DNA of 64,000 nt from assembly GCF_023703795.1 (NCBI RefSeq), contig NZ_CP098518.1:1674001-1738000 (forward strand), read 5' to 3'. Under the pieces are notes generated by a model. That model did no database searches, was not told where the DNA came from, and worked only from the letters and a program-made list of their open reading frames with translations. The translations under genes and the position numbers were made by a program. This DNA is from Haloplanus sp. HW8-1. GTDB taxonomy: Archaea; Halobacteriota; Halobacteria; Halobacteriales; Haloferacaceae. Positions 1 to 64,000 of this stretch are shown in pieces (the stretch's first letter is position 1; every line of letters starts with the position of its first letter).

Positions 1-2
1 CG

Positions 3-197
3 TCGATGACGCTGCTCGTCGACTCGAACGGCGTGGTACGCACCATCGAGACCGAACAGACGGTGCGGTACCGCTCGGGCAAACGCGAGATCTCGTCGAC
101 CGTTCGTATCGACACACTCGGGGCCACGACCGTCGAGCGCCCCGACTGGTACGGAACGGCGGTCACAACGACCGGGAACCGGACCGCCGAGGGGTGA
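3..197 (+). CDS. C-terminal end of a haloarchaeal secreted/lipoprotein-like protein (5' truncated)
   Basis: The reading frame is open from the window edge to a TGA at 195-197, so only about 64 C-terminal residues are visible and the start lies outside. The segment has beta-strand-like alternation and a 'GATTVERPDWY' motif near the end. Such a motif resembles the C-terminus of haloarchaeal lipoproteins with a LolA-like fold, but this is a recollection of family style and not a search. The internal ATG at 6 is not proposed as the true start. Function unknown. Confidence 0.5.
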   Translation, partial: SMTLLVDSNGVVRTIETEQTVRYRSGKREISSTVRIDTLGATTVERPDWYGTAVTTTGNRTAEG

Positions 198-210
198 TCG
201 ACGCCGGCCG

Positions 211-720
211 TCACTCCTCCGATCGCAGACGGTCGACGACGGCGTCGGTACGGTCCCGTGAGCCGAGGTCGGTCACGGTATCGCCGACTGCGACGGGACC
301 GCCCTCGACCACGTCGGCACAGATCCCACCCCGGCCGTCGCCGAGGGCGCGGGCGACGCCCGCCTCGTCGGCGAGGTCCTCGACGTGTGCACAGGGTGGC
401 CGAGGACGGGTACCGACGAGCGTCGCCCCGCCGACCCGGACGCGGTGATCGAGCAACTCGTGGACGTCGATCCCCTCGACGACCACGTTGCGCCGGTGTC
501 GGCCGTCGGTCAGGTCGATTCCCGTCTCGCGTTCGATCTCGGCGATCGCCTCGGCGGCGACGAGGGTGACCTGACAGGTGTCGTAGGGTGCGTAATGTCC
601 CTCCCCGGTACAGTAGCGATCGCCACGCAGTCCGCCGTCGGCGATCGCTTCGACCCGATCGACCGACTCCATGGGGGCCGACCCGTCGGGCGCGACGAAG
701 ACGTCCGTGACACGGGCCAT
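211..720 (-). CDS. MOSC domain-containing protein
   Basis: A compact 169-residue protein that is essentially one MOSC domain, the molybdenum-cofactor sulfurase C-terminal fold. MOSC proteins carry or transfer sulfur or act on Moco-dependent substrates; stand-alone members often serve detoxification or cofactor delivery. Supporting motifs are 'GGLRGDRYCTGEG' near residue 30, 'RRNVVVEGIDVHELL' in the middle, and the C-terminal stretch 'RPRPPCAHVEDL', whose Cys is in the position of the conserved MOSC cysteine. The ATG at 720 is chosen because 'MARVTDVFVAPDG' begins the domain; the frame stays open upstream without conserved sequence. It lies tail to tail with the partial gene at the window start. 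Specific substrate unknown. Confidence 0.85.
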   Translation of the reverse strand: MARVTDVFVAPDGSAPMESVDRVEAIADGGLRGDRYCTGEGHYAPYDTCQVTLVAAEAIAEIERETGIDLTDGRHRRNVVVEGIDVHELLDHRVRVGGATLVGTRPRPPCAHVEDLADEAGVARALGDGRGGICADVVEGGPVAVGDTVTDLGSRDRTDAVVDRLRSEE

Positions 721-965
721 ACGGACCCTGGACGGGGACGGCGCATAACCGTTTGGCCCGGACGCGCCGACACCGAAAAAGTATATTAATTCTGGTAGGT
801 ACTGTGTCTTGGGTCGAACTATCACGAATGCGTGGAACGAATGCGGAAGTCGTGTTCCGGCGCTATAACTCCTATAGAACCTACGTATCTCACAATAGTG
901 GTTCGTTGACGTCCGACGTCGACCGAATCATCCCGATCGATAACGACATATCATAATCCAGAAAC

Positions 966-973
966 ATTTATAC
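966..973 (+). promoter_or_regulatory. TATA-like promoter element for the winged-helix gene at 1000
   Basis: The sequence 'atttatac' sits about 27-30 bases before the ATG at 1000 in an otherwise GC-rich context. That spacing is typical for haloarchaeal promoters giving leaderless transcripts. Confidence 0.6.
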
Positions 974-999
974 ACCTGTAGGCGGACGAACTAGTCGAG

Positions 1000-1239
1000 A
1001 TGAGCACCACCCACCTCGAGACCCCCGACCCCGACCGCCCCGCCATCGACGTCCCCGACACGATTCGGTCGGCCGAATCCAAACTCGTCTACGTGTTCCT
1101 CGCCGCTACCGACGGCGCGACGGTCGACGAGTTACACGACGCCCTCGACCTCCGGAAGATCACGCTGTTCCCGGTGCTCGAGACGCTGATCGAACACGAC
1201 GCGATCGATCACGAGGGCGCGCGATACGTCCCCGCGTGA
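1000..1239 (+). CDS. small winged-helix (MarR/TrmB-like) protein
   Basis: A 79-residue protein. After about 25 Pro/Asp-rich N-terminal residues, the pattern 'ESKLVYVFLAATDGAT' followed by 'VDELHDALDLRKITLFPVL' and 'LIEHDAIDHEGARYVPA' is a helix-turn-helix plus wing, as in small haloarchaeal MarR/TrmB-like regulators. It has no ligand-binding domain, so it is probably a minimal DNA-binding protein. The start is supported by the TATA-like box 27-30 bases upstream. No target can be assigned; the flanking intergenic stretches on both sides are unusually long for this genome. Confidence 0.75.
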   Translation: MSTTHLETPDPDRPAIDVPDTIRSAESKLVYVFLAATDGATVDELHDALDLRKITLFPVLETLIEHDAIDHEGARYVPA

Positions 1240-1673
1240 CCTGAGAGGGGATCGACCGCCCGCAGTCCGTATCTCGACGGATGCGGGTCGACCGACTCGG
1301 CCGACGCTGTCGGCCTCGCCGACGCCGCGTTACCCGTTGTCGACGGCTAATACGATATCTTACTGTGGTATGTCGCGAAAACAGGGTGGACGTCCCCTCG
1401 GGAGCAAACGGGGACGTCGGCCATGAACGAATACGGGTAGCGTTCCCAGTCGAACCACCCCGGAGACTGACAGTCTCGTGTGGCGTTGACGACGCAGTGG
1501 ATCGGACCGGAGATCGGTTACGGATCGGACTTCTTCGTTCGTATCTTCGATCACCTCGTCTAAATTATCACACGGGTTTGGAATATAAATGCGTTTGCTT
1601 GCATGTCCTTACACACATTTAGCTGTTTAATGACTGTATGCTGCGTAAATCGCGAAGCGACGGGACGCCCCGA
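1240..1673. other. 434-base stretch without a recognisable gene
   Basis: No frame here shows family-like sequence. It contains a perfect 9-bp inverted repeat (1389-1397 with 1410-1418, GACGTCCCC / GGGGACGTC) and an AT-rich segment at about 1555-1630 that includes 'gaatataaatg', which could be a promoter for an unrecognised transcript. Nothing firmer is visible. Confidence 0.5.
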
Positions 1674-2093
1674 TCAGGAGGACGCGATGGCGGCGGCCAG
1701 GGCGTCGAGTTCGTCGTCGTCGACGTCCGGCCGTTCGTCGATCAGCGCGTGGATCGGGCGGCCACCGTCGCCCTCGAACCGTGGAACGATGTGGACGTGA
1801 ACGTGTGGCACCTCCTGACCGGCGAGTTCGCCGTTGTTGACGGCGACGGTCGTCGCGCTGGCGTCGACAGCCGACTCGACGCGCTCCGTCAGATCGCGGA
1901 CCGCGGCGAAGAGGTCCGTCGCGAGGTCGGCGGGCAGGTCGTTGATCCGTTCGTGGTGGCTTTTGGGGATGACAAGCGTGTGTCCGCGGGCGAGCGGATT
2001 CGCGTCCAGAAAGGCCATCACGGTCTCGTCCTCGTAGACCGAGTGGTTAGGGATCTCCCCATCGACGATCGAACAGAAGATGCAGTCGGTCAT
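1674..2093 (-). CDS. HIT family nucleotide hydrolase/transferase
   Basis: A 139-residue HIT-domain protein. The N-terminus 'MTDCIFCSIVDGEIP' is the classic HINT/HIT start, with two cysteines spaced as in zinc-binding members. The catalytic triad appears as 'HVHVHIVPR' near residue 100. HIT proteins hydrolyse nucleoside phosphoramidates or dinucleoside polyphosphates; the natural substrate is not evident. The ATG at 2093 places this canonical N-terminus at residue 1; a start seven codons upstream would add non-conserved residues. It runs in the same direction as the transport genes upstream but is separated by 45 bases. Confidence 0.92.
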   Translation of the reverse strand: MTDCIFCSIVDGEIPNHSVYEDETVMAFLDANPLARGHTLVIPKSHHERINDLPADLATDLFAAVRDLTERVESAVDASATTVAVNNGELAGQEVPHVHVHIVPRFEGDGGRPIHALIDERPDVDDDELDALAAAIASS

Positions 2094-2138
2094 GAGCGCT
2101 GGTACTGTGTCCACGCTAAAGAAACTACACGGCTGTCG

Positions 2139-3692
2139 TCACCACGAGACCCGCCGCTGGACGCCGACGACGAGGCCGAACAGGCCGACGCCGAGTCCGA
2201 ACAGCACGACGGCCGCCGCGAACGTCAAGGCGGGTTGGCCGTTCGTCATCCCCTGAAGGAGGAGTACCCCGACCCCGGTTTCGGCGACGAACCACTCCGC
2301 GACGACGACGGCCGCGAGGCTACGGACGATAGAGAGTTTGACGCCCGCGAACAGCGCGGGCACCGCGTGTCTGAACCGCAGCGCCAGTCGGTGACCGGGG
2401 GCGGCGTCGACCAGTTCCAGCAGGTCGGCGTGTGCTGCGGGCATCCGGCGCAGCCCCGCCGCCGTGCCGACGGCAACCGGGAACACCGCCGCGACGGCCA
2501 CGAGGACGACTGCGGCCTCGAAGGAGATGCGGACCCACACGAGCAACAACGGGACGAGCGCGAGGTCGGGAACGGCACGGAATCCGACCAGCGTCCCCTC
2601 GACGGTCGAACGGATCCGCGGAACGAGCGCCGTCGCGGTGCCGACCGTCAGTCCGGTCGCCGCACCCACACTCCAGCCGACGCCGAACTTCGCCAGCGTC
2701 TCGACGCTCGTGGTGAGAAACAGGTCCGGAAACCGGGCGAGCGTCGTCGCCACGCCCACCGGTGACGGGAGCAGGGCCGTCGTTCCGGCGGCGACCTGCC
2801 ACCCTCCGAGAACGAGGGCGGCGGCCGCGATCCCCGACGTGCCACGGATCGCGACGGACGCCGTCCCCAGGACGCCGGTCGCTTCGAGCAGGTCGCCCTC
2901 CCCGGTGGCGTCGCCCCGGAGGCGTCGTTCGACGGCCGCCACCCCGGCGAACAGCGCCATGCCCAACGCCGCGAGAACGAGGACGTACGCGAACAGCAGC
3001 GCGGTGTCGAACCGTTTGGCCGTCGAGAGGAGTTGGTGGCCGATCCCCCGTTCGGCGGCGAGGAACTCCGCGAGGATGACCCCCTGGACGGCGACGGGCG
3101 TGGCGAGTTTCAGCCCCGTCACGAGCGTGGGGACGGCGTTGGGGACCCGGACGTAGAGCACGCGCCGCCAGCGCGGAACGCCGATCGATCGGAGTAAGGC
3201 GAGTTGCCCCGCGGGCACCGACCGGAGGCCGTCGAGCGTCGCGACCGTCACGGGGAAGAAGGTGAGGAGGGCAGCGATAAGCGTCCTGGTCAGCAGCGTC
3301 GCGTCGAACAGCAGGATCAACAGCGGCGCGAACACCACGACTGGGACGACCTGGACCGCGAGGAGGACGGGCGCGCCGACCAATCTGATCGGCCGGGAGA
3401 CGGTGAGAACGAGCGCGAGCAGGACGCCGACGCCCGTCCCGACGCCCCAGCCGAGACCCACCTCGTAGCCCGTGTAGACGACGTGGGGGGCCATCTCGGG
3501 AGCGTGGCGGACGAGCGTCCTGCCCACCGTCGCCGGAGAGGGGAGCAGGAGCGACGGCACGTCGGTGGCGACGGTCAGGCCGTGCCAGCACAGGAGGACG
3601 ACCGCGGCGACGAAGCCGGACGCTGCCCGTCGCCCGAGCGTGGGACGCGGAAGTCGGGCGACACGACCGACGACCGAACGCGGGTCCGACAC
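2139..3692 (-). CDS. ABC transporter permease, two BPD_transp_1 domains fused in tandem (thiamine-precursor/nitrate-type)
   Basis: A 517-residue membrane protein made of two homologous permease halves (about residues 30-260 and 285-515), each with about six hydrophobic segments. Each half has its own ATPase-coupling (EAA-type) loop: 'GLRSVPAGQLALLRSIGVP' with 'VPNAVPTLVTGLK' in the first, and 'GLRRMPAAHADLLELVDAA' with 'RHAVPALFAGVK' in the second. Relatives in bacteria are single-domain permeases acting as homodimers (ThiX/SsuC/TauC type), so one polypeptide here supplies both halves of the channel. It begins four bases after the stop of the substrate-binding lipoprotein, so the two form an operon. 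No ABC ATPase gene is adjacent on either side. Substrate inferred from the partner only. Confidence 0.85.
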   Translation of the reverse strand: MSDPRSVVGRVARLPRPTLGRRAASGFVAAVVLLCWHGLTVATDVPSLLLPSPATVGRTLVRHAPEMAPHVVYTGYEVGLGWGVGTGVGVLLALVLTVSRPIRLVGAPVLLAVQVVPVVVFAPLLILLFDATLLTRTLIAALLTFFPVTVATLDGLRSVPAGQLALLRSIGVPRWRRVLYVRVPNAVPTLVTGLKLATPVAVQGVILAEFLAAERGIGHQLLSTAKRFDTALLFAYVLVLAALGMALFAGVAAVERRLRGDATGEGDLLEATGVLGTASVAIRGTSGIAAAALVLGGWQVAAGTTALLPSPVGVATTLARFPDLFLTTSVETLAKFGVGWSVGAATGLTVGTATALVPRIRSTVEGTLVGFRAVPDLALVPLLLVWVRISFEAAVVLVAVAAVFPVAVGTAAGLRRMPAAHADLLELVDAAPGHRLALRFRHAVPALFAGVKLSIVRSLAAVVVAEWFVAETGVGVLLLQGMTNGQPALTFAAAVVLFGLGVGLFGLVVGVQRRVSW

Positions 3693-3695
3693 GGC

Positions 3696-4808
3696 TCAGA
3701 GTTCGTAGTCGATCGAGACCTGCGAGGCGTAGGTCCCCACGTACGGATCGGCCGTATCGAGGTACTCGTTGGTCCACGCGTCGGCGACGGCGACCTGTTC
3801 GGAGAGGAAGTCGGCCGCGACGAGGGCGTCGACGACCGTCTGCCACGCGTCGTCGGACTGCCACCCCCACCCGTGTTCGCGCACGGCGTCGGTGAGGATC
3901 AGTCGCTTTGCGGTGTACTCGATTTTCGTCACGCCGAGGTCGTAGGAGGCCTCCAGCCGGGGACGGGCCGCGACGAGCAGGTCCATCGCCCCCTCTGGAT
4001 CGTTCGACGCCCACGCCCACCCGCGGGCGGTGGCCCGGAGGTACGCCCGCAGGGTCTCCGGGTTCGACTCGGCGAACGCGGGGCTGGCGACGACCGACCG
4101 CCCGACCGTTGGGATGTAGTCGGCGATCCACAGCATCGCGGCGTCGTGGCCCTCCCGGTCGAGCGAGATGCCGTCGGGGAACGCGCCGAGTGCGGCGTTG
4201 GCGTCGCCCGACAGCACCGAGGAGGTCAACCCGCCCCACCCGACTTCGAGAAAGGAGACGTCCCCGAGGACGCCCGCGTCCGTCAGGATGGTTTTCAGAA
4301 GCGCGAGGTTCGAGGCGGCCGGGGGCACTGCGACCGTCTTCCCCGCCAGCGACTCGGGGCCGTCGAGTTGCCCACCGAGGGCGTCGGCCGTGGTGTACAC
4401 CACGCTGTTTGGGCCCTGCTGGGCGGCGGCGTAGGCCCGGAGCGGGACGCCCTCGTCGAGGGTGCCGAGAGTCGCGGCGGCGCTGGAAAGCCCCAGTGGA
4501 TACTTCTCTAGTCCTACCTGCTTCGCCGTCGAGGCCCCGCCCTTGCCGGAGACGAGGTCGACGGTCAGCCCTTCGGCCTCGTAGAACCCTCGGGACGTGG
4601 CGACGAAGTGGCCGGCGTGGGTGGCGTTTGCCTTCCAGTCCAGCAGCACCTGGATCGAGGAACGCTCCGGCGTCGCCGTCGCCGTCGGCTCGGCCGTTGC
4701 TCCCCCGCCGGTATCGCCCGGACCGCCGAGACAGCCCGCGGCACCGCCCGTGACCGCCGCACCGAGGGCGCCGAGCACGCGTCGTCGTGAGGGTGTAAAC
4801 GTCGTCAT
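3696..4808 (-). CDS. NMT1/THI5-like substrate-binding Tat lipoprotein
   Basis: A 370-residue extracellular binding protein. Its N-terminus has a twin-arginine motif 'SRRRVLGALGAAVTG' followed by a lipobox ending in 'GGAAGC', so it is exported folded by Tat and lipid-anchored. After a short Thr/Glu-rich linker comes the NMT1/THI5-like periplasmic-binding fold: 'LLDWKANATHAGHFVA', 'GFYEAEGLTVDLV', and 'GLSSAAATLGTLDEGVP'. In this family the ligand is often a thiamine pyrimidine precursor, or riboflavin, taurine or nitrate; the 'WKANATHAGHFVA' opening favours pyrimidine-precursor types. The ATG at 4808 is chosen over an in-frame TTG three codons earlier. It is the first gene of an operon with the fused permease. 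Confidence 0.85.
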   Translation of the reverse strand: MTTFTPSRRRVLGALGAAVTGGAAGCLGGPGDTGGGATAEPTATATPERSSIQVLLDWKANATHAGHFVATSRGFYEAEGLTVDLVSGKGGASTAKQVGLEKYPLGLSSAAATLGTLDEGVPLRAYAAAQQGPNSVVYTTADALGGQLDGPESLAGKTVAVPPAASNLALLKTILTDAGVLGDVSFLEVGWGGLTSSVLSGDANAALGAFPDGISLDREGHDAAMLWIADYIPTVGRSVVASPAFAESNPETLRAYLRATARGWAWASNDPEGAMDLLVAARPRLEASYDLGVTKIEYTAKRLILTDAVREHGWGWQSDDAWQTVVDALVAADFLSEQVAVADAWTNEYLDTADPYVGTYASQVSIDYEL

Positions 4809-4862
4809 GCGTACCAACTCGCGACCGCGTGACCGGCCCGACGCCGGCCGTGTGTGTCCGTG

Positions 4863-5564
4863 TCACATAGTTCGACGGCGACGTAAAAAGTGTTTCGCGG
4901 GATGGTTTTTATTGTAGGGGTGTGCGTCGACGCCGTGGTCCCGGAGGACCGTCGCCAACGCCCGACGATACCCGTTCCGGTCGTAGCCGAGCCGCGACCG
5001 CCACACGTCGGCGTAGGAGGGATGCAGGAGGGCGACGACCGTCGTTTCCAGGGTCGGGCACGCGACCGGGTCGAGCACGCGGTCGACGAACCTGTCGAGG
5101 TCACGGCCCTCGGCGGCGAAAAGCGACGCCGTGGCGTGTTTCCCGGTCGAGAGAACCACCGCGGGATCGACGTGATCGAGTTCCGCCCGGAGATGCGTCC
5201 GGCAGTTCGACCGCTCGGCGTCCGTGGGTTCGCGGTTCGACCCGTCGCCCCCCGCGGGGAGGCACTTCACCGCGTTCGTGTAGAAGGCGTCGTCGACGCC
5301 GACGCTCGCGAGCAGCGCTCGGACGCGACGCCCGGAGTGTCGCGAGATGTAGGCCAGCCCCGACCGGTTGCCGCCAGGCCAGTCGGCGGCGTTGGGGTCG
5401 CCCGCGGCGGGCGCCTCGCCGACGACCATCACCGCGGCGTCGGCGGGGCCGTTCCCCCACGCGATCCGGTCGCGCGACGCCACGAGGGCGGGACAGCGCC
5501 GACAGTCGGGGGCGAGGACGAGGGCGTCGTCGGGGGCGGGCGGGTCGGACGTGTGGTCCGGCAC
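4863..5564 (-). CDS. uracil-DNA glycosylase superfamily protein (family 4/5-like, Fe-S type)
   Basis: A 233-residue protein of the UDG fold. It shows four cysteines (C21, C24, C101, C121) in the arrangement of Fe-S-containing family 4/5 enzymes, the active-site region 'VVGEAPAAGDPN' near residue 48, 'FYTNAVKC' at 94-101, and the C-terminal loop 'ALLHPSYADVW'. Family members excise uracil from DNA after cytosine deamination. The first motif differs from the usual 'GEAPG..ED', so substrate range may differ. A short basic tail ends 'KHFLRRRRTM'. It starts three bases after the prs stop and is probably co-transcribed with it. Confidence 0.85.
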   Translation of the reverse strand: MPDHTSDPPAPDDALVLAPDCRRCPALVASRDRIAWGNGPADAAVMVVGEAPAAGDPNAADWPGGNRSGLAYISRHSGRRVRALLASVGVDDAFYTNAVKCLPAGGDGSNREPTDAERSNCRTHLRAELDHVDPAVVLSTGKHATASLFAAEGRDLDRFVDRVLDPVACPTLETTVVALLHPSYADVWRSRLGYDRNGYRRALATVLRDHGVDAHPYNKNHPAKHFLRRRRTM

Positions 5565-5567
5565 GGA

Positions 5568-6419
5568 TTACAGCGCGCCGGCGACCGCGGGGGCGACGGA
5601 GACGGCCGTCACGTCGCGTTCGATGGTGTCGGTGGCGTAGACCGCCTCGACGCCGGCGCGTTCGAGTTTCGTCCGCGCCGACCGGGCGAACAGCGGGTGG
5701 ACGCAGGCCACGTACACCGCGGCTGCCCCCCGGTCGTTCAGGACGGCGATGGACTCGCTCATGGTCGACCCGGTTGCGACGATGTCATCGACGACGACAA
5801 CGTCCCGGCCCTCGACGGCGGCGTCGCTCGGCGTGATCTCCACGTCCGTCCCCGAGTGGCGGACCTTCTCGAAGTAGTCGACGTCGCCGCGGCCGTAGGC
5901 GTCGCGGACCGATTCGGCGAGGGCGACGGCGCCCGCGTCGGGCGAGAGAAAGAGCGGGGCCGTCAGGTCGGCGGGCAGTGGCGTCGCGAGGCGGCCGGCG
6001 GCCCGAACCACGTCGCAGGGCACGTCGAAGAAGTCCGTGACCGACGCCTCGTGGGGGTCGACGAGGACGACCCGGTCGGTCCCCGTCGAGACGGCCCGGG
6101 CGACGGCGCGGGCCGACACCGGCTGGCCGGGTTCGAACGCGCGTTCCTGTCGCCCGTAGCCCATGTAGGGGAGGACGGTCACCACCTCGTCGACGCCCGC
6201 CTCGCGGACGGCGTCCTGTAACTGCAGGAGTTCGACGTGTGCGGCGTCGCTGGTCGTCGCGGCGACGACCACCGCCCGGTCGGCGTCGGCGGGACCGTCG
6301 ACCGACGCCATCCGTTCGCCGTCCGGGAACCGCTCGTAGCGGACCGCGGCGAGCGACTGCTCCGTCTCGGTGGCCAGCGCGGCACCGAGTGCCTGTGACT
6401 CCGATCCGGGAACGATCAT
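5568..6419 (-). CDS. prs: ribose-phosphate diphosphokinase (PRPP synthetase)
   Basis: Makes phosphoribosyl pyrophosphate from ribose 5-phosphate and ATP, feeding purine, pyrimidine, histidine and NAD synthesis. The 283-residue sequence is full length for the archaeal form. Motifs: 'RYERFPDGERMASV' near residue 27, the ATP-site 'LPYMGYGRQERAF' near 84, and the PRPP-binding loop 'VVVVDDIVATGSTM' near residue 210. It is upstream of, and nearly contiguous with, the UDG gene. The ribose phosphate isomerase rpiA lies 15 kb away in the same window. Confidence 0.95.
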   Translation of the reverse strand: MIVPGSESQALGAALATETEQSLAAVRYERFPDGERMASVDGPADADRAVVVAATTSDAAHVELLQLQDAVREAGVDEVVTVLPYMGYGRQERAFEPGQPVSARAVARAVSTGTDRVVLVDPHEASVTDFFDVPCDVVRAAGRLATPLPADLTAPLFLSPDAGAVALAESVRDAYGRGDVDYFEKVRHSGTDVEITPSDAAVEGRDVVVVDDIVATGSTMSESIAVLNDRGAAAVYVACVHPLFARSARTKLERAGVEAVYATDTIERDVTAVSVAPAVAGAL

Positions 6420-6456
6420 ACGAGGGGGTCGACGGCCGCCCCGAAAACCGTTTCCG

Positions 6457-7242
6457 TTACTGGATCGCCAGGCGCGACACCCCGGTCACGCCCAGTTCGC
6501 GCGTCCGCCAGCCGTCGCCCGCGTCGGCGAGGAGCGTCCCCGTCGCCGTCACCGCCACCGTCGCCGCGTCAGTGAACCCCACGTCGACGACGTCGGTCGC
6601 GGGCGTCTCGACCGCCGACCACTCGCCCGCCGCCTCGCGAACGACGACGCCGGATCCGTCGGCGGCAGCGGCCCGGTCGCCGTCTGCGGCGCTCACGGCC
6701 ACGAACGCGCCGTCGCGTTCTGCCATCCAGCCGTTGCCCAGGCGGTAGAGCCCCGACGCGGTCGCCGCGAGCGGTGTCCCCCGGCCGTGGACGTCGGTCA
6801 CGTCCCCGAGACCGACGTCGCGTAGGCCGTCGTCGACGACCCGGTGGACGCCGTCGGCCGTGGCGATCAGCCCCCCGTCGACCGCACGGGGGTCGTCGAC
6901 GGTGCCCAGGGTCGTCCACCCGCCGTCGAGGCGGGCCACTCGGCCGTCCGGCCCGGCGGCGAGCGCGGCACCCGCGTCGTCGAACCCCACGGCGACCGCG
7001 GGGCCGAAGCCGGCCGGTTCGTAGCTCCCGACGAGGACGTCCTCGCTCGTGGCGACGACGCGCCGATTCTCGGTCGTGGCCACGTCCCGGACGGGCGCCC
7101 GGTGATCGAGTCCGAACTCGCCGACGAGGTCGGCCGAGAGCGACACGGCGACCACCCCCTGTTCGGCGGCGATCAGCACCTCCGCGGCGCCCGTCCGGTC
7201 GGCGTAGACGCGCTTCTCGTCGATGGTCAGGTCGTGGGCCAT
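6457..7242 (-). CDS. haloarchaeal beta-propeller protein of unknown function
   Basis: A 261-residue acidic protein with no signal peptide or membrane segment. It is built from repeated short blade-like units with Ala/Val/Gly/Asp strands, such as 'EVLIAAEQGVVAVSLS', 'VVATSEDVLVGSYEP', 'GLIATADGVHRVVDDG' and 'PLAATASGLYRLGNGW'. This periodicity suggests a cytoplasmic beta-propeller of about six blades. I recall a haloarchaea-specific beta-propeller family encoded beside prs, but function is unknown. It lies 37 bases upstream of the prs start in the same direction, so co-transcription is likely. Confidence 0.75.
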   Translation of the reverse strand: MAHDLTIDEKRVYADRTGAAEVLIAAEQGVVAVSLSADLVGEFGLDHRAPVRDVATTENRRVVATSEDVLVGSYEPAGFGPAVAVGFDDAGAALAAGPDGRVARLDGGWTTLGTVDDPRAVDGGLIATADGVHRVVDDGLRDVGLGDVTDVHGRGTPLAATASGLYRLGNGWMAERDGAFVAVSAADGDRAAAADGSGVVVREAAGEWSAVETPATDVVDVGFTDAATVAVTATGTLLADAGDGWRTRELGVTGVSRLAIQ

Positions 7243-7287
7243 ACCCCCACTCCGTGGTCGGTGGTGAAAAACGGTGGTGGGCGGCGA

Positions 7288-7986
7288 TCAGTCGTCGTCC
7301 GCCATCGCGCCCTCGGACACCCGCCGCACGTGCTCGGTGAAGTTGTCGAACAGTCGTTTGGTTCGGCAGGCGGCGGCGTAGTTGTCGTCGTCGATCCCGT
7401 CGATGACGGCTGCGAGGCGCTCCTCCGGGAGGTCCTTCCCGCGGGTAACCGTCTCGGCGGTGTCCCGGTCGTACTCGGGGTGGAACTGCACACCCCAGCA
7501 GTCCCCGCGGCGGAACGCCTGTACCCCGCGGCCGTTCCCGGCGAGACGCGTCGCTCCGGGCGGGAGGTCGACCACCCGATCGGAGTGAGTCTCGAAGGCG
7601 ACCAGCGGGTCGTCGAGGCCGGCAAAGAGTGGATCTTCCTCGCGGTCGATCTCCCGGTAGCCGATCTCGATGTCGTCCATCGCCTCGACGCGTCCCCCGA
7701 GGGCCGCGGCGAGCGCCTGGTGGCCATAACAGACCCCGAGGATCGGCAGGCCGCGGTCGGCGGCCCGTTCGATCCAGGTCAGCAGGTCGGCGATCCAGGG
7801 CTCGTCCCAGTAGACCGAGGCGCGCGAGCCAGTCACGACGGCGCCGTCGTAGTCGAACCCAGGAGGGAGGTCGCCGGCGGTCACGTCGAACTCGGCGAGG
7901 TCGGCGTCGAGTTCCCGACGGAAGTTGCGTCGGGTGTGGTCGGCGCCGTGCGAGGCGTCGAGCAGTACGAGGCGGAGGCGGCGCAT
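7288..7986 (-). CDS. class I glutamine amidotransferase-like protein
   Basis: A 232-residue stand-alone GATase1 domain. The nucleophile elbow is 'ILGVCYGHQALAAALGG' around residue 85-100 with the catalytic Cys; the 'GVQFHPEYD' motif gives the His-Glu pair, so the triad is complete. Stand-alone members are often annotated GMP-synthase-like; they may deaminate glutamine for an unknown partner or hydrolyse gamma-glutamyl compounds. The ATG at 7986 begins 'MRRLRLVLLDASHG'; an in-frame TTG four codons upstream is less likely. No synthetase partner is adjacent. Confidence 0.88.
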   Translation of the reverse strand: MRRLRLVLLDASHGADHTRRNFRRELDADLAEFDVTAGDLPPGFDYDGAVVTGSRASVYWDEPWIADLLTWIERAADRGLPILGVCYGHQALAAALGGRVEAMDDIEIGYREIDREEDPLFAGLDDPLVAFETHSDRVVDLPPGATRLAGNGRGVQAFRRGDCWGVQFHPEYDRDTAETVTRGKDLPEERLAAVIDGIDDDNYAAACRTKRLFDNFTEHVRRVSEGAMADDD

Positions 7987-8019
7987 CGTCGGACGCAAGG
8001 GGGCCGGGACGGTTGGCCC

Positions 8020-8790
8020 TTACGCTTCGAAGAGTCCGAACAGCCGATCGTTCACGGCCGCGGGACGCTCGATACCGATCAGGTGACCGCCGTCGAGGCC
8101 GACGAACTCCCCGCGTGGCAACCCCTCGGCGAGGCGCCGGCCGCGAGCGATCGGCCAGACGACGTCGTCGCGCCCGTGGATCACCAGCGCGGGGACGTCG
8201 ATCTCGTAGAGCCGATCCGAGACGTCGAACGCCTCGACGGCGGCGACCTGCGCCGCCCAGGCCTCGCGGGTGGCGTCCTCAGCGGCACGCCAGTCGACGA
8301 TCCGCCCGATCGCGTCGGGATGGTCGTCCAGAAAGTCCCGCGTGAAGGCGGCCGCGAGCGACGACTCCAGGGCGTCGGGGTCCGAGGGAGAACCGAACAG
8401 CGGGTCGAGCGTCAGGCCGGCACCGACGGGGGCGGTGCCGAGGAGGGCGAGCGACCGCGGCCGCGAGGAGATGCGCGCGAGTTCGAGCGCGACCATTCCC
8501 CCGAGGCCGGCGCCGACGACGTGGACCCGTCGGCGTCCGTGTGCCTCGAGGACGGACTGGACGTCGGCGACGAGATCGTCGACGGCGTAGGGCCCGGGCG
8601 GGGCGTCCGAGCGCCCGGTACCCCGGAGGTCTGTCACCAGCGTCTCGAAGGGGCCCGTCAGTCCGGCGTGTTGCCAGCCCCACTGCCAGGCGCCGTACCC
8701 CGCCTCACCGAGGCAGACGACCGTCCCGCCGTCGGGGTCGCCGTCGGCCTCGTAGTACAGCGACACCGAACCGTTGGACGCGGTGGGCAT
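8020..8790 (-). CDS. alpha/beta-hydrolase-fold protein lacking the nucleophile serine
   Basis: A 256-residue single-domain protein. The fold is clear: 'VTDLRGTGRSDAPPGPYAV' near 52-70, the strand-elbow-helix 'VHVVGAGLGGMVALELA' near 89-105, the acid region 'LVIHGRDDVVWP', and the terminal 'GLDGGHLIGIERP' with the His. The elbow normally reads G-x-S-x-G; here it is G-A-G-L-G, with Gly at residue 95. The genomic bases read GGC at that codon, so hydrolysis by the usual mechanism should not be possible. The 'MPTASNGSVSLYY' start at 8790 is chosen because upstream in-frame sequence is arginine-rich and unconserved. Confidence 0.85.
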   Translation of the reverse strand: MPTASNGSVSLYYEADGDPDGGTVVCLGEAGYGAWQWGWQHAGLTGPFETLVTDLRGTGRSDAPPGPYAVDDLVADVQSVLEAHGRRRVHVVGAGLGGMVALELARISSRPRSLALLGTAPVGAGLTLDPLFGSPSDPDALESSLAAAFTRDFLDDHPDAIGRIVDWRAAEDATREAWAAQVAAVEAFDVSDRLYEIDVPALVIHGRDDVVWPIARGRRLAEGLPRGEFVGLDGGHLIGIERPAAVNDRLFGLFEA

Positions 8791-8815
8791 GGACGGGCCT
8801 ACGCCGGGGAGATAC

Positions 8816-9064
8816 TTAGGATACGCGAGCCAAAAACAGCGAGAGGCCGAGCGCGATGGCCGCGATCCCGACGGCAAGCAGCCCACCGCCGACGGCGAGC
8901 GACGTGACGTTGATCGGGTTCGTCCCGGTGACGAGGGCCGTTGGCGACGCTCGCTGCAAGACCGAACCGCCGGGGATCGAGACGGTCACGAGCGCCAGTA
9001 CCCCCGCGGCGAGTAGCCCGTACACCGACAGCGCGGAGACTCTCGGAGCGCGCGACGATTTCAC
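8816..9064 (-). CDS. small two-helix membrane protein
   Basis: An 82-residue protein starting with GTG at 9064, 'MKSSRAPRVSALSVYG'. Two hydrophobic segments (about residues 12-30 and 55-78, the latter 'LAVGGGLLAVGIAAIALGL') flank a polar loop with 'TALVTGTNPINVTSL'. Similar small haloarchaeal membrane proteins are common; no function can be assigned. It lies between alaS and the hydrolase, with about 70 bases to the alaS stop. Confidence 0.6.
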   Translation of the reverse strand: MKSSRAPRVSALSVYGLLAAGVLALVTVSIPGGSVLQRASPTALVTGTNPINVTSLAVGGGLLAVGIAAIALGLSLFLARVS

Positions 9065-9133
9065 GGGGGAACTGTCCGCGCAATGGTATATGAACGCTCG
9101 CCCGTAGATCTCGCGATTGATAGTCGGGTCCGG

Positions 9134-11902
9134 TCAGGCGTTCCGGATTGCCCGGAGCACGTCGGGGGCGTCGTCGAGCGCGTCGTCGAGTGCGTCGACG
9201 TCGGGGCCGCCGCCCTGTGCGAAGTCCGGCGGGCCGCCGCCACCGCCGCCGACACGGGCAGCCAGACGGCCGACGACCTCGCCGGCGTTCAGATCGACGT
9301 CGTCGGGGACGCCCACGACGAACTGGGCGCTCCCGCCGGCGGCACTCCCCAGGACGGCCACCGCGCCCTCGTCGACGATCGCGTTCGCGGTGGCGCGCAA
9401 CTCGTCGGCGTCGGCGTCCATCCGCCGGATCACGGCCGAGACGCCGCCGACGTCGACGGCGTCCGCGTCGGTCGCCGCCGCCCGCACCTCCGCGAGTTCC
9501 TCCTTGAGCCGATCGATCTGCTTGCCCCGCTCTTTCCACTCCTCGAAGAAGCGGTCTGCCGTCTCGGGCACGTCCTCGGGGGAGACGTCGAGGACGTCCG
9601 CGGCATCGTAGAGGGCGTCCTCGGTCCGCTGGGTCGCCTCGATGGCGGCCTCGCCGGCCGCGAAGACGATCCGTTCGACGCCGTCCTGGATCGGCTCGGT
9701 TGTGATCACCTTGATCGCGCCGATGTCACCCGTCCGCGAGACGTGTGTTCCCGCACACGCCTGGACGTCCCCGTCGACGTGGATGAGCCGGATCTGCTGG
9801 CCCGGCGGGACCCCACCCTGATAGAGGTCGAACCCGTGTTCGGCCTCCGCCTCGTGGCGGTCGGGCCACTCCTGGGTGACCGGCAGGTTGCCGGTCACGA
9901 TTTCGTTGGCGACGCGTTCGATATCCTTGACCTCATCGCGGGTGATGCGCCGGAAGTGACGGACGTCGAGCCGCGACCGGTCGGTCCCTTTCTGGGCGCC
10001 GGCCTGGCGGACGTGGTCGCCGAGCACCTGCCGGGCGGCGTGTCCGACGACGTGGGTCGCGGTGTGATGACGCATCAGGCTGAACCGTCGGTCGGCGTCG
10101 ATCCGGCCCGTGACGAACTCGCCCTTGCCGGGGTTACCGGTCGTCCGGTGGAGGATCACGCCGTCGCGACGCGTCACGCCGGTTACCTCGACCGTCGTCT
10201 CGTCCGTCGAGAGAACGCCCGTATCGGCCGGCTGCCCCCCTCCCTCGGGGTAGAACATCGTCTGATCGAGCACCACGTCGTAGCCATCCTCGCGCTCGAA
10301 CACGTCGAGGACGACCGCCTCGAACTCGATTCGCTCCGGATCGTCGTAGAAGAGTCGTTCGGTCTCGGGGAGGTCGGCCAGTCGGTCGTCACGCTTCGAC
10401 GCGGTCTCCGGGCTGCCGCCGCCCTCGTGACGGGCGGCGACCAGCCCGTAGAAGTCGTCGGGCACGTCGACCGTGGCGCCGTGTTCGCGGGCGATGTCCG
10501 CGACCATGTCCGGCTGGATGCCGTGGGAGTCGTAGAGTTCGATCAGCGTCTCCCGGGGGATCGGCTCGTCGCGGTCGGCGTACTCCTCGGCGATGCTCTC
10601 GACTTTCCGGCTGCCGCGTTCGAGCGTCTCGCGGTACTTGCGCTCCTCGGTCCGCACCATGTCGCGGACCGTATCGCGGTTGGTGTAGCCCAGCCGCTCG
10701 GCCTGCATGTCGACGAGTTCGTCGAGCGGCGCGTCGATGCCGAGGCCGTCGACGAGGCGTTTGGTCCGCCGAAGTACCATCCGTGCGAGATAGCCCGTGC
10801 CGACGTTCGAGGGAACGATGCCGTCGCCGAGCATGTACGCGAGCGTCCGGCAGTGGTCGGCGATGGCGTAGACGTCCTCCATCGGTTCCAGCAGGGCGGT
10901 GAGTTCGGCGGCGTCGACGCCGAGTTCCTCGGCCACCTCGGCGCGGGCCGACGCGAGGTCCTCGACCTCGTCGACGTCGAGATAGCCCGAGAGGCGGGCG
11001 GCCTCGCGGATCAGCGCCCGCTCCTCGTCCGTATGTTCGATCCCCGCGTGCTCGGTCAGGAAGTCGATCATCTCCGGATACACCGCCTCGTACACCGTCG
11101 GCGTCCCCTGACTCATCCACGTCCACCGCTCCAGCCCGTAGCCCGTGTCGACGATGTACGTGTCCATCGGGCTGTAGCGGTTGCCGTCTTTCATCTCGTA
11201 CTCGCCGTCGGGGTCCTGCTCCATCGACATGAACACGAGCGTGGCGAGTTCGAGGCCGCGATAGATCACCTCGAAGGCCGGCCCGGCGTTGCCGCCGCCG
11301 ACCCACGGGTCCTCGATGTAGGTGATCTCCGCGGGGTCGACACCCATCGACTCGAAGAACCGATCGCAGTAGGCGACCGTCTCGTCTTTCCAGTACACCT
11401 CGCCCTCGTAGGCGTAGTCGTCCTCGGCGTCCTCGCGGACGTTGAACGCGTGGTGGGCCATCATCTCGAAGGCCATCGTGTGCCGGCCGGTCTTGCCGAC
11501 GTTGTCGATGTCCTGCATCCGGATGCAGGGCTGGCTGATCGTCAAGGGGTTGGCCGGCGGCGGCGTCTCGCCGGACGTGACCAGCGGCTGGAAGTCGTAG
11601 ATCGACGCCTGCGTCAGGAGGACGTCGTCGCGCCAGCGGTTCGCCGCCACGGGGTAGGGATCGATGCGCTCGTGGCCGTTGTCCTCGAAAAAGGAGAGGA
11701 ACGCCTCGCGCATCTCTTCGAGCGTGTACGCCTCGTCGAACCCGGGACTACCGATGAAGTCGTAGTCGTCACAGGGTGGCTCGCCACAGGTGTCGCGGTC
11801 CACCCGCGCCCAGAAGTGTACGCCACACGAGGCACACTCCTGTCGTGTGAACCCCTCCTCCTCGAAGTACTCGAGGCGGTAGGCGTCTTCGAGTTCGCTC
11901 AT
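9134..11902 (-). CDS. alaS: alanyl-tRNA synthetase, archaeal type
   Basis: Charges tRNA-Ala and edits Ser/Gly mischarging. At 922 residues it is full length for the archaeal form. It begins with the archaeal N-terminal extension carrying a zinc-like 'CASCGVHFW'. The class II catalytic core follows ('[19 protein letters not shown]', '[11 protein letters not shown]'), then the tRNA-recognition region. The editing domain has the metal motif '[15 protein letters not shown]' near residue 600 with '[11 protein letters not shown]' near 700. The C-terminal domain ends with a Gly-rich '[18 protein letters not shown]', also typical. The start '[18 protein letters not shown]' matches the family. Confidence 0.97.
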
Positions 11903-11980
11903 TACACCCTCCTTGGCCCGTCTCGGCCTAAAACAGTTCCGGGAACGCGTCTCCGGCCCGTCAGCGGCGGTGCGGCCCCG

Positions 11981-14900
11981 CTACGACTCCTCCAGCGCCA
12001 GCGCCGCCAGCATCGCCTCCAACTGCACTCGCTCGTTGGCGCCCTCGGTGATCCGGTAGTCGGCCTCGCCCAGTCGCTCCATCAACTGGACCGTCCGCCG
12101 GTCGCCGAGGTCGAACTCCCACGCCGACCGGTGGAGTTGATCGATCACGTCGCCGCCCGCCATGCCCGAGTCCACGAGGAGCGTCTCCAGCGTCGACCGC
12201 GCACGCGGGAAATCTCCCTCGATCGCGGCCTCGACCATCGATTCGATCTCCTCGGGGCGGGCGGTGCTGGTGACGGTGTAGACGGCCTCCTCGTCGACCA
12301 CCTCGCCGGTCGTCGCCGCCGCCTGCAGCGTGTTGATCGCCCGTCGCATGTCGCCGCCGGCCGCGTAGACCAGCGCGTCGATGCCGGCGTCGGTCACCTC
12401 GATCCCCTCCGCCTCGGCGATCTCGCGGGCCTGTGCTTCGATCGCGTCGTCCGGCAGCGGCGAGAACCGGAAGACCGCACACCGTGACTGAATCGGGTCG
12501 ATGATCCGACTGGAGTAGTTACACGAGAGGATAAAGCGGGTGTTGTCCGCGAACTGCTCCATCGTGCGACGAAGTGCTGACTGGGCGTCGGAGGTGTTGT
12601 GCGTCAGTATTCCGTTAGCGAGCATGAAGTTCGGCGTCCCCTCCATGCTGATGTTGTAGGCTTCTCCGCGGTGGCTGTGTTCGATACGGCTGATTCCGAC
12701 GGTTGGGACCGATTGCAGGCCCCCGTCCGACAGGACGGCCGGATCGAACTCGGACCGTTCGTAGTGTTCGTGGTGGGGGAGATCCCCGTCGCCGACGACG
12801 ACGAACGTGTATTCGTCGCCGTAGGTTTCGAGGAACTCTTCGACCTTCTCCGTCTGCCCCCACAGTTCGGCGACCCCTTTGACCTCGATGACCGTATCGT
12901 CGACCAAGAAGTCGGGATGGTACACCGATTCGGACAGTTCGAACGCCGGCTCGTACTCGTAGTCGATATTCGCGTCCTGTAACGCTGTTCCGACTTCGTA
13001 CTCCCAATCCGACCGAACGAGGTGACCGAGTTCGTCGCTATGTCTGACGTTTCCTCCCGTGGGATCGTGTCCCTGTAATGCGTCCGAGACCTTCCGTGCA
13101 ACCTCGGGATCGCGCATGGGATTGTTGTCGCCACGGATATCACAGACCGGGTAATCGCAGTTCTCGACGCTCTTTTCGATGACCGCTGCCTTTTCCTCGT
13201 CGCTGAGACTCGCCCACCACTCGGACGAAGCCTCCCCGATCTCGTCTTTGACCCGTTCGGGATCGGCGTCGACGACCCACTCCTCCCACGAGGTTCCGGA
13301 CCGCATCTCGCTTATCGTTTCGCGGACTCGCGCGACCGTCTCGTCGTCCATCTCCCAGACGTGGGTCCCGTGGAACGCTCCACCGTAGTTCGGGTTGTTC
13401 TCGCCAGCGAACCGCCCGTCAGAGAGTTTCTCGACGATCTTCTGACGCCGTTCGTCCGACCACGTCGTCCCGTGCATCGGGTTCCGTTCGCCGCTCATAT
13501 CCCGGCTGTGTCCCTCGTCCTTGCAGTCGACGGAGCAGAACCGCCCGGCCGTCCAAGCATCACAGATTTCGCACCGCGACACGCCGATGTCGTCTTTGAA
13601 ATCCGCGATCTCGTCTCCCGGGGACAGGTCACGCAACTCTTTTTCCACGAGTTGTCCCTCTTCGTCAACTACGAAGAATGGGTGGCTCAAACTCGCTAGG
13701 ATCGTCCGACCGTCCTCTAGTTCCATCTCGAAGAAGTCCGCGACGCCCGAATCGACGAGTTTTCCGCTGTCGGACTGGATCACGTTCGTCTCGAAATCGA
13801 CCGATGGAATCGGTTCTCCCTCCTCGCTCACCTCCTCTATCGGCTTCACTTCGGGTTTCGACGGATACCCGGTAACCACCTCAGTCCCCGGCGGCACGCA
13901 CAACGAGTCCGCCTCGTCGAGGAATATAACTCGGTAGTCGAACCCACCGAAAGAAGACCGCGCGAAGTTCTTGATTCGGTCGCGCACCACGTCGATGCCG
14001 CGCTGGTCCGAGGCGTTGAGTTCGAGGAAGTTCCCCCGCCAGTCCTCGCCGTACACCTCGCGGGCGATGGCCGTGGCGCAGGTGGTGTTGTGCATCACCG
14101 TCGGCACGCTACCGGCGACGTAGTTGCGAGTTCCGGGGACGGTGAGGTCGTAGACTCGCTGCGGTTCGTCGACACGCTCGACCGATTCGACTTCGTCGAA
14201 GTAGAGGTCGGCGTCCGTGAGCGTGTGTAACGTCGTGAGTGCGTCGAGCACTTCGTCGGACAGCATTCCAGCCGCGACGGATCGGAGACGATCCGCGACG
14301 GTTCGGAACCGTGTCAACGACCCGAGGTCGTTGCCACCGTCGAGGAGGCTCTGTACGTCCGTCCCACGCATCTCGGTTCCCTCGGCAACGTGGGCGTACG
14401 GAACGCCTAGCACCTCGATCCCGTCCGCAAGCTTCGTTCGAACGTGATCTATGTCGACGTCAGCACCGATCCCGTCGAGGCGATCAAGGAGTTCTATCGT
14501 GCGCTCGCTTCCGGGCGTCCGCCGTCCGTCCGCATATTCCAGGAGCCGGTCGGGCCGGACGCCGACCTGTTCTGTGAGCGTTCGACGCATCTCGATGGGC
14601 TCCAGTTCGCCTCGTGTGCGGAGCCATTCCGCAGGGATCGCCACGGTTGTGTCGAGGTCGGCGGCGAGTTCGTCGATCCGTTCGAGCGTCCGCTGTGCGT
14701 CTTCGAGACGCCCCGTGGCAGCGTCGACGAGATCGTCCACACGGTCGAGATACCGCTCGCGGCCGGGCGACTCGGGATTCAGGCTCTCCGGAACGTGGTC
14801 GCCTTTCGTCAGGTAGAGCGGCTCACAGAGCGTGTCGACTGCCGTCTGTGTCGGTACCGTGTCGTCGTTCGGGTTCGAGTCGCGGGCGACGTTGTCCGCG

Positions 14901-16345
14901 AGTCGTTCGGCCTTTCGGTCGATCGTGAAGCCGATCTCGTCGGCGAACCGTTCGAGATGGTCGGAGCTGGAGACGTACAGGGTGTGGTACTCCCGTTCGG
15001 TTCCCGACCCGTTCGTCGGCGTCTTCCGCTCGCGCTTGCGTCTGCTCGGGATTCCGAATCCCGAAAGCAAGTACGAGAGGAGCGTGACGAGGCGTTCGTT
15101 CTTCTGTGTCAGTTCGATCACCCCGCCGTCAGTAACGTGTGCCTCGGCGTCGAAAACGGCCCGGAGGAACGCCGCTCGACTCGACCCGTCGGCGCGTACG
15201 AGCGCGGAGCCGACACCGTCCGTCCCGCCCATGGCGTCGAAACAGGATTCGAGGAAGTGGGTCAGCGTCCGGGTATTGATCTCCCGGTACGGAACGCCGT
15301 CCTGTATCCCCTGCCGCGGCTCGACGCCGAACGCCGACTCGGCCGCCGTCTCGAATCGGTCGAGCAATCCGTCGTCGGTGTTGTAGAACTTCACCCGCCC
15401 GCCGTCTATTCGAGCCTCGCTCACGGCCAATCCGACGAACGACGCCAGCGTCGGTGTGAGTTCCCACGGCGGCGTTATCGGAGCGGATCGCTGGTTGTTG
15501 CGGTTGACGTACTGGACGGCAGTGACGTGGTTCCGTAGCTCGTCGTGAGAAACGTCGATGTCACGGAGATACGACAGCGAGCAGACGGTACTCGGTTCGT
15601 CGAGGGATACGTCCAGCGTCCGGCGATACGACTGCACCGTCTTCTTCGGGGTGCCGGCGGCGTCGGCGATGGTGTCGTCCGACTCTCCCCGTCTGAATCC
15701 AGCAACGGCGCGCTTCTTTATGCCGACGTAGCTCTCCTCGGCCGGGATGTCGTGTTGGGCGGCGAACGCCTCGGTGACGTGAACGAACGTCCGGTCGCCG
15801 TCCATCGCGTCGATCCAGTTCAGCCGATCCGTTCCCTGCGGAAGTGGGGACCGTCGCGGGCGGACCACGCGTGTACCGGCGTCGAGGTCACCGGCAGGAA
15901 GCCACTCCAGTCCGTCGTGACCGATAGTCAACAGTCTGTGTTCCGGCGTCACGGTCAACTCGTTACCGTCACGGGTCGTGACACGAACGAGGTCGTCCGT
16001 CGTTTTCCCGAAGACGTGCGACGGCGCCATGAACTCGAATGAACCACGTTCGTCGAACGTCAACACTTCTAGGTCGTCGTCCGGAGGGGCGAACCCGTCC
16101 ACGTCGTCGACGATCTCCCCGATCCGTTCGACCCCGCGATTCGTCAGAACCGGCGTCTCGCCGGTTACGCACTTGCCGATGCCGGCCGGTCCCGAAAACA
16201 GGAGGTGCGGCAGGTCCTCCTGTGCGATGTAGCTTTGCAGTCGGTCGACGATGTCGTCCTGTCCTTTCACGTCCGCCAGGGTCTGCGGGCGGTACTTCTC
16301 GATCCAGATCTCCCGCCCCGCCGCCGACCCCTCGGTATCGCTCAT
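11981..16345 (-). CDS. rfcS: replication factor C small subunit interrupted by two inteins
   Basis: Subunit of the clamp loader that opens PCNA onto primed DNA. The 1454-residue precursor contains three extein pieces (residues 1-58, 754-815, 1251-1454) that join into a 324-residue RfcS, the usual length. Extein 1 ends in Walker A ('GPAGIGK'), extein 2 carries '[18 protein letters not shown]' and Walker B ('[10 protein letters not shown]'), extein 3 has the sensor region '[11 protein letters not shown]' and the 'SRC' motif. The inteins therefore sit in the two most conserved ATPase motifs. Translation starts at the ATG at 16345 ('[20 protein letters not shown]'); the open frame extends upstream without conservation. 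Activity requires both splicing events. A divergent SAMP2-GNAT gene starts 80 bases upstream. Confidence 0.95.
12596..13900 (-). other. intein 2 of RfcS (435 residues) with zinc motif, NUMOD3-like repeats and a PD-(D/E)XK-like nuclease, inserted after Walker B
   Basis: Residues 816-1250 of the precursor. Splicing blocks are '[16 protein letters not shown]' at the start, '[14 protein letters not shown]' (H888) as block B, and '[15 protein letters not shown]' before Thr+1. No LAGLIDADG motif is present. Instead there is a four-cysteine cluster (C925, C928, C937, C941), three NUMOD3-like units ('GERNPMHG' 952-959, 'GENNPNYGG' from 981, '[14 protein letters not shown]' from 1072), and a Vsr/PD-(D/E)XK-like fold: '[11 protein letters not shown]' (E1115), '[16 protein letters not shown]' (D1145, E1154, K1156). 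A sampled 60-base line here (13561) has 35 G/C, below the 41 at 12121, suggesting separate origin. Confidence 0.88.
14087..16171 (-). other. intein 1 of RfcS (695 residues, LAGLIDADG-type), inserted in Walker A
   Basis: Residues 59-753 of the precursor. The N-terminal splicing motif is '[13 protein letters not shown]' after 'GIGK'; block B is '[14 protein letters not shown]' (H136); the C-terminal end is '[14 protein letters not shown]' followed by the Thr of the next extein. These are standard self-splicing elements (Cys1, TxxH-like, penultimate His, terminal Asn, Thr+1). The endonuclease region has two LAGLIDADG-like motifs, '[15 protein letters not shown]' (acid E310) and '[14 protein letters not shown]' (acid E401), both with their acids, plus an HTH-like '[17 protein letters not shown]' before them. 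A long region after the second motif makes it larger than most inteins. Confidence 0.93.
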
Positions 16346-16424
16346 ACCGTATCGAAGGGGGCGGTCGCCACATAAACTGAGTGGAACCCGAAGGTTCAGG
16401 GCGGTCGGCCGACTCCCCTCGACC

Positions 16425-17042
16425 ATGCCGACGGTTCGTGTCGAGGTGGTGGGCGAGGGGAGCCGACGGCTGGATCTCGACGCCGACGCCACCTACGGCG
16501 ATCTGCTCGTGGCCCTCTCCTTTAGCCCTCACGAGGCGGCCGTCCTCGTCGACGACGCTCCCGTCCCCGAGGACCGCCCGGTCGACTTCGCGGCCGACGA
16601 GGTGCGTGTCCTCAGACTGGTGAAGGGGGGGACGAACGCGGACGAGGGATCGGCGACCACGGTGGACGACCGCGTGCGGGTCCGCCCGGCCGCCGCCGAC
16701 GACCACCTCGACGTGATGCGCGTCGTCGACGGCGCGATGCTGACGGCCGACGCCGAACGGGTGCGGGACCGCATCGACGCGGGGACGGTCCTCGTGGCGA
16801 CCGTCGAGGGCCGGGTCGTCGGCGCCCTCGTTCGGGAGGGCGACCGGATCACCGCGGTGGCGACCCGCCGGCGGTGGCGGGGGCGGGGCGTCGGCACAGC
16901 GCTCGTCTCGGCGGCCGCCGAAGGCCGGGAGCGTCTCGTCGCCGCGTTCGACCCCGGCCTGCGTCCGTTCTACGAGTCGCTGGGGTTCGAGACAGAACCG
17001 ATGGGGGACGGCGACCGCCTCCGCGGGCGCTTAGAGCGGTAG
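16425..17042 (+). CDS. SAMP2-like ubiquitin-fold domain fused to a GNAT N-acetyltransferase
   Basis: A 205-residue two-domain protein. Residues 1-69 ('[18 protein letters not shown]' to '[10 protein letters not shown]') match the MoaD/ThiS/SAMP2 type of beta-grasp modifier, including the '[17 protein letters not shown]' core and a Gly68-Gly69 pair at exactly the place where free SAMP2 ends. No stop follows; after a short linker '[13 protein letters not shown]' comes a GNAT domain (about 83-205) with the acetyl-CoA motif '[17 protein letters not shown]' and '[11 protein letters not shown]'. Free SAMP2 is both a protein modifier and a tRNA-thiolation sulfur carrier; it needs an exposed C-terminal Gly-Gly. 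If this one is used that way, cleavage after Gly69 would be required. Divergent from rfcS; its last 12 bases overlap the convergent neighbour. Confidence 0.85.
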
Positions 17043-17729
17043 CCACCGTCGGGCCGCGACCCCCACCTCGTCGGCCCAGTAGAGCAGCGCGACGGTGAAC
17101 AGGAAGACGACGGTCGAGAGGTCCCACGCGAGGCCGGTCAGCGCCGACCCGAACAGCGTCGTCGCGCCGAGCAGTGGCAACAGGAGGGAGAAGGCACAGC
17201 CCACACAGGAGAACAGCCCCAGCACACCGGAGAGCACCGCCCCGGTCGCATCGAGCAGGCGGGCGTAGACGAGGTAGGACATGGCGACGTAGCCGACCAC
17301 CTTGAACGGGATGATCGACAGCCGGACCCGGGGCGTCCCGTAGACGAGGATCGGCCCCAGCCCCGGGATGTTCCAGTGGACCGAGGCGACCGCGCCGCCG
17401 GCGAGTGGACCGCCGATCCCGAGTTGGAGGGTGCCCCCGGCCACCAGCAAGAGAAACAGGTAGCCCGCCGACAGGGCAGCCGCGACGCTCCACTGTCGGC
17501 GGTCGACGGCGGGCGTCCGGATCCGGAGCATGGCCCACACGCCGACGTTGATCCAGGCGAACGGGTAGACGACGTACCGGGGTTCGGTGATGACGACGTC
17601 GGTGACGGCGAGGTAGGCGGTGACGAGGGCGAGTTCGGCCGCGACGACCAGGAGCCACCAGCGGACGGCGGCCATCTCGGACGCGAGCAGCCGGCGAACC
17701 CGCGAGAGGGGTCCGTAGGCGCCGCTCAC
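17031..17729 (-). CDS. uncharacterised multi-spanning membrane protein with CxxC motif
   Basis: A 232-residue protein with six to seven hydrophobic segments and very few charged residues between them. Recognisable stretches are 'VYPFAWINVGVWAMLRI' in the second helix region, 'VHWNIPGLGPILVYGTP' in a central loop, and 'LGLFSCVGCAFSLLLPLLG', which places a CxxC inside or beside a membrane segment. The CxxC could bind metal or heme or undergo thiol chemistry, but this is speculation. Haloarchaea-specific by appearance; I do not recognise a function. It is convergent with the SAMP2-GNAT gene and overlaps its last 12 bases. Confidence 0.75.
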   Translation of the reverse strand: MSGAYGPLSRVRRLLASEMAAVRWWLLVVAAELALVTAYLAVTDVVITEPRYVVYPFAWINVGVWAMLRIRTPAVDRRQWSVAAALSAGYLFLLLVAGGTLQLGIGGPLAGGAVASVHWNIPGLGPILVYGTPRVRLSIIPFKVVGYVAMSYLVYARLLDATGAVLSGVLGLFSCVGCAFSLLLPLLGATTLFGSALTGLAWDLSTVVFLFTVALLYWADEVGVAARRWLPL

Positions 17730-17816
17730 GCGTCGATCACCCGCGGATCGGTGTCGGGTGCGTCCATATCCGGCCTCGGGGGCGAAGGAATATGGAAATG
17801 TCGACTTCGCCGACGG

Positions 17817-19184
17817 TCACACGAGCGCCGCCACCAGTTCCCGGCCCTCCTCGAGGATGGCGTCCACCCGGTCGCGGCTCTCGGCCTCGGCGTAGACCCG
17901 CATCTTGGGTTCGGTCCCGCTCGGGCGCACGAGCAGCCAGGAGCCGTCCGCACACAGGAGTTTGAATCCGTCGAGGGTGACGACGTCCTCGACGGGTCGC
18001 CCGGCGACGGCGTCGGGGATGGCGTCGCCGAGGGCGTCGATGACGGCCGCCTTCCGGTCGTCCGGGCAGTCGACGCTCACCTTGTCGGCGACGACGTCGC
18101 CGTGGGTGTCGAGTAGTCGATCGACCCGGTCGTCGAGCGGATCGGTGGCCGCGACGTCCGCCGCGAGCAACGCCATCAACACGCCGTCCTTCTCGGGGAC
18201 GTGGCCGCGGATGGAGAAGCCGCCGGACTCCTCGCCGCCGATCAGGGCGTCGTGTTCCACCATGGCCTCGGCGACCCACTTGAACCCGACCGCCGTCTCG
18301 ATCACCTCCTCGCCGTGGGCGGCCGCGATCCGGTCGATCAGGAAGGTCGTCGAGACGGTGCGGACCGCGGGCCCCGAATCGGCGGCGAGAAGCGCGTCGT
18401 AGATGGCGGCGAAAAAGCGGTTCTCGTCGAGAAAGCCCCGCTCGGGCGTGACGACCGCGAGGCGGTCGGCGTCGCCGTCGTTCGCGATCCCGAGGTCGGC
18501 GTCGCCCTCGACCACGAGGTCGACGAGGCCCTCAAGATGCTCTGCGCTCGGTTCGGGGGGGATGCCGCCGAAGGAGGTGTCCCGCTCACAGCGGCGGCGG
18601 ATCACGGTCGCCCCCGCGGATTCGAGGAGGGCGTCCGTCACGCCACGGCCGCTGCCGTGCATCGCGTCGTACGCGACCGTCAGCCCCGACAGGTCGGCGT
18701 CGAGCAGTTCGCGGGCGTGGGCGGCGTGGGCGTCGACGAGCGGCGCGCGCTCGACCGATCCCCGCGGCCCCTCGGCCCGCGGGGCGGCGAGGCGGGCCTC
18801 GATGGCGTCGGTGACGTCGGGCAGCGCGGGGGCGCCGTCCCCGGGGATGAACTTCACGCCGTTGTACGCCGGGGGGTTGTGGGAGGCGGTGACCATCAGC
18901 GCCCCGGCGAGCCCCCGGTCCACGACCGACCACGCGATCACGGGGGTCGGACAGTCGCGCTCGGGGAGGACGGCGTCGAACCCGTTGGCGGTGAGTACGT
19001 CGGCCAGCGACTCGGCAAAGCCCTCGGAGGTCGCGCGGGCGTCGTACCCGACGGCGACCGGGGCGTCCGCTCCCTCGTCGTCGAGGTAGTCCGCGACTGC
19101 CTGGCCGACCACGCGCACCCGCTCGTCGGTGAAGGTGTCGAGGCGGGCGCGCCACCCGTCGGTGCCGAAGGAAATGGCGTCCAT
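17817..19184 (-). CDS. phosphoglucomutase/phosphomannomutase family protein
   Basis: A 455-residue alpha-D-phosphohexomutase, full length. It interconverts hexose 1- and 6-phosphates for nucleotide-sugar synthesis (GlmM, ManB or Pgm type not resolved). Motifs in order: 'MDAISFGTDGWRARLD' at the N-terminus, the phosphoserine loop 'ALMVTASHNPPAYNGVKF' near residue 100, the metal-binding 'IANDGDADRLAVV' near 235, the sugar-binding 'IGGEESGGFSI' near 320, and the phosphate-binding 'WLLVRPSGTEPKMRVYAE' near 420. All catalytic motifs are intact. It stands alone with 81 bases to the next gene. Confidence 0.92.
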   Translation of the reverse strand: MDAISFGTDGWRARLDTFTDERVRVVGQAVADYLDDEGADAPVAVGYDARATSEGFAESLADVLTANGFDAVLPERDCPTPVIAWSVVDRGLAGALMVTASHNPPAYNGVKFIPGDGAPALPDVTDAIEARLAAPRAEGPRGSVERAPLVDAHAAHARELLDADLSGLTVAYDAMHGSGRGVTDALLESAGATVIRRRCERDTSFGGIPPEPSAEHLEGLVDLVVEGDADLGIANDGDADRLAVVTPERGFLDENRFFAAIYDALLAADSGPAVRTVSTTFLIDRIAAAHGEEVIETAVGFKWVAEAMVEHDALIGGEESGGFSIRGHVPEKDGVLMALLAADVAATDPLDDRVDRLLDTHGDVVADKVSVDCPDDRKAAVIDALGDAIPDAVAGRPVEDVVTLDGFKLLCADGSWLLVRPSGTEPKMRVYAEAESRDRVDAILEEGRELVAALV

Positions 19185-19265
19185 ACGTTGCCCTCCGGCG
19201 GCGGTGGCAAAAAGGTGGGCGTCGCCCGAGCGGTGGACGAACGTCCACGCTCACGCCCCGGGCGG

Positions 19266-19517
19266 TCACTCGGCGTCCACGCCGGCGACCAGTCGCTCTT
19301 TGCCCTGCCGGGAGAGGGACTTGATCTCGTGTTCGCGGGACATCGCCGCCGACCGCGTGCCGTAGGACTCGACGTGAACGAGGTCCACCGGCGTCCGACC
19401 GCGGGTGTACTTCGCGCCCTCGCCGGCGTCGTGTTCGGCCACACGGCGCTCCACGTCGGTCGTGTAGCCCGTGTAGTACGTGCCGTCGGCACACTCGAGG
19501 ACGTAGACGTAGTGCAT
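19266..19517 (-). CDS. GIY-YIG nuclease superfamily protein (UPF0213-like)
   Basis: An 83-residue single GIY-YIG domain. It reads '[19 protein letters not shown]' then '[19 protein letters not shown]', with the two Tyr motifs, the catalytic Arg and the conserved region '[17 protein letters not shown]'. Small chromosomal members of this kind are widespread and may act in DNA repair; role unknown. The ATG at 19517 is chosen because the motif starts at residue 2. A second GIY-YIG-like protein occurs in the integrated element at 32693. Confidence 0.9.
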
Positions 19518-19632
19518 GTCGTAGGCCACGCCGGCCGCGTGTATAAGCGCCGACGGTCGATCGTGGCCGTCGACGGCCGGGTGGGATGCGTGGAAGGTGG
19601 CTTCGCGTGGTGGTCGAACGTCGCTGCAGTGG

Positions 19633-19782
19633 TTACGCGTTTGGGGTGCGTTGTCTGGAGGCTTCGGCGATACCAGCGTTGGCCGAGCAGCTCGGACAAG
19701 CCAGGATCCGCCCACTCGCGTCGGCGAACACCCGCGCGAAGCGCTCCGAGACGTGTGACCCACAGTGATCGCAGCGTGCCAT
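19633..19782 (-). CDS. small zinc-finger protein (49 residues)
   Basis: A 49-residue protein starting '[19 protein letters not shown]' and continuing '[14 protein letters not shown]'. The two CxxC pairs give a single treble-clef-like zinc finger. It resembles the many small haloarchaeal zinc-finger proteins with the pattern CxxCG...RVF...CPxC. The start is set at the ATG at 19782; upstream in-frame sequence shows no conservation. Function unknown. Confidence 0.75.
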
Positions 19783-19910
19783 GATTGAACCGGCTACAGC
19801 GGGTGCCGGTAACTTGGGTTGGGCGCACACGCCTAAATGCTCACGCGCGCGCACGTGAAAATCATACGTGCGTCCAGGAATATTCGCGTCCGGTGTCGTG
19901 ATGGGCTATT

Positions 19911-20678
19911 TTACGCCGATCCCCCGTCGCGGGCGGCGGCGACAGCCCGGGCGATCAGTCCCGCCTGCGCTCCCGCGGTGAAGCCGTCGTCGATGTTGAC
20001 CGTCGAGAGGACGGTACAGGACTGGAGCGTGCTCGCTAGTGCCGACTCGCCCTCGCCACCGAAGCCGTAGCCCGTCGACACCGGTAGGCCGATCACCGGC
20101 GTGTCGACGAGGCCGGCGACCACCGTCGGGAGCGCCCCTTCGCGACCGGCGGCGACGACGGCCACGTCCGCTCCACGCAGCGTGTCGAGGTGGTCGACGA
20201 TCCGACCCAGATGGGCGACGCCCACGTCGTCGACGCGGTCGACCGTCGCGCCGACGGCACGGACGAGCGTCGCTGCCTCCCCGGCGACTGCTGCGTCGGA
20301 GGTGCCCGCGGTGACGACGGCCACCGTCGCGTCGAGGGCCGGCGCCTCGAACCCCGGCGCCTCGACGACGAGCGTCCGGGCGCGTTCGTCGTGGTCGACG
20401 CTCGCCTCCGTCGGTAGGCCGTCCGTGATGGCCGCGACGTGGGCGTCGTCGGCACGGGTGACGATGACTCGTCCCGTCGTCTCCAGCGCGGCGTCGGCCA
20501 TCGACGCCACCTCGTCTGGCGTCTTGCCGTCCGCGAGCACCGCCTCGGGGATCCCCCGGCGGCGCTCGCGGGCGGCGTCGAACCGGCCAGCGTCGGTCGT
20601 GGCGTACCCGGCGAGTCGGGCTTCCGCCTCGGCCGGCGACAACTCTCCCGCCGCCACCGCATCCAGAACCTCGCGCAT
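19911..20678 (-). CDS. larB: nickel-pincer cofactor biosynthesis protein LarB
   Basis: A 255-residue protein of the LarB/PurE-like family, which in bacteria carboxylates and hydrolyses nicotinate adenine dinucleotide in making the nickel-pincer nucleotide of lactate racemase. The N-terminal helical region ('MREVLDAVAAGELSPAEAEA', 'GIPEAVLADGKTPDEVA') is followed by a PurE-like Rossmann region: 'VAVVTAGTSDAAVAGEAA', 'VAVVAAGREGALPTVVAG', 'VIGLPVSTGYGFGGEGESA' and the C-terminal 'NIDDGFTAGAQAG'. larC and larE are not visible in this window. It is divergent from the histone-fold gene. Confidence 0.9.
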   Translation of the reverse strand: MREVLDAVAAGELSPAEAEARLAGYATTDAGRFDAARERRRGIPEAVLADGKTPDEVASMADAALETTGRVIVTRADDAHVAAITDGLPTEASVDHDERARTLVVEAPGFEAPALDATVAVVTAGTSDAAVAGEAATLVRAVGATVDRVDDVGVAHLGRIVDHLDTLRGADVAVVAAGREGALPTVVAGLVDTPVIGLPVSTGYGFGGEGESALASTLQSCTVLSTVNIDDGFTAGAQAGLIARAVAAARDGGSA

Positions 20679-20798
20679 ACCCGCCGTCCGCCCGTGAGCT
20701 ACTCGTAGGTGTCGGTTTCCGGCCCGAGTATTTATATAGTTGGGACGAAATGCGCGAGAACCGGTTCTGTGACGGTACGTGCGGCCGATTTGGGAAAT

Positions 20799-20810
20799 CT
20801 TATTAATAAG
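20799..20810 (+). promoter_or_regulatory. TATA-like promoter element for the histone-fold gene
   Basis: The AT-rich run 'cttattaataag' ends about 21 bases before the ATG at 20831, centred about 26-27 bases upstream. This predicts a leaderless transcript and supports that start. Confidence 0.6.
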
Positions 20811-20830
20811 GGTGGGTATGTACTGCTCGT

Positions 20831-20998
20831 ATGGCAGACCTCATCGTCAAAGCCGCCGTCAAGGAAGCGCTCCAGGACAAAAACGTCGCTTCGGACTTCT
20901 ACGATGCTCTCGACGAGGAAGTCGAGGAACTGCTCGCGGACGCCGCCCGGCGTGCCGAGCAGAACGACCGAAAGACCGTCCAGCCGCGCGACCTGTAA
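20831..20998 (+). CDS. 55-residue histone-fold protein (DUF1931 type)
   Basis: A very short protein: 'MADLIVKAAVKEALQDKN', 'VASDFYDALDEEVEELLADA', 'ARRAEQNDRKTVQPRDL'. The pattern of two to three helices ending in 'RKTVQPRDL' matches the second half of an archaeal histone fold ('GRKTIKAEDI' in standard histones) and a conserved haloarchaeal DUF1931 protein. It is shorter than free archaeal histones (about 67-69 residues) and is acidic, so DNA wrapping is not assured. A TATA-like box about 27 bases upstream supports the start. It sits between larB (divergent) and rpiA (convergent). Confidence 0.85.
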   Translation: MADLIVKAAVKEALQDKNVASDFYDALDEEVEELLADAARRAEQNDRKTVQPRDL

Positions 20999-21068
20999 GT
21001 CGGTCCACCGCCCGACCGTTTCGGATTTTTTCGGATCTCCGCCGATCAGCGACGGGTTCGTCCGCCCG

Positions 21069-21758
21069 TCAGGGCGTCCGCACGCGAACGCCGTCAGCGT
21101 GGCCGACGTGTACTTCGTCGGCGAGGCCGACGAACAGGCCGTGTTCGACGACGCCCGGCACCGCCGCGAGGTCGGTCGCGAGCGCCGCGGGCGCGGTCAC
21201 GGACCCGAAATCACAGTCGAAGACGAGGTTGCCGTTCTCGGTCACCACTGGTCCGTCCTTCCGCTCGGCGGCCCGGAGCGTCGGCTCCCCACCAAGGTCG
21301 CGGAGCGCCCGCCGGACGGTCACCCGGGCGTCCGGCAACACCTCGATCGGCACCGGTCGACCGAGGGTCCCTGCCTCCTTCGACGGATCGACGACGACGA
21401 CGCACCGCTCCGCCGCCGCCGCAATGACCTTCTCGCGGGCGTGGGCGGCGCCACCGCCTTTGATCAGATCGAGGTCGTCGCTCACCTGATCGGCGCCGTC
21501 GATGGCGACGTCGATCCGCTCGACTCCGGCGAGGTCGACGTGTGGAATCCCGACCTCGCGGGCCAGGTCGCGGGAGGCGTAGGAGGTGGCGACGCCCCGT
21601 ACGTCGAGACCGGCATCGGCCGCCCGACCCAGCGCCCGGATGGCGTGGGCCGCGGTGCTTCCCGTCCCGAGGCCGACGACGTCGCCGTCGGTCACCAGAT
21701 CCGCGGCGTGTTCCCCCGCACGACGCTTCGCCGCGTCGGATCCACCCGGCGTCTTCAT
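21069..21758 (-). CDS. rpiA: ribose-5-phosphate isomerase A
   Basis: Interconverts ribose 5-phosphate and ribulose 5-phosphate. A 229-residue full-length enzyme with '[14 protein letters not shown]' near residue 28, the active-site '[19 protein letters not shown]' near 83-101, and '[15 protein letters not shown]' near 118. The ATG at 21758 ('[18 protein letters not shown]') is chosen over an in-frame upstream start that would add 16 unconserved residues. It is divergent from ffh with 149 bases between. Confidence 0.95.
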
Positions 21759-21907
21759 GCTCACGGCTGGGCGGGCATCGGGCAAAAACGCCGCGGTCCG
21801 AGACACGCGAGGGTGCCGGGCACGATCACGAACGCCGGCGAACGCCGTGCCGGCGGCCGTCCCCTGTGAACAAAGCCTTTACCGGCGCCGGCGCGTACCG
21901 GAGGACA

Positions 21908-23302
21908 ATGGTACTCGACAATCTCGGGAGTTCCCTCCGCGGCACCCTCTCGAAACTCCAGGGGAAGTCCCGGCTCGACGAGGACGACGTCCAGGAGGTC
22001 GTCAAGGAGATCCAGCGCTCCTTGCTCCAGGCGGACGTCGACGTCACCCTCGTGATGGACCTCTCGGAGTCGATCGAGACGCGTGCACTGGAGGAGGACC
22101 CCCCCGGTGGAACGAGCGCGCGGGATCACGTCCTGAAGATCGTCTACGAGGAACTCGTCGACCTGATCGGCGAGTCGACCGACCTGCCGCTGGAGTCCCA
22201 GACGATCCTGCTCGCCGGCCTTCAGGGGTCCGGCAAGACGACCTCCGCGGCGAAGATGGCGTGGTGGTTTTCGAAGAAGGGACTCCGCCCGGCGGTCATC
22301 CAGACCGACACCTTCCGGCCCGGCGCCTACGATCAGGCCGAGCAGATGGCCGATCGCGCCGAGGTCGAGTTCTACGGTGACCCCGACGGCGACGATCCCG
22401 TGCAGATCGCCCGCGACGGACTGGAGGCGACCAGCGACGCCGACGTCCACATCGTCGACACGGCGGGTCGACACGCTCTCGAAGACGATCTGATCGCCGA
22501 AATCGAGGAGATCGAGTCGGCCGTCGACCCCGACCGCTCGCTACTGGTCCTCGACGCCGCCATCGGCCAGGGCGCGAAAGAGCAGGCCCGACAGTTCGGC
22601 GACTCCATCGGCATCGACGGCGTCGTCATCACGAAACTCGACGGCACCGCCAAGGGGGGCGGCGCCCTCACCGCCGTCAACGAGACGGACTCCTCCATCG
22701 CCTTCCTCGGCACCGGGGAGACGGTCCAAGACATCGAGCGCTTCGAGCCCAACGGCTTCATCTCCCGGCTGCTCGGGATGGGCGACCTCAAACAGCTCTC
22801 GGAGCGCGTCGAACGCGCGATGGCCGAGACGGGGACCGAAGAGGACGACTGGGACCCCGAGGACATCATGGAGGGGTCGTTCACGCTCAAGGACATGCAA
22901 AAACAGATGGAGGCGATGAACAACATGGGGCCGCTGGATCAGGTGATGGACATGATCCCCGGGATGGGCGGCGGGCTGATGGACCAGTTGCCCGACGACG
23001 CGATGGACGTGACCCAGGATCGGATGCGGACGTTCGACGTGGCGATGGACTCGATGACCGACGACGAACTGGAGAACCCACGGACCATCGGCCAGGAGCG
23101 CGTCGAACGCATCGCCCGCGGCGCCGGCGTCCCCGAGGAGTCCATCCGCGAACTCCTCGAACAGCACAAGATGATGGAGCGCACGATCAAGCAGTTCCAG
23201 GGGATGGGCGACGGCGACATGCAGCGGATGATGAAGAAACTCCAGCAGGGCGACGGCGGCGGCGGCATGGGTGGCATGGGCGGCATGGGTCCGTTCGGGT
23301 GA
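21908..23302 (+). CDS. ffh: signal recognition particle 54 kDa protein
   Basis: GTPase of the SRP that delivers membrane and secretory nascent chains. It has 464 residues: N domain from '[18 protein letters not shown]', G domain with '[17 protein letters not shown]' (G1), '[12 protein letters not shown]', '[12 protein letters not shown]' and '[13 protein letters not shown]', and a methionine-rich M domain for signal and 7S RNA binding with '[18 protein letters not shown]' and a Gly-Met tail. The ATG at 21908 begins the canonical N-terminus; the open frame continues upstream without conservation. An IS element lies directly after its stop codon, leaving the gene whole. Confidence 0.97.
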
Positions 23303-23540
23303 CATCCTCCTCGCGGTAAACGGCGAGGCTTCCCCTGCATGGGGAATACCGGTCAGTCGTCGTCACCAGAACCTCCGGTTCTGGTTGGCTCACGAGACTG
23401 CGTCTCGTGAACGCTGGTAGAGGGTTCCGGCTCTTGGAACGCCGTGAGCGTCATCTGCGAGGGTGTCTCGCTCATCTCACGGTGTCGTTCGAGAGACGTA
23501 CGTCTCTCGTGACCACGAGACGGCGAAGCCGTCTCGGTCG
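23303..23540 (-). ncRNA. candidate omega-RNA (reRNA) region overlapping the 3' end of tnpB
   Basis: In this family the guide RNA of TnpB comes from the 3' end of tnpB and the adjoining element end. Here that interval is packed with perfect inverted repeats: 23366-23384 (8-bp arms), 23390-23410 (9-bp arms), 23490-23509 (20-bp perfect palindrome) and 23516-23536 (9-bp arms), plus the two terminal hairpins at 23307-23347. A guide segment would then be read from the flank left of about 23303, the end of ffh. Boundaries and expression are inferred. Confidence 0.5.
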
Positions 23541-24723
23541 GAGCCGTGGCGGTGTCACAACCGCTCCCATCCCGAGGCGAGTCATCGCGTTCCGCCTTGT
23601 CAAGCGGGACGCTCTCTCCCCACGGGTCAACCCGTCGTGCGATATTCGCGGAAGCGTTGATGTCGGCCTGAAACGTCGAAACGTGACAGTCGTCGTGCGG
23701 ACACCGGAACTCGGCTTGTGAATCCCGCCGACCGATGCGGTTGCACGAGTGGCACGTCTGTGAGGTGTACGCCGGATTCACGTACTCGACCGGGATGCCT
23801 GCGTCAGTCGCCTTGTCCTCGATGCGCCCTTGGAGTCGGGCGAACGCCCACGAGTGAAGCCGACGGTTCATGTACTTCCCGTAGTCGAGACGCTCACGGA
23901 TGTACGTCAGATTCCCCATCACCAACACCGGGTTCTCAAACCGTTTGGCGTACTCGACGGCTTCCCGAGACGCCTTCTCCACGATGTCAGTGAGTGCGTT
24001 CTGGTAGTGCGAGAAGCGTTCTTCGATACGCCACTCCGAAGCGTCACGCTCTTGGAGGCGTTTCAGGGTTGTGTGCGTCTCTTTGCGGAGATGCTTCGCT
24101 CTGCTTCCGCTACACACGAACGGGTCAGTCGGAGAACCGTCCTTGAGGGCACAGCCCGTAACGAGGGCGGTTTCTCCGATGTCTAAGCCGATGTGCATGG
24201 CGTCACCGTCCGTCGCTGGTTCTTCGACCGGGTACTCGACGGTGACGTGCAGTACCCAGTTCTTCCGATGCTGTTGAAGCCGTATCTCGCCCGCCTTCGC
24301 GTCCTCCGATACCAGGTCGTGCCAGAGGTCTTCCTGTTCGGGGTTGATGCGGAGCGGTATCCAGAAGTTCGTTCCCCGACCGGGACGGGGAACCCACCAC
24401 GTGAACTCGTAGTCGCGTTCCTCCGAGTGGTCGAACTTCGCGGCTTGGTTCGTGAGCCGTATCGGGTGTTCGTCGTCCAACTCTTTCGCGTTGTACGTCT
24501 TGCGGAGTTTCGGGACGTAGTTACAGAGGGCGGCTTTGGCCTGATACGGGAGGTCGTAGGGCGTCACGATGTCGCTCACCGCCGACATGGTACTCGCCCC
24601 GGAGTCGAACGCCGCTTGCAGACCGTCACGGTAGGTTTCGAGCAGGTCGTTGAGTTTCGACTGCTTGTGCGCGGTGGGGGGCGCGAACGTCGCCTGCAAC
24701 GTTTTCGTGACGGTCGTGGACAT
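23353..24723 (-). CDS. tnpB: TnpB-family RuvC-like protein with catalytic Glu replaced
   Basis: A 456-residue IS1341/IS605-type TnpB. The RuvC-like core shows RuvC-I 'HIGLDIGETALVTG' (D181), RuvC-III 'FQADINASANIARR' (D354) and the zinc finger C324/C327 with C341/C346. The RuvC-II motif, normally '.V.EDL' or '.V.ENL', reads 'NPVLVMGNLTYIRE': Gly270 replaces the catalytic Glu, from codon GGG at 23914-23916, one transition from GAG. DNA cleavage should therefore be impaired. After RuvC-III there is an unusually long, low-complexity tail of about 90 residues rich in Ser, Thr, Arg and Glu, encoded by hairpin-rich DNA. It follows tnpA by 2 bases. Confidence 0.92.
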   Translation of the reverse strand: MSTTVTKTLQATFAPPTAHKQSKLNDLLETYRDGLQAAFDSGASTMSAVSDIVTPYDLPYQAKAALCNYVPKLRKTYNAKELDDEHPIRLTNQAAKFDHSEERDYEFTWWVPRPGRGTNFWIPLRINPEQEDLWHDLVSEDAKAGEIRLQQHRKNWVLHVTVEYPVEEPATDGDAMHIGLDIGETALVTGCALKDGSPTDPFVCSGSRAKHLRKETHTTLKRLQERDASEWRIEERFSHYQNALTDIVEKASREAVEYAKRFENPVLVMGNLTYIRERLDYGKYMNRRLHSWAFARLQGRIEDKATDAGIPVEYVNPAYTSQTCHSCNRIGRRDSQAEFRCPHDDCHVSTFQADINASANIARRVDPWGESVPLDKAERDDSPRDGSGCDTATAPTETASPSRGHERRTSLERHREMSETPSQMTLTAFQEPEPSTSVHETQSREPTRTGGSGDDD

Positions 24724-24725
24724 CG

Positions 24726-25118
24726 CTACTGTTCCTCCACGTACTCCATGAGTACGTCGATGCTCACCTGCCCGGTGGTGGCGAGGAAGTACCCCGGTTG
24801 CCAGAACGCGCTGTCGAGCGCCTGTCGAACCTCGGGATTCTCGTCACGGATTTTGCGGGACGTGACGCCCTTGAGCGAGTTGATGAACTTGGTGAGGTCC
24901 GTGGTGGGCTTCGCCGTGAACAGGATGTGAACGTGGTCGGAACCGCCGTTGACGTTCTGGATGCTCACGCCGAAGTCCTCGGAGATGTCGCTGGCAATCT
25001 CACCGATGCGTTCGGCTATCTCGTCGGTGAGGATGTCCGCGCGGTACTTTGTGACGGTCACGAAGTGATATTGGAGTGCGTAGACCGTGTGCGACCCTTT
25101 TTCGAGGTTGTACTTCAT
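24726..25118 (-). CDS. tnpA: IS200/IS605-type Y1 HUH transposase
   Basis: A 130-residue single-domain transposase that cuts and joins single-stranded element ends. The HUH motif is 'GGSDHVHILFTAKP' near residue 58-66, and the catalytic Tyr lies in the C-terminal 'SIDVLMEYVEEQ'. Length and motifs are complete, so the gene looks functional. The ATG at 25118 ('MKYNLEKGSHTVYALQYHF') is the family-like start; eight residues of upstream open frame are not conserved. Confidence 0.93.
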   Translation of the reverse strand: MKYNLEKGSHTVYALQYHFVTVTKYRADILTDEIAERIGEIASDISEDFGVSIQNVNGGSDHVHILFTAKPTTDLTKFINSLKGVTSRKIRDENPEVRQALDSAFWQPGYFLATTGQVSIDVLMEYVEEQ

Positions 25119-25314
25119 TTGGCTGTACTGATTTCCACACACCCAATTCTAATAAATATTTGCCGTCGTGGGGTATTCGGCCTGCAACCGACGGTGGAAC
25201 GTGAGGCAGTTGTCGGCTTCACGCCCGCTCTCAGGCGGGATTCTCGCCTTGAAGAAAGATAGGCCGGCCTCGACGGGGTGGTGTTTTTGTGGGTGACCGT
25301 TCGATACTGCTCCC

Positions 25315-26511
25315 GTGCCGTCCGGCCTCGCGTCCCGGCGTCCCCGCCTCGGATCGTTCGACGTCCTCGCACTGACGGCGCTGCTGTGGTTTCTGGCGAA
25401 GTTCCTCCGCTACGCCGTCCCGCCGCTGTTCGGCACCTTTCGAGGACTGTACGGCGTCTCCAACGCGGAACTCGGGGCGATGTTCTCGGCGCTCATGGGC
25501 GGCTACGCGCTCATGCAGTTCCCGTCCGGCGCCCTCGCCGACCGGATCGGGGCCGTCCGGGTGATCGTCGGCGGCGCAGTCGTCGCCGCGACCGCCACCC
25601 TCCTGCTGTTCGCCTCGACGACGTACGCCGTCCTCGTGGTCGCGGTGGTCGGCGTCGGCGTCGGCACCGGTGCCCACAAGACCGTCGCGATCACCCTCCT
25701 CACGGCCGTCTACAGCAACCGGACCGGGCGGGCGCTCGGGGTCGTCGACACCGTCGGCGAGTTCGGGGGCGTCCTCGCGCCCGCGGTCGTCGTCGCCGTC
25801 CTTGCGGCCGCGCTCCCGTGGCAGTCGATCTTTCTCGTCGCCGCCCTCGCCGGGCTCTGTCTCGCCGGGACGTTCGCGGTCCGCGTGCCGCGACGTCTGT
25901 CGGACCGCGCCGTGGGCACGCCGGACGACGGTGGAGTCCGCATCCGGTCGTCCCTCGCGGCCGTCGCCACCGGGCGCCTCGCCGCGTTCGTCGTCGTCAC
26001 CGTCTGCTTCGCGTTCGCCGTCGGTGGTGTCACGGCGTTCCTCCCGCTGTTTCTGGAGCGTCGGCCGGGCATCGATACGCACCTCGCCGGCCTGCTGTAC
26101 AGCGCCTTCTTCGTGGTCGCGGCGGTTCAGCCCCTCTCCGGCGAACTGGCCGATCGAGTCGGTCCCCTGCGCGTGATCGCCGGACTGCTCTGTCTCGGGG
26201 TCGCAGCGGTCGGCTGGCTGCTCGCGGCGGCCGGCCCCCTGGCCGTCGGCGCCGCGACGCTCGCGCTCGGGGTCGGCCTCCACGGGGTGCGCCCCGGTCG
26301 TGACGCGTACCTGATGACGGTCATCCCCGACGACGGCGCCGGTGGGACCCTCGGCGTCGTCCGCACGATCATGATGGGAGCGAGCGCCGTCGCCCCGGCC
26401 GCAGTCGGCTACCTCTCCGAGGCTGCGACGTTCGGCGTCGCCTTCGGGGTCCTGGCGGCGTCGCTCGCGGTTGCGGCCGCCGTGGTCGGCGTCCTCGCGG
26501 TCACGCGGTAG
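25315..26511 (+). CDS. major facilitator superfamily transporter
   Basis: A 398-residue protein with about 12 hydrophobic segments and no signal peptide, starting with GTG at 25315. The MFS A-motif after helix 2 is 'FPSGALADRIGAVRVIVGG' and its counterpart in the second half is 'SGELADRVGPLRVIAG'. Helix 4-5 includes 'GVGTGAHKTVAITLLTAVY', and 'VVDTVGEFGGVLAP' is motif-C like, which is associated with antiporters. The substrate cannot be told. It lies just right of the IS element and is followed by the MgtE pair 47 bases later. Confidence 0.88.
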   Translation: MPSGLASRRPRLGSFDVLALTALLWFLAKFLRYAVPPLFGTFRGLYGVSNAELGAMFSALMGGYALMQFPSGALADRIGAVRVIVGGAVVAATATLLLFASTTYAVLVVAVVGVGVGTGAHKTVAITLLTAVYSNRTGRALGVVDTVGEFGGVLAPAVVVAVLAAALPWQSIFLVAALAGLCLAGTFAVRVPRRLSDRAVGTPDDGGVRIRSSLAAVATGRLAAFVVVTVCFAFAVGGVTAFLPLFLERRPGIDTHLAGLLYSAFFVVAAVQPLSGELADRVGPLRVIAGLLCLGVAAVGWLLAAAGPLAVGAATLALGVGLHGVRPGRDAYLMTVIPDDGAGGTLGVVRTIMMGASAVAPAAVGYLSEAATFGVAFGVLAASLAVAAAVVGVLAVTR

Positions 26512-26558
26512 GCGGCAGTCCCCCCGACTTTTCATCCCGGCCCGCATTGACCACGACG

Positions 26559-27140
26559 ATGACCGTCCGCGAGGTGGCCGTCGAGGCCTACCGCGAGGCA
26601 CTTCCGGCGCTCGGCGCCAGCCTCGTCGGCGGATTGCTGGCCGGCCTCGTCCTCGGTGGGATGCGCTCGGACCTGCGCACCGTCGAGGGCTTGCTCGTTC
26701 TCGTCCCCGCCCTCCTCGCCACCCGCGGTAACGTGTACGGGTCACTCGGCGCACGCCTGGCGACCGGTCTCCACCAGGGGTTGATCGAGCCCCGGATCCG
26801 CGCCGGCGACCGGCGCCTCCGGGCGGCCGCGGCCGCCGCCCTCGCCAACGGCCTCTTCACCTCGCTTTTCGCCGCGGCTGCCGCCTTCGTCATCCTCTCG
26901 GCGCTCGGTATGCCCGTCGCCCCGGTCGGGCGTCTCCTCGGCATCGCCCTCGTCGCCGGCCTCCTCTCGGGGACCACGCTCGTCGCCGTCGTCGTCACCG
27001 TCGTCTTCGCCGGCTACCGTCGCGGCTACAACCCGGACACGCTCGTCGGGCCACTCGTCACGACGACGGGCGACGTCTTCGGGGTCCTCTTTCTCCTGAT
27101 CGCGGTCCGAACCGTCGCGCTCGTGCTGGGGGGGATCTGA
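26559..27140 (+). CDS. MgtE-type integral membrane domain protein, first half of a pair
   Basis: A 193-residue protein with about five hydrophobic segments, equal to only the membrane domain of MgtE-type Mg2+ channels/transporters; the cytosolic N and CBS domains are absent. Recognisable features are 'ALGASLVGGLLAGLVLGG', 'LLVLVPALLATRGNVYGSLG' (the conserved pore-region pattern P-x-L-x-x-x-G-N) and 'LVGPLVTTTGDVFGVL'. The ATG at 26559 is preferred over an in-frame TTG four codons upstream. Its TGA stop is directly followed by the GTG of the second half, so the two are co-translated and probably assemble as a heterodimer. Confidence 0.82.
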   Translation: MTVREVAVEAYREALPALGASLVGGLLAGLVLGGMRSDLRTVEGLLVLVPALLATRGNVYGSLGARLATGLHQGLIEPRIRAGDRRLRAAAAAALANGLFTSLFAAAAAFVILSALGMPVAPVGRLLGIALVAGLLSGTTLVAVVVTVVFAGYRRGYNPDTLVGPLVTTTGDVFGVLFLLIAVRTVALVLGGI

Positions 27141-27698
27141 GTGTCGACCCCGTGGAGCGTCCGTGCCATTTCGCGGGCCATGCTCCCCGTACTCCTTCTC
27201 CTGACGCTCGTCGAACTCGGTAGCGGGCTCGTCCTCGGCAGTTTCGAGTCGACGCTCCTCCGGTATCCCTCTCTGCTCGTCCTGATCCCGGTCACCATCG
27301 GCACCGCGGGGAACCTGGGAAGCGTCCTCGCGGCCCGTCTCTCGACCGCCTTCCACCTCGGGACGCTCTCCTTTGCCCCCGACGACGAGACGCTCGCGGG
27401 CAACGCCGTCGCCACCGTCGCCCTCGCGGCCTCCATCTTCCCGCTCGTCGGTCTCGGCGCGTGGGGACTGAGCGCGCTCACCGGGTCGACCGCCCTCTCG
27501 CCGTGGACCGTCCTCGCCGTCTCGATCACCAGCGGCCTCTCGCTCGCCGTCCTCGCCGTCGTCGTCACCGTCGTCGCCACCTACGCCGCCTACCGCTTCG
27601 AACTGGATCCCGACGACGTGGTGATCCCCGTGGTCACCAACACTTGCGACGTCCTCGGGGTAGTGCTGCTTTACCTCTCGGTCCTGCTATTCGTCTAG
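27141..27698 (+). CDS. MgtE-type integral membrane domain protein, second half of a pair
   Basis: A 185-residue protein homologous to its upstream neighbour, again only the MgtE membrane domain: 'LLLLTLVELGSGLVLGSFE', 'LLVLIPVTIGTAGNLGSVLA' (same P...G-N signature) and 'DDVVIPVVTNTCDVLGVVLL'. The start is GTG at 27141, immediately after the stop of the first half. Divalent-cation transport by the heterodimer is inferred from the family. The last 12 bases overlap the convergent YjbQ-family gene. Confidence 0.82.
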   Translation: MSTPWSVRAISRAMLPVLLLLTLVELGSGLVLGSFESTLLRYPSLLVLIPVTIGTAGNLGSVLAARLSTAFHLGTLSFAPDDETLAGNAVATVALAASIFPLVGLGAWGLSALTGSTALSPWTVLAVSITSGLSLAVLAVVVTVVATYAAYRFELDPDDVVIPVVTNTCDVLGVVLLYLSVLLFV

Positions 27699-28067
27699 CA
27701 CCCGCACCGTCCGCTCGCGCGGGCCATCACACTCGACGAACAGGACGGACTGCCACCGGCCGAGTGCGAGGTCGCCGCCGGCGACCGGAACCGTCTCCGA
27801 CGGTCCCAGCAACAGCGCCCGCAGGTGCGAGTCGGCGTTGCCGTCGAGTTCGTCGTGGGCCCACCCGTCGTCCGGCACGAGATCCGCCAGGACGGTCCGC
27901 ACGTCCGAGAGCAGGCGCGGTTCGGCCTCGTTGATCGTGACGCCGGCGGTGGTGTGTTCGACGAAGACGGTGACGGTTCCGTCCGTGCCCGCCGGGACTG
28001 CGGCGGCGACCCGATCGGTCACGTCCACAACGTCGAGGCGTGTGTCGGTCGAGACGGTGAACTCCAT
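27687..28067 (-). CDS. YjbQ family protein (secondary thiamine-phosphate synthase type)
   Basis: A 126-residue YjbQ/UPF0047 protein. Motifs are 'GTVTVFVEHTTAGVTINE' near residue 30-47, 'HDELDGNADSHLRALLLGPS' near 72-91, and 'LGRWQSVLFVECDGPRERTV' near the end. E. coli YjbQ has weak thiamine-phosphate synthase activity, but the family's true role is unsettled. The ATG at 28067 is chosen because 'MEFTVSTDTRLDVVDVT' is the conserved start. Confidence 0.9.
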   Translation of the reverse strand: MEFTVSTDTRLDVVDVTDRVAAAVPAGTDGTVTVFVEHTTAGVTINEAEPRLLSDVRTVLADLVPDDGWAHDELDGNADSHLRALLLGPSETVPVAGGDLALGRWQSVLFVECDGPRERTVRVLDE

Positions 28068-28161
28068 GGTCGTCGCTCGGGTGGCCGACCGAAAAACGCT
28101 CCTCATTGCTACTCGACACCGTGGAGCAAGCTATTCGGTACCACGCCGCGTACGACCGTCC

Positions 28162-28677
28162 ATGGTCGACAGCCGCGACTACGAGTTCGAGGGAGACCGT
28201 CCAGACGTCGATCCGGACGCACGCGTCAGCCGCGAGGCGACGCTCGTCGGCGACGTGCGCGTCGGCGCCGACGCCAGCGTCTGGCCCGGCGTGGTGCTCC
28301 GGGGGGACGTCGCCCCGGTCGAGGTCGGTCGGGAGTCACACGTCGGCGACAACGCCGTCCTGCACGCCTCGACGGTCGGCGACCGGGTGATGGTGGGCCA
28401 CGGCGCCATCCTCAACGAGTCCGCCGTCGGCGACGGGTCGCTCGTCGGCTTCAACACGACGATCAACGCCGACGTGACCGTCGGCGACCGCTGCATCGTG
28501 GCCTCCGGGACCGTCGTTCCGGAAGCCTACGACATCCCCGCCCGCTCGTTCGTTCGCGGCGTGCCCGCGACGGCGACGCCGTTGGCGGAGACGAGCATCG
28601 ACGCCGACGCCATCTTCGAGGAGTACAGCACCGGCGGCTACACCGACCTGGCCGCACGCCACACTGACCTGTTCTGA
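28162..28677 (+). CDS. gamma-carbonic-anhydrase-like left-handed beta-helix protein with an altered metal site
   Basis: A 171-residue hexapeptide-repeat protein. Repeats run from 'VSREATLVGDVRVGADASVW' to 'VGDRCIVASGTVVPE', followed by the C-terminal helix 'DADAIFEEYSTGGYTDLAARH'. In gamma-carbonic anhydrases three His residues bind the metal; here H68 ('NAVLHAS') and H80 ('MVGHGAILN') are present, but the usual third ligand five residues after H80 is Asn85 (codon AAC). Carbonic anhydrase activity is therefore doubtful. The ATG at 28162 fits the family start 'MVDSRDYEFEG'. Confidence 0.85.
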   Translation: MVDSRDYEFEGDRPDVDPDARVSREATLVGDVRVGADASVWPGVVLRGDVAPVEVGRESHVGDNAVLHASTVGDRVMVGHGAILNESAVGDGSLVGFNTTINADVTVGDRCIVASGTVVPEAYDIPARSFVRGVPATATPLAETSIDADAIFEEYSTGGYTDLAARHTDLF

Positions 28678-28712
28678 TCGGTTGGCCGTCCTCGGTCGAG
28701 GGCGCGACGTGG

Positions 28713-29126
28713 TCACTCGTCCGGTCGAATCGGCCGGCCGTCCTCGGTCGGGGGCGCGACGTGGTCGACGAACGTCTCCACGTCGGGGTCGTGGACCGTC
28801 ACCTGCACCTCGATGTCGCCGAGTTCGTCGGGGTTGCCGACGGCGAAGTTGATCACGCCCTCGAGGGCCGCTTGCTTTTTCAGTGCGAACCCGAAGCCGT
28901 CCTCCGTCGCCTCGGCGAAGAATCGCTTACGGGCGGTGTCGAGGATCTCCTGGTCGTGCAGGCGCTCGGCGAACCGCTCCATCGAGTGGGTCTCGCCGAC
29001 CAACTGCCCCGGCTCCTCCCGGATCTCGGCGGTGGGAAACAGGTTCCGAATCGCGTCGGCGACGCGGTCGGTCACCTCCGTGTCGCGGACGGGTGCGACC
29101 ACCCGCACGTCGACCCGGTGGATCAT
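28713..29126 (-). CDS. UPF0201 family protein
   Basis: A 137-residue archaeal protein with the UPF0201 pattern: 'VTDRVADAIRNLFPTAEI', 'SMERFAERLHDQEILDTARK', 'FALKKQAALEGVINFAVG', 'LGDIEVQVTV' and the ending 'HVAPPTEDGRPI'. Its gene nearly always follows a UPF0200 kinase gene in archaea; here the start overlaps the upstream stop by four bases (29123-29126), so they are translationally coupled. An RNA-related role has been suggested for the family, but function is unproven. Confidence 0.88.
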   Translation of the reverse strand: MIHRVDVRVVAPVRDTEVTDRVADAIRNLFPTAEIREEPGQLVGETHSMERFAERLHDQEILDTARKRFFAEATEDGFGFALKKQAALEGVINFAVGNPDELGDIEVQVTVHDPDVETFVDHVAPPTEDGRPIRPDE

Positions 29127-29674
29127 CGCTCCACCTCCACGCCGAGCAGGTCGCGAACCCGGGCGTGGAACGACGTCAGCGATCCCGTGTTCTCGACGGT
29201 CACGTCGGCCCGGTCCATCACCTCGTCCATCCCGAAGCCGAGTTCGCGTTCCTCGCGCTCGCGGAGGGCCTCGCGGTCGACGTCGGAGTCGTCGCGCTCG
29301 CGGTCGGAGAGGCGACTCACCCGGGTCTCGAACGGCGCCTCGACGCTCACGAGGACGAAGTCGTCGCCGAACGCCGCCTCGAAGCGATCCGCCTCGACCG
29401 GCGAACGGAGGCCGTCGACGAGGACCGTCTCCGCCTCGTCGAGTGCGTCCTCGATCAACGGGAGCGACCGCTCGGCGATGGCTGCCTCGCCCTCCTCCTC
29501 GCGGAGTGCCGTCGCCACGTCGCCGTGGTGTTCGCCCGGATCGAGTCCCCGCTCCCGACACGCCCGTCGGATCACGTCGCCCATGGTGACGACCGGGATG
29601 CCCGCCTCGTGTGCGACCGCGGCGGCTTCGCCCTTGCCGCTCCCCGGAAGCCCCACGGTGCCGAGTACCTTCAT
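29123..29674 (-). CDS. UPF0200 nucleotide kinase-like protein (dephospho-CoA kinase-like)
   Basis: A 183-residue P-loop kinase. Walker A is 'GTVGLPGSGKGEAAAVA' at residues 5-21; other features are 'GIPVVTMGDVIRRACRERG', 'VLVDGLRSPVEADRFEAAF', and the lid-like 'RLSDRERDDSDVDREALRER'. Related to adenylate and dephospho-CoA kinases; archaea lack the bacterial CoaE, and some UPF0200-like proteins are candidates for it. First gene of the two-gene operon with UPF0201. A TATA-like element at about 29698-29705 lies 27 bases upstream. Confidence 0.85.
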   Translation of the reverse strand: MKVLGTVGLPGSGKGEAAAVAHEAGIPVVTMGDVIRRACRERGLDPGEHHGDVATALREEEGEAAIAERSLPLIEDALDEAETVLVDGLRSPVEADRFEAAFGDDFVLVSVEAPFETRVSRLSDRERDDSDVDREALREREERELGFGMDEVMDRADVTVENTGSLTSFHARVRDLLGVEVER

Positions 29675-29697
29675 CGACCTCTCGTACCCGCCTCGTG

Positions 29698-29706
29698 GCC
29701 TTATAC
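29698..29706 (-). promoter_or_regulatory. TATA-like promoter element for the UPF0200/UPF0201 operon
   Basis: On the minus strand the sequence reads 'agtataagg', centred about 27 bases before the ATG at 29674, as expected for leaderless transcription. Confidence 0.5.
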
Positions 29707-29712
29707 TCTGCC

Positions 29713-29940
29713 GTGTCGTCCCGTCGAGCGCGAGGTTCTTCGCTGTCCGGCGCCTTCCGTCGCTATGGCTCAGCGTTCCCCCTCACCCGTGCCCTCTGGT
29801 TCGTCGTCGTCGGGTGGATCGGCTGGCTCTGTGCGAACGTCGCCAGCGCTCTCGCCGTCACCGTCGTCGGCCTGCCCCTCGCGATTCCGATGTTCGATCG
29901 CCTCCCGCTTGTCACGTCGCTGTATCGGTTCGACGGCTAA
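29713..29940 (+). CDS. small YccF-like membrane protein
   Basis: A 75-residue protein if the GTG at 29713 is used. The body 'RALWFVVVGWIGWLCANVAS' and 'LAVTVVGLPLAIPMFDRLP' closely follows the YccF inner-membrane domain (LWF..VGWW...G.PL....F..LP), with two hydrophobic segments. It lacks the second copy of the domain found in bacterial YccF. Start uncertain: no ATG lies in frame, and no TATA box is well placed for this strand. It ends 41 bases before the tRNA gene. Confidence 0.6.
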   Translation: MSSRRARGSSLSGAFRRYGSAFPLTRALWFVVVGWIGWLCANVASALAVTVVGLPLAIPMFDRLPLVTSLYRFDG

Positions 29941-30020
29941 GCCGAACGGTTTTTTGACTCCGCTACCCTCGTCGCCGACGAGGGCACGTAGCTCAGTCCG
30001 GATAGAGCGTCGGACTTCTA

Positions 30021-30049
30021 ACTCCGCGCGGTCGCGTGCGGGGGAAGCC
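30021..30049 (+). other. tRNA intron (bulge-helix-bulge type)
   Basis: 29-nt intron at the canonical 37/38 position of tRNA-Arg(UCU). Its own stem pairs CTCCGC (30022-30027) with GCGGGG (30038-30043) with one G-U pair, completing the bulge-helix-bulge structure recognised by the archaeal splicing endonuclease. Confidence 0.9.
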
Positions 30050-30063
30050 ATCCGACGGTCGTG

Positions 30064-30085
30064 GGTTCAAATCCCATCGTGCCCG
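30064..30085 (+). repeat. attL: 22-nt direct repeat in the tRNA-Arg 3' end
   Basis: The bases from the T-arm to the tRNA end are repeated exactly at 35790-35811. Integration by the tyrosine recombinase at this sequence restores a complete tRNA gene. Confidence 0.85.
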
Positions 30086-30580
30086 TACAGCAACACTCGG
30101 TTGCCTCCTTCAGCGTGAAAACACGCTTCAGGAGTACTACCGCGTCAATTCTCGCGGTTCTCATTCCCTCCGTCACGCTCTCAATCTGGAGTTCGTTCAA
30201 CGGCTGAACGCCCCCCTTCGCCTGCTGTCGATTTCTATACTCGGCTCCGGCTGTCAGCGGGGAACTCCACCCACCCATCTACCGACCCACCGGAAACGAA
30301 CCGGAGTGGGGTCCATGCGGCCCCCGGCGGTTCGTTTCGGTGCATCGACCGGCGGAGCATCCGCCGGGAGCGAGGAAAAGGGAGCGAGGCTCGTCGACGA
30401 GCGAGCGACCTTTCGGAGCGACGCGAGGAGATCGGCGTCGGGCGCTAACCGACGCCGACCGAGTGACCGACCGGAAGCGGCCCCCCTTCCATGGGGGGCC
30501 GACCCGGAAGTCCGAGCGCACGCTCTCGACCGAAGGGAGAGAGCCAGCGAGGTTGCGGTGCTGGTGCGGGGGCGGTCGTG
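30086..30580. other. 495-base GC-rich stretch before rep; candidate replication origin
   Basis: No credible protein gene is seen. It holds two strong perfect hairpins: TCGGCGTCGG (30432-30441) pairing with CCGACGCCGA (30449-30458) around a 7-nt loop, and GGCCCCCC (30479-30486) pairing with GGGGGGCC (30493-30500) around a 6-nt loop. Their position just upstream of a HUH Rep gene makes them candidates for a double-strand origin or nick-site hairpin. Nick site not identified with confidence. Confidence 0.4.
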
Positions 30581-31945
30581 GTGAGCGATCCAACTTCCGT
30601 AACTGGACCACACGCCCCAGACTGGGAGTCGCGCTCTCGGCCTTCCAAGAATAACTGTAAACCAGACTCAAACGAGTCTGAAACCTCCGAAGAACGCATA
30701 TCCGGTCGCTACTGGTGGCGTCGAAAAAACGAGACTGTCGACGAACTACTCGACACACTCCCCCAGCGGTCGACTCGACCGGCCGCGGTTCGTGAGAAGA
30801 CAAAATTGCGCGAGGACTGCGTCCGAGATCGCGCTGACGGTGGGCATCGATCTAAACCGATGAGTGCAGTTATCCGCGAATTTCTGAGTTGGTACAACGA
30901 CTACCGCCACGCTCACCTGGTGTTCAACGACCCCGACGGCAATACTGTTCGCTCAAAGATGGAAAATTCACACCAACCCAGCTATGGGAATCGATACTAC
31001 GCTCGCTTCAAGGCTCTCGAACGGCAGGTCATTCAGGAATACGATAATCCTCACTCCTGCATCCTAACGTTCTCCGGATCACACAAGAACGCCAACGGTG
31101 ATTGGCGCTGTCCCGTCGACCACCTTCGCGACGTGATCGACACGTGGCGTCCCGAGCGCGGCGGTGGTGTCTATCATCAGCTCCGTCAATCACTTGACGG
31201 CATGGAATGGGAGTATTGCGTCGGTGTCGAACACAATTCGAAGGGTTACGGGCACGTACACGTCGGTGTATTCGTCGACGGTGAAGTTGCTGAATCAGAT
31301 TTTCACAACGTCATTGACGAACATCTCCGCCTCTGCGATATTGCGCACCGTGATGCTCACAACTACTACCATCCTGATTCCGAGAAGAAGCCAATTTCTG
31401 TGCGGCGTATCGATCCGAGCCTCGATCCCGAGGACTACGATGGTTCGAGCGATGTTGTCGGCAACGTCGCATCATATCTTGCTGAGTACATCGGTGCTGC
31501 CGCCGATTCGGAGTTATTCGACCGATCTCCCCAGGAACTCTATTTTCGTGCCGCTTGCTGGGCATCTGGAACCCAGCGCGTTCGCTTCTCGACCGGTGCT
31601 AACGAGATGATTCGCCACGATCGTGATGAATCACGCCGTGTTGAGACGATGGGGCCAGTAAACCATGGCTGGAAACCCGACGCAACCGCAGAAAAAATCG
31701 CTGAAGCCGCGAACCATCCTGACCGCTCGGCTACCGAGTGGCTAGAAGAACCGGACGAAGGATGCTGGACCCTACAGGGAATCGGTCGGGTCGACGATGA
31801 GGGTGAGACTACGTTCGAAATCGAACAATCAACGGTCCAGTATCGGGAGATTCACGGTGCGGAGTCTCTTGATCCACCGAAAAAGTTGCCACCTACGCGT
31901 CCGATACCAGAGTCAACTGATACATCGTTAGTGGAGTACCATTGA
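30581..31945 (+). CDS. HUH-type rolling-circle replication initiator protein (Rep)
   Basis: A 454-residue protein if the GTG at 30581 is used; a later ATG at 'MSAVIREFLSWYNDYRH' is an alternative. The core matches haloarchaeal plasmid/pleolipovirus Rep proteins: motif 1 'HSCILTFSGSHKN', the metal-binding HUH 'GYGHVHVGVFVDGEV', and the catalytic Tyr motif 'NVASYLAEYIGAAAD', followed by a 'YFRAACWASGTQRVRFS' region typical of these proteins. It nicks the origin and primes rolling-circle replication. The start region is GC-rich while the rest of the gene is closer to island composition. Confidence 0.87.
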   Translation: MSDPTSVTGPHAPDWESRSRPSKNNCKPDSNESETSEERISGRYWWRRKNETVDELLDTLPQRSTRPAAVREKTKLREDCVRDRADGGHRSKPMSAVIREFLSWYNDYRHAHLVFNDPDGNTVRSKMENSHQPSYGNRYYARFKALERQVIQEYDNPHSCILTFSGSHKNANGDWRCPVDHLRDVIDTWRPERGGGVYHQLRQSLDGMEWEYCVGVEHNSKGYGHVHVGVFVDGEVAESDFHNVIDEHLRLCDIAHRDAHNYYHPDSEKKPISVRRIDPSLDPEDYDGSSDVVGNVASYLAEYIGAAADSELFDRSPQELYFRAACWASGTQRVRFSTGANEMIRHDRDESRRVETMGPVNHGWKPDATAEKIAEAANHPDRSATEWLEEPDEGCWTLQGIGRVDDEGETTFEIEQSTVQYREIHGAESLDPPKKLPPTRPIPESTDTSLVEYH

Positions 31946-32092
31946 TACCTATATTTCCCCGAGATTCGGCCAATCTGCATGATTACAGGCTTCGTACGGG
32001 AAGGGTTAGTCTAGTATCAGTATTATTATGATATAGTCGGCATTCTGTCTTCAAGGTATCTGTTGCTTATAAGAATCAATAGAGGCGACATG

Positions 32093-32100
32093 ATTTTTAT
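32093..32100 (+). promoter_or_regulatory. TATA-like promoter element for the gene at 32124
   Basis: 'tttttatt' centred about 27 bases before the ATG at 32124; supports that start over an in-frame TTG four codons upstream. Confidence 0.5.
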
Positions 32101-32123
32101 TCAGGGCTGAATTGTATGGCAAT

Positions 32124-32612
32124 ATGGCAATAGAAATTATTGTTGATATCGTAACTCCGCTTTCTCTTGTCGCACTTGTTTACCAGCTCTGGCAGAGAAA
32201 AAAGCAATTTACTACTGAATTTGAGGATAATTTCACTGACCAATACCGGGACGTTGCTATCGAGATACCAGTAGACGCCTTATTAGATGACTCTGATGGA
32301 GACGGATATCGAGGCGATCTCAAACAATATTATAGATATGTCGATCTAACAAACGAACAAATATTTCTGAGAAAAGAAGGAAGAATAAGCAAATCGACTT
32401 GGGAGAATTGGCGGAAAGGAATCGAGTCTCATTTGGATCGGGATGATTTCCGGAGGGCTTGGCAAGAGATCAGATCAAGAGACCCCGATAGTTTTAAAGA
32501 ATTACAGAAATTTGAAAATAAGGAATTTCCCGATGATCCCCGGCGTTGGGATCACTCATACCGAGCCTTTCTGGAAGCTTGGTGGTATTCAATCTGGAAC
32601 CGAGGTGGTTGA
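32124..32612 (+). CDS. unknown AT-rich island protein with N-terminal membrane helix
   Basis: A 162-residue protein. Residues 1-22 'MAIEIIVDIVTPLSLVAL' form a likely N-terminal membrane anchor followed by the basic 'QRKKQF'. The soluble part is rich in acidic and aromatic residues, with 'KEGRISKSTWENWRKGIESH' and 'FRRAWQEIRSRDPDSF' suggesting a helical domain; a DUF4760-like architecture is possible but unproved. Codon usage is markedly AT-rich compared with the host. Neighbours are Rep (upstream) and a GIY-YIG-like gene (downstream, same strand). Function unknown. Confidence 0.6.
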   Translation: MAIEIIVDIVTPLSLVALVYQLWQRKKQFTTEFEDNFTDQYRDVAIEIPVDALLDDSDGDGYRGDLKQYYRYVDLTNEQIFLRKEGRISKSTWENWRKGIESHLDRDDFRRAWQEIRSRDPDSFKELQKFENKEFPDDPRRWDHSYRAFLEAWWYSIWNRGG

Positions 32613-32651
32613 TTGCGATGGTAACTCAAAATTCTGTTCTGCTGCGGAACC

Positions 32652-32664
32652 CAAATATAATATA
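32652..32664 (+). promoter_or_regulatory. TATA-like element before the island GIY-YIG gene
   Basis: 'aaatataatatag' lies about 30-40 bases before the ATG at 32693, in an AT-rich background, so confidence is limited. Confidence 0.35.
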
Positions 32665-32692
32665 GATTGTAAAGTATTGACGTTATGATTGC

Positions 32693-33274
32693 ATGGACTC
32701 TATTGATTTGCCCTCCAGTGAAGAGATTCTGCACCCTGATTCACTCCCGCCGGTAGATTCTAATAATATTTCAAATGAACTGAATTTTCTCTCTTCACTC
32801 TCTGGATATTCCTCCGATAATATAGTGTATGTACTGAGATGTAGACAGATGGAGCCTGATTCAAAAATTATTTCACGAGCTGAGTTACTTTATGATGATG
32901 TTGATACTTACAAGCAACATTATTATCCAAATTGGGTTGATCATGCTCTTGAATCTGAGCTTCTCTTGTATGTTGGGTGGACTAATGATGTTCAAAGGCG
33001 GATAACGGACCATTTAACTGGTGAAGGTGCTGTTTTCACAGAAATATTCCCTCCTATAGGGATAGTGAAATTATACCCTGCAGACACATCCAGAGAGGCT
33101 AAGCGAATGGAATCACAGGTTGCTTCTCAATTATCTGATGCTGTATCCGGTCGCGGCACAATTGAGTTCGACGATGATGAACCCTATTCCTTTGCCGACT
33201 TTATTTCAGAAGTTGAGTCTTCAAATCCTCCGCCTCAATTGGTATCTGAAACCGCATATGTCTATTCACTATAG
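32693..33274 (+). CDS. GIY-YIG nuclease-like protein of the integrated element, with an insertion in the domain
   Basis: A 193-residue AT-rich gene. The GIY-YIG elements are split: the first strand 'DNIVYVLRCR' near residue 43-52 is followed by about 45 extra residues ('QMEPDSKIISRAELLYDDVD...'), then the second strand 'ELLLYVGWTNDVQRRITDH' near 90-106 with the catalytic Arg region, and 'DTSREAKRMESQVASQL', where the Glu corresponds to the metal-binding residue. An N-terminal extension of about 40 residues is unique. Such enzymes serve in mobile-element homing, restriction or repair; here the role is unknown. It overlaps the next convergent gene by 6 bases. Confidence 0.7.
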   Translation: MDSIDLPSSEEILHPDSLPPVDSNNISNELNFLSSLSGYSSDNIVYVLRCRQMEPDSKIISRAELLYDDVDTYKQHYYPNWVDHALESELLLYVGWTNDVQRRITDHLTGEGAVFTEIFPPIGIVKLYPADTSREAKRMESQVASQLSDAVSGRGTIEFDDDEPYSFADFISEVESSNPPPQLVSETAYVYSL

Positions 33275-33763
33275 ATCAGATCCCCGTTCTGCAGGTGATT
33301 GATTCAGTTCATCACGTTCTACTTTCGACAGTTCTATCTCTATTTTTTCATATTCGTCATATTTCCCCAGATTAGAGTCATGAAAACCTCTATCTGAACA
33401 TTGTTCATATACTACTTTGCTGATTGACCCATTTTCAGGTATTTTCAGGGTCAGTATCATTCGCACTTTTGCACCTGGATCAATTAGAACTGCTCCAGAA
33501 AACCATCCTGGTGGAAGTTCGTCATCGGAAAAGCGATGATCCTTAAGTCCACTGTACATATTTCCGTCTTCGCCAACAAACTGGATATATTTGTCATTAT
33601 ATTCCCAAGTTCCATCACTCAAATTCTCAACAGCTACACAAAGAAACTTCTCATCAACAGGGCCCTCCACATGGTGGATCAATTTTCCTAAATCAATCTG
33701 TATAATTCCCAGTATATCTATTCTTATATAATCTCCGCGCTCGGAAGCGACGACATTTTTCAT
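33269..33763 (-). CDS. unknown AT-rich island protein, possibly beta-sandwich (DUF4352-like)
   Basis: A 164-residue acidic protein with no signal peptide or membrane helix. The middle part 'KFLCVAVENLSDGTWEYND', 'YIQFVGEDGNMYSGLKDH', 'PPGWFSGAVLIDPGAKVRM', 'ILTLKIPENGSISKVVYE' follows the order of strands in DUF4352/telokin-like beta sandwiches (extra-cellular interaction domains), but without a lipoprotein signal. Not confidently recognised. It lies on the opposite strand to the GIY-YIG gene and overlaps its end by 6 bases. Confidence 0.55.
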   Translation of the reverse strand: MKNVVASERGDYIRIDILGIIQIDLGKLIHHVEGPVDEKFLCVAVENLSDGTWEYNDKYIQFVGEDGNMYSGLKDHRFSDDELPPGWFSGAVLIDPGAKVRMILTLKIPENGSISKVVYEQCSDRGFHDSNLGKYDEYEKIEIELSKVERDELNQSPAERGSDL

Positions 33764-33887
33764 ATTATTTCAGTTAGTGACATATCCGAAATATCTATCG
33801 GAACTTCAATACTTCTTTTTCAGAGAGCTTCCTCTGCTAGCAAATAAAATCGCCGAGACGGATTTTGAACTGATGAATGTATTGAAC

Positions 33888-34313
33888 CTATTTATTCGCA
33901 TCTTCTATGTTTTTGACTTCTTCAGGAGAACAGATTTTGGTTACAACCCAATCGTCAGGTGGTGAGTGCTCCCCCTCAATGTGCTCTGCCTTGATATTTT
34001 GTCGCATTCTTGCGTACCCTTCATCGGTCAGTGTGTAATGACCGCGTTCGACTTTCTCAACAATATTTCCTGCCTCAAGTGTATTCAGTCGCCGTGAAAC
34101 CGAACTTCGCGGTCTGTCCAAATTCTTCGCGATTAGTGATGGTGTGAAGATCAAGCCTCGGCCCAGTAGTATGCAGATCTCTCGATCAAGATCAGTGATC
34201 CAATCGGGCGGATCAAGCTCCTCGTAGTCATAATCTTCTGTATTCCATGTAACTCCGTATTTTTCATACACCTCATAATCATCTGGCTTCGGTTGCTCGT
34301 CAGGGTCAGTCAT
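33888..34313 (-). CDS. winged-helix transcriptional regulator, PhiH1-repressor-like
   Basis: A 141-residue protein. After an acidic N-terminus ('DYDYEELDPPDWITDLDR'), the winged-helix core is 'ICILLGRGLIFTPSLIAKN', 'LDRPRSSVSRRLNTLEAGN' and 'IVEKVERGHYTLTDEGYA'. This order matches the PhiH1 repressor-like family of haloarchaeal virus and plasmid regulators. It is expected to control integrase or rep expression. The ATG at 34313 is preferred over a start four codons upstream. Transcribed divergently from the integrase 295 bases away. Confidence 0.8.
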   Translation of the reverse strand: MTDPDEQPKPDDYEVYEKYGVTWNTEDYDYEELDPPDWITDLDREICILLGRGLIFTPSLIAKNLDRPRSSVSRRLNTLEAGNIVEKVERGHYTLTDEGYARMRQNIKAEHIEGEHSPPDDWVVTKICSPEEVKNIEDANK

Positions 34314-34607
34314 ACCTGTAGGCACGACACTCTGATGCTAAAAGAGTGTCGCCAATCAAAGGCGGTTCAATAGAACGTTACTAATTACACGAAACAACTA
34401 AGTGCCGTTGCTATGATGGAGAGTATGTCACGGAACACTGCGGAGCGTGACCCCGTCCAAAGAGACACGCTCCGCGTCACGCCGTGGCATCCAAGGTGGA
34501 TGCATGAATCAGTACGCAAGCCCAACTCGTAAGATTGCTGGAATCGCAGCACAACGACTATCGATCCGGTGTAGTCACTCGATTTTCCCCGGTTCGGTGG
34601 TGGCTCG
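34314..34607. promoter_or_regulatory. divergent control region between repressor and integrase, with two perfect hairpins
   Basis: No gene is seen in 294 bases. It contains a perfect 10-bp inverted repeat (34440-34449 with 34466-34475, GCGGAGCGTG / CACGCTCCGC) and a 7-bp hairpin (34487-34493 with 34497-34503, GCATCCA / TGGATGC). Either could be an operator for the winged-helix protein, an integrase arm site, or part of a small RNA. Confidence 0.45.
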
Positions 34608-35657
34608 ATGAGCGATCTCGAACCAATCCCGCCGGAGCAGGCCGTGAAGATGTTTCACGATGCCATGCTCGACGAACACGCCGAGTCGACACGCCGTAGC
34701 GAAAAACACCGACTCCGCGCTTTCCTCCAATTCTGTGATGAACAGGGAATCGAGGATTTGACCGAACTCTCCGGGCGCGACCTGTACCTATACCGTACGT
34801 GGCGACGAGACGGTCAGGGAGACGGCCGTGAATCAATAAAGAAAGTCACCCTCAAGGGTCAATTGGCTACTCTCCGGCGATTTCTCCGATTTGCCGCCGA
34901 CATAGACGCCGTGCAAGCGAAGCTCTACGAACAGGTTACCTTGCCGACGATGACGAGCGGCGAGGACGTTTCGGAATCAACCCTTTCGGCTGACCGCGCC
35001 ATCGGGATTCTGAAATACCTCGAACGTGCCCAACCGGGCTCTCGTGATCACATCATCGTCCTTCTCCTCTGGAAAACCGGTGCTCGAACCGGGGCGGTCC
35101 GTGGTCTCGATCTCCGTGATCTCGATCTAGATGGCACACACCCGCGAGTCAACGGCCCGGCGATTCACTTCGTCCACCGCCCCGAGACTGGAACGCCGCT
35201 GAAGAATCAGACGAAAGGAACTCGGTGGAATCGGATCAGCGAATCAACGGCCCGCTACCTTCAGGATTACATCGACTACCACCGGCACGACGTGACCGAC
35301 GACCACGGCCGAAACCCATTGATAACAACTGAATACGGCCGTCCCGCGGGCAATACGCTACGGAAATCGCTCTACCGAGTGACCCGACCCTGCTGGCGTG
35401 GCGAGGAGTGCCCACATGATCGTGACCTGGAACACTGCGACGCGACGCATCTCGATCACGCCAGCAAATGTCCGTCGGCTCGCTCACCCCACGATCTCCG
35501 TAGCGGGCGCGTGACGTACTACCGACGCGAGGACGTTCCCCGCCGAGTCGTCAAAGATCGACTCAACGCCAGCGAGGATATCCTCGACCGGCACTACGAC
35601 CGGCGTTCGGATCGAGAACAGGCAGAACAGCGTAGCGACCACCTCCCTGACCTATGA
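34608..35657 (+). CDS. tyrosine recombinase / integrase
   Basis: A 349-residue integrase. The N-terminal SAM-like core-binding domain runs from 'AESTRRSEKHRLRAFLQFC' to 'LATLRRFLRFAADID'. The catalytic domain has Arg1 in 'LWKTGARTGAVRGLDLRD', a Lys in 'KNQTKGTRWNRI', the H-x-x-R in 'SPHDLRSGRVTYYRRED' and the Tyr in 'LDRHYDRRSDRE', so all key residues are present. A cysteine-rich insertion ('CWRGEECPHDRDLEHC', 'HASKCP') is typical of haloarchaeal members. It lies 132 bases from attR at 35790. The ATG at 34608 begins 'MSDLEPIPPEQAVKMFHD'. Confidence 0.93.
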   Translation: MSDLEPIPPEQAVKMFHDAMLDEHAESTRRSEKHRLRAFLQFCDEQGIEDLTELSGRDLYLYRTWRRDGQGDGRESIKKVTLKGQLATLRRFLRFAADIDAVQAKLYEQVTLPTMTSGEDVSESTLSADRAIGILKYLERAQPGSRDHIIVLLLWKTGARTGAVRGLDLRDLDLDGTHPRVNGPAIHFVHRPETGTPLKNQTKGTRWNRISESTARYLQDYIDYHRHDVTDDHGRNPLITTEYGRPAGNTLRKSLYRVTRPCWRGEECPHDRDLEHCDATHLDHASKCPSARSPHDLRSGRVTYYRREDVPRRVVKDRLNASEDILDRHYDRRSDREQAEQRSDHLPDL

Positions 35658-35789
35658 TTTCACAATTCGATACTAAACGGGTCTCGAACTCCGGTATAGC
35701 GGGACCCCATCGTGCCCGCTATCTGCGAACGTCAGTGAGCAGTAGCGGCTACTGGGATTTGAATCAGGGAGCGGCTTCGCCGCGACCGT

Positions 35790-35811
35790 GGTTCAAATCC
35801 CATCGTGCCCG
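35790..35811 (+). repeat. attR: 22-nt copy of the tRNA-Arg 3' end
   Basis: Exact repeat of 30064-30085, 132 bases after the integrase stop. It marks the right end of the integrated element. Confidence 0.85.
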
Positions 35812-35894
35812 CTCACTCGTTTCACTCGTTCGCAGCCACGATGTAGCCCCGCTCGCTCACTGCGTTCACTCGTGGGACTCCCATCGTGCCCGTG
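35800..35894 (+). repeat. 95-bp direct repeat, copy 1
   Basis: Matches 36628-36722 with five substitutions and no gaps. It begins and ends with the att core (CCATCGTGCCCG), i.e. it contains two att-like cores about 80 bases apart. Confidence 0.9.
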
Positions 35895-36035
35895 GCAGTA
35901 CCAAAACATCAGAACTTGGCCGCAGAGATGGTTTATTTCGACGTTTCGAATGCGAGAGCCGTCGAACTCGGATCCCGTATTTCCGAACGGAGTCCATCTA
36001 TTTCGAAAAACTGACCAACGCAGCCACGACCCCGT

Positions 36036-36332
36036 TCAATCGAACCCGTAGCGCTTGTGTGCCTCGTCGATGTCCACGATCTCGATCACGCGGACTTCCT
36101 CGTCCGCTTCGAGTACGTCATAGAACGCGGTGTGAGTCCGCCCGATATGCAGACGATAGAGTTCCTGTCCCTCGATCACTAGCTTCTCTTTGTCACCGGA
36201 TCCTGAATCCGGTCTCGAATACGGATCGTCCGCCAACTTCCGGAGATTGTCCGTCACGATGCGTGTGCTCTTCTCGTCTAGCGCGGCGACGTACTCACGG
36301 GCTTCCTCCGCGAGGAGAACCTCATAGCTCAT
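36036..36332 (-). CDS. RelE/ParE-family toxin
   Basis: A 98-residue RelE-fold protein: 'SYEVLLAEEAREYVAALDE', 'LRKLADDPYSRPDSGSGD', 'QELYRLHIGRTHTAFYDVL' and 'VRVIEIVDIDEAHKRYGFD'. The Arg and terminal Tyr-containing stretch match ribosome-dependent mRNA interferases of the RelE type. It overlaps the upstream antitoxin by 11 bases, typical of toxin-antitoxin pairs. The pair lies between the two 95-bp repeats. Confidence 0.85.
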   Translation of the reverse strand: MSYEVLLAEEAREYVAALDEKSTRIVTDNLRKLADDPYSRPDSGSGDKEKLVIEGQELYRLHIGRTHTAFYDVLEADEEVRVIEIVDIDEAHKRYGFD

Positions 36333-36519
36333 CGAGCGCCGTCAGTTCGTCAGTGTCTGCTTCACGGACCTCCGTCGCTCGTTCGACGAGTTGTCGACGC
36401 TGGTGTTCCTGGATCAGTTCCCCAAGCAGGTCGTCGTACGTCTCGCCCGCCCCCTTGAGCTCGTTCAGTTCTTTCCACCGCTCCTCCGTGACCGGGATTC
36501 GTTTGCTGGCGTTGGACAT
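36322..36519 (-). CDS. RelB-like antitoxin
   Basis: A 65-residue acidic protein starting at the ATG at 36519 ('MSNASKRIPVTEERWKELNE'). The N-terminus with 'RIPVTEERWKELNELK' resembles a ribbon-helix-helix or VapB-type DNA-binding segment ('GAGETYDDLLGELIQEHQRR'), followed by an acidic tail likely to wrap the toxin. It precedes and overlaps the RelE gene, so it should be translated first and autoregulate the pair. Confidence 0.8.
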   Translation of the reverse strand: MSNASKRIPVTEERWKELNELKGAGETYDDLLGELIQEHQRRQLVERATEVREADTDELTALDEL

Positions 36520-36955
36520 GCGTGCTGACACCTCTGTTCAATCCTTACAACGCTTACAGCCAAAAGGTTTCGGTGGACGAACTGCGTTCGCTACTATCGG
36601 GGTTGCATGTCCCCAAAGAACCGGATTCCATCGTACCCGCTCACTCGTGTCACTCGTTCGCGGCCACGATGTAGCCCCGCTCGCTCACTGCGTTCACTCG
36701 CGGGACTCCCATCGTACCCGTGACCGCACGGCCGAACGCCCCGGGGATTCGAGTCAGATGCGACCCTCGTGACCTCGCGAATCGTCGTCTCCTCGCCGTT
36801 CCGATCGAGAACGGGCCGCACAGCGCTGCGGTCTCCTCCCCCGGTTCGACCGTCGAACGATCCACCGAATCCCGGGTCGAGCGAACGACCGGGCCAAAAT
36901 CATCGGATCGTCTTCAGGTATTTGTGTGTACGGGACGTACGCAGGGCGGATAACG
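36520..36955. other. 436-base region before hop; contains the second 95-bp repeat, otherwise nothing recognised
   Basis: Apart from repeat copy 2 (36628-36722), which holds att-like cores at 36627-36639 and 36708-36720, no gene is seen. A possible weak promoter 'ggtatttgtg' lies about 35 bases before the hop ATG. Confidence 0.5.
36628..36722 (+). repeat. 95-bp direct repeat, copy 2
   Basis: Copy of 35800-35894 with five substitutions, including G-to-A in both att cores (CCATCGTACCCG). Together the two copies bracket a 733-base segment with the toxin-antitoxin pair. Confidence 0.9.
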
Positions 36956-37771
36956 ATGATCAATCCGACCGACTCACTCGGCGTACTACTCCAGACACAG
37001 GGCGAAGTGGTCTCACAGATACAGAACGACGTGTTGCTCAGTTCGTCGCTCTGGGTCAACATCGCTCTGGCGGGATTCGCCGCCCTGTTGTTCGCGTACA
37101 TGGGGCGAAACGTCTCCGCGGGCCGTCCCCGCCTCATCTGGGCGGCGACGCTCATGATCCCACTCGTCTCGATTTCGAGTTACCTCGGGCTGCTCTCGGG
37201 GTTGACCGTCGGCTTCGTCGAGATGCCTGCGGGCCACGCGTTGGCCGGCGAGGAGGTGATGAGTCAGTGGGGTCGATATCTCACGTGGGCGCTGTCGACG
37301 CCGCTGATCCTGCTCGCGTTGGGACTGCTCGCCGACGTCGACGCCGGGAGTCTGTTCGCGGTCATCGCGGCGGACGTCGGGATGTGTCTGACTGGTCTCG
37401 CTGCGGCGCTGGTCACCTCGTCGTACCTGTCCCGCTGGCTGTTCTACGCGATCAGCTGTGCCTTCTTCGTCGTCGTCCTGTACGCCCTGCTGGTCGAGTG
37501 GCCGCAGTCGGCCGCGTCGGCCGGAACGGGCGATATCTTCGGGACGCTTCGGGCACTCACCGTCGTGCTGTGGCTCGGCTATCCGATCATCTGGGCCGTC
37601 GGGGTCGAGGGCTTCGCACTCGTACAGTCCGTCGGACTCACCTCGTGGGGCTACTCCGCGCTGGACGTCCTGGCGAAGTACGTGTTCTCGTTCCTGCTGT
37701 TGCGGTGGGTCGCCGCCAACGAATCGACCGTCTCCGTCTCCGGTGGCGTCGGGGCCTTCGCCGACGACTGA
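36956..37771 (+). CDS. hop: halorhodopsin, light-driven chloride pump
   Basis: A 271-residue seven-helix retinal protein that imports chloride using light. Diagnostic motif is 'WGRYLTWALSTPLILLALG' (R107, T110, S114): Thr replaces the proton acceptor Asp of bacteriorhodopsin, and the proton-donor position is Ala, as in chloride pumps. Helix F-G features are 'LWLGYPIIWAVGVEGFA' and 'TSWGYSALDVLAKYVFSFLL', with the retinal Lys K241. The ATG at 36956 is chosen for 'MINPTDSLGV'; ten upstream in-frame residues are unlikely. No retinal biosynthesis gene is adjacent. It sits just right of the repeat-rich integration region. Confidence 0.96.
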   Translation: MINPTDSLGVLLQTQGEVVSQIQNDVLLSSSLWVNIALAGFAALLFAYMGRNVSAGRPRLIWAATLMIPLVSISSYLGLLSGLTVGFVEMPAGHALAGEEVMSQWGRYLTWALSTPLILLALGLLADVDAGSLFAVIAADVGMCLTGLAAALVTSSYLSRWLFYAISCAFFVVVLYALLVEWPQSAASAGTGDIFGTLRALTVVLWLGYPIIWAVGVEGFALVQSVGLTSWGYSALDVLAKYVFSFLLLRWVAANESTVSVSGGVGAFADD

Positions 37772-37802
37772 CGGGAGTTCGGCGGCGTCCCGCCGACCCC
37801 GT

Positions 37803-38165
37803 TCACACTCCGTCGACCAGATACGACCCCAGATACCCGCCGAGCGCGCTCAGCCCGACGGTGTAGGCCACGGCGACCGCGCCGCCGACGAGGACGACGA
37901 GTAGGCCGCCGATTCCGAGCGCCGACCCGCCGTGCAGGCCGAAGGCGAAGAAGCCGAGAAAGAAGACCGCGAGGAGGCCAAAGAGGACGAGCGGTATCGC
38001 AGCGAGCAGTCCCGAGATTGCGCCGACCCGGAGTCCCGCGTTCGCGTCGGCCTCGTTCAGGTAGGCGGCGACGCCGCCGCCGAGGACGGGCGAGAAGGGG
38101 ATAAACGAGAGGACGACGGTGACGACGGCGCCGAGCAACGCGTGGAGGGTCGAGTCGGAGACCAT
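37803..38165 (-). CDS. DUF5518-type membrane protein
   Basis: A 120-residue protein with three to four hydrophobic segments: 'LLGAVVTVVLSFIPFSPVLG', 'GAISGLLAAIPLVLFGLLA', 'GIGGLLVVLVGGAVAVAYTV'. The pattern 'PFSPVLGGGVAAYLNEAD' followed by 'GLRVGAISGLLAAIP' is common to haloarchaeal DUF5518 proteins, whose function is unknown. The start is the ATG at 38165. Convergent with hop, 31 bases apart. Confidence 0.75.
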   Translation of the reverse strand: MVSDSTLHALLGAVVTVVLSFIPFSPVLGGGVAAYLNEADANAGLRVGAISGLLAAIPLVLFGLLAVFFLGFFAFGLHGGSALGIGGLLVVLVGGAVAVAYTVGLSALGGYLGSYLVDGV

Positions 38166-38202
38166 ACGCTCACCTGTCACGCACGGGGCAAATACCTTCG
38201 GC

Positions 38203-38925
38203 TCACGCCTCGGGTACCATCGACAGCGTGCGCGTGTACCGGCGGATCGTGTTCCCGTCGGCGTCCTTGAGGAGGACCTGGAACTGTTTCTGGCCGGTCA
38301 CCGTCGTCAGTTGTCCCTCGTGGATGTCGAACTCGAACGGGGGCTGGCGGTCGACGGCGATCCGATCCCCGCCGCTTTGCACGACCACGTGGTCGATCCC
38401 CGCCGACTCCGTCAGATGGCAGTGAACGTGCGCCTCACCCCCGGCCGACGACTGCGTGCAGAGGAGGTCCGGGTTGATGTCGGCGCTCGTCCCGTCGAGC
38501 GACGACTGAAAGTCGAAGGTGACCGGTGCCACGGGGAGGGTGCCGAGGACGACCACGGCGACGAGAAAGAGGGCGAGCCCACCGGTCGGGAGATGCCGGC
38601 CGAGGGCCGTCTTCGTGTCGTTGCTCCCACCGCCCCGCCGCCAGCGGAGCGCGAGCGGGATGACGAGAAAGTGATGGACGGGACCGTACAGGATCAGGAG
38701 GAAGCCGTAGGCCATCGGATACGTGAGCCAGGTCCACCCCCGTTGATAGGAGAGCAACAGGTTCGACGCGGACCACAGGAAGAAGCCCAAAAAGACGAGC
38801 GCGCCACTCTTGAGGAATCGCCAACTGAGCGAGTTGGCGTAGTACACCGACCGTAACGTCCGCCAGGCGTCCCGAAGGCTTCCGGCGAGCCACGCCGACG
38901 GCGACCGAACGGTTTCGTCGCTCAT
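38203..38925 (-). CDS. uncharacterised membrane protein with C-terminal beta domain
   Basis: A 240-residue protein starting 'MSDETVRSPSAWLAGSLRD'. Three hydrophobic segments ('LKSGALVFLGFFLWSASNLL', 'YPMAYGFLLILYGPVHHF', 'GGLALFLVAVVVLGTLPVAP') are followed by an exported-looking region of about 110 residues with 'GEAHVHCHLTESAGIDHVVV' and 'QLTTVTGQKQFQVLLKDADG'. The His/Cys-containing stretch could bind a metal. It lies just after ctaB in the terminal-reductase cluster and may be a cluster accessory, but I do not recognise it. Confidence 0.65.
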   Translation of the reverse strand: MSDETVRSPSAWLAGSLRDAWRTLRSVYYANSLSWRFLKSGALVFLGFFLWSASNLLLSYQRGWTWLTYPMAYGFLLILYGPVHHFLVIPLALRWRRGGGSNDTKTALGRHLPTGGLALFLVAVVVLGTLPVAPVTFDFQSSLDGTSADINPDLLCTQSSAGGEAHVHCHLTESAGIDHVVVQSGGDRIAVDRQPPFEFDIHEGQLTTVTGQKQFQVLLKDADGNTIRRYTRTLSMVPEA

Positions 38926-38984
38926 CACCTGTCAGTGCGGACCGCAGCCGCAGGGGTGTTGTGACGAACGTGTTCGGATGGGAC

Positions 38985-39992
38985 TCAGCCCGTTACCCGC
39001 ACCCGGAGTCGGTCGTATGCCCGCACCGCCCGACCCACCCAGTTCGGCGCCGGCGCGGCACGGACGTCCCCGAGGCTCGGTCGGGCGATCCAGAGGCCGA
39101 CGAACGCCACGACCGTCCCCGTGGCGGCGACGGTCCCGGTCACCAGCGGCCGTCCGGCGACGACGCCGTCCACTCCCCACGCGACGAACGTGACCGTGAG
39201 CAGGACGTTCGAGGTAAAAAACGCCCGCACCGCGTGTGATTCGCCGCCGCCGCCGGCGAACGTCCGGTAGGCGAACAGAAAGAGGGGAACGCCGCCGACG
39301 AAACTCCCGGCGTAGGCGGGGCCGGCGACGGGGACGAGGGCGGCCGCGACGGCGACGGTCCCGACCGCCGACGTCCAGACGGCGCGGCGCACGCGGTCGA
39401 CGGGGGCGACCGCCGGGAGCGTCGCGACCCCCGCGGCGGCGAACTCGTCGCGGTAGACGACCGCCAGCGCCCACGCGTGGGCCGGGGTCCAGACGAACAC
39501 CAGCGTCGCCATGGCGACCGCCGGCACCGCGAGCGGGCGCACGGCAGTCCAGCCGGCGAGGACCGGAAAGGAGCCGGCGGAGCCGCCGAGGACGACGCCG
39601 AGCCAGTGCTGTCGCTTCAACAGGACGGTGTAGAGGCCGACGTACGCGGCGACGCCGAGCCACATGTACGCCACCGAAACCGGAGCCAGCGCCCACAGGC
39701 CGATCCCCGTCGCGGCGACGAGGAGGCCGACGCCGAACGCCAGCGCCAGCCGGGAGTCGAGCCGCCCCTGTGCGAGCGGTCGACCCGCCGTCCGGTCCAT
39801 GATCGGGTCGATGTCTCGGTCGTAGTAACAGTTACAGACGGCGGCGCCACCGGCCATGCCGAGTCCCGCGAGGACGAAGGCGAGGAGGTCGGCGAGCGGG
39901 AGTCCGCCGGCTGCGAACGTCGCACCCGTTCCGGTGAGCGAGAGTAGCGCGGCGATTCGCGGCTTCGTCAGGGAGAGGAGATCGGAGAACAC
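38985..39992 (-). CDS. ctaB: heme O synthase (protoheme IX farnesyltransferase)
   Basis: Transfers a farnesyl-type tail to heme b, giving heme o for terminal oxidases. A 335-residue UbiA-family protein with about nine hydrophobic segments. The prenyl-diphosphate metal motif is 'NCYYDRDIDPIMDRTAGRP' near residue 53-71; the second conserved region is 'FVWTPAHAWALAVVYRDEF' near 165-183. The N-terminus 'MFSDLLSLTKPRIAALLS' is the normal COX10 start. It ends a run of minus-strand genes after subunit I, six bases from its stop. Confidence 0.93.
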   Translation of the reverse strand: MFSDLLSLTKPRIAALLSLTGTGATFAAGGLPLADLLAFVLAGLGMAGGAAVCNCYYDRDIDPIMDRTAGRPLAQGRLDSRLALAFGVGLLVAATGIGLWALAPVSVAYMWLGVAAYVGLYTVLLKRQHWLGVVLGGSAGSFPVLAGWTAVRPLAVPAVAMATLVFVWTPAHAWALAVVYRDEFAAAGVATLPAVAPVDRVRRAVWTSAVGTVAVAAALVPVAGPAYAGSFVGGVPLFLFAYRTFAGGGGESHAVRAFFTSNVLLTVTFVAWGVDGVVAGRPLVTGTVAATGTVVAFVGLWIARPSLGDVRAAPAPNWVGRAVRAYDRLRVRVTG

Positions 39993-39998
39993 GGACGA

Positions 39999-41708
39999 TC
40001 ACCCGACCTGCCAGAGCTGACTGAGCAGGTACCAGTTGAGCGCCCACATCACGACGAACACCCCGAGGAAGACGGAGGTGAGGATGAACGTCCCGCGCAT
40101 GCTCAGGAGGTGGTGGGGCGTGGCGTCGCCGCCGTCGGCGACGGTCGTGGGTCGCTCGACCGGGAGCGCGCCCTCGTACCGGTCGCCGCCGAGCAGCGAT
40201 CCGACGGCGACGAGGACGAACAGCGCGCCGCCGAGGATGGAGACGAGCGCCATGATCCCGAAGATGACGAACAGCGGTCGCGCGGCGGCGAAGCTGAACT
40301 CGGTCCCCGGAATGTCCATCACCGAGGGGTGTCGGCGCGGGATGCCGTAGAGGATGCCGAGATACATCATCATCAGCGAGGTCACCCCCATCGCGCCGCC
40401 GTAGAGATACGGCTGGATCGTCGCGACGGGCCGGGCGATCCACTCGCGGCCGAACACCAGACGGAGGACGTAGTAGCCGAGTCCCATGAACGCGAGCGTG
40501 GTGCCCGTGGCGACGGTGGCGTGGAAGTGGCCCACGGTCGCCAGCGTGTTGTGCCAGGTCATGTTCAACTGCATCTGGCCCATCATGACGCCGGTGATGC
40601 CGCCGAGGAAGCCAAAGAGGATGATCGAGAGGACCGTCGCGGCAAAGCCGGGATCCCTCCACGGTGCCGACCAGAGCCAGCCGAAGGTGCCGCCGCCCTC
40701 GCCGCGCTTCCGCCGGCCGACTTCGAGGCCGGCGGGGATGGCGAAGGCGTGGATCATGCTCGCGATCACGGCGCCGTAGGCGGCGTAGGAGGTGTTCCAG
40801 ATCCGCCAGGCGGCGGAGACGCCGGGATCGGACATCAGGTGGTGGGCCGCGCCCATGTTGATGAAGAAGAGATAGAGGACGAACGCCGAGCGGGACACCT
40901 TCTCGCTCGCCACCTCCGCGCCGCCGACGACGTGAGTCATGAAGTACCAGACCGAGATCATCGCCAGCAGGTTGATCTGCTGGCTGCCGTGGCCGACGAT
41001 CCAGTACATCTGCCGGTACCACGCGGCGTCGATGTGTTCGACCAGCCCGACCCGCCAGAAGAAGGTCGGCACGTAGGTGATGAGGCCGCCGACGATGGCC
41101 TCCGCGGCGACGATGGCCGTGATGAACGCGCCGAAGGCGACGAGGGGCAGCGTCTGCCCCGGATTCTCGCGCTTCTCGCGCCAGATGGTGGCGAGGAAGG
41201 GCAGCGCCGCGACGAGGGCGCCGGTCAGGAAGACGACGACGCCGAGGTAGAACCACGGCGAGGAGGGGAGGGGGGCGTAGGAGGTCAGGAGCGGCGCCTG
41301 GTTCGGTTGTTTCGTCAACCAGATAGCGACGTTGATCAGCACCGCGCCGCCGAGCATCAGCACGTAGCCCACCTTCGCCACCCGCGGGAGCGATAGCGGC
41401 CGACCCAGCACGTACGGCCCGCCCACGTAGAGGACGGCGATCTCCATGAAGATCATCCAGAAGATCAGCAGGTTCCAGGCGTGGATGCTCAGGAAGGTGT
41501 AGAAGTCCGCGGGCGCCAACAGACCGACGAGTTCCCACCGCGTCAGCGCGACGAAGATCGCGAAGATCCCGCCGATCAACAGCGCGACGATGGCCGTCAG
41601 GCCGAACAGTTTCACCATGTCCTCGGCGGACTTGTGAATCTGCAGGCCGGTCACCGAGCAGTCCCGATACCCCTCGTCGTCGTAGCTGAACGTGCCGAAT
41701 CCGAACAT
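39999..41708 (-). CDS. heme-copper oxidoreductase subunit I with Gln in place of the active-site Tyr
   Basis: A 569-residue, about 12-14-helix catalytic subunit. Heme and CuB ligands are all present: low-spin heme His H76 ('FLSIHAWNLLIF') and H396, high-spin heme His H394 ('TVGHFHATVA'), CuB His H240, H289 and H290 ('INMGAAHHLMSDPG'). The CuB loop, normally GHPxVY, is 'IVGHGSQQINLLAM': the Tyr position four after H240 is Gln244. All oxygen reductases of the A and B types have Tyr there; Gln has been described in NO-reductase branches such as eNOR/bNOR. So this enzyme may reduce NO rather than, or as well as, O2. Its stop and the ctaB start are six bases apart, and subunit II lies one base upstream. 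Confidence 0.88.
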   Translation of the reverse strand: MFGFGTFSYDDEGYRDCSVTGLQIHKSAEDMVKLFGLTAIVALLIGGIFAIFVALTRWELVGLLAPADFYTFLSIHAWNLLIFWMIFMEIAVLYVGGPYVLGRPLSLPRVAKVGYVLMLGGAVLINVAIWLTKQPNQAPLLTSYAPLPSSPWFYLGVVVFLTGALVAALPFLATIWREKRENPGQTLPLVAFGAFITAIVAAEAIVGGLITYVPTFFWRVGLVEHIDAAWYRQMYWIVGHGSQQINLLAMISVWYFMTHVVGGAEVASEKVSRSAFVLYLFFINMGAAHHLMSDPGVSAAWRIWNTSYAAYGAVIASMIHAFAIPAGLEVGRRKRGEGGGTFGWLWSAPWRDPGFAATVLSIILFGFLGGITGVMMGQMQLNMTWHNTLATVGHFHATVATGTTLAFMGLGYYVLRLVFGREWIARPVATIQPYLYGGAMGVTSLMMMYLGILYGIPRRHPSVMDIPGTEFSFAAARPLFVIFGIMALVSILGGALFVLVAVGSLLGGDRYEGALPVERPTTVADGGDATPHHLLSMRGTFILTSVFLGVFVVMWALNWYLLSQLWQVG

Positions 41709-41709
41709 T

Positions 41710-42696
41710 TCAGACCACCTCCACGACGCCTTTCATGCCGAGCGCGAGGTGTGGCTGGCAGTAGTACTCGTAGACGCCCGCGTCCTCGAACGTGTGCTGG
41801 AGGCTGAACCCCTCGTTCTCGATCGGTTCGTGACCGCTCCAGTCGGCGCCGTCGGGCGCCGATTCGACGAGGACGTTGTGCGTCGGCGACGCCCACTCGA
41901 AGGTGACCGTCGTCCCCGGTGAGACACGAACCGCCGCGGGCTCGTAGACGTACTCGCCGCCGGGACCGACGGTGACGGTGACGTCGTCGGCGCCGGTCTC
42001 ATCCACCGCCGACCCCTCCCAGTTGCCCGCCGCGCCGCCGCGGGCGTCCCCGGTGAGCCAGCCGTCGTAGGCGGTCGCATCGCCGTCGTCGGTGCCGGTA
42101 CCGCCGCCACCGCTGTTGCCGGCCGATCCACCGCTCCCCGATACGTCCGGCACCGACTCCCGAACCACGAAGGTCGCGTGCATGGTCCGGTGGCCGGTGC
42201 CACAGAACTCGTTGCAGACGACGTGGTACGTGCCGGGGTCGTCGAACTGCATCGGCACTTTCCACTCGTAGCCCGGGAGCATCTGGAGCGAGAGTTGCTT
42301 GCTCAGCGTGTCCTCCTGTCGGACCGAGAAGCCGTGTTGGACGTCGTACGTGCCGAGGTGGAAGACGTACTCCCGGCCCGTCTCCAGTACGGCGGGCAGG
42401 CCGTCGAAGGCGTAGCGCATCGCCCCGACGTAGACGTCGTCCCCGGGCGGCACCAGGCCGGCGTCGACCTCGCCAGCCCGCTGTTTGTACGCTCCGACCT
42501 TCTCCCGGTAGTCGGCCGTCGAGAGCTTCAGCGTCTCGCCGACCTGATTCTGCTCGCCGAACTGCATCCAGCCGGCCATCCAGCCGAACAGCGTCACGGC
42601 CCACACGCCCGACAGCCCGAGCCAGATGGTCTCGCGGCGGTTCACCCGTTCGTTCCACCAGTCTCCCTCCGGTGGTTGGATCGGCGATTTCATCAT
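41710..42696 (-). CDS. CuA-containing subunit II fused to a halocyanin domain
   Basis: A 328-residue protein. One N-terminal membrane helix (about residues 24-44) anchors it. The first cupredoxin is a CuA domain with H121, C161, E163, C165, H169 and M172 ('VVCNEFCGTGHRTMHATF'), which receives electrons for subunit I. After a Gly/Ser/Thr linker, a second cupredoxin (about 236-328) has the type-I copper set H273, C313, H316, M321 ('EYYCQPHLALGMKG') of halocyanins. The mobile blue-copper donor is thus tethered to its acceptor. The ATG at 42696 overlaps the TGA of the small upstream gene by four bases, fixing the start. Confidence 0.92.
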   Translation of the reverse strand: MMKSPIQPPEGDWWNERVNRRETIWLGLSGVWAVTLFGWMAGWMQFGEQNQVGETLKLSTADYREKVGAYKQRAGEVDAGLVPPGDDVYVGAMRYAFDGLPAVLETGREYVFHLGTYDVQHGFSVRQEDTLSKQLSLQMLPGYEWKVPMQFDDPGTYHVVCNEFCGTGHRTMHATFVVRESVPDVSGSGGSAGNSGGGGTGTDDGDATAYDGWLTGDARGGAAGNWEGSAVDETGADDVTVTVGPGGEYVYEPAAVRVSPGTTVTFEWASPTHNVLVESAPDGADWSGHEPIENEGFSLQHTFEDAGVYEYYCQPHLALGMKGVVEVV

Positions 42697-42851
42697 CCTG
42701 GCTTGACGCTCATGAGGTCGATCAGGCCCCAGACGATGTACGAGAGCGTGAAATACAGCAACGCGGCGCCCGCGAGGAGCCACGGGCTCTCCAGCAGTTG
42801 CTGGGGCCACGGTTCGTCCGCTTGGTCGGTCGACGCACCCGATTCTGCCAT
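42693..42851 (-). CDS. one-helix small subunit of the terminal reductase
   Basis: A 52-residue protein: a soluble acidic N-terminus 'MAESGASTDQADEPWPQQLL' and a single hydrophobic helix 'PWLLAGAALLYFTLSYIVWG' near residues 25-44. Small single-helix subunits of this kind (CbaD or subunit IIa) precede B-type oxidase subunit II genes. Translation is coupled to subunit II by the ATGA overlap at 42693-42696. First gene of the minus-strand cluster. Confidence 0.75.
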   Translation of the reverse strand: MAESGASTDQADEPWPQQLLESPWLLAGAALLYFTLSYIVWGLIDLMSVKPG

Positions 42852-42927
42852 ACGACAATGTGGGCCGATCGGCCGCGTAGACCTAGCTGCGAACGTGTTC
42901 GGGGTGCTTCCCACTGGGTGAAACTAT

Positions 42928-43521
42928 CTATCGCTGCCGGTCGATGATCCGCTTTGCCGCCGTCGCCTTCTCCTTCCAGCCGTAGCCCGACTCGTAGACG
43001 TGACGTTTCTTCTCGACCAGCGCCTCGGGACTCGCCTCCTCGAAGCCGCCGCGGTCCCACGCGCCGCTCTCGCGGAGCCACTCGACGACGTTCGCCTTCG
43101 TCTCCTCCCACGAGAGGCCGACCATCTCGTACCACGCGATCATGGCGAAGACGGCGTTGTCGTGACAGCCGGGGACGCTCCCGCGCTCGTAGACGGTCTT
43201 GATCGGGTCGCTGGTCGGCACCGACACCGCCTCGCGGTACTCGTCGGCGGGGAGGAGGCGGAGGCGGTCGTTGGCGTCGTCGACGCGGCCGTCGCGACGC
43301 AGGCGCTCGACGGCGGCCTGTCGCAACGGGCCCCACTCCTCGACGCGTTCCGGGAGGGCGTCGGCGTCGGTCACACCTCCCGAGAGCACGGCGACCACGT
43401 CGACGTACGCCGCTTCGACGTCGGCCCACGGTGTCCCCTCGAACCGACAGTCCGCGTCGTGGAGGCTGTTGGTCGTCCGGCAGTCGGGACAGGCGTAGTC
43501 GAACGTCGGCACTACCGTCAC
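42928..43521 (-). CDS. uncharacterised zinc-ribbon protein
   Basis: A 197-residue soluble protein. The N-terminus 'FDYACPDCRTTNSLHDADC' has three Cys in zinc-ribbon-like order; the central part has 'LLPADEYREAVSVPTSDPIK' and 'GCHDNAVFAMIAWYEMVGLS', and the C-terminal 'ESGYGWKEKATAAKRIIDRQ' is strongly conserved-looking. Haloarchaea-specific by appearance and known next to primase genes in my recollection; it is divergent from priL, 86 bases apart. Function unknown; a replication link would be guesswork. Confidence 0.7.
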   Translation of the reverse strand: MTVVPTFDYACPDCRTTNSLHDADCRFEGTPWADVEAAYVDVVAVLSGGVTDADALPERVEEWGPLRQAAVERLRRDGRVDDANDRLRLLPADEYREAVSVPTSDPIKTVYERGSVPGCHDNAVFAMIAWYEMVGLSWEETKANVVEWLRESGAWDRGGFEEASPEALVEKKRHVYESGYGWKEKATAAKRIIDRQR

Positions 43522-43607
43522 CGGTGGCGGGGCGCGAACTTATGTCGTGTGGTCGGCGTCGCCCCTGACCGTCGCGCTTATCCACCCCGCTCTACAACCC
43601 ATCGGCG

Positions 43608-44684
43608 ATGCGTCCAGACCCGCTCTACGCCCGGTATCCCTTCCTCGGCGCGGCACGAGCGGCGGTCCAGGAGGCGGACATCTCCCCGCCGCGGCTGGTT
43701 ACCGAGGGCGACCCCGCCGTCGACCGCGCCCGCGAACGGGTCGAACGCGCGCTCATGTCCGGCACCGTCGCGTCGGAGACGCCCGAGCGCTGGAGCGACC
43801 GGGACGAACTTCTCTCGTATCCCATCGCGCGCATCCTCGTCTCGCTGGTCGACGTGCGGGCGGCCGTCGAGAAGTACGCCGACGCCGAGGCGACGACCGC
43901 CTTCGAGCGCCTGCGGACGGATCTCTCGGCCGACGACGAGGAACTGCGGAGTGTCTCGACGCCTCGGGCCGACCTGTCGACGTTCCTCGACGAGTTCGAC
44001 CTCGACGACGCGGTCCGGCGCGTCGACGGGGACCGCGGCGACGACGCCTTCCGCGTCGACGTGACCGCCTACCTCCGTCTGGCCGACCCCGACTGGGGGG
44101 CGGACTGGCGGCTGGTCAACCGTGACCTCGCCGACGGCGCGGTGCCCGTCGAGAGCGACGAACTCCACCACCTGCTCCGCGAGGCCGTCCGCCGCCGGGT
44201 CGCGGCGGGGCTCCCCTTCGAGGTCCGGGAGAGTGCCGGTGGCGACGCCCTCGCGGCGGCCCTCGACGACGACGTGACCGCGCTCCGTGACCGCCTCGCC
44301 GAGCGTGACCGCCTCCCCTCGGTCGACACCGTCGACTCGGAGCAGTTCCCGCCCTGCATGCGGGCGCTGCTCGACGAGGCGGCCGCCGCGGCCGACCTCC
44401 CTCCACACTCCGCGTTCGCGGTGACGGCGTTTCTCGTCTCGCTCGGCCTCGACGCCGAGGCCATCGCCGAGCGCTGGCCCGGCCTCGACGACGGTGACCT
44501 CACCTACCGCGCGACGGTCCTCGCCGACGAGCGCGGCGCCGGAAGCCAGTATCCCGCGCCCTCCTGTACGACGATGCGGACCTTCGGCGACTGCGTGAAC
44601 CCCGACGCGCGCTGTGAGACCATCGACCACCCGCGCCGGTACTACGCCGCGGCCGTGGCCGACGCCGAGGACGGCGCCGATTGA
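43608..44684 (+). CDS. priL: DNA primase large subunit PriL
   Basis: Regulatory subunit of the archaeal primase, carrying an Fe-S cluster. 358 residues. The N-terminal helical domain starts 'MRPDPLYARYPFLGAARAAV'. The Fe-S domain has Cys in 'EQFPPCMRALLDEA', 'SCTTMRTFGDCVNP' and 'ARCETIDHPRRYYAAA', giving four ligands in the expected order. The catalytic small subunit priS is not in the window. The ATG at 43608 fits. Confidence 0.92.
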   Translation: MRPDPLYARYPFLGAARAAVQEADISPPRLVTEGDPAVDRARERVERALMSGTVASETPERWSDRDELLSYPIARILVSLVDVRAAVEKYADAEATTAFERLRTDLSADDEELRSVSTPRADLSTFLDEFDLDDAVRRVDGDRGDDAFRVDVTAYLRLADPDWGADWRLVNRDLADGAVPVESDELHHLLREAVRRRVAAGLPFEVRESAGGDALAAALDDDVTALRDRLAERDRLPSVDTVDSEQFPPCMRALLDEAAAAADLPPHSAFAVTAFLVSLGLDAEAIAERWPGLDDGDLTYRATVLADERGAGSQYPAPSCTTMRTFGDCVNPDARCETIDHPRRYYAAAVADAEDGAD

Positions 44685-44698
44685 GCGCTCGTTCCGCC

Positions 44699-44896
44699 CT
44701 AGTCCGCGAGAAAGAGGCCCACGCCCGCCATCACGAGGATGAACGCCGCGATGCTGGCGACGAGTGCCAGTCCGCCGGCCGGGCCGAGACCGCCGTCGTT
44801 GAAACCGGTGCCGATGCCGACGACGAGAGCGACGAAAACGGCCACTGCGCCGACGGAGATGGCGATTTTCCGGGCCATCCCCTCTTCGAGTTCCAT
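44699..44896 (-). CDS. small two-helix membrane protein
   Basis: A 65-residue protein 'MELEEGMARKIAISVGAVAV' with two hydrophobic segments (about residues 10-27 and 42-62) separated by a Gly-rich 'GTGFNDGGLGPAGG'. It has the look of a widely conserved small haloarchaeal membrane protein; function unknown. Convergent with priL. Confidence 0.65.
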   Translation of the reverse strand: MELEEGMARKIAISVGAVAVFVALVVGIGTGFNDGGLGPAGGLALVASIAAFILVMAGVGLFLAD

Positions 44897-45112
44897 GTTC
44901 GGGAATCCGCCGGCCTCGGCAAAAGGGCTTCGATGATCTCCCCACCACCGATTCGACCGTATTCGGGAGTCATACCCGATCGGACGAGGGTTTAGGTGTG
45001 TCGAGCCCCAACCGCCGATGGGATCGAAGCCGCTCCCGCGTCGGCGTTCTGACCGCCGCGGCCGCCGCGCAGTCGGCGGCCACTGGCACCGGATGCCGGC
45101 GATTCACCACAC

Positions 45113-45814
45113 ATGACGCATCCAGCATACACACCCGCGTCACTGCCGGCGACCCGTCCGAAGACCACCCTGCCGGCCGCCGGTACGACCGGCCGATCAC
45201 GGCGTGCCCGGAGCGAGCCGATGGCCGTTCGACCGCTCCGTGACGGCCGCTACGCCGTCGAGACCGAGGGTGGGACCTACGTCGTCGCCCTCGACGCCAA
45301 CGCCTGCACCTGCCCGGATCACCGGCGCCGGCGCGCCCGGTGTAAACACCTGCGCCGTGTCGCCCTCGAAGTGACCGCTCGTCTCGTGCCGCCGCCGGGG
45401 GAGCGCACCGCCGTCTGTGCGGTCTGTGGCGGACGGACGTTCGTCCCCACGGCCGCCACGGGACCGGCGCTCTGTGACCGACACGCTCTCCGGCCCGGAA
45501 CCCTGGTCGCCGACCGCGAGACGGGCGACCGACTGCTGGTCGTCGCAGCCACGGGCGACCGTGCCGACCGCGTCGAGACCGACGAGGGCCGCCTCGTCGC
45601 CGACTACCCCTCGAACGCCGACTACGGGGCGCACGAACCCGTCTTCCGAGCCGTCTACGTCGACGCCCGCCACCGCGACGGCGAGGTGCGGACCTACGCC
45701 TTCCCGGCGTCCCGCCTCCGTCGCCTCCGGCACTCCACGGCCGTCGACGGCGACACCGACGCCGACGCGGGACCCACACCGACCGACACTGGCGCCACGC
45801 CGACGACCGCCTAG
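45113..45814 (+). CDS. SWIM zinc-finger protein
   Basis: A 233-residue protein. The SWIM motif is '[20 protein letters not shown]' near residues 63-82 (CxC...CxH), preceded by '[20 protein letters not shown]'. A second Cys-rich part, '[13 protein letters not shown]' to 'LCDRH', follows. SWIM proteins act in recombination or protein and DNA binding; haloarchaea have several. The C-terminal region is a low-complexity Asp/Thr/Pro tail. The ATG at 45113 is the longest possible start; an internal ATG near 45220 ('[11 protein letters not shown]') could be the real one. It overlaps the convergent hjc gene by 4 bases. Confidence 0.8.
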
Positions 45815-46233
45815 GCGTCGTCCAGGCGCGCCTGTTCGGAGTGGCCGACGAGTTCGTCCAGATCCGTCCCCTCCGCCAGCGCCGTCTCCTTTTTTACCCG
45901 GTAGTTGCCGCCGTCGGTGACGTGGCAGTCGCCGGGGTGAAAGAAATACCAGTCCTCGCGATCGAAGCGGACGGCGATCCGGGCGTTGGCGCCGAAGTTG
46001 CGGGCGAAGTAGATCAGCGACTCGACTTCCTCGCCGGTGAGATAGATGGGGTCGCCGGCGCTTGATTTCGCCTCGATGGCGTAGAACCGGTCGCCGTCGC
46101 CGGCCAGTACGTCGGGCAGGTCGCGTTCGGTCGCGCTGCCGCTCGCGGGGGCGCGCATCACCGCGAAGCCCGCCGCGTCGAGTTCGTTGACGAGTTCGCG
46201 TTCCCGGCGGTCACCCTTGCGGTTCGCGGACAT
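45811..46233 (-). CDS. hjc: archaeal Holliday junction resolvase Hjc
   Basis: Cleaves four-way junctions in recombination and replication-fork repair. A 140-residue protein with the full nuclease signature: '[20 protein letters not shown]' (catalytic Glu in the first helix), '[15 protein letters not shown]' (Asp) and '[17 protein letters not shown]' (E-x-K). Length is typical. Convergent with the SWIM gene. Confidence 0.95.
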
Positions 46234-46616
46234 ACTCCGATTCGGCGGTGGCGGTTCTTAAGTTGCGGGACCGGCCGCTCACGCCGGCGGCCCCCGTGGG
46301 GAGCCGGTCGTCGTCATCGTCTGGATGACGAACTCGATGGAGACGACGGTCGATCGGTCGACCCCTCCCAGCCGCGCCAGCGCGACGCCGTACGTGACGG
46401 TGTACACGCATCGCCATCCCGGAGAGATAGCAGACGATGAGTCTGTCCCGTCGGGACAGTTCGACCGCCGGGAGAGTCGGGGAAGCGGGGCCATCGTCGG
46501 ACACACGGCTTCTCGTCGAGAGAGGACATCCCCGTCCGTGCGCCAACTGGGGCGAACATGGCTCTCGGTCGACAGATCCCGATGGTTTTCTACCGCTGGC
46601 CAGTGATGGCGTCACG
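46234..46616. other. 383-base stretch without a recognisable gene
   Basis: Divergent upstream region of hjc and the histidine kinase gene. No conserved protein, strong promoter element or hairpin stood out. Confidence 0.4.
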
Positions 46617-48158
46617 ATGGCACTCTGGAGCGGGTTCCCGCACCGACTCAATGTCGGCGGGTTGCTCGTCGCGGCCGTCGGCTACGGACTGACGCGCTAC
46701 TCGGTCATCGAGTCGCTCCGCCCGGACGCGTCGCTGGTCGGCTTCCTCCTGAGTGACGCGCCGGTCCTGGTCGCCGGATTCGGGCTCACGGCGTTCGGCT
46801 TCGGGCTGGCGATGAGTTCGCGCGACTCCGCCGAGGCGGCGGTCGTCGCTCGCTGGTGTCTGCTCGGGACCGGTGCCATGGCCGCGGTGATCGGCCTGAC
46901 CTACGCGGCCGTCTGGCCGGTCGCACCGTCGACGACCGAGGCACGGCTGATCGCCAACGGGCTCGTCGGCGGAGCTGTCGGGGGGACGCTCACCGGCGTG
47001 TGGTCCGTCCGCGCCCGGCGCCATCGACGCGACGTGTCCCGACAGGCCGACCGGCTAACCGTCCTCAACCGCCTCCTCCGGCACGAAGTACTCAACAAGG
47101 TGAACGTCATCGAGGGGTACGCGTCGGTCGGCGGCGGGCAGGCCGACGGCGGACGCCCGGCCGAGCCGTGGGACGTCGTCCGCCGGCACGCCGACGCCAT
47201 CGACGACACCATCGACGTGGTCGGAATGCTGACCGCGGGCGAGGATCCGTATCCGGTCGACCTGCGCGAACACGTCGAGCGGGCCGTCGAGTCGGTTCGA
47301 CGGACACATCCGTCGGCGACCGTCGAACTGGACGCGGTCCCGGCCGTCGAGGTGTGTGGGTCGGCCCACCTCCACGTCCTGTTCGAACACCTGATCGAGA
47401 ACGCCGTCGTCCACGACGACCGCCCGACGTCGACGGTCCGGGTGTCCGTCGACGCGGCCGATCCGACCCGGTCAGTGCGCGTCCGGATCGTCGACGACGG
47501 ACCGGGTCTCCCGCCGGCTCAGCAGCGCCTCGTCCGCGACCAGGTGACTCCCGAGGAGGACGACCCCCAATCGGGGTTCGGTCTCGCCCTCGCGCGACTC
47601 ATGCTCGACGACGTCGACGGCGACCTGACCGTCGAGACACCCGTCGCCGACGGTCGCGGGACTGCACTGACGGTCGGTCTCCGGCGGGAGGATCCCGCCG
47701 AGTGGCACACCGGCGTCACCCCCGACCGTCTCCGGCGTGGGGCGGCCGCGGGGCTGGTGGCCGGGGGCGCGATGGGGCTGCTGACGCAGTTCATCACCGG
47801 ACGGATCGGCATCATCGGTGCCCTCTACGGCGTCGAAAACGCCGGCGTCGGCTGGGTCACCCACCAGTTCCACAGCGTCTTTTTCGCCCTCCTGTTCGTG
47901 ACCGCGACGGTGCCGTGGGTCCGCGCCGACGACTGGCGGACGACGACCGCTCTCGGCGTCGGCTACGGCGCCGCGCTCTGGCTGGTCGCCGCCGGCATCG
48001 TGATGCCGCTCTGGCTCCGGATGGTCGGCATCCCGGCACCGGTACCGAACCTCCGGTTCCCGTCGCTGGCCAATCACCTCCTCTGGGGGGCCGTCTTCGG
48101 CGGCGTCTACGCCTGGCTCCGGCGGCGGCGGTGGCTGCTGGCGGCCGACGACGGCTAA
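46617..48158 (+). CDS. membrane histidine kinase with a kinase core between two membrane domains
   Basis: A 513-residue protein. Four N-terminal hydrophobic segments (about residues 8-140) are followed by a kinase: phosphoacceptor region 'LLRHEVLNKVNVIEGYAS' near residue 160, N-box 'LFEHLIENAVVHDD' and G-boxes 'VDDGPGLPPAQQ' and 'SGFGLALARLML'. After the kinase, about residue 360, a second membrane domain with four segments follows, including 'AGLVAGGAMGLLTQFITGR' and 'VTHQFHSVFFALLFVTATV', resembling stand-alone haloarchaeal membrane proteins. Placing a multi-helix domain after the catalytic domain is unusual. No response regulator gene is adjacent. The ATG at 46617 starts 'MALWSGFPHRLN'. 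Confidence 0.85.
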   Translation: MALWSGFPHRLNVGGLLVAAVGYGLTRYSVIESLRPDASLVGFLLSDAPVLVAGFGLTAFGFGLAMSSRDSAEAAVVARWCLLGTGAMAAVIGLTYAAVWPVAPSTTEARLIANGLVGGAVGGTLTGVWSVRARRHRRDVSRQADRLTVLNRLLRHEVLNKVNVIEGYASVGGGQADGGRPAEPWDVVRRHADAIDDTIDVVGMLTAGEDPYPVDLREHVERAVESVRRTHPSATVELDAVPAVEVCGSAHLHVLFEHLIENAVVHDDRPTSTVRVSVDAADPTRSVRVRIVDDGPGLPPAQQRLVRDQVTPEEDDPQSGFGLALARLMLDDVDGDLTVETPVADGRGTALTVGLRREDPAEWHTGVTPDRLRRGAAAGLVAGGAMGLLTQFITGRIGIIGALYGVENAGVGWVTHQFHSVFFALLFVTATVPWVRADDWRTTTALGVGYGAALWLVAAGIVMPLWLRMVGIPAPVPNLRFPSLANHLLWGAVFGGVYAWLRRRRWLLAADDG

Positions 48159-48178
48159 GCGCCCCGAGCGCGGCCGGT

Positions 48179-49459
48179 CTACGTCCCGTGGTCCCAGGAG
48201 TCCATGTACTCCCGTTGCTCGTCACTCAGGTCGTCGATGGCGATGCCCTCGGCGTCGAGTTTCACCTCCGCCACCTCCCGGTCGAGGCGGTCGGGCACCT
48301 CGTGGACGCCCGCGTCGTAGGCGTCGGGGTTCGCGGCGAGTTCGCGCACGCAGACCGCCTGCACGCCGAAGCTCTGATCCATCACCTCGACGGGGTGGCC
48401 CATCGAGAGCGGGCCGGCGAGGTTCACCAACCGCCCTTCGGCGAGCACGTTCAACCGGCGACCGTCCGGGAGTTCGTACTCCTCGACGCCGTCGCGGACC
48501 TCGCGGGCCGAGACGGCCATCTCGTCGAGCCGTTCCAGGTTGATCTCCACGTCGAAGTGGCCGGCGTTGGCGAGGAGGGCGCCGTCGCCCATCCGCTCGA
48601 AATGTTCCCTCTCGATCACGCCGCGGTTGCCCGTCGTCGTCACGAACACGTCGCCCTCGCTCGCGGCCTCGGCCATCGGCATCACGTCGTAGCCCTCCAT
48701 GTGGGCCTCCAGTGCGCGCCGGGGGTCGACCTCCGTGACGATCACGTCGGCGTTCATCCCCGCGGCTTTCTTCGCGACGCCGCGACCACAGTAGCCGTAG
48801 CCCGCGACGACGACAGTCTTGCCCGCGATGGCGAGGTTGGTCGTCATCGCGATGTTCGTGAGCGCGGACTCGCCGGTGCCGTGGACGTTGTCGAACAGCG
48901 TCTTCATCGGCGTGTCGTTGACCGCGAACATGGGGTACTCCAGCGCGCCGTCGTCGGCCATCGACCGCAGGCGGTGAACGCCGGTCGTGGTCTCCTCACA
49001 GCCGCCCTTGAGTTGCGGGATCAGGTCGGGGTGTTCGTCGTGGATGTGGGTGACCATGTCGGCGCCATCGTCGACGGTGATCGTGGGGTCGACGCCGACG
49101 ACCGCCTCGATGGCGTCGTAGTACTCGTCGGTGTCGATGCCGTGGGCGGCGTAGGAGGTGACTCCGGAGACGGCGTGAAGCGCGGCGCTCACGTCGTCCT
49201 GGGTCGAGAGCGGGTTGCAGCCGGTGATGGCAACCTCCGCCCCGCCGATGGCGAGGAGTTCGACCAGTACCGCGGTCTTGGCCTCGACGTGCATCGCCAT
49301 CGCGATCCGCTCGCCGTCGAGCGGTTGCTCGTCGGCGAACGTCTCGCGGAGTTCGGCGAGGATGGGCATGTGGGCCTCGGCCCAGTCCATCTTCCGTCGT
49401 CCCTCGGCCCGCGCGGCCTCGGGGTCGTCCAGTCGCTCGGCGATCGTGGCTGCGGTCAT
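48179..49459 (-). CDS. ahcY: adenosylhomocysteinase
   Basis: Hydrolyses S-adenosylhomocysteine to adenosine and homocysteine. A 426-residue enzyme of archaeal length. Motifs: 'MDWAEAHMPILAELRETFA' near 24-42, 'CNPLSTQDDVSAAL' near 80, 'GCEETTTGVHRL' near 153, the NAD-binding 'VVVAGYGYCGRGVAKKAAG' near 220, and 'NAGHFDVEINL' near 305. The C-terminus 'EQREYMDSWDHGT' is family-like. Its minus-strand upstream neighbour is an amidohydrolase likely to act in the same SAM-derived nucleoside salvage. Confidence 0.95.
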   Translation of the reverse strand: MTAATIAERLDDPEAARAEGRRKMDWAEAHMPILAELRETFADEQPLDGERIAMAMHVEAKTAVLVELLAIGGAEVAITGCNPLSTQDDVSAALHAVSGVTSYAAHGIDTDEYYDAIEAVVGVDPTITVDDGADMVTHIHDEHPDLIPQLKGGCEETTTGVHRLRSMADDGALEYPMFAVNDTPMKTLFDNVHGTGESALTNIAMTTNLAIAGKTVVVAGYGYCGRGVAKKAAGMNADVIVTEVDPRRALEAHMEGYDVMPMAEAASEGDVFVTTTGNRGVIEREHFERMGDGALLANAGHFDVEINLERLDEMAVSAREVRDGVEEYELPDGRRLNVLAEGRLVNLAGPLSMGHPVEVMDQSFGVQAVCVRELAANPDAYDAGVHEVPDRLDREVAEVKLDAEGIAIDDLSDEQREYMDSWDHGT

Positions 49460-49657
49460 ACGCCCCGTAACGGGAGGCGTGGCAAAACGCTACCGTCTCC
49501 GCTCGCAGTCGTGTCGGTACGAACCTCTTTCATCCTCGTTCGCAACCCCCCGCGGGTGGCGTGGGTTTCGACCGAGGGGCGGACGTCCGCTCCACGGCGA
49601 CGATACGACTGCCCGCGGCCGAGACCGACTGACGCCGCCGACGTTCGATCGTGGGAG

Positions 49658-50965
49658 TCAGGCCGTCTCGTCCCGGACGCCCGCCCGCTTCAGCAACCCG
49701 CGGGCCCGCTTTTCGGCTCGCTCCATCACCGCCGCCTCGTCGAGCGTCAACACCTCGCGGTCGCGCATCAGTACCGTCCCGTCACAGACCGTGTGGCGTA
49801 CGTCCGACCCTTTGGCCGCGTAGGCCAGGTGGCTCACGAGGTCGTGCCGGGGCGTCAGATGGGGGAGGTCCAGATCGAGCACCGCGAGGTCCGCCGCCGC
49901 GCCGGGCTCGATCCGTCCCGCGTCGAGCCCCAACACCGAGGCGCCGCCCGCGGTCGCCATCCGGACGGCGTCGGGGGCAGCGACGGCGCTCGCGTCGTCG
50001 GCCGCGAGTTTGCCGAGCATGGCGGCGTCGCGCAGCTCGTCGAAGAGGTCGAGGTCGTTGTTCGAGGCGGCGCCGTCCGTGCCGAGGCCTACCGAGACGC
50101 CGGCGTCCAGCAGTCGCTGTACCGGCGCCATCCCCGAGGCGAGCTTCATGTTCGAGGCCGGACAGTGGACGACACCCGTTCCCGTCTCCGCGAGCAGGGC
50201 CATCTCCGCGTCGTCGAGATGGACGCCGTGAGCGAGGAAGGCCGAGTCGTCGCAGAGCCCGAGGTCCTGCGCCCACTCCAGCGGTCGCTGTCCCCGCTCC
50301 GCGACGATGGGGTCGACCTCGTCGACCGTCTCGTTGGCGTGGTAGTGGACCGGCACGCCGGCGTCGGCCGCCCCCTCGGCTGCGAGTTCCAGCAACTCGG
50401 GCGTGACGGTGGTGAGGCTGTGGGGCATCACCGCCGTCGAGATTCGCCCGTCTGCGGCGCCGTCGAGTTCCCGGGCCATCGCGATACTCTCCTCGACGTC
50501 GTCGCGGGCCTCCGCCGCCGCTTTCCCGGCCGCGATGGCGCCGTGCCCGAGGACGGCCCGCAACCCCGCCCGCTCGACCACGTCGGCCGTGCGGTCGATC
50601 TCGAAGTACATGTCCGCGAAGGTGGTCGTCCCCGACCGGATCATCTCCAGAACGCCGAGCGCGGCGCCGGCCTCGATATCCGCGGGTTCGAGCGCCGCCT
50701 CGACGGGCCAGATGTCCTCCCGAAGCCACGTATCGAGGGGCTTGTCGTCGGCGTGGCCCCGCAGGAGCGTCATGGCGACGTGGGTGTGGGCGTTCACCAG
50801 TCCCGGGATCACGAGGCCGTCCGACGCGTCGAGTTCCTCGTCGCCGTCGAGGCCGGCCCCGATCTCGACGATCTCGCCGGCCGCCCGGTCTACGAGCACG
50901 TCCGCCTCGGCGACCGTCATGTCGGGATGGAGGATGCGCCCGTCGCGGATCGCAAGCGTCTGCAT
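49658..50965 (-). CDS. amidohydrolase, 5'-deoxyadenosine/SAH deaminase type
   Basis: A 435-residue metal-dependent deaminase of the MtaD/DadD/SahD group, which deaminates 5'-deoxyadenosine, methylthioadenosine or S-adenosylhomocysteine. Metal motifs: 'GLVNAHTHVAMTLLRGHADD' (HxH), 'VPVHYHANETVDEVD', 'FLAHGVHLDDAEMALLAE' and 'VGLGTDGAASNNDLDLFDEL' (catalytic Asp). The C-terminal beta domain closes with 'VMERAEKRARGLLKRAGV'. The ATG at 50965 starts 'MQTLAIRDGRILHPD'. It lies 198 bases upstream of the ahcY start, fitting a common role in SAM by-product recycling. Confidence 0.9.
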   Translation of the reverse strand: MQTLAIRDGRILHPDMTVAEADVLVDRAAGEIVEIGAGLDGDEELDASDGLVIPGLVNAHTHVAMTLLRGHADDKPLDTWLREDIWPVEAALEPADIEAGAALGVLEMIRSGTTTFADMYFEIDRTADVVERAGLRAVLGHGAIAAGKAAAEARDDVEESIAMARELDGAADGRISTAVMPHSLTTVTPELLELAAEGAADAGVPVHYHANETVDEVDPIVAERGQRPLEWAQDLGLCDDSAFLAHGVHLDDAEMALLAETGTGVVHCPASNMKLASGMAPVQRLLDAGVSVGLGTDGAASNNDLDLFDELRDAAMLGKLAADDASAVAAPDAVRMATAGGASVLGLDAGRIEPGAAADLAVLDLDLPHLTPRHDLVSHLAYAAKGSDVRHTVCDGTVLMRDREVLTLDEAAVMERAEKRARGLLKRAGVRDETA

Positions 50966-51016
50966 ACCTCCCCCTCGCCCCCGCTCGGGAAAAGGTATCT
51001 GGGTTCGGCGGAAAGA

Positions 51017-51023
51017 CATATGA
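51017..51023 (+). promoter_or_regulatory. TATA-like element supporting the lipoprotein start at 51047
   Basis: 'catatga' is centred about 27 bases before the ATG at 51047, favouring that start over the ATG at 51020 that overlaps the element. Confidence 0.4.
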
Positions 51024-51046
51024 CCCTCGATCCGGGAGTGGCGACG

Positions 51047-51688
51047 ATGCCCTCCATCACGCGCAGACGCGCCCTCCACGGCGCCGTCGCGGTCGTCGCC
51101 GGCTTCGCCGGCTGTTCCGGCGAGTCGTCGTCGAGTTCGAGTTCCCCGCCCGACACCAGCGGCAACGTCGAGTTGAACCCCGAGTCGTACAGTATCCGGA
51201 ACCCCGCCCCCCGCCCCACCCTCTGGACCGGCGATCGGCCGACGACCGCCGACGGCGAGGAGCGAACACAGTACCGCCACCACCTGTTCGTCACGAGCGC
51301 CGACGAGGCGGCGACCGTCTCCTTCGCCGACGTCGACGGCGTCGAGGGCGCCCGCGAGTTCCTCGACGCCACCGACTACGGCGCCGCCACCGTCTACGCC
51401 GAACAGTGGCGCATCGAGGAGTGTTTCGCGCCGGACCTCTGTTCGATCCGGTGGTCTACGGACGACGTCGATACGAGCTACACCCGCCGCTACCGCGACG
51501 CCGACGTGGCCTGCGAGGCCGACGCCGAGGACGTGATCGCGACGCTGATCCGCATTCCCGAGGCGTTCGACCCGAGCGACGTCAACGGCTACGGGTCGAG
51601 CTACGGCTCCGGCACCTGCGAGCGGGAGAACGAACGGATCCGACGGCGTCGGAACGCCTCCGACGGGACCGGCGGTGCCGACCCATGA
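51047..51688 (+). CDS. Tat-exported lipoprotein of unknown function
   Basis: A 213-residue protein with a twin-arginine signal 'SITRRRALHGAVAVVAG' and lipobox 'GFAGC'. A Ser-rich linker follows, then a soluble domain with 'TQYRHHLFVTSADEAATVSF' and 'EEFLDATDY'-like strands ('AREFLDATDYGAATVYAEQW'), and four Cys ('ECFAPDLCS', 'DVACEADAE', 'GTCERENE') that could form disulfides outside the cell. The 3' end overlaps the next lipoprotein gene by ATGA. I do not recognise the family. Confidence 0.75.
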   Translation: MPSITRRRALHGAVAVVAGFAGCSGESSSSSSSPPDTSGNVELNPESYSIRNPAPRPTLWTGDRPTTADGEERTQYRHHLFVTSADEAATVSFADVDGVEGAREFLDATDYGAATVYAEQWRIEECFAPDLCSIRWSTDDVDTSYTRRYRDADVACEADAEDVIATLIRIPEAFDPSDVNGYGSSYGSGTCERENERIRRRRNASDGTGGADP

Positions 51689-53001
51689 CCCGCGGGTGGA
51701 CCCGCCGCGGGACGCTGGCGCTTCTCGGCGCACTCGCCGGCTGTAGCGGTGGGAACCCCCTCTCCGCCGGGTCGGACGAAGTGCAACTCGACGCCGCCAC
51801 GCTTCGGGGGATGGTCGACGACGCCTCGCCCGCCCCGGCGCTCTCCCGGCGTCTCCCCGTCCGGATCGCCGACGATCACCTCGCGGCGAGCGAGGCCCGG
51901 GCGCGGACCCTGTTGGACGCCGTGCCCGCCACCCTCGGTCCCGCGGAGATCCCCAACGGAGCGATCCGGGAGCGGGTGCGCCACGCCCGCGACCGCGCCG
52001 CCGAGGGCCTCGCGACGGCCACCGAGGCACCGACGCCCTTCGCGCGGCTGGCGGCGTTCGCCGACGCCCGGGCAGAGGCGCGCTTCGCCGCCGGCGCGTG
52101 GCGCGCCATCGACGCGGGACTGACCCGCGAGGCCCTCGCCGACGCGGCCGAGGCGGTCCGCGCGGACCGGCGGGCGCTCCGGGAGCGGTGGCGGTACGTC
52201 GGCGCCGACCCCGTGGACGCGACGCTCGTCCACGCCGCCATCGAGACCCGCGTCGCTGCCGGGCGGAGCGACATCGCCATCGGCGAACCGCACCGATACC
52301 GCCCCGGCAACCCGCTCGGCGTCGGCGAGATCGCCGAGGAGATCGAGCGCGCACGCGCCGCCGTCGAGGACGCGGCACATCTCTACGACCGACTGACGGC
52401 GTCGATCGACGACCCGGTCGACCTGCGGCGGCGGATGGGGAACGCCCGTCGGCGACTCCACGACGCCTTCGAGGACGAACAGGCCGCCCTGTCGTCCGTC
52501 GATCGGGAGGAGCCCTGGCGCGTCGAGGGGGTCGACGTCGAGGACACGCCAGCCGCCGAGGCGCTGGAGGAACTCTTCCGGCCGGTCGATCCGGCGGACG
52601 ACGACGACGGCTGGGCCGACACGACGCCCGCCGAAGCGCTGACCTGGGCACACGCCTCCTTCGTCAGTCTGGACGCCTTCGGGTCGCTCCGCGAGCGGGT
52701 GCGCGAGGGCGAGACGTTCGCCGTCGAGTCGGTCGAGGACGTGGCGGCGATGCGGACGGCCGCCGTCGAGGCGCTGCGCGCCGCCGAGGCGTCGCCCGTC
52801 CACCCGGCCCTGACGCGACACTCGACGGCCGACCTGGCCGACCAGTTGGCGTGGACCGACGAGGAACTGCGGGACGTCTCGGACGGCGTCCGTGCGTCGT
52901 GGCTCCGCAACGACGCCGCGACGTATCTCACGGTGGCGGCGCGGGCGCGGGCGACGCCGCCGTCGACCGAACGGGTCGTCGAGGCGCTGCGATCGGGGTG
53001 A
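51685..53001 (+). CDS. second lipoprotein of the pair, alpha-helical
   Basis: A 438-residue protein with a short signal '[14 protein letters not shown]' (Tat-like Arg pair, lipobox ending in Cys) followed by an almost fully helical, Ala/Arg/Asp/Glu-rich body with repeated '[18 protein letters not shown]'-like helices and no catalytic motif. The start ATG overlaps the stop of the upstream lipoprotein gene, so the two are translationally coupled and their products may form a complex on the outer face of the membrane. Function unknown. Confidence 0.75.
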
Positions 53002-53063
53002 GGCGGGCGCTCCCGGTCACGTTCCGCACCGCGCTCCGCGGGTCGTTCCTCCCCGCTCCGCCA

Positions 53064-53096
53064 CGAGGCCTCGCTCCCTCCGGTCGCTCGGCCTCG
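53064..53096. repeat. 33-nt dispersed intergenic hairpin repeat, copy 1
   Basis: Contains CGAGGCC at one end and GGCCTCG at the other. A second copy at 60261-60293 differs at two positions. Both lie between convergent-free, same-strand genes. Confidence 0.7.
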
Positions 53097-53144
53097 CGTT
53101 CGCCCCCGAAAGGCAATTGCCCCGTCGGCGAGAGGTGCCACGTA

Positions 53145-53990
53145 ATGCGCATCGCCGTCCCCAACAAGGGCCGCCTGCACGACCCGTCGATCGAGCTGCT
53201 CGAACGCGCCGGCCTGCACCTCGAAGGCGGCGCGGACCGGAAACTCTACGCGGACACGGTCGACCCCGACGTGACCGTCCTCTTCGCCCGCGCCGCCGAC
53301 ATCCCCGGATACGTCGCGGACGGCGCCGCGGCCGTCGGCATCACCGGCCTCGATCAGGCACGGGAGTCGGGATACGATCTGGTCGACCTCCTCGATCTGG
53401 AGTTCGGCCGGTGTCGGCTCGTCGTCGCGGCGCCCGAGGACGGCGACATCGCGACCGTCGCCGACCTCGACGGGGGGACCGTCGCCACCGAGTTCCCGCG
53501 CATCACCCGCGATTTCTTCGCCGACCGCGGCGTCGACGCCGACGTGGTCGAGGTCACCGGCGCGACGGAACTCACCCCCCACGTCGACGTGGCCGACGCC
53601 ATCGTCGACATCACCTCGACCGGGACGACCCTCAGGATGAACCGCCTCGCCGAGGTCGAGGAGGTGCTGTCGAGTTCGGTGCGCCTGTTCGCTCATCCCG
53701 ACGTCGCCGACGACCGGAAGGTCCAGCAACTCGTGACCGCCTTCGAGTCGGTCCTCGCGGCCGAGGATCGCCGCTACCTCATGTTGAACGTCCCCGAGGA
53801 CCGTCTGGACGACGTGCGCGACGTGTTGCCGGGCATGGGGGGCCCCACGGTCATGGACGTCGCGGGCAGCGACGACGTCGCCGTCCACGCCGTCGTCGCG
53901 GAACGCGCCGTCTTCGGCGTCATCAACGACCTCAAGGCGATGGGCGCGAGCGACATCCTCGTCACCGAGATCGAGCGACTGGTCGAGTGA
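53145..53990 (+). CDS. hisG: ATP phosphoribosyltransferase (long form)
   Basis: First enzyme of histidine synthesis, joining ATP and PRPP. A 281-residue long-form HisG with the C-terminal regulatory ACT-like domain. Motifs: '[19 protein letters not shown]', '[20 protein letters not shown]', the PRPP loop '[18 protein letters not shown]' and the C-terminal '[20 protein letters not shown]'. Histidine feedback through that domain is expected from the family. The ATG at 53145 gives the canonical start. Other his genes are not adjacent. Confidence 0.95.
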
Positions 53991-53991
53991 G

Positions 53992-55038
53992 CTAGTCCCG
54001 CTCGACCGGGGCCGGCTCCCAGCGATCGGGGTCGGGATCGGCGTCCCCCTCGTCCTCGTCGTCCGCTCGCGTCGACCGCAGGTCGGGCGTCGTCACCGAC
54101 GCGGCGATCGCGAGGGTCCCCGTCCGCCACCGCGCCCAGAGGGCGATGGCGGCCGTGCCGAGCGCCATCGCGCCGACCCCGAGCAGTCCCGCCTCCGGTC
54201 CGAATTCGCCGCCCGTGAGGAGTCGCGGCCCGGTCGTCTCGACGACGATGACGCTCGCGCCGACCCCCAGTCCGGAGACGGGGAAGCCGTAGACGCCGCC
54301 CTGAAACAGGTTCCAGGTGATATGCAGGCCGATCGGCACGGCGAGTTCGCCCGTCAGGACGTAGCCCGCGGCCAGCATCACACCAGCGAGCACGATGGCG
54401 ACGGTGCTCGTCGTCGTGGCGTTCGGGTTGTTGGCGTGGGCGAGCCCGAAGACGAGCGACGACAGAGCGGTGGCAGCCACCACCGCACCCCGACGGCCGA
54501 CCCACCCGACCAGCCCCTCCGCGGCGTTCGTGAGGAGGTACCCCCGTGCGAGCAGTTCCTCGTAGACGCCGACGACGAGGAAGACACCGACGAGGGCGAG
54601 CAAGCGGACGACGACCCCGTCCCGTGGCCGGAACGTCCCCGTGATCTCCACCCACCCGGCGGCGAGGTAGCCGAGAAAGAGCAGCGTCATCAGGCCGGCA
54701 CCGAGGGCGAGTCCGAAGCCGCAGTCGAGCCACCACGCCCGATTCAGTCGGAAGCCGAAGTCGCGAAGCCGACGCCGGTCGACGTACCGTCCGGCGATGA
54801 GGACCGACAGCGAGACCGTCCCGCCCGCGAGGGCCACGCCGAGGACGGCGCCGACCGCCGTCGCGGCTGCTTCGCCGAACGCCGCCTCGAGCGGCGCCCG
54901 GACCCCTCCAACGATGCCGCTCGCGCCGAGGCTCGTCCCGACCGCGGGGAGGGCGGTAACCACCACCAGCAGGACGACCCGGAGGGGCGCCCGGGGTCGA
55001 CGCTCGGTCTCGTTCCACAGGAGCGTCCGTGGGCCCAT
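53992..55038 (-). CDS. CPBP-family intramembrane metalloprotease
   Basis: A 348-residue membrane protein with about eight hydrophobic segments. CPBP (Abi) motifs are all present: 'VGVYEELLARGYLLTNA' (EE-xxx-R), 'SSLVFGLAHANNPNATTTS' (FxxxH) and 'PIGLHITWNLFQGGVYGF' (HxxxN). Archaeal CPBP proteins are putative CAAX-type proteases; substrate unknown. An acidic C-terminal tail of about 40 residues ('DDEDEGDADPDPD') is cytosolic. A TATA-like element at 55063-55069 supports the ATG at 55038. Confidence 0.88.
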   Translation of the reverse strand: MGPRTLLWNETERRPRAPLRVVLLVVVTALPAVGTSLGASGIVGGVRAPLEAAFGEAAATAVGAVLGVALAGGTVSLSVLIAGRYVDRRRLRDFGFRLNRAWWLDCGFGLALGAGLMTLLFLGYLAAGWVEITGTFRPRDGVVVRLLALVGVFLVVGVYEELLARGYLLTNAAEGLVGWVGRRGAVVAATALSSLVFGLAHANNPNATTTSTVAIVLAGVMLAAGYVLTGELAVPIGLHITWNLFQGGVYGFPVSGLGVGASVIVVETTGPRLLTGGEFGPEAGLLGVGAMALGTAAIALWARWRTGTLAIAASVTTPDLRSTRADDEDEGDADPDPDRWEPAPVERD

Positions 55039-55062
55039 CGGATACACCTCCAGTGCGAGCCG

Positions 55063-55069
55063 GTATATC
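55063..55069 (-). promoter_or_regulatory. TATA-like element for the CPBP gene
   Basis: 'gatatac' on the minus strand, about 28 bases before the ATG at 55038. Confidence 0.45.
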
Positions 55070-55093
55070 GGTTGTCGTCGATCGTTTCTCCTA

Positions 55094-55142
55094 TCCTAAT
55101 ATTTAGGACGGAAAACATAATGAATATATACGTAAATTATGT
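55094..55142 (+). promoter_or_regulatory. two inverted repeats in the divergent promoter region (possible operators)
   Basis: TCCTAA (55094-55099) pairs with TTAGGA (55103-55108); ACATAAT (55115-55121) pairs with ATTATGT (55136-55142) around an AT-rich TATA-like core 'gaatatatacg'. The second repeat brackets the likely TATA box of the gene at 55168, so a repressor bound there would block it. Confidence 0.4.
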
Positions 55143-55167
55143 GTTGGATGAGACCGAAGCACACACT

Positions 55168-55428
55168 ATGAGCTCCCCCACCGCCACAGACCTGCTTCCG
55201 GCGCTCGATTCGCCGCTCGACGCGGTCGACTCGCTCCTCTCGGCCGGGGCCGTCCTCGGTCTGACCGCCTACGGGACGAGTCTCCTCCTCGGCGACGTCG
55301 AGGCGGCGACGGTGAGCGTCGGCCTCGGCGTCGCCTGCGTACTCGGGGCGCTCACGTTCCGGAGCGCCAGGGCGCTCGTAGGGGCGTGGCGTGACGATCA
55401 CCCGGGCGCCGACCGGACGAGCACGTAG
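55168..55428 (+). CDS. small two-helix membrane protein
   Basis: An 86-residue protein starting 'MSSPTATDLLPALDSPLD'. Two hydrophobic segments 'LLSAGAVLGLTAYGTSLLLG' and 'ATVSVGLGVACVLGALTF' are followed by a charged tail 'RALVGAWRDDHPGADRTST'. Function unknown. Its promoter region holds two inverted repeats. The last 31 bases overlap the convergent downstream gene. Confidence 0.6.
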   Translation: MSSPTATDLLPALDSPLDAVDSLLSAGAVLGLTAYGTSLLLGDVEAATVSVGLGVACVLGALTFRSARALVGAWRDDHPGADRTST

Positions 55429-55772
55429 AGGCTGAAGATGACGCTCCCGAGGATGACGCTGACGACGGCGTGTATCGCGGTGACGGCGCCGGTCAGCCGG
55501 CGGTCGAGGTCGTAGACGTACCGGACGAGCGCGGCATCGAGGGCGAGCGCGAGAAGCACTGCGGGGATGGAGGGCAGTTCGAGCGCCGCCGCGACGACGG
55601 CGACGGCGGCGGGCACTGGACCGACGAGGAAGGCGTTCCTGACCGGGACGTCGCCGAGGACGTTTCGGGCGGCCAGATGCGCGGTCAGCGACAGGAACAG
55701 CGCGAACACCGCGACGGTGCCGGCGACGGCGACGGCCGGAGCCGAGCCGACACCCGTCTGCAGGGGGACCAT
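55398..55772 (-). CDS. four-helix membrane protein of unknown function
   Basis: A 124-residue protein with four hydrophobic segments and a 'YVYDLDRRLTGAVTAIHAVV' stretch near the C-terminus. It resembles haloarchaeal membrane proteins encoded beside tbp. Thirteen bases separate it from the tbp stop, so it may be co-transcribed as the downstream gene of tbp. Function unknown. Confidence 0.7.
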   Translation of the reverse strand: MVPLQTGVGSAPAVAVAGTVAVFALFLSLTAHLAARNVLGDVPVRNAFLVGPVPAAVAVVAAALELPSIPAVLLALALDAALVRYVYDLDRRLTGAVTAIHAVVSVILGSVIFSLYVLVRSAPG

Positions 55773-55784
55773 CGGTCTGTCGAG

Positions 55785-56345
55785 CTATTCCAGTAGCCCG
55801 AGTTCTTCGAGTCTGGAGACGATGACGTCGACGGCTTCCTCGGCGTCTTCGGGCTGTTTGCCGCCCGTGATGACGAGTTTGCCGGAGCCAAAGAGAAGCG
55901 CGACCACGTCGGGGTCGTCGAGGCGGTAGACCAGTCCGGGGAACTGCTCGGGTTCGTACTCGATGTTCTCGAGGCCGAGACCGATGGCGATGGCGTTCAG
56001 GTTGAGGTTGCGGCCCAGGTCCGCGCTCGTGACGATGTTCTGGACGACGATGTCGGGGTCTTCGTCGACCTCGATGCGCAGGTCACGGAGTTTGTCGAAG
56101 ACGATGTGTAGGCTCTCGTGGACGTCCGCGGTCGACTTCGCACCGGTACAGACGATCTTGCCCGACCGAAAGATCAGCGCCGCGGACTTCGGATTCTGTG
56201 TCCGGTAGACCAGACCGGGAAACTGTTCGGGGTCGTAGTCGGCCCCTTCGAGGTCCATCGCGACGCTCTGGAGGTCGAGTTCCTGTCCGATGCCGGTCGA
56301 GGCCACCACGTTCTCGATGTTTATCGTCTCCTTGGGATCGGTCAT
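55785..56345 (-). CDS. tbp: TATA-box-binding protein
   Basis: General transcription factor. A 186-residue saddle made of two direct repeats: 'NVVASTGIGQELDLQSVAMD'... 'EQFPGLVYRTQNPKSAALIF' and 'NIVTSADLGRNLNLNAIAIG'... 'EQFPGLVYRLDDPDVVALLF'. Each repeat has its 'FRSGKIVCTGAKS' or 'FGSGKLVITGGKQ' turn. The length and the acidic C-terminus 'IVSRLEELGLLE' are typical of haloarchaea, which usually have several TBPs. A TATA-like element is placed for a leaderless transcript. Confidence 0.97.
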   Translation of the reverse strand: MTDPKETINIENVVASTGIGQELDLQSVAMDLEGADYDPEQFPGLVYRTQNPKSAALIFRSGKIVCTGAKSTADVHESLHIVFDKLRDLRIEVDEDPDIVVQNIVTSADLGRNLNLNAIAIGLGLENIEYEPEQFPGLVYRLDDPDVVALLFGSGKLVITGGKQPEDAEEAVDVIVSRLEELGLLE

Positions 56346-56363
56346 GTATCGACTTAAGTGTCG

Positions 56364-56370
56364 TATTTAA
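56364..56370 (-). promoter_or_regulatory. TATA-like element for tbp
   Basis: 'ttaaata' on the minus strand, centred about 22-25 bases before the tbp ATG at 56345. Confidence 0.5.
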
Positions 56371-56441
56371 GGTTCAAAAAGGTTGGTGCGAGCAGTTGAT
56401 AGGTCAGGTCGACGAACGATCGGCCGGGCTCCGGTATCCTC

Positions 56442-57434
56442 ATGGCGCCGGCCCGCCGACAAGAGAGCGTGTACGGTCTCGAACTCGCGGGCGAGGACGA
56501 CGCCTTCGCGGCCCGGGAAGCCGCGTGTGCGGCGACGGGCGTCGACGTCGTCGCGTCCGGCCTCGCGACGGCACGCGGCGTCGACGTTTCTCGCCTTCGG
56601 ACGCTCGCCTACACCCATCGCGCCAGCCACCTGATCGGTCGTTCCGCGGCGAGTGTCGACGACGCCCGGGCACTGGTCGAGGCGTCGACGATGGACCGTT
56701 CGGGCAGCGTCGCCGTCCGCGCCCGCGACGTCCGCGGCACGGCGGGGGTCGACACCCGCCGCGCCGAACGGGAACTGGGCGCGGCGCTCGTCGACCGCGG
56801 CTTTTCCGTCGATCTCGACGACCCCGACCACGAACTCCGGGCGTGTTTCGCCGACGGCTCCTGCCTGATCGGGTGGCTCGTCGCCGAGAGCGTCCGCGAC
56901 TACGGTGACCGCCTCCCCACCGACCGCCCCTTCTTCCAGCCTGGGAGCATGGCCCCGCTCGACGCCCGAGCCCTGGTCAACCTCACGGGTGTCGCCCCCG
57001 GCGACACACTGCTCGATCCGATGTGTGGCACCGGCGGCACCCTGATCGAGGCGGGCCTCATCGGCGCTCGGCCGGTCGGCGCCGACGCCCAACGGAAGAT
57101 GGTCCGGGGGGCCCGCGAGAACTGCCGGGCGTACCTCGACGACGGCGCGGCCGTCCTGCGCGGCGATGCGACCCGTCTCCCCCTCGGCGACGACGTCGTC
57201 GACGGCGTCGTCTTCGACGCGCCCTACGGGCGGCAGTCGAAGATCGAACGCCACTCGCTCGCGGACCTCGTGGCGGGTGCGCTCGCCGAGGCCCGCCGCG
57301 TGGCTCCCCGGGCGGTCGTCGTCGGCGACCGCTCGTGGCGGACGGCGGCGTCCGAGACGGGGTGGCGCGTCGAGGCGACGTTCGAGCGGCGGGTCCACCG
57401 CTCGCTCACGCGACACGTCCACCTGCTCCGGTGA
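56442..57434 (+). CDS. trmG10: tRNA (guanine-N2)-methyltransferase, archaeal G10 type
   Basis: A 330-residue protein of the archaeal tRNA m2,2G10 methyltransferase family. The N-terminal THUMP-like half ('THRASHLIGRSAASVDDA', 'VRARDVRGTAGVDTRRAE') binds tRNA; the SAM-dependent domain has 'LVNLTGVAPGDTLLDPMCGT' with 'GGTLIEAGLIG' and the catalytic motif 'VVFDAPYGRQSKIE' near residue 264. The catalytic tetrad is usually D-P-P-Y; here it is D-A-P-Y, a mild change. The product would methylate G10 in tRNA. A separate gene downstream runs on the other strand. Confidence 0.88.
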   Translation: MAPARRQESVYGLELAGEDDAFAAREAACAATGVDVVASGLATARGVDVSRLRTLAYTHRASHLIGRSAASVDDARALVEASTMDRSGSVAVRARDVRGTAGVDTRRAERELGAALVDRGFSVDLDDPDHELRACFADGSCLIGWLVAESVRDYGDRLPTDRPFFQPGSMAPLDARALVNLTGVAPGDTLLDPMCGTGGTLIEAGLIGARPVGADAQRKMVRGARENCRAYLDDGAAVLRGDATRLPLGDDVVDGVVFDAPYGRQSKIERHSLADLVAGALAEARRVAPRAVVVGDRSWRTAASETGWRVEATFERRVHRSLTRHVHLLR

Positions 57435-57445
57435 GGGTGTCGCGG

Positions 57446-58087
57446 TCAGGCCGCCCCGGGATCGGCGTCTGCCCCGTCCCCGGCGACCCCACCGCTTTCC
57501 GCCCGAAGCGCGACCGCTGTCTCGCCGGCCCGAACGGTGTCGCCCTCGGCGACGAGCAGGTCGTCCCGGTCGTAGGCCGCCGGGAGGAGGACGTCGGCCC
57601 TACTACCGAAGGCGATGTGGCCGATCCGATCGCCGCGGGCCACCGAGTCGCCCGTCGAGACGTAGGGGTAGATGCGGCGGGCGAACCAGCCAGCGATCAT
57701 CGAGCACTCGTAGGTGTCGAAGGCCACGTCCACGCGTTCGTTGCGGTCCGAATCCTTGCTGAAGGCGGGGCGGTGGGCACCCGGCCGGTGTGTCGTCGAC
57801 TGGACGTCGCCCGCCCGGGGCGCCCGGAGGACGTGCACGTCGGTGACGTTCATGAACACGCCGATCCGGAGGCGATCGCCCTCCTCGCGGACGACGGAGA
57901 CGCGGCCGTCGGCGGGGGAGACGACGCCCCGTGGCGGCGGCGATCGCTCTGGATCGCGGAAGAAGTGGACGACGAAACCGCCGAGTGCGAGCGCGAGCGC
58001 ACCGAGCGGCGGCGAGACGACGGCCAGCGGAATCGCGGCGACGAGCGGCGGCAGGGCGTACTGCCGGGCGCCGGGCGCCAGGTTCAC
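57446..58087 (-). CDS. asd: archaeal phosphatidylserine decarboxylase
   Basis: Makes phosphatidylethanolamine-type archaeal lipids (archaetidylethanolamine) from archaetidylserine. A 213-residue short-form enzyme. Motifs: 'FFRDPERSPPPRGVVSPADG' near residue 42-61, 'VFMNVTDVHVLRAPRAGDV' near 77-95, and the self-cleavage site 'GHIAFGSRADVLLPA', where Gly-Ser gives the pyruvoyl group. The start is GTG at 58087 ('MNLAPGARQYALPP'), overlapping the upstream RFC-like stop by four bases (58084-58087). The matching phosphatidylserine synthase is not nearby. Confidence 0.9.
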   Translation of the reverse strand: MNLAPGARQYALPPLVAAIPLAVVSPPLGALALALGGFVVHFFRDPERSPPPRGVVSPADGRVSVVREEGDRLRIGVFMNVTDVHVLRAPRAGDVQSTTHRPGAHRPAFSKDSDRNERVDVAFDTYECSMIAGWFARRIYPYVSTGDSVARGDRIGHIAFGSRADVLLPAAYDRDDLLVAEGDTVRAGETAVALRAESGGVAGDGADADPGAA

Positions 58088-59100
58088 GCGTGCCCCTCGG
58101 TTCGGGCCCCCCACGTCGCCAGCAGGTGCGCGAGGTGGAGGCGGTCGTCCGTTCCGGTCACCAGATCCAGGTCCACCTCGCCGGCGAGGCGGTGGAGGCG
58201 TGCGAGTTCGTCGCCGTCGTATCGCTTGCGTGCGGTCGACAGCAGGTCCACGAGCAGGGATTGGCCGTCGTACCCTTCGTCGTCCAGCAGCGTTCCGACG
58301 GTCTTGCGGGCGTCGGTCAGGTCGCCCGCCTCCGCCGCCGCTAGGATCGACGCCAGTTCGTCGTCGTACCCCACGTCGCTCAGCGTCTCGTGGACCGTCG
58401 TCATCGTCACCTCGTCGGCCCGCTCGGCGGTCGTCTGTGCGCCGAGGATCGCCCGCCGGAGGTCGCCCCCGGCGTAGCCGGCCACGAACTCCAGGCCGTC
58501 GTCGTCGTACGGGACCTCTTCGGCGTCCAGGATCTCTCCGACGACGGATTCGATCTCGTCGGCCGTCGGTGCCCGAACGGGGACCGGGAAACATCGCGAG
58601 CGGACGGGCGCGATGAGCGTCGAGGGCTGGCGCGTGACGATCACGAACTGAGTGGTGCGGTGGTACTGCTCCATCACCCGACGGAGCGCCTGTTGGAAGT
58701 CCTCGCGGATCGCCTCGGCGTTGTCGAGGACGATCGTCTTGTAGTCGCCCGACATCGGGGCGTAGCTCGCCGACTCCTTCAGCACGCGGTTGATCATGTC
58801 GCGTTTCGCCATGCGGGAGCGACCGGTGAGGAAGCTCTCGAAGCGTGGGTCCGTCCGGATCTCCTTTTTGGTGCGATCGAAGAAGTCCGCGACGTTGAGC
58901 TCCACGAGGTCGTTCACCGGATCCTCGTGGGCCGCGTCCGCGAGGGCGCGCACGGCGGCGGTCTTGCCCGATCCCGGTGGCCCCTGCACGACGAGGTTCA
59001 TCGGTTCGTCGACCGCCCGCCGGAGGCGGTCGCGGACCGACGACTGGGGCAAGTCGTCGAGGCTCGGCGCGTGGGTGTCCGTCCAGAGCGGGGCGTCCAT
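58084..59100 (-). CDS. rfcC: RFC small-subunit paralogue (AAA+ clamp-loader protein)
   Basis: A 338-residue AAA+ protein, shaped like RfcS but divergent. Walker A is 'VVQGPPGSGKTAAVRALAD'. Walker B is 'KTIVLDNAEAIREDFQQALR', where the usual D-E-A-D is D-N-A-E, so hydrolysis may be weak or absent. The sensor-1 region is 'QFVIVTRQPSTLIAPVRSRC' and 'GGDLRRAILGAQ' is sensor 2. Haloarchaea have such a second small subunit beside RfcS and RfcL. Translationally coupled to asd. A second RFC gene in the window, with rfcS at 11981-16345. Confidence 0.88.
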   Translation of the reverse strand: MDAPLWTDTHAPSLDDLPQSSVRDRLRRAVDEPMNLVVQGPPGSGKTAAVRALADAAHEDPVNDLVELNVADFFDRTKKEIRTDPRFESFLTGRSRMAKRDMINRVLKESASYAPMSGDYKTIVLDNAEAIREDFQQALRRVMEQYHRTTQFVIVTRQPSTLIAPVRSRCFPVPVRAPTADEIESVVGEILDAEEVPYDDDGLEFVAGYAGGDLRRAILGAQTTAERADEVTMTTVHETLSDVGYDDELASILAAAEAGDLTDARKTVGTLLDDEGYDGQSLLVDLLSTARKRYDGDELARLHRLAGEVDLDLVTGTDDRLHLAHLLATWGARTEGHA

Positions 59101-59233
59101 CGCCGCTCCCTAGTCGACCGACGGGTAAGAATCCCTCTGTCTCGGGGTCGCGCTCGTCTTCGCACTCCTCCGGGTTCGCCGCTCGCGGCCGCGCATCGAC
59201 ACGGGTTTATCGCCGCCGCCCGCAGTCGACGGT

Positions 59234-60163
59234 ATGTCGATGCGCGTGACGTTTCTCGGCACCAGCGGGGCCGTCCCGACGACCCAGCGGGCGCCGAGCG
59301 CCGTCCTGGTGAACCGCGAGGGCGAGCGGTTCCTGTTCGACTGCGGCGAGGGGACACAGCGCCAGATGATGCGCTTCGGGACCGGCTTCGACGTCTCCCA
59401 CATCTTCGTCACGCATCTCCACGGGGACCACATCCTCGGAATTCCGGGGCTGGTCCAGTCGCTCGATTTCAACGACCGCACGGCCCCGCTGGCGATCCAC
59501 GTCCCGGCCGGCTCCCGGGATGAGATCGAGACGCTGGTCCACGCTGGCGGTCACCGCCCCGGCTACCCCGTTCGGATCCACGAGGTCTCGCCGGGATCGG
59601 TCGCCTACGACGCCGCGGACTTCGCCGTCCGTACCGTCGAGACCGACCACCGCACCCGGTCGATGGGCTACGCCTTGGTCGAGGACGACCGCCCCGGCCG
59701 CTTCGACCGGGAACGCGCGGAGGAACTCGGCGTGCCGGTCGGCCCGAAGTTCGGCCGTCTCCACGAGGGCGAGTCCGTCGAACTCGACGACGGGCGCATC
59801 GTCCGGTCGGAGCAGGTCGTCGGTCCCCCCCGCCCCGGCCGGACGCTGGTGTACACCGGCGACACCCGACCGGTCGACGCCGTGGTCGACGTCGCTCGGG
59901 ACGCCGACCTGCTGATCCACGACGCGACGTTCGCCGACGACGAGGCCGAACGCGCCCGCCGCACCGGTCACTCCACCGCCCGGGAAGCCGCGGAGGTGGC
60001 CGCCCGGGCCGGCGTCGCTCGCCTCGCGCTGACACACATCTCCTCGCGGTACGCCGCCCGGTGGGAGGAGCTCGAACGGGAGGCGCGGGCGGTCTTCGAC
60101 GGCGAGTGCTTCGTCGCGAGCGACGGGCAGACCGTCGATGTCCCCTTCCCGGACGCCGAGTGA
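59234..60163 (+). CDS. rnz: ribonuclease Z (tRNase Z)
   Basis: Cuts the 3' trailer of tRNA precursors. A 309-residue metallo-beta-lactamase-fold enzyme. The His motif is 'IFVTHLHGDHILGIPGL' near residue 59-75; other ligands are in 'VYTGDTRPVDAVVD' and 'IHDATFADDEAE', 'GHSTAREAAEVAA' (HST), and 'LALTHISSRY' near 275. The exosite arm 'RVSPGSVAYDAADFAV'-like region is present ('HEVSPGSVAYDAADFAVRTV'). The start is the ATG at 59234, 'MSMRVTFLGTSGAVPT'. Confidence 0.95.
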   Translation: MSMRVTFLGTSGAVPTTQRAPSAVLVNREGERFLFDCGEGTQRQMMRFGTGFDVSHIFVTHLHGDHILGIPGLVQSLDFNDRTAPLAIHVPAGSRDEIETLVHAGGHRPGYPVRIHEVSPGSVAYDAADFAVRTVETDHRTRSMGYALVEDDRPGRFDRERAEELGVPVGPKFGRLHEGESVELDDGRIVRSEQVVGPPRPGRTLVYTGDTRPVDAVVDVARDADLLIHDATFADDEAERARRTGHSTAREAAEVAARAGVARLALTHISSRYAARWEELEREARAVFDGECFVASDGQTVDVPFPDAE

Positions 60164-60260
60164 GGCGCTGCCGCCCGGCACGCCGCGTTCGAGGGATCGG
60201 TCCCTGCGGTCCCTGCGCTCTCGCGCTCGTCGTTCTCGCGGGCCTGCGGCCCGCTCGATC

Positions 60261-60293
60261 CGAGGCCTCGCTCCCGTCGGTCGCTCGGCCTCG
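60261..60293. repeat. 33-nt dispersed intergenic hairpin repeat, copy 2
   Basis: Same as 53064-53096 except at two positions; CGAGGCC and GGCCTCG at the ends can pair. Located between rnz and the DUF460 gene, just before the latter's promoter. Confidence 0.7.
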
Positions 60294-60306
60294 CTCTCGC
60301 CGTGGA

Positions 60307-60315
60307 GTATTTATT
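60307..60315 (+). promoter_or_regulatory. TATA-like element for the DUF460 gene
   Basis: 'gtatttatt' centred 27 bases before the GTG at 60338. It decides the start: an upstream in-frame ATG at 60302 lies before the promoter. Confidence 0.6.
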
Positions 60316-60337
60316 CGGGGGCTCCTTAGCCCGTTCC

Positions 60338-62305
60338 GTGAACGCCCGGACGAGTGCGCTCGACGCGCTGGTGTTCGGCGTCGACGTACAGAGCGGCGAC
60401 GTCCGCGGGGACGCTCCCTCCTACGCAACGGTCGCCTACGACGGCGAGAACCTCGACCGGGACGTGGTGTCCTTCCGCAAACTCCGGCGGCTGATCGAGC
60501 GCGAGGAGCCGGCCATCGTCGCCACGGACAACGTCTACGAACTCGCGACCGACCGCGACGACCTCGTGCGCTTTCTCCGGTGGCTCCCCGACGGGACGCG
60601 ACTGGTGCAGGTGACCGGGGCGGAGCGGCCGGAACCGCTCTCTCGGGTCGCCTCGCGCCACGGCGTCCCGTACGGCAAGAAACCGATGCAGGAGGCCGAG
60701 GCCGCGGCCCGACTGGCCGCCGCCAACGTGGGCCACGAGGTGACGGCTTTCACCGACACGACGACGGTGAAGGTGTCGCGCGGTCGCTCGACGGGCAAGG
60801 GCGGGTGGAGTCAGGACCGCTACACCCGGCGTATCCACGGGAACGTCAAAAAGCGCGCCCGGGAGGTGGCCGAGGCGCTGGATTCGGCAAACCTGTCGTA
60901 CGAGCGCGAGGTGACCGAGAAGTACGGCGGCTTCGCCAACGCCACCTTCACGGTGGAGGCGGCGCCCGACGACATCCCGATGGGACAGTCCCGCTCGGGC
61001 GACACCCGCGTCGAGATCGAGCGTGAGCGCCGCGACGGGATCGAGTTCGAACCGCTGGTGAAACGGCGGGACCGCGTGCTGGTCGGCATCGATCCCGGCA
61101 CCACGACGGCGGCGGCCGTCGTCTCCCTCGACGGTGAGGTGCTCGACGTCTACTCCACCCGGACTGCCGACACGGCCGGCGTCATCGAGTGGTTGGTCGA
61201 ACGTGGCCGCCCCGTCGTCGTCGCCGCCGACGTGGAGCCGATGCCCGAGACGGTCGAGAAGTTCCGCCGTAGCTTCGACGCCGCGGGCTGGGAGCCGGAC
61301 TCGGATCTGCCGGTCGACGAGAAGCTCCACCGTACCCGCGAGCACGCCTACGACAACGACCACGAGCGCGACGCGATGGCGGCCGCCCTCTTTGCCTTCG
61401 ACGCCTACGCGGACCAGTTCGAGCGCATCACCCGGAAGGTGCCACCGCGGTTCGACCGCGGCGAAGTCATCGAGCGGGTCGTCACCGGCGAGGCGTCGGT
61501 CGAGGCGGTCCTCCGTGACCTCGCGGACGACGACGAGTCCGACGAGGAGGAATCGAGCCACGAACCCCGCGAACTCTCCGCCGAGGAGCGCCGCATCAAG
61601 CGCCTCGAACGGCAGGTCGATCGGCTGGAGGGGACCGTCGACGACCTCCGCACCCGCCTCGACGAGAAGGAGGAACGCATCGCCGAGTACGAGGCGGAAC
61701 TCTCCGAGGCCCGCCGCGAGGAGCGCCGCGAGGCCCGCGAGCGCCGCGAGGTGAACCGGCTGGAACGCGAGACCGAGCGGCTGGAGCGCGAGCGCGACCA
61801 ACAACGCGAGCGCGCCGACGAACTCGAATCGAAGCTCGAACGGCTGAAGACGCTCTGGAAGCTCGATCACTCCGACTTCGCCGACGTCTCCGAGGGGAAG
61901 GACCTCGTCCCCGTGAAGGTGATCGAGCAGTTCACCCGCGACGCCGTCGACGCCGCGGACGAAGCGTACGGCCTCGCGGCGGGCGACGTGGTCTACCTCC
62001 GCGACGCCAGCGGCGCCGGACGATCGACCGCCGAGCGCCTGGTGACGACCGAGCCGCGAATCGTCCTCCGGGACGGCAACCTCTCCGACGTCGCCGACGA
62101 GGTCCTCTTCGAGGCCGACGTCCCCGTCACCCCCGCCGACGACGTGACCATTCAGGAGATCGACGAACTCGCGGTCGCCCGCGAGAGCGAAGTCGAGGCG
62201 GCCATCGAGGACTGGGAGCGTCGTGCAGACCAGCGATCCAAGGAGCGAAAGTCGGAGATGGTCGACCAGATCATCAGCGAACACCGCGCCGAGAGCGGGG
62301 ACTGA
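60338..62305 (+). CDS. DUF460 protein: RNase H-like domain plus long coiled coil
   Basis: A 655-residue archaeal protein beginning at GTG 60338 ('MNARTSALDALVFGVDVQSG'). The N-terminal half has two RNase H-like parts ('VFGVDVQSGDVRGDAPSYAT' and 'VLVGIDPGTTTAAAVVSLDG' near residue 255) with 'HDNDHERDAMAAALFAFDAY'-type ('YDNDHERDAMAAALFAFDAY') acid residues, so a nuclease or DNA-structure-binding role is plausible. A long charged coiled coil follows (about 395-510, with 'ERRIKRLERQVDRLEGTVDD'). The C-terminal region is unique. Family DUF460 is conserved in euryarchaea; function is unproven. Confidence 0.87.
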   Translation: MNARTSALDALVFGVDVQSGDVRGDAPSYATVAYDGENLDRDVVSFRKLRRLIEREEPAIVATDNVYELATDRDDLVRFLRWLPDGTRLVQVTGAERPEPLSRVASRHGVPYGKKPMQEAEAAARLAAANVGHEVTAFTDTTTVKVSRGRSTGKGGWSQDRYTRRIHGNVKKRAREVAEALDSANLSYEREVTEKYGGFANATFTVEAAPDDIPMGQSRSGDTRVEIERERRDGIEFEPLVKRRDRVLVGIDPGTTTAAAVVSLDGEVLDVYSTRTADTAGVIEWLVERGRPVVVAADVEPMPETVEKFRRSFDAAGWEPDSDLPVDEKLHRTREHAYDNDHERDAMAAALFAFDAYADQFERITRKVPPRFDRGEVIERVVTGEASVEAVLRDLADDDESDEEESSHEPRELSAEERRIKRLERQVDRLEGTVDDLRTRLDEKEERIAEYEAELSEARREERREARERREVNRLERETERLERERDQQRERADELESKLERLKTLWKLDHSDFADVSEGKDLVPVKVIEQFTRDAVDAADEAYGLAAGDVVYLRDASGAGRSTAERLVTTEPRIVLRDGNLSDVADEVLFEADVPVTPADDVTIQEIDELAVARESEVEAAIEDWERRADQRSKERKSEMVDQIISEHRAESGD

Positions 62306-62394
62306 CCGGCCCGTTCGGCCGTCCGAACCGCCGTCTCCGTGCCGCCCGCACCGCCGAAGCCCAGCCCTCGTGTGAGCGACGATCGTGTCGCAAC

Positions 62395-62401
62395 TCCTAT
62401 A
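62395..62401 (+). promoter_or_regulatory. TATA-like element for the DUF302 gene
   Basis: 'ctatacc' centred about 27 bases before the GTG at 62426, indicating that as a leaderless start. Confidence 0.5.
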
Positions 62402-62425
62402 CCCGTGCCGATAGTATTGCACGGT

Positions 62426-62824
62426 GTGTCCTATACACTGAACAAGCAGGTGGACGGGGAGTTCGACGCCGTCGTCGCCACGACGGTCGACGCACTCGAA
62501 GCGGAGGGATTCGGTGTCCTCTGTGATATCGACGTGCAGGGGACGTTCGCGGCGAAGCTCGACGAGGATTTCCGACGGTACCGTATCCTCGGCGCCTGCA
62601 ACCCGCGATTGGCACGGGAGGCGTTGGGCGCGGAGCCCGAGTTGGGGGCGCTGCTCCCCTGTAACGTCGTTGTCGACGAGACGGACGAGAGGACCGTCAC
62701 CGTGCGTGCCGTCGATCCGGAACGGCTGCTTGCGGTGGCCGAGAATCCGGCGCTCGACGACGTCGCCGCCGACGTTCGAGAGCGATTCGAGCGTGTGCTG
62801 ACAACCGTTGCCGAGACGGGCTGA
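62426..62824 (+). CDS. DUF302 domain protein
   Basis: A 132-residue protein with GTG start 'MSYTLNKQVDGEFDAVVATT'. The DUF302 pattern is clear: 'VATTVDALEAEGFGVLCDID', 'FAAKLDEDFRRYRILGACNP', 'ALGAEPELGALLPCNVVVDE'. The 'GACNP' and 'LPCNVVV' cysteines are characteristic. DUF302 proteins are often linked to sulfur or heavy-metal metabolism in bacteria; no such genes are beside it. The open frame extends upstream of the promoter but is unconserved there. Confidence 0.87.
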   Translation: MSYTLNKQVDGEFDAVVATTVDALEAEGFGVLCDIDVQGTFAAKLDEDFRRYRILGACNPRLAREALGAEPELGALLPCNVVVDETDERTVTVRAVDPERLLAVAENPALDDVAADVRERFERVLTTVAETG

Positions 62825-62883
62825 CCGATCGCCAGCCCTCCCGACCCCCCACGGCTTTCATCCTCCGTCGAGACGTAGGTGAC

Positions 62884-63474
62884 ATGAGCGGGAACACCTC
62901 CGGGACGGGGCCCGAAGACGACGATCCGACGGACATGGGTGACCTCTTCGACGAACTCGAGGAACTGGAGGACCTCGTGGACACGCCGGCGGCCCGCGAA
63001 CAGGTCCGGGAGACGATGCGCGTGGCCATGTCGGCGAGCGCGAGTGCCGCAGCGAGCCCCTTCGGCCGCGTGATTCGAGGGTACGATCGTGCCGACCTCG
63101 CGGAGGCGTTCCTCGGGAGCTTCCTGTTTGGCGTCCCGATGGCCGTCGAGGGCGGAACCCAGGAGGTCGGTGAGTTTCTCGTCTCCCGCCCGTTCCACCT
63201 CGGCGGGACGATCCTGTTCGGCATCGGCCTCGCCGTCGGTATCATCTACGTCGCCGACTTTCAGGACGTCCGCGTCCACAAGCCGATATTCGGGCTGATC
63301 CCGCGACGCCTCGTCGGCGTGACCGGCGTCTCCCTCGTGATGGCGGTCGTCCTGCTGACAGGGTGGGGGCGGGTCGACTGGGCGGACCCGACGCTCGCCT
63401 TTGCCAACGTCGTCGTGGCGTTCGTCCCGATGAGCGTCGGCGCGGCGCTCGGTGACATCTTGCCCGGCTCGTAA
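62884..63474 (+). CDS. DUF2391-type membrane protein
   Basis: A 196-residue protein with a charged N-terminus ('DELEELEDLVDTPAARE') followed by four to five hydrophobic segments: 'AFLGSFLFGVPMAVEGG', 'ILFGIGLAVGIIYVADFQD', 'GVTGVSLVMAVVLLTGWG' and 'NVVVAFVPMSVGAALGD'. The arrangement fits the DUF2391/TIGR02587 integral membrane family. Function unknown. The ATG at 62884 starts 'MSGNTSGTGPEDDDP'. Confidence 0.8.
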   Translation: MSGNTSGTGPEDDDPTDMGDLFDELEELEDLVDTPAAREQVRETMRVAMSASASAAASPFGRVIRGYDRADLAEAFLGSFLFGVPMAVEGGTQEVGEFLVSRPFHLGGTILFGIGLAVGIIYVADFQDVRVHKPIFGLIPRRLVGVTGVSLVMAVVLLTGWGRVDWADPTLAFANVVVAFVPMSVGAALGDILPGS

Positions 63475-63483
63475 GGGGAAGTC

Positions 63484-63490
63484 ATATTTT
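63484..63490 (+). promoter_or_regulatory. TATA-like element for tyrS
   Basis: 'atatttt' centred about 26 bases before the ATG at 63513. Confidence 0.55.
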
Positions 63491-63512
63491 CCCGCTCCCG
63501 CTCGTATCCGAT

Positions 63513-64000
63513 ATGGACGTCTACGAGCGGATCACCCGGAACGCGACCGAGGTGGTCACCGAAGCCGAGGGGCAGGCGCTGGCCGAAGCGCCCGAGGGCA
63601 AACGCGCGTACGTCGGGTACGAGCCATCGGGCGTGTTGCACATCGGTCACATGCTCACCGCGACGAAGCTGATGGACCTGCAGGACGCCGGCTTCGAGGT
63701 CACCGTCCTGCTCGCGGACGTCCACGCCTACCTCAACGACAAGGGCACCTTCGAGGAGATTCGGGAGACGGCCGAGCGCATGAAAGCCCAGTTTCTCGCC
63801 TACGGCCTCGACGAGGAGCGGACGGAGTTCGTCTACGGTTCCGAGTTCCAGTTCGACCGCGAGTACGTACTGGACCTCCACGCCTTGGAACTGGAGACGA
63901 CCATCTCGCGGGCCGAACGGGCGATGGCCGAGATCAAAAGCGGCGACGCCGTGACGGTGTCCCAGGCCGTCTACCCCCTGATGCAGGCGCTCGACATCGT
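63513..64000 (+). CDS. tyrS: tyrosyl-tRNA synthetase, archaeal type (3' truncated by window)
   Basis: The first 162 residues of a class I synthetase charging tRNA-Tyr. The archaeal form starts 'MDVYERITRNATEVVTEAEG'. The ATP-site HIGH motif is 'PSGVLHIGHMLTATKLMDL' near residue 38-56; tyrosine-binding residues are in 'VTVLLADVHAYLNDKG' and 'VSQAVYPLMQALDI' near the break. The KMSKS region lies beyond the window. A well-placed TATA-like box supports the ATG at 63513. Confidence 0.95.
   Translation, partial: MDVYERITRNATEVVTEAEGQALAEAPEGKRAYVGYEPSGVLHIGHMLTATKLMDLQDAGFEVTVLLADVHAYLNDKGTFEEIRETAERMKAQFLAYGLDEERTEFVYGSEFQFDREYVLDLHALELETTISRAERAMAEIKSGDAVTVSQAVYPLMQALDI

Follow-up and report, generated by a model that had tools for sequence, protein, structure and literature searches.

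A SAMP2-acetyltransferase fusion with an internal Gly-Gly, fixed in Haloplanus, as a probable precursor of a ubiquitin-like modifier

Within the 64,000-nucleotide stretch of the Haloplanus sp. HW8-1 genome analysed here (the window), a single forward-strand frame at 16425-17042 encodes 205 amino acids followed by TAG. The product joins the ubiquitin-like modifier SAMP2 to a GNAT acetyltransferase. The features of the locus are as follows.

11981-16345, reverse strand: divergent replication factor C small subunit gene with inteins (open reading frame; Rep_fac_C, 80.3 bits; start at 16345 deduced from the translation)
16388-16400, forward strand: CCGAAGGTTCAGG element, shortly before the start codon (almost unchanged in the upstream sequences of Haloplanus)
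16425-17042, forward strand: complete SAMP2-GNAT fusion gene (translation, 205 codons plus TAG; 12/12 Haloplanus genomes fused alike)
16425-16631, forward strand: SAMP2 domain, residues 1-69 (PF21965, NF041919, phmmer against PDB 2l32/4hrs)
16626-16631, forward strand: codons of Gly68-Gly69, with a predicted processing site after Gly69 (invariant in 12/12 Haloplanus; pN/pS; pLDDT)
16632-16676, forward strand: variable linker, residues 70-84 (pN/pS 0.835 and 90 gap cells over 12 species; residues 69-74 at pLDDT <50)
16677-17039, forward strand: GNAT acetyltransferase domain, residues 85-205 (PF13508; Foldseek; invariant R152, G155 and G157)

In-frame codons run upstream as far as an ATG at 16251. 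Conservation across the genus begins at Met 16425, shortly after the conserved CCGAAGGTTCAGG, and the N terminus reads MPTV in 11 of the 12 Haloplanus proteins and MQTV in one. Conservation thus supports a start at Met 16425, and CCGAAGGTTCAGG may be a promoter. The neighboring replication factor C gene, which marks the samp2 locus, is interrupted by inteins (two Intein_splicing stretches), one of which carries a LAGLIDADG endonuclease domain (LAGLIDADG_3).

Residues 3-69 match the Pfam SAMP2 family PF21965 at 81.8 bits (cut-off 27), and the curated SAMP2 cut-off of NCBIfam NF041919 is exceeded (93.4 bits versus 70). The same part of the protein aligns with the solved Haloferax volcanii SAMP2 (HVO_0202; PDB 2l32, 4hrs) at an E value of about 1e-15 (phmmer); the two belong to the same SAMP2 equivalog family and share the terminal motif LRL(I/V)KGG. 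In the fusion this motif is LRLVKGG, the last Gly of which is residue 69. The Gly-Gly (residues 68-69) is internal, with 136 residues beyond it, no stop codon lies in frame between Gly69 and the GNAT domain, and the encoded C terminus has no Gly-Gly. Haloferax SAMP2, by contrast, ends at Gly-Gly (with two further residues in a few species), and its gnat gene is separate. Given that a C-terminal Gly-Gly is not encoded, the gene is best named a SAMP2 precursor fusion. An earlier note on this DNA had described a SAMP2 fused to a GNAT acetyltransferase with an internal Gly-Gly; translation and the family models confirmed this architecture, and the coordinates 16425-17042, the residue range 1-69 and the LRLVKGG motif were exact.

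Where Haloferax SAMP2 has Lys58, through which its chains form, the fusion has Arg61 (window 16605-16607), and Haloplanus SAMP2s have Arg. The sole lysine of the SAMP2 domain in the window is Lys67, beside the Gly-Gly; chains of the Lys58 type should therefore not form.

In the GNAT part, residues 119-189 match PF13508 (41.6 bits; cut-off 27), and the acetyl-CoA loop R-x-x-G-x-G is present as RGRGVG at residues 152-157, with R152, G155 and G157 invariant. Foldseek places the domain in the GNAT fold (Ard1 4pv6 and AANAT 1l0c among other matches, E about 1e-8), the best structures being scattered over several GNAT classes; in a search of NCBIfam equivalogs for a substrate class, none scored above its cut-off. 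An AlphaFold2 model of the fusion (mean pLDDT 93, pTM 0.65) has both domains folded, with residues 69-74 disordered at pLDDT <50. An N-terminal modifier domain, a Gly-Gly at the junction and a linker predicted to be exposed together give the protein the layout of a ubiquitin-like precursor.

SAMPs need a free C-terminal Gly-Gly for adenylation by UbaA and for conjugation. In Haloferax, adenylation of SAMP2 by UbaA serves both protein conjugation and, by way of NcsA, the thiolation of tRNA. The earlier note had offered two readings of the internal Gly-Gly, a cleaved precursor and a permanent fusion that steers acetylation. Comparative evidence makes it very probable that the fusion is a polyprotein precursor, cut after Gly69 by a desampylase so that both SAMP2 and the GNAT enzyme are freed.

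Each of the 12 Haloplanus genomes carries a single SAMP2, and in each it is fused to GNAT, in proteins 68-81% identical to that of the window. K-G-G is invariant in the 12, and the linker differs in length and sequence. Recurrence of the same fusion in 12/12 genomes excludes both a frameshift artefact and chance; a sequencing error, or a recent stop loss in a single strain, to which we assign a practically negligible probability, is ruled out by this recurrence at 68-81% identity. A non-proteolytic origin of free SAMP2, through programmed frameshifting or through termination at the junction, is also highly unlikely. The window genome does have a run of seven G at this point (AAGGGGGGGACG), but the run is not conserved, the corresponding sequences in Haloplanus including AAGGGCGGC and AAAGGCGGC, and no junction stop occurs in any of the 12 genomes. 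The variation of the junction sequence across the genus largely refutes such a mechanism. The earlier note had held that a stop after Gly69 would speak against its proposal, and that separate and fused forms should be surveyed among relatives; no such stop is present, and the survey found fused genes in 12/12 Haloplanus and mostly separate neighboring genes elsewhere in Halobacteria.

A second, free SAMP2 gene, which the earlier note had named as evidence against a precursor, was looked for in the window's genome with the protein and with PF21965, and none was found. The remaining beta-grasp proteins of this genome are SAMP1-, SAMP3- or ThiS-like, none of them SAMP2. All SAMP2 of the cell must therefore come from the fused copy, the only one in the genome. 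Elsewhere in this genome, two divergent ThiS-like genes adjoin each other (L038, C1:2616600-2617169), one of which ends in APMRE and lacks a C-terminal Gly-Gly.

In a codon comparison of the 12 Haloplanus fusion genes, pN/pS was 0.44 in SAMP2 residues 1-62 and 0.046 in LRLVKGG; the linker stood at 0.835 and the GNAT domain at 0.455. The lowest value of the gene is thus that of LRLVKGG, and the linker, with 90 gap cells, evolves almost neutrally; the Gly-Gly at the junction is constrained independently of the sequence that follows it. Because LRL is also a core strand, part of this constraint is structural, and our argument rests on K-G-G. Synonymous changes at the Lys and Gly codons indicate that there has been enough time for K-G-G to be lost. 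The third residue of K-G-G begins the predicted disordered stretch; disorder at residues 69-74 in the AlphaFold2 model leaves no apparent structural cause for the retention of Gly-Gly, and a functional cause is apparent.

These values bear on the possibility of a permanent bifunctional protein, in which the SAMP2 domain would dock the acetyltransferase, for example to UbaA, NcsA or sampylated proteins. Adjacency of samp2 and gnat across much of Halobacteria indicates that the products may be functionally linked, and both domains of the model are well folded, as such a protein would need. A permanent fusion would, however, free the Gly-Gly from selection, and yet LRLVKGG has the lowest pN/pS while the linker drifts. 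It would also leave the genome with no free SAMP2 despite the retention of UbaA and NcsA, and it accounts for neither the redoxin fusions nor the dependence on a JAMM protease of the desampylase type, both described below. We therefore consider permanent fusion a poor candidate. Steering of acetylation by the beta-grasp domain is accordingly disfavored and may apply to an uncut fraction of the protein.

As in Haloferax volcanii, UbaA, NcsA and a member of the desampylase family are encoded in the same genome as SAMP2. UbaA scored 516.6 bits against NF047750 (cut-off 450), and an NcsA-type tRNA thiolase scored 411.8 bits against NF047749 with a partial query, residues 1-207 of 322; the latter protein carries a TtuA LIM domain. 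The desampylase scored 156.6 bits against NF041370 (cut-off 130) and has an intact E...HSH...SxxD motif. The genome that encodes the fusion thus also encodes a candidate Gly-Gly-directed protease, this predicted desampylase. The desampylases of Haloplanus fall into subtypes: genomes G000 and G075 have one and nine others another, with none detected in the incomplete G077; we assume that the G000/G075 subtype is active on SAMP2. The G000 desampylase sits in a sulphur-metabolism cluster. In the window's genome, at C1:2368000-2384000 (L393), the desampylase gene (C1:2377643-2377957), which is of the G000/G075 subtype, adjoins rhodanese and TusA-like genes, with a cysteine synthase, a ubiquitin-like protein ending in GGRV and a second E1 a few kb away; this cluster resembles a sulphur or cysteine pathway that works through carrier proteins.

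The link between SAMP2 form and protease was examined across the order. Matches to PF14464 in 392 genomes were bimodal, with a strong class at E <1e-14 and a weak one at 1e-8 to 1e-13, and we took E <1e-14 as presence of a desampylase-type JAMM, a threshold picked once the bimodal distribution was known. By the NCBIfam desampylase model NF041370, which has a cut-off of 130 bits, strong-class representatives qualify as desampylases with 156.6 and 185.8 bits, and one from the weak class, at 19.1 bits, does not. Among genomes for which both JAMM and SAMP2 form were known, a tailed or fused SAMP2 was found in 54 of the 120 that have a desampylase-type JAMM and in 0 of the 92 that lack one, 70 of these 92 having entered in a later targeted round. 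By genus, extended SAMP2 is found in 19/45 with the protease versus 0/26 without (Fisher p = 4e-5), in a correlational test whose genera are not fully independent; a genus-level permutation stratified by family gave p = 0.0015. One fused genome with no desampylase-type match, G077 (79% complete, about 100 contigs), was left out of the test.

Outside Haloplanus, samp2 and the orthologous gnat are separate neighboring genes in Halobacteria. The gnat gene is present in nearly all Haloferacaceae and, in most loci examined, lies directly 3' of samp2, often overlapping it or no more than about 60 bases away; a redoxin gene separates the two in several genera. Halorussus (10/10 sampled genomes) and the genera g15, g17 and g28 instead have SAMP2 fused behind KGG to a redoxin that matches AhpC-TSA/Redoxin. 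The loci are these.

Halorussus, SAMP2-redoxin fusions: L107, L111, L115, L116, L118, L120, L123, L167
Further SAMP2-redoxin fusions: L005, L233, L217, L219, L223

In a quick tree computed with no support values, fused redoxins fall among the free ones as three distinct clusters, namely Halorussus, g15 with g17, and g28. With the GNAT fusion added, SAMP2 seems to have undergone about four independent fusions; two events are counted as certain because the partners, GNAT and redoxin, differ.

Shorter extensions are widespread. Scored from the DNA directly and not from annotation, many free SAMP2s have 1-17 residues beyond Gly-Gly, and SAMP1 and SAMP3 extend 1-5 residues past it in most Haloplanus. 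Tails such as SGGTQ, AGGT and SGGRV are seen in Haloplanus ubiquitin-like genes (L033, L034, L037, L291-L312), among which a further ubiquitin-like protein is also tailed. An encoded extension is thus common for SAMPs in the haloarchaea sampled, and with tails on SAMP1, SAMP3 and this further protein, most Haloplanus SAMPs would need trimming. Of 83 extended loci, a count that includes duplicate records of one genome, 64 have a small residue (A, G, S or T) directly after Gly-Gly; this fits a protease site, although such residues are frequent in linkers too.

Taken together, cleavage of a precursor is favored because LRLVKGG has the lowest pN/pS beside a nearly neutral linker, no second SAMP2 exists, the SAMP2 pathway enzymes are kept, redoxin fusions occur elsewhere and no extended SAMP2 was found without a desampylase-type JAMM in the association test. 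The precursor proposal of the earlier note has in this way gained strong comparative support from selection, pathway and desampylase link, and the cleavage itself is what we infer from them. The chain is predicted to form two folded units, the SAMP2 beta-grasp and the GNAT domain, with an exposed and disordered linker between them. The cell's desampylase, a JAMM/MPN+ protease of the HvJAMM1 family, would cut after Gly69, freeing a mature SAMP2 that ends in Gly-Gly, which UbaA could then adenylate for tRNA thiolation by NcsA and for protein conjugation as in Haloferax. The GNAT enzyme would be freed with a short N-terminal tail. The fusion probably arose through loss of the stop codon between the operon neighbors samp2 and gnat and, judging from the distribution of the protease, could have become fixed because a desampylase that trims anything after Gly-Gly was already there. 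We favor a tolerated stop loss over a purposeful arrangement because the linker is unconstrained and alternative redoxin fusions exist.

A purposeful variant would leave some of the protein fused, with regulated cleavage tying the level of free SAMP2 to the acetyltransferase, or with the GNAT domain acting on the lysines that are targets of SAMP2. This is a refinement of the cleaved-precursor reading, not its opposite. The operon is conserved, the fusion is fixed in 12/12 Haloplanus and the fused architecture yields SAMP2 and GNAT in equal amounts, all of which such partial processing would accommodate; the unconstrained length and sequence of the linker argue against it, however, as do the alternative redoxin fusions, which speak against a GNAT-specific role of being fused. 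We regard it as improbable. Comparably speculative is a broader proposal, in which extended SAMP2 would be the general precursor state of haloarchaea, the desampylase would be obligatory for maturation, and regulated cleavage of the GNAT and redoxin forms would link the supply of modifier to enzyme release. If so, the coupled enzyme would be an acetylation or redox enzyme of the same pathway as SAMP2.

Precursors made as ubiquitin fusions are usually taught as eukaryotic, and eukaryotes do make ubiquitin as fusions cut by proteases. The processing of ubiquitin-like precursors as such is already known in archaea as well. HvJAMM1 cleaves a linear SAMP1-MoaE fusion precisely past Gly-Gly in vitro, and its cleavage of this fusion in vivo depends on Gly-Gly and restores function (PMC4443979). 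That fusion was engineered in Haloferax with SAMP1, whereas the one described here is natural, fixed in a genus and built on SAMP2. Caldiarchaeum subterraneum likewise has ubiquitin and SAMP precursors with C-terminal extensions, processed by the JAMM proteases CsRpn11 and CsJAMM, the latter cutting SAMP precursors (PMC6043591); the CsUb extension is nine residues, compared with a whole enzyme in Haloplanus. MoaX of Mycobacterium tuberculosis (MoaD-MoaE) also occurs naturally, as a beta-grasp sulphur carrier joined to an enzyme, and must be cut after Gly82, at an internal Gly-Gly, to function (PMC4326299). MoaX, however, joins two subunits of one enzyme, and in Haloplanus the partner, an acetyltransferase, is not known to take part in the SAMP2 reaction. 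Eukaryotic ubiquitin- and Fubi-ribosomal protein fusions (for example, Fubi-S30; PMC10611586) resemble the proposed precursor in that the modifier lies N-terminal to an unrelated useful protein and is released after Gly-Gly; their partner is ribosomal, their proteases are non-JAMM deubiquitinases such as USP36, and the arrangement is not homologous. Thaumarchaeal Ubl-Cgi121 is another archaeal beta-grasp fusion conserved throughout a lineage and differs from SAMP2-GNAT in both ubiquitin-like family and partner (PMC2948915). Other ubiquitin-like fusions, and ubiquitin-like genes adjoining peroxiredoxin genes in Thermococcales, appear in the 2010 survey of Makarova and Koonin. We found no published SAMP2-GNAT or SAMP2-redoxin fusion in the open-access literature, and natural, convergent SAMP2-enzyme fusions tied to a desampylase appear to be new.

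In conclusion, to the archaeal precedents for processing of extended modifiers, Caldiarchaeum and the engineered Haloferax fusion, we add SAMP2-enzyme fusions that are fixed in genera, have several origins and two types of partner, and are found only together with a desampylase-type JAMM. Fused ubiquitin precursors can thus evolve out of neighboring operon genes. The archaeal desampylase gains a testable second role, in which it would act in maturation of the modifier beside its removal. The samp2-redoxin-gnat neighborhood hints at unstudied partners of SAMP2.
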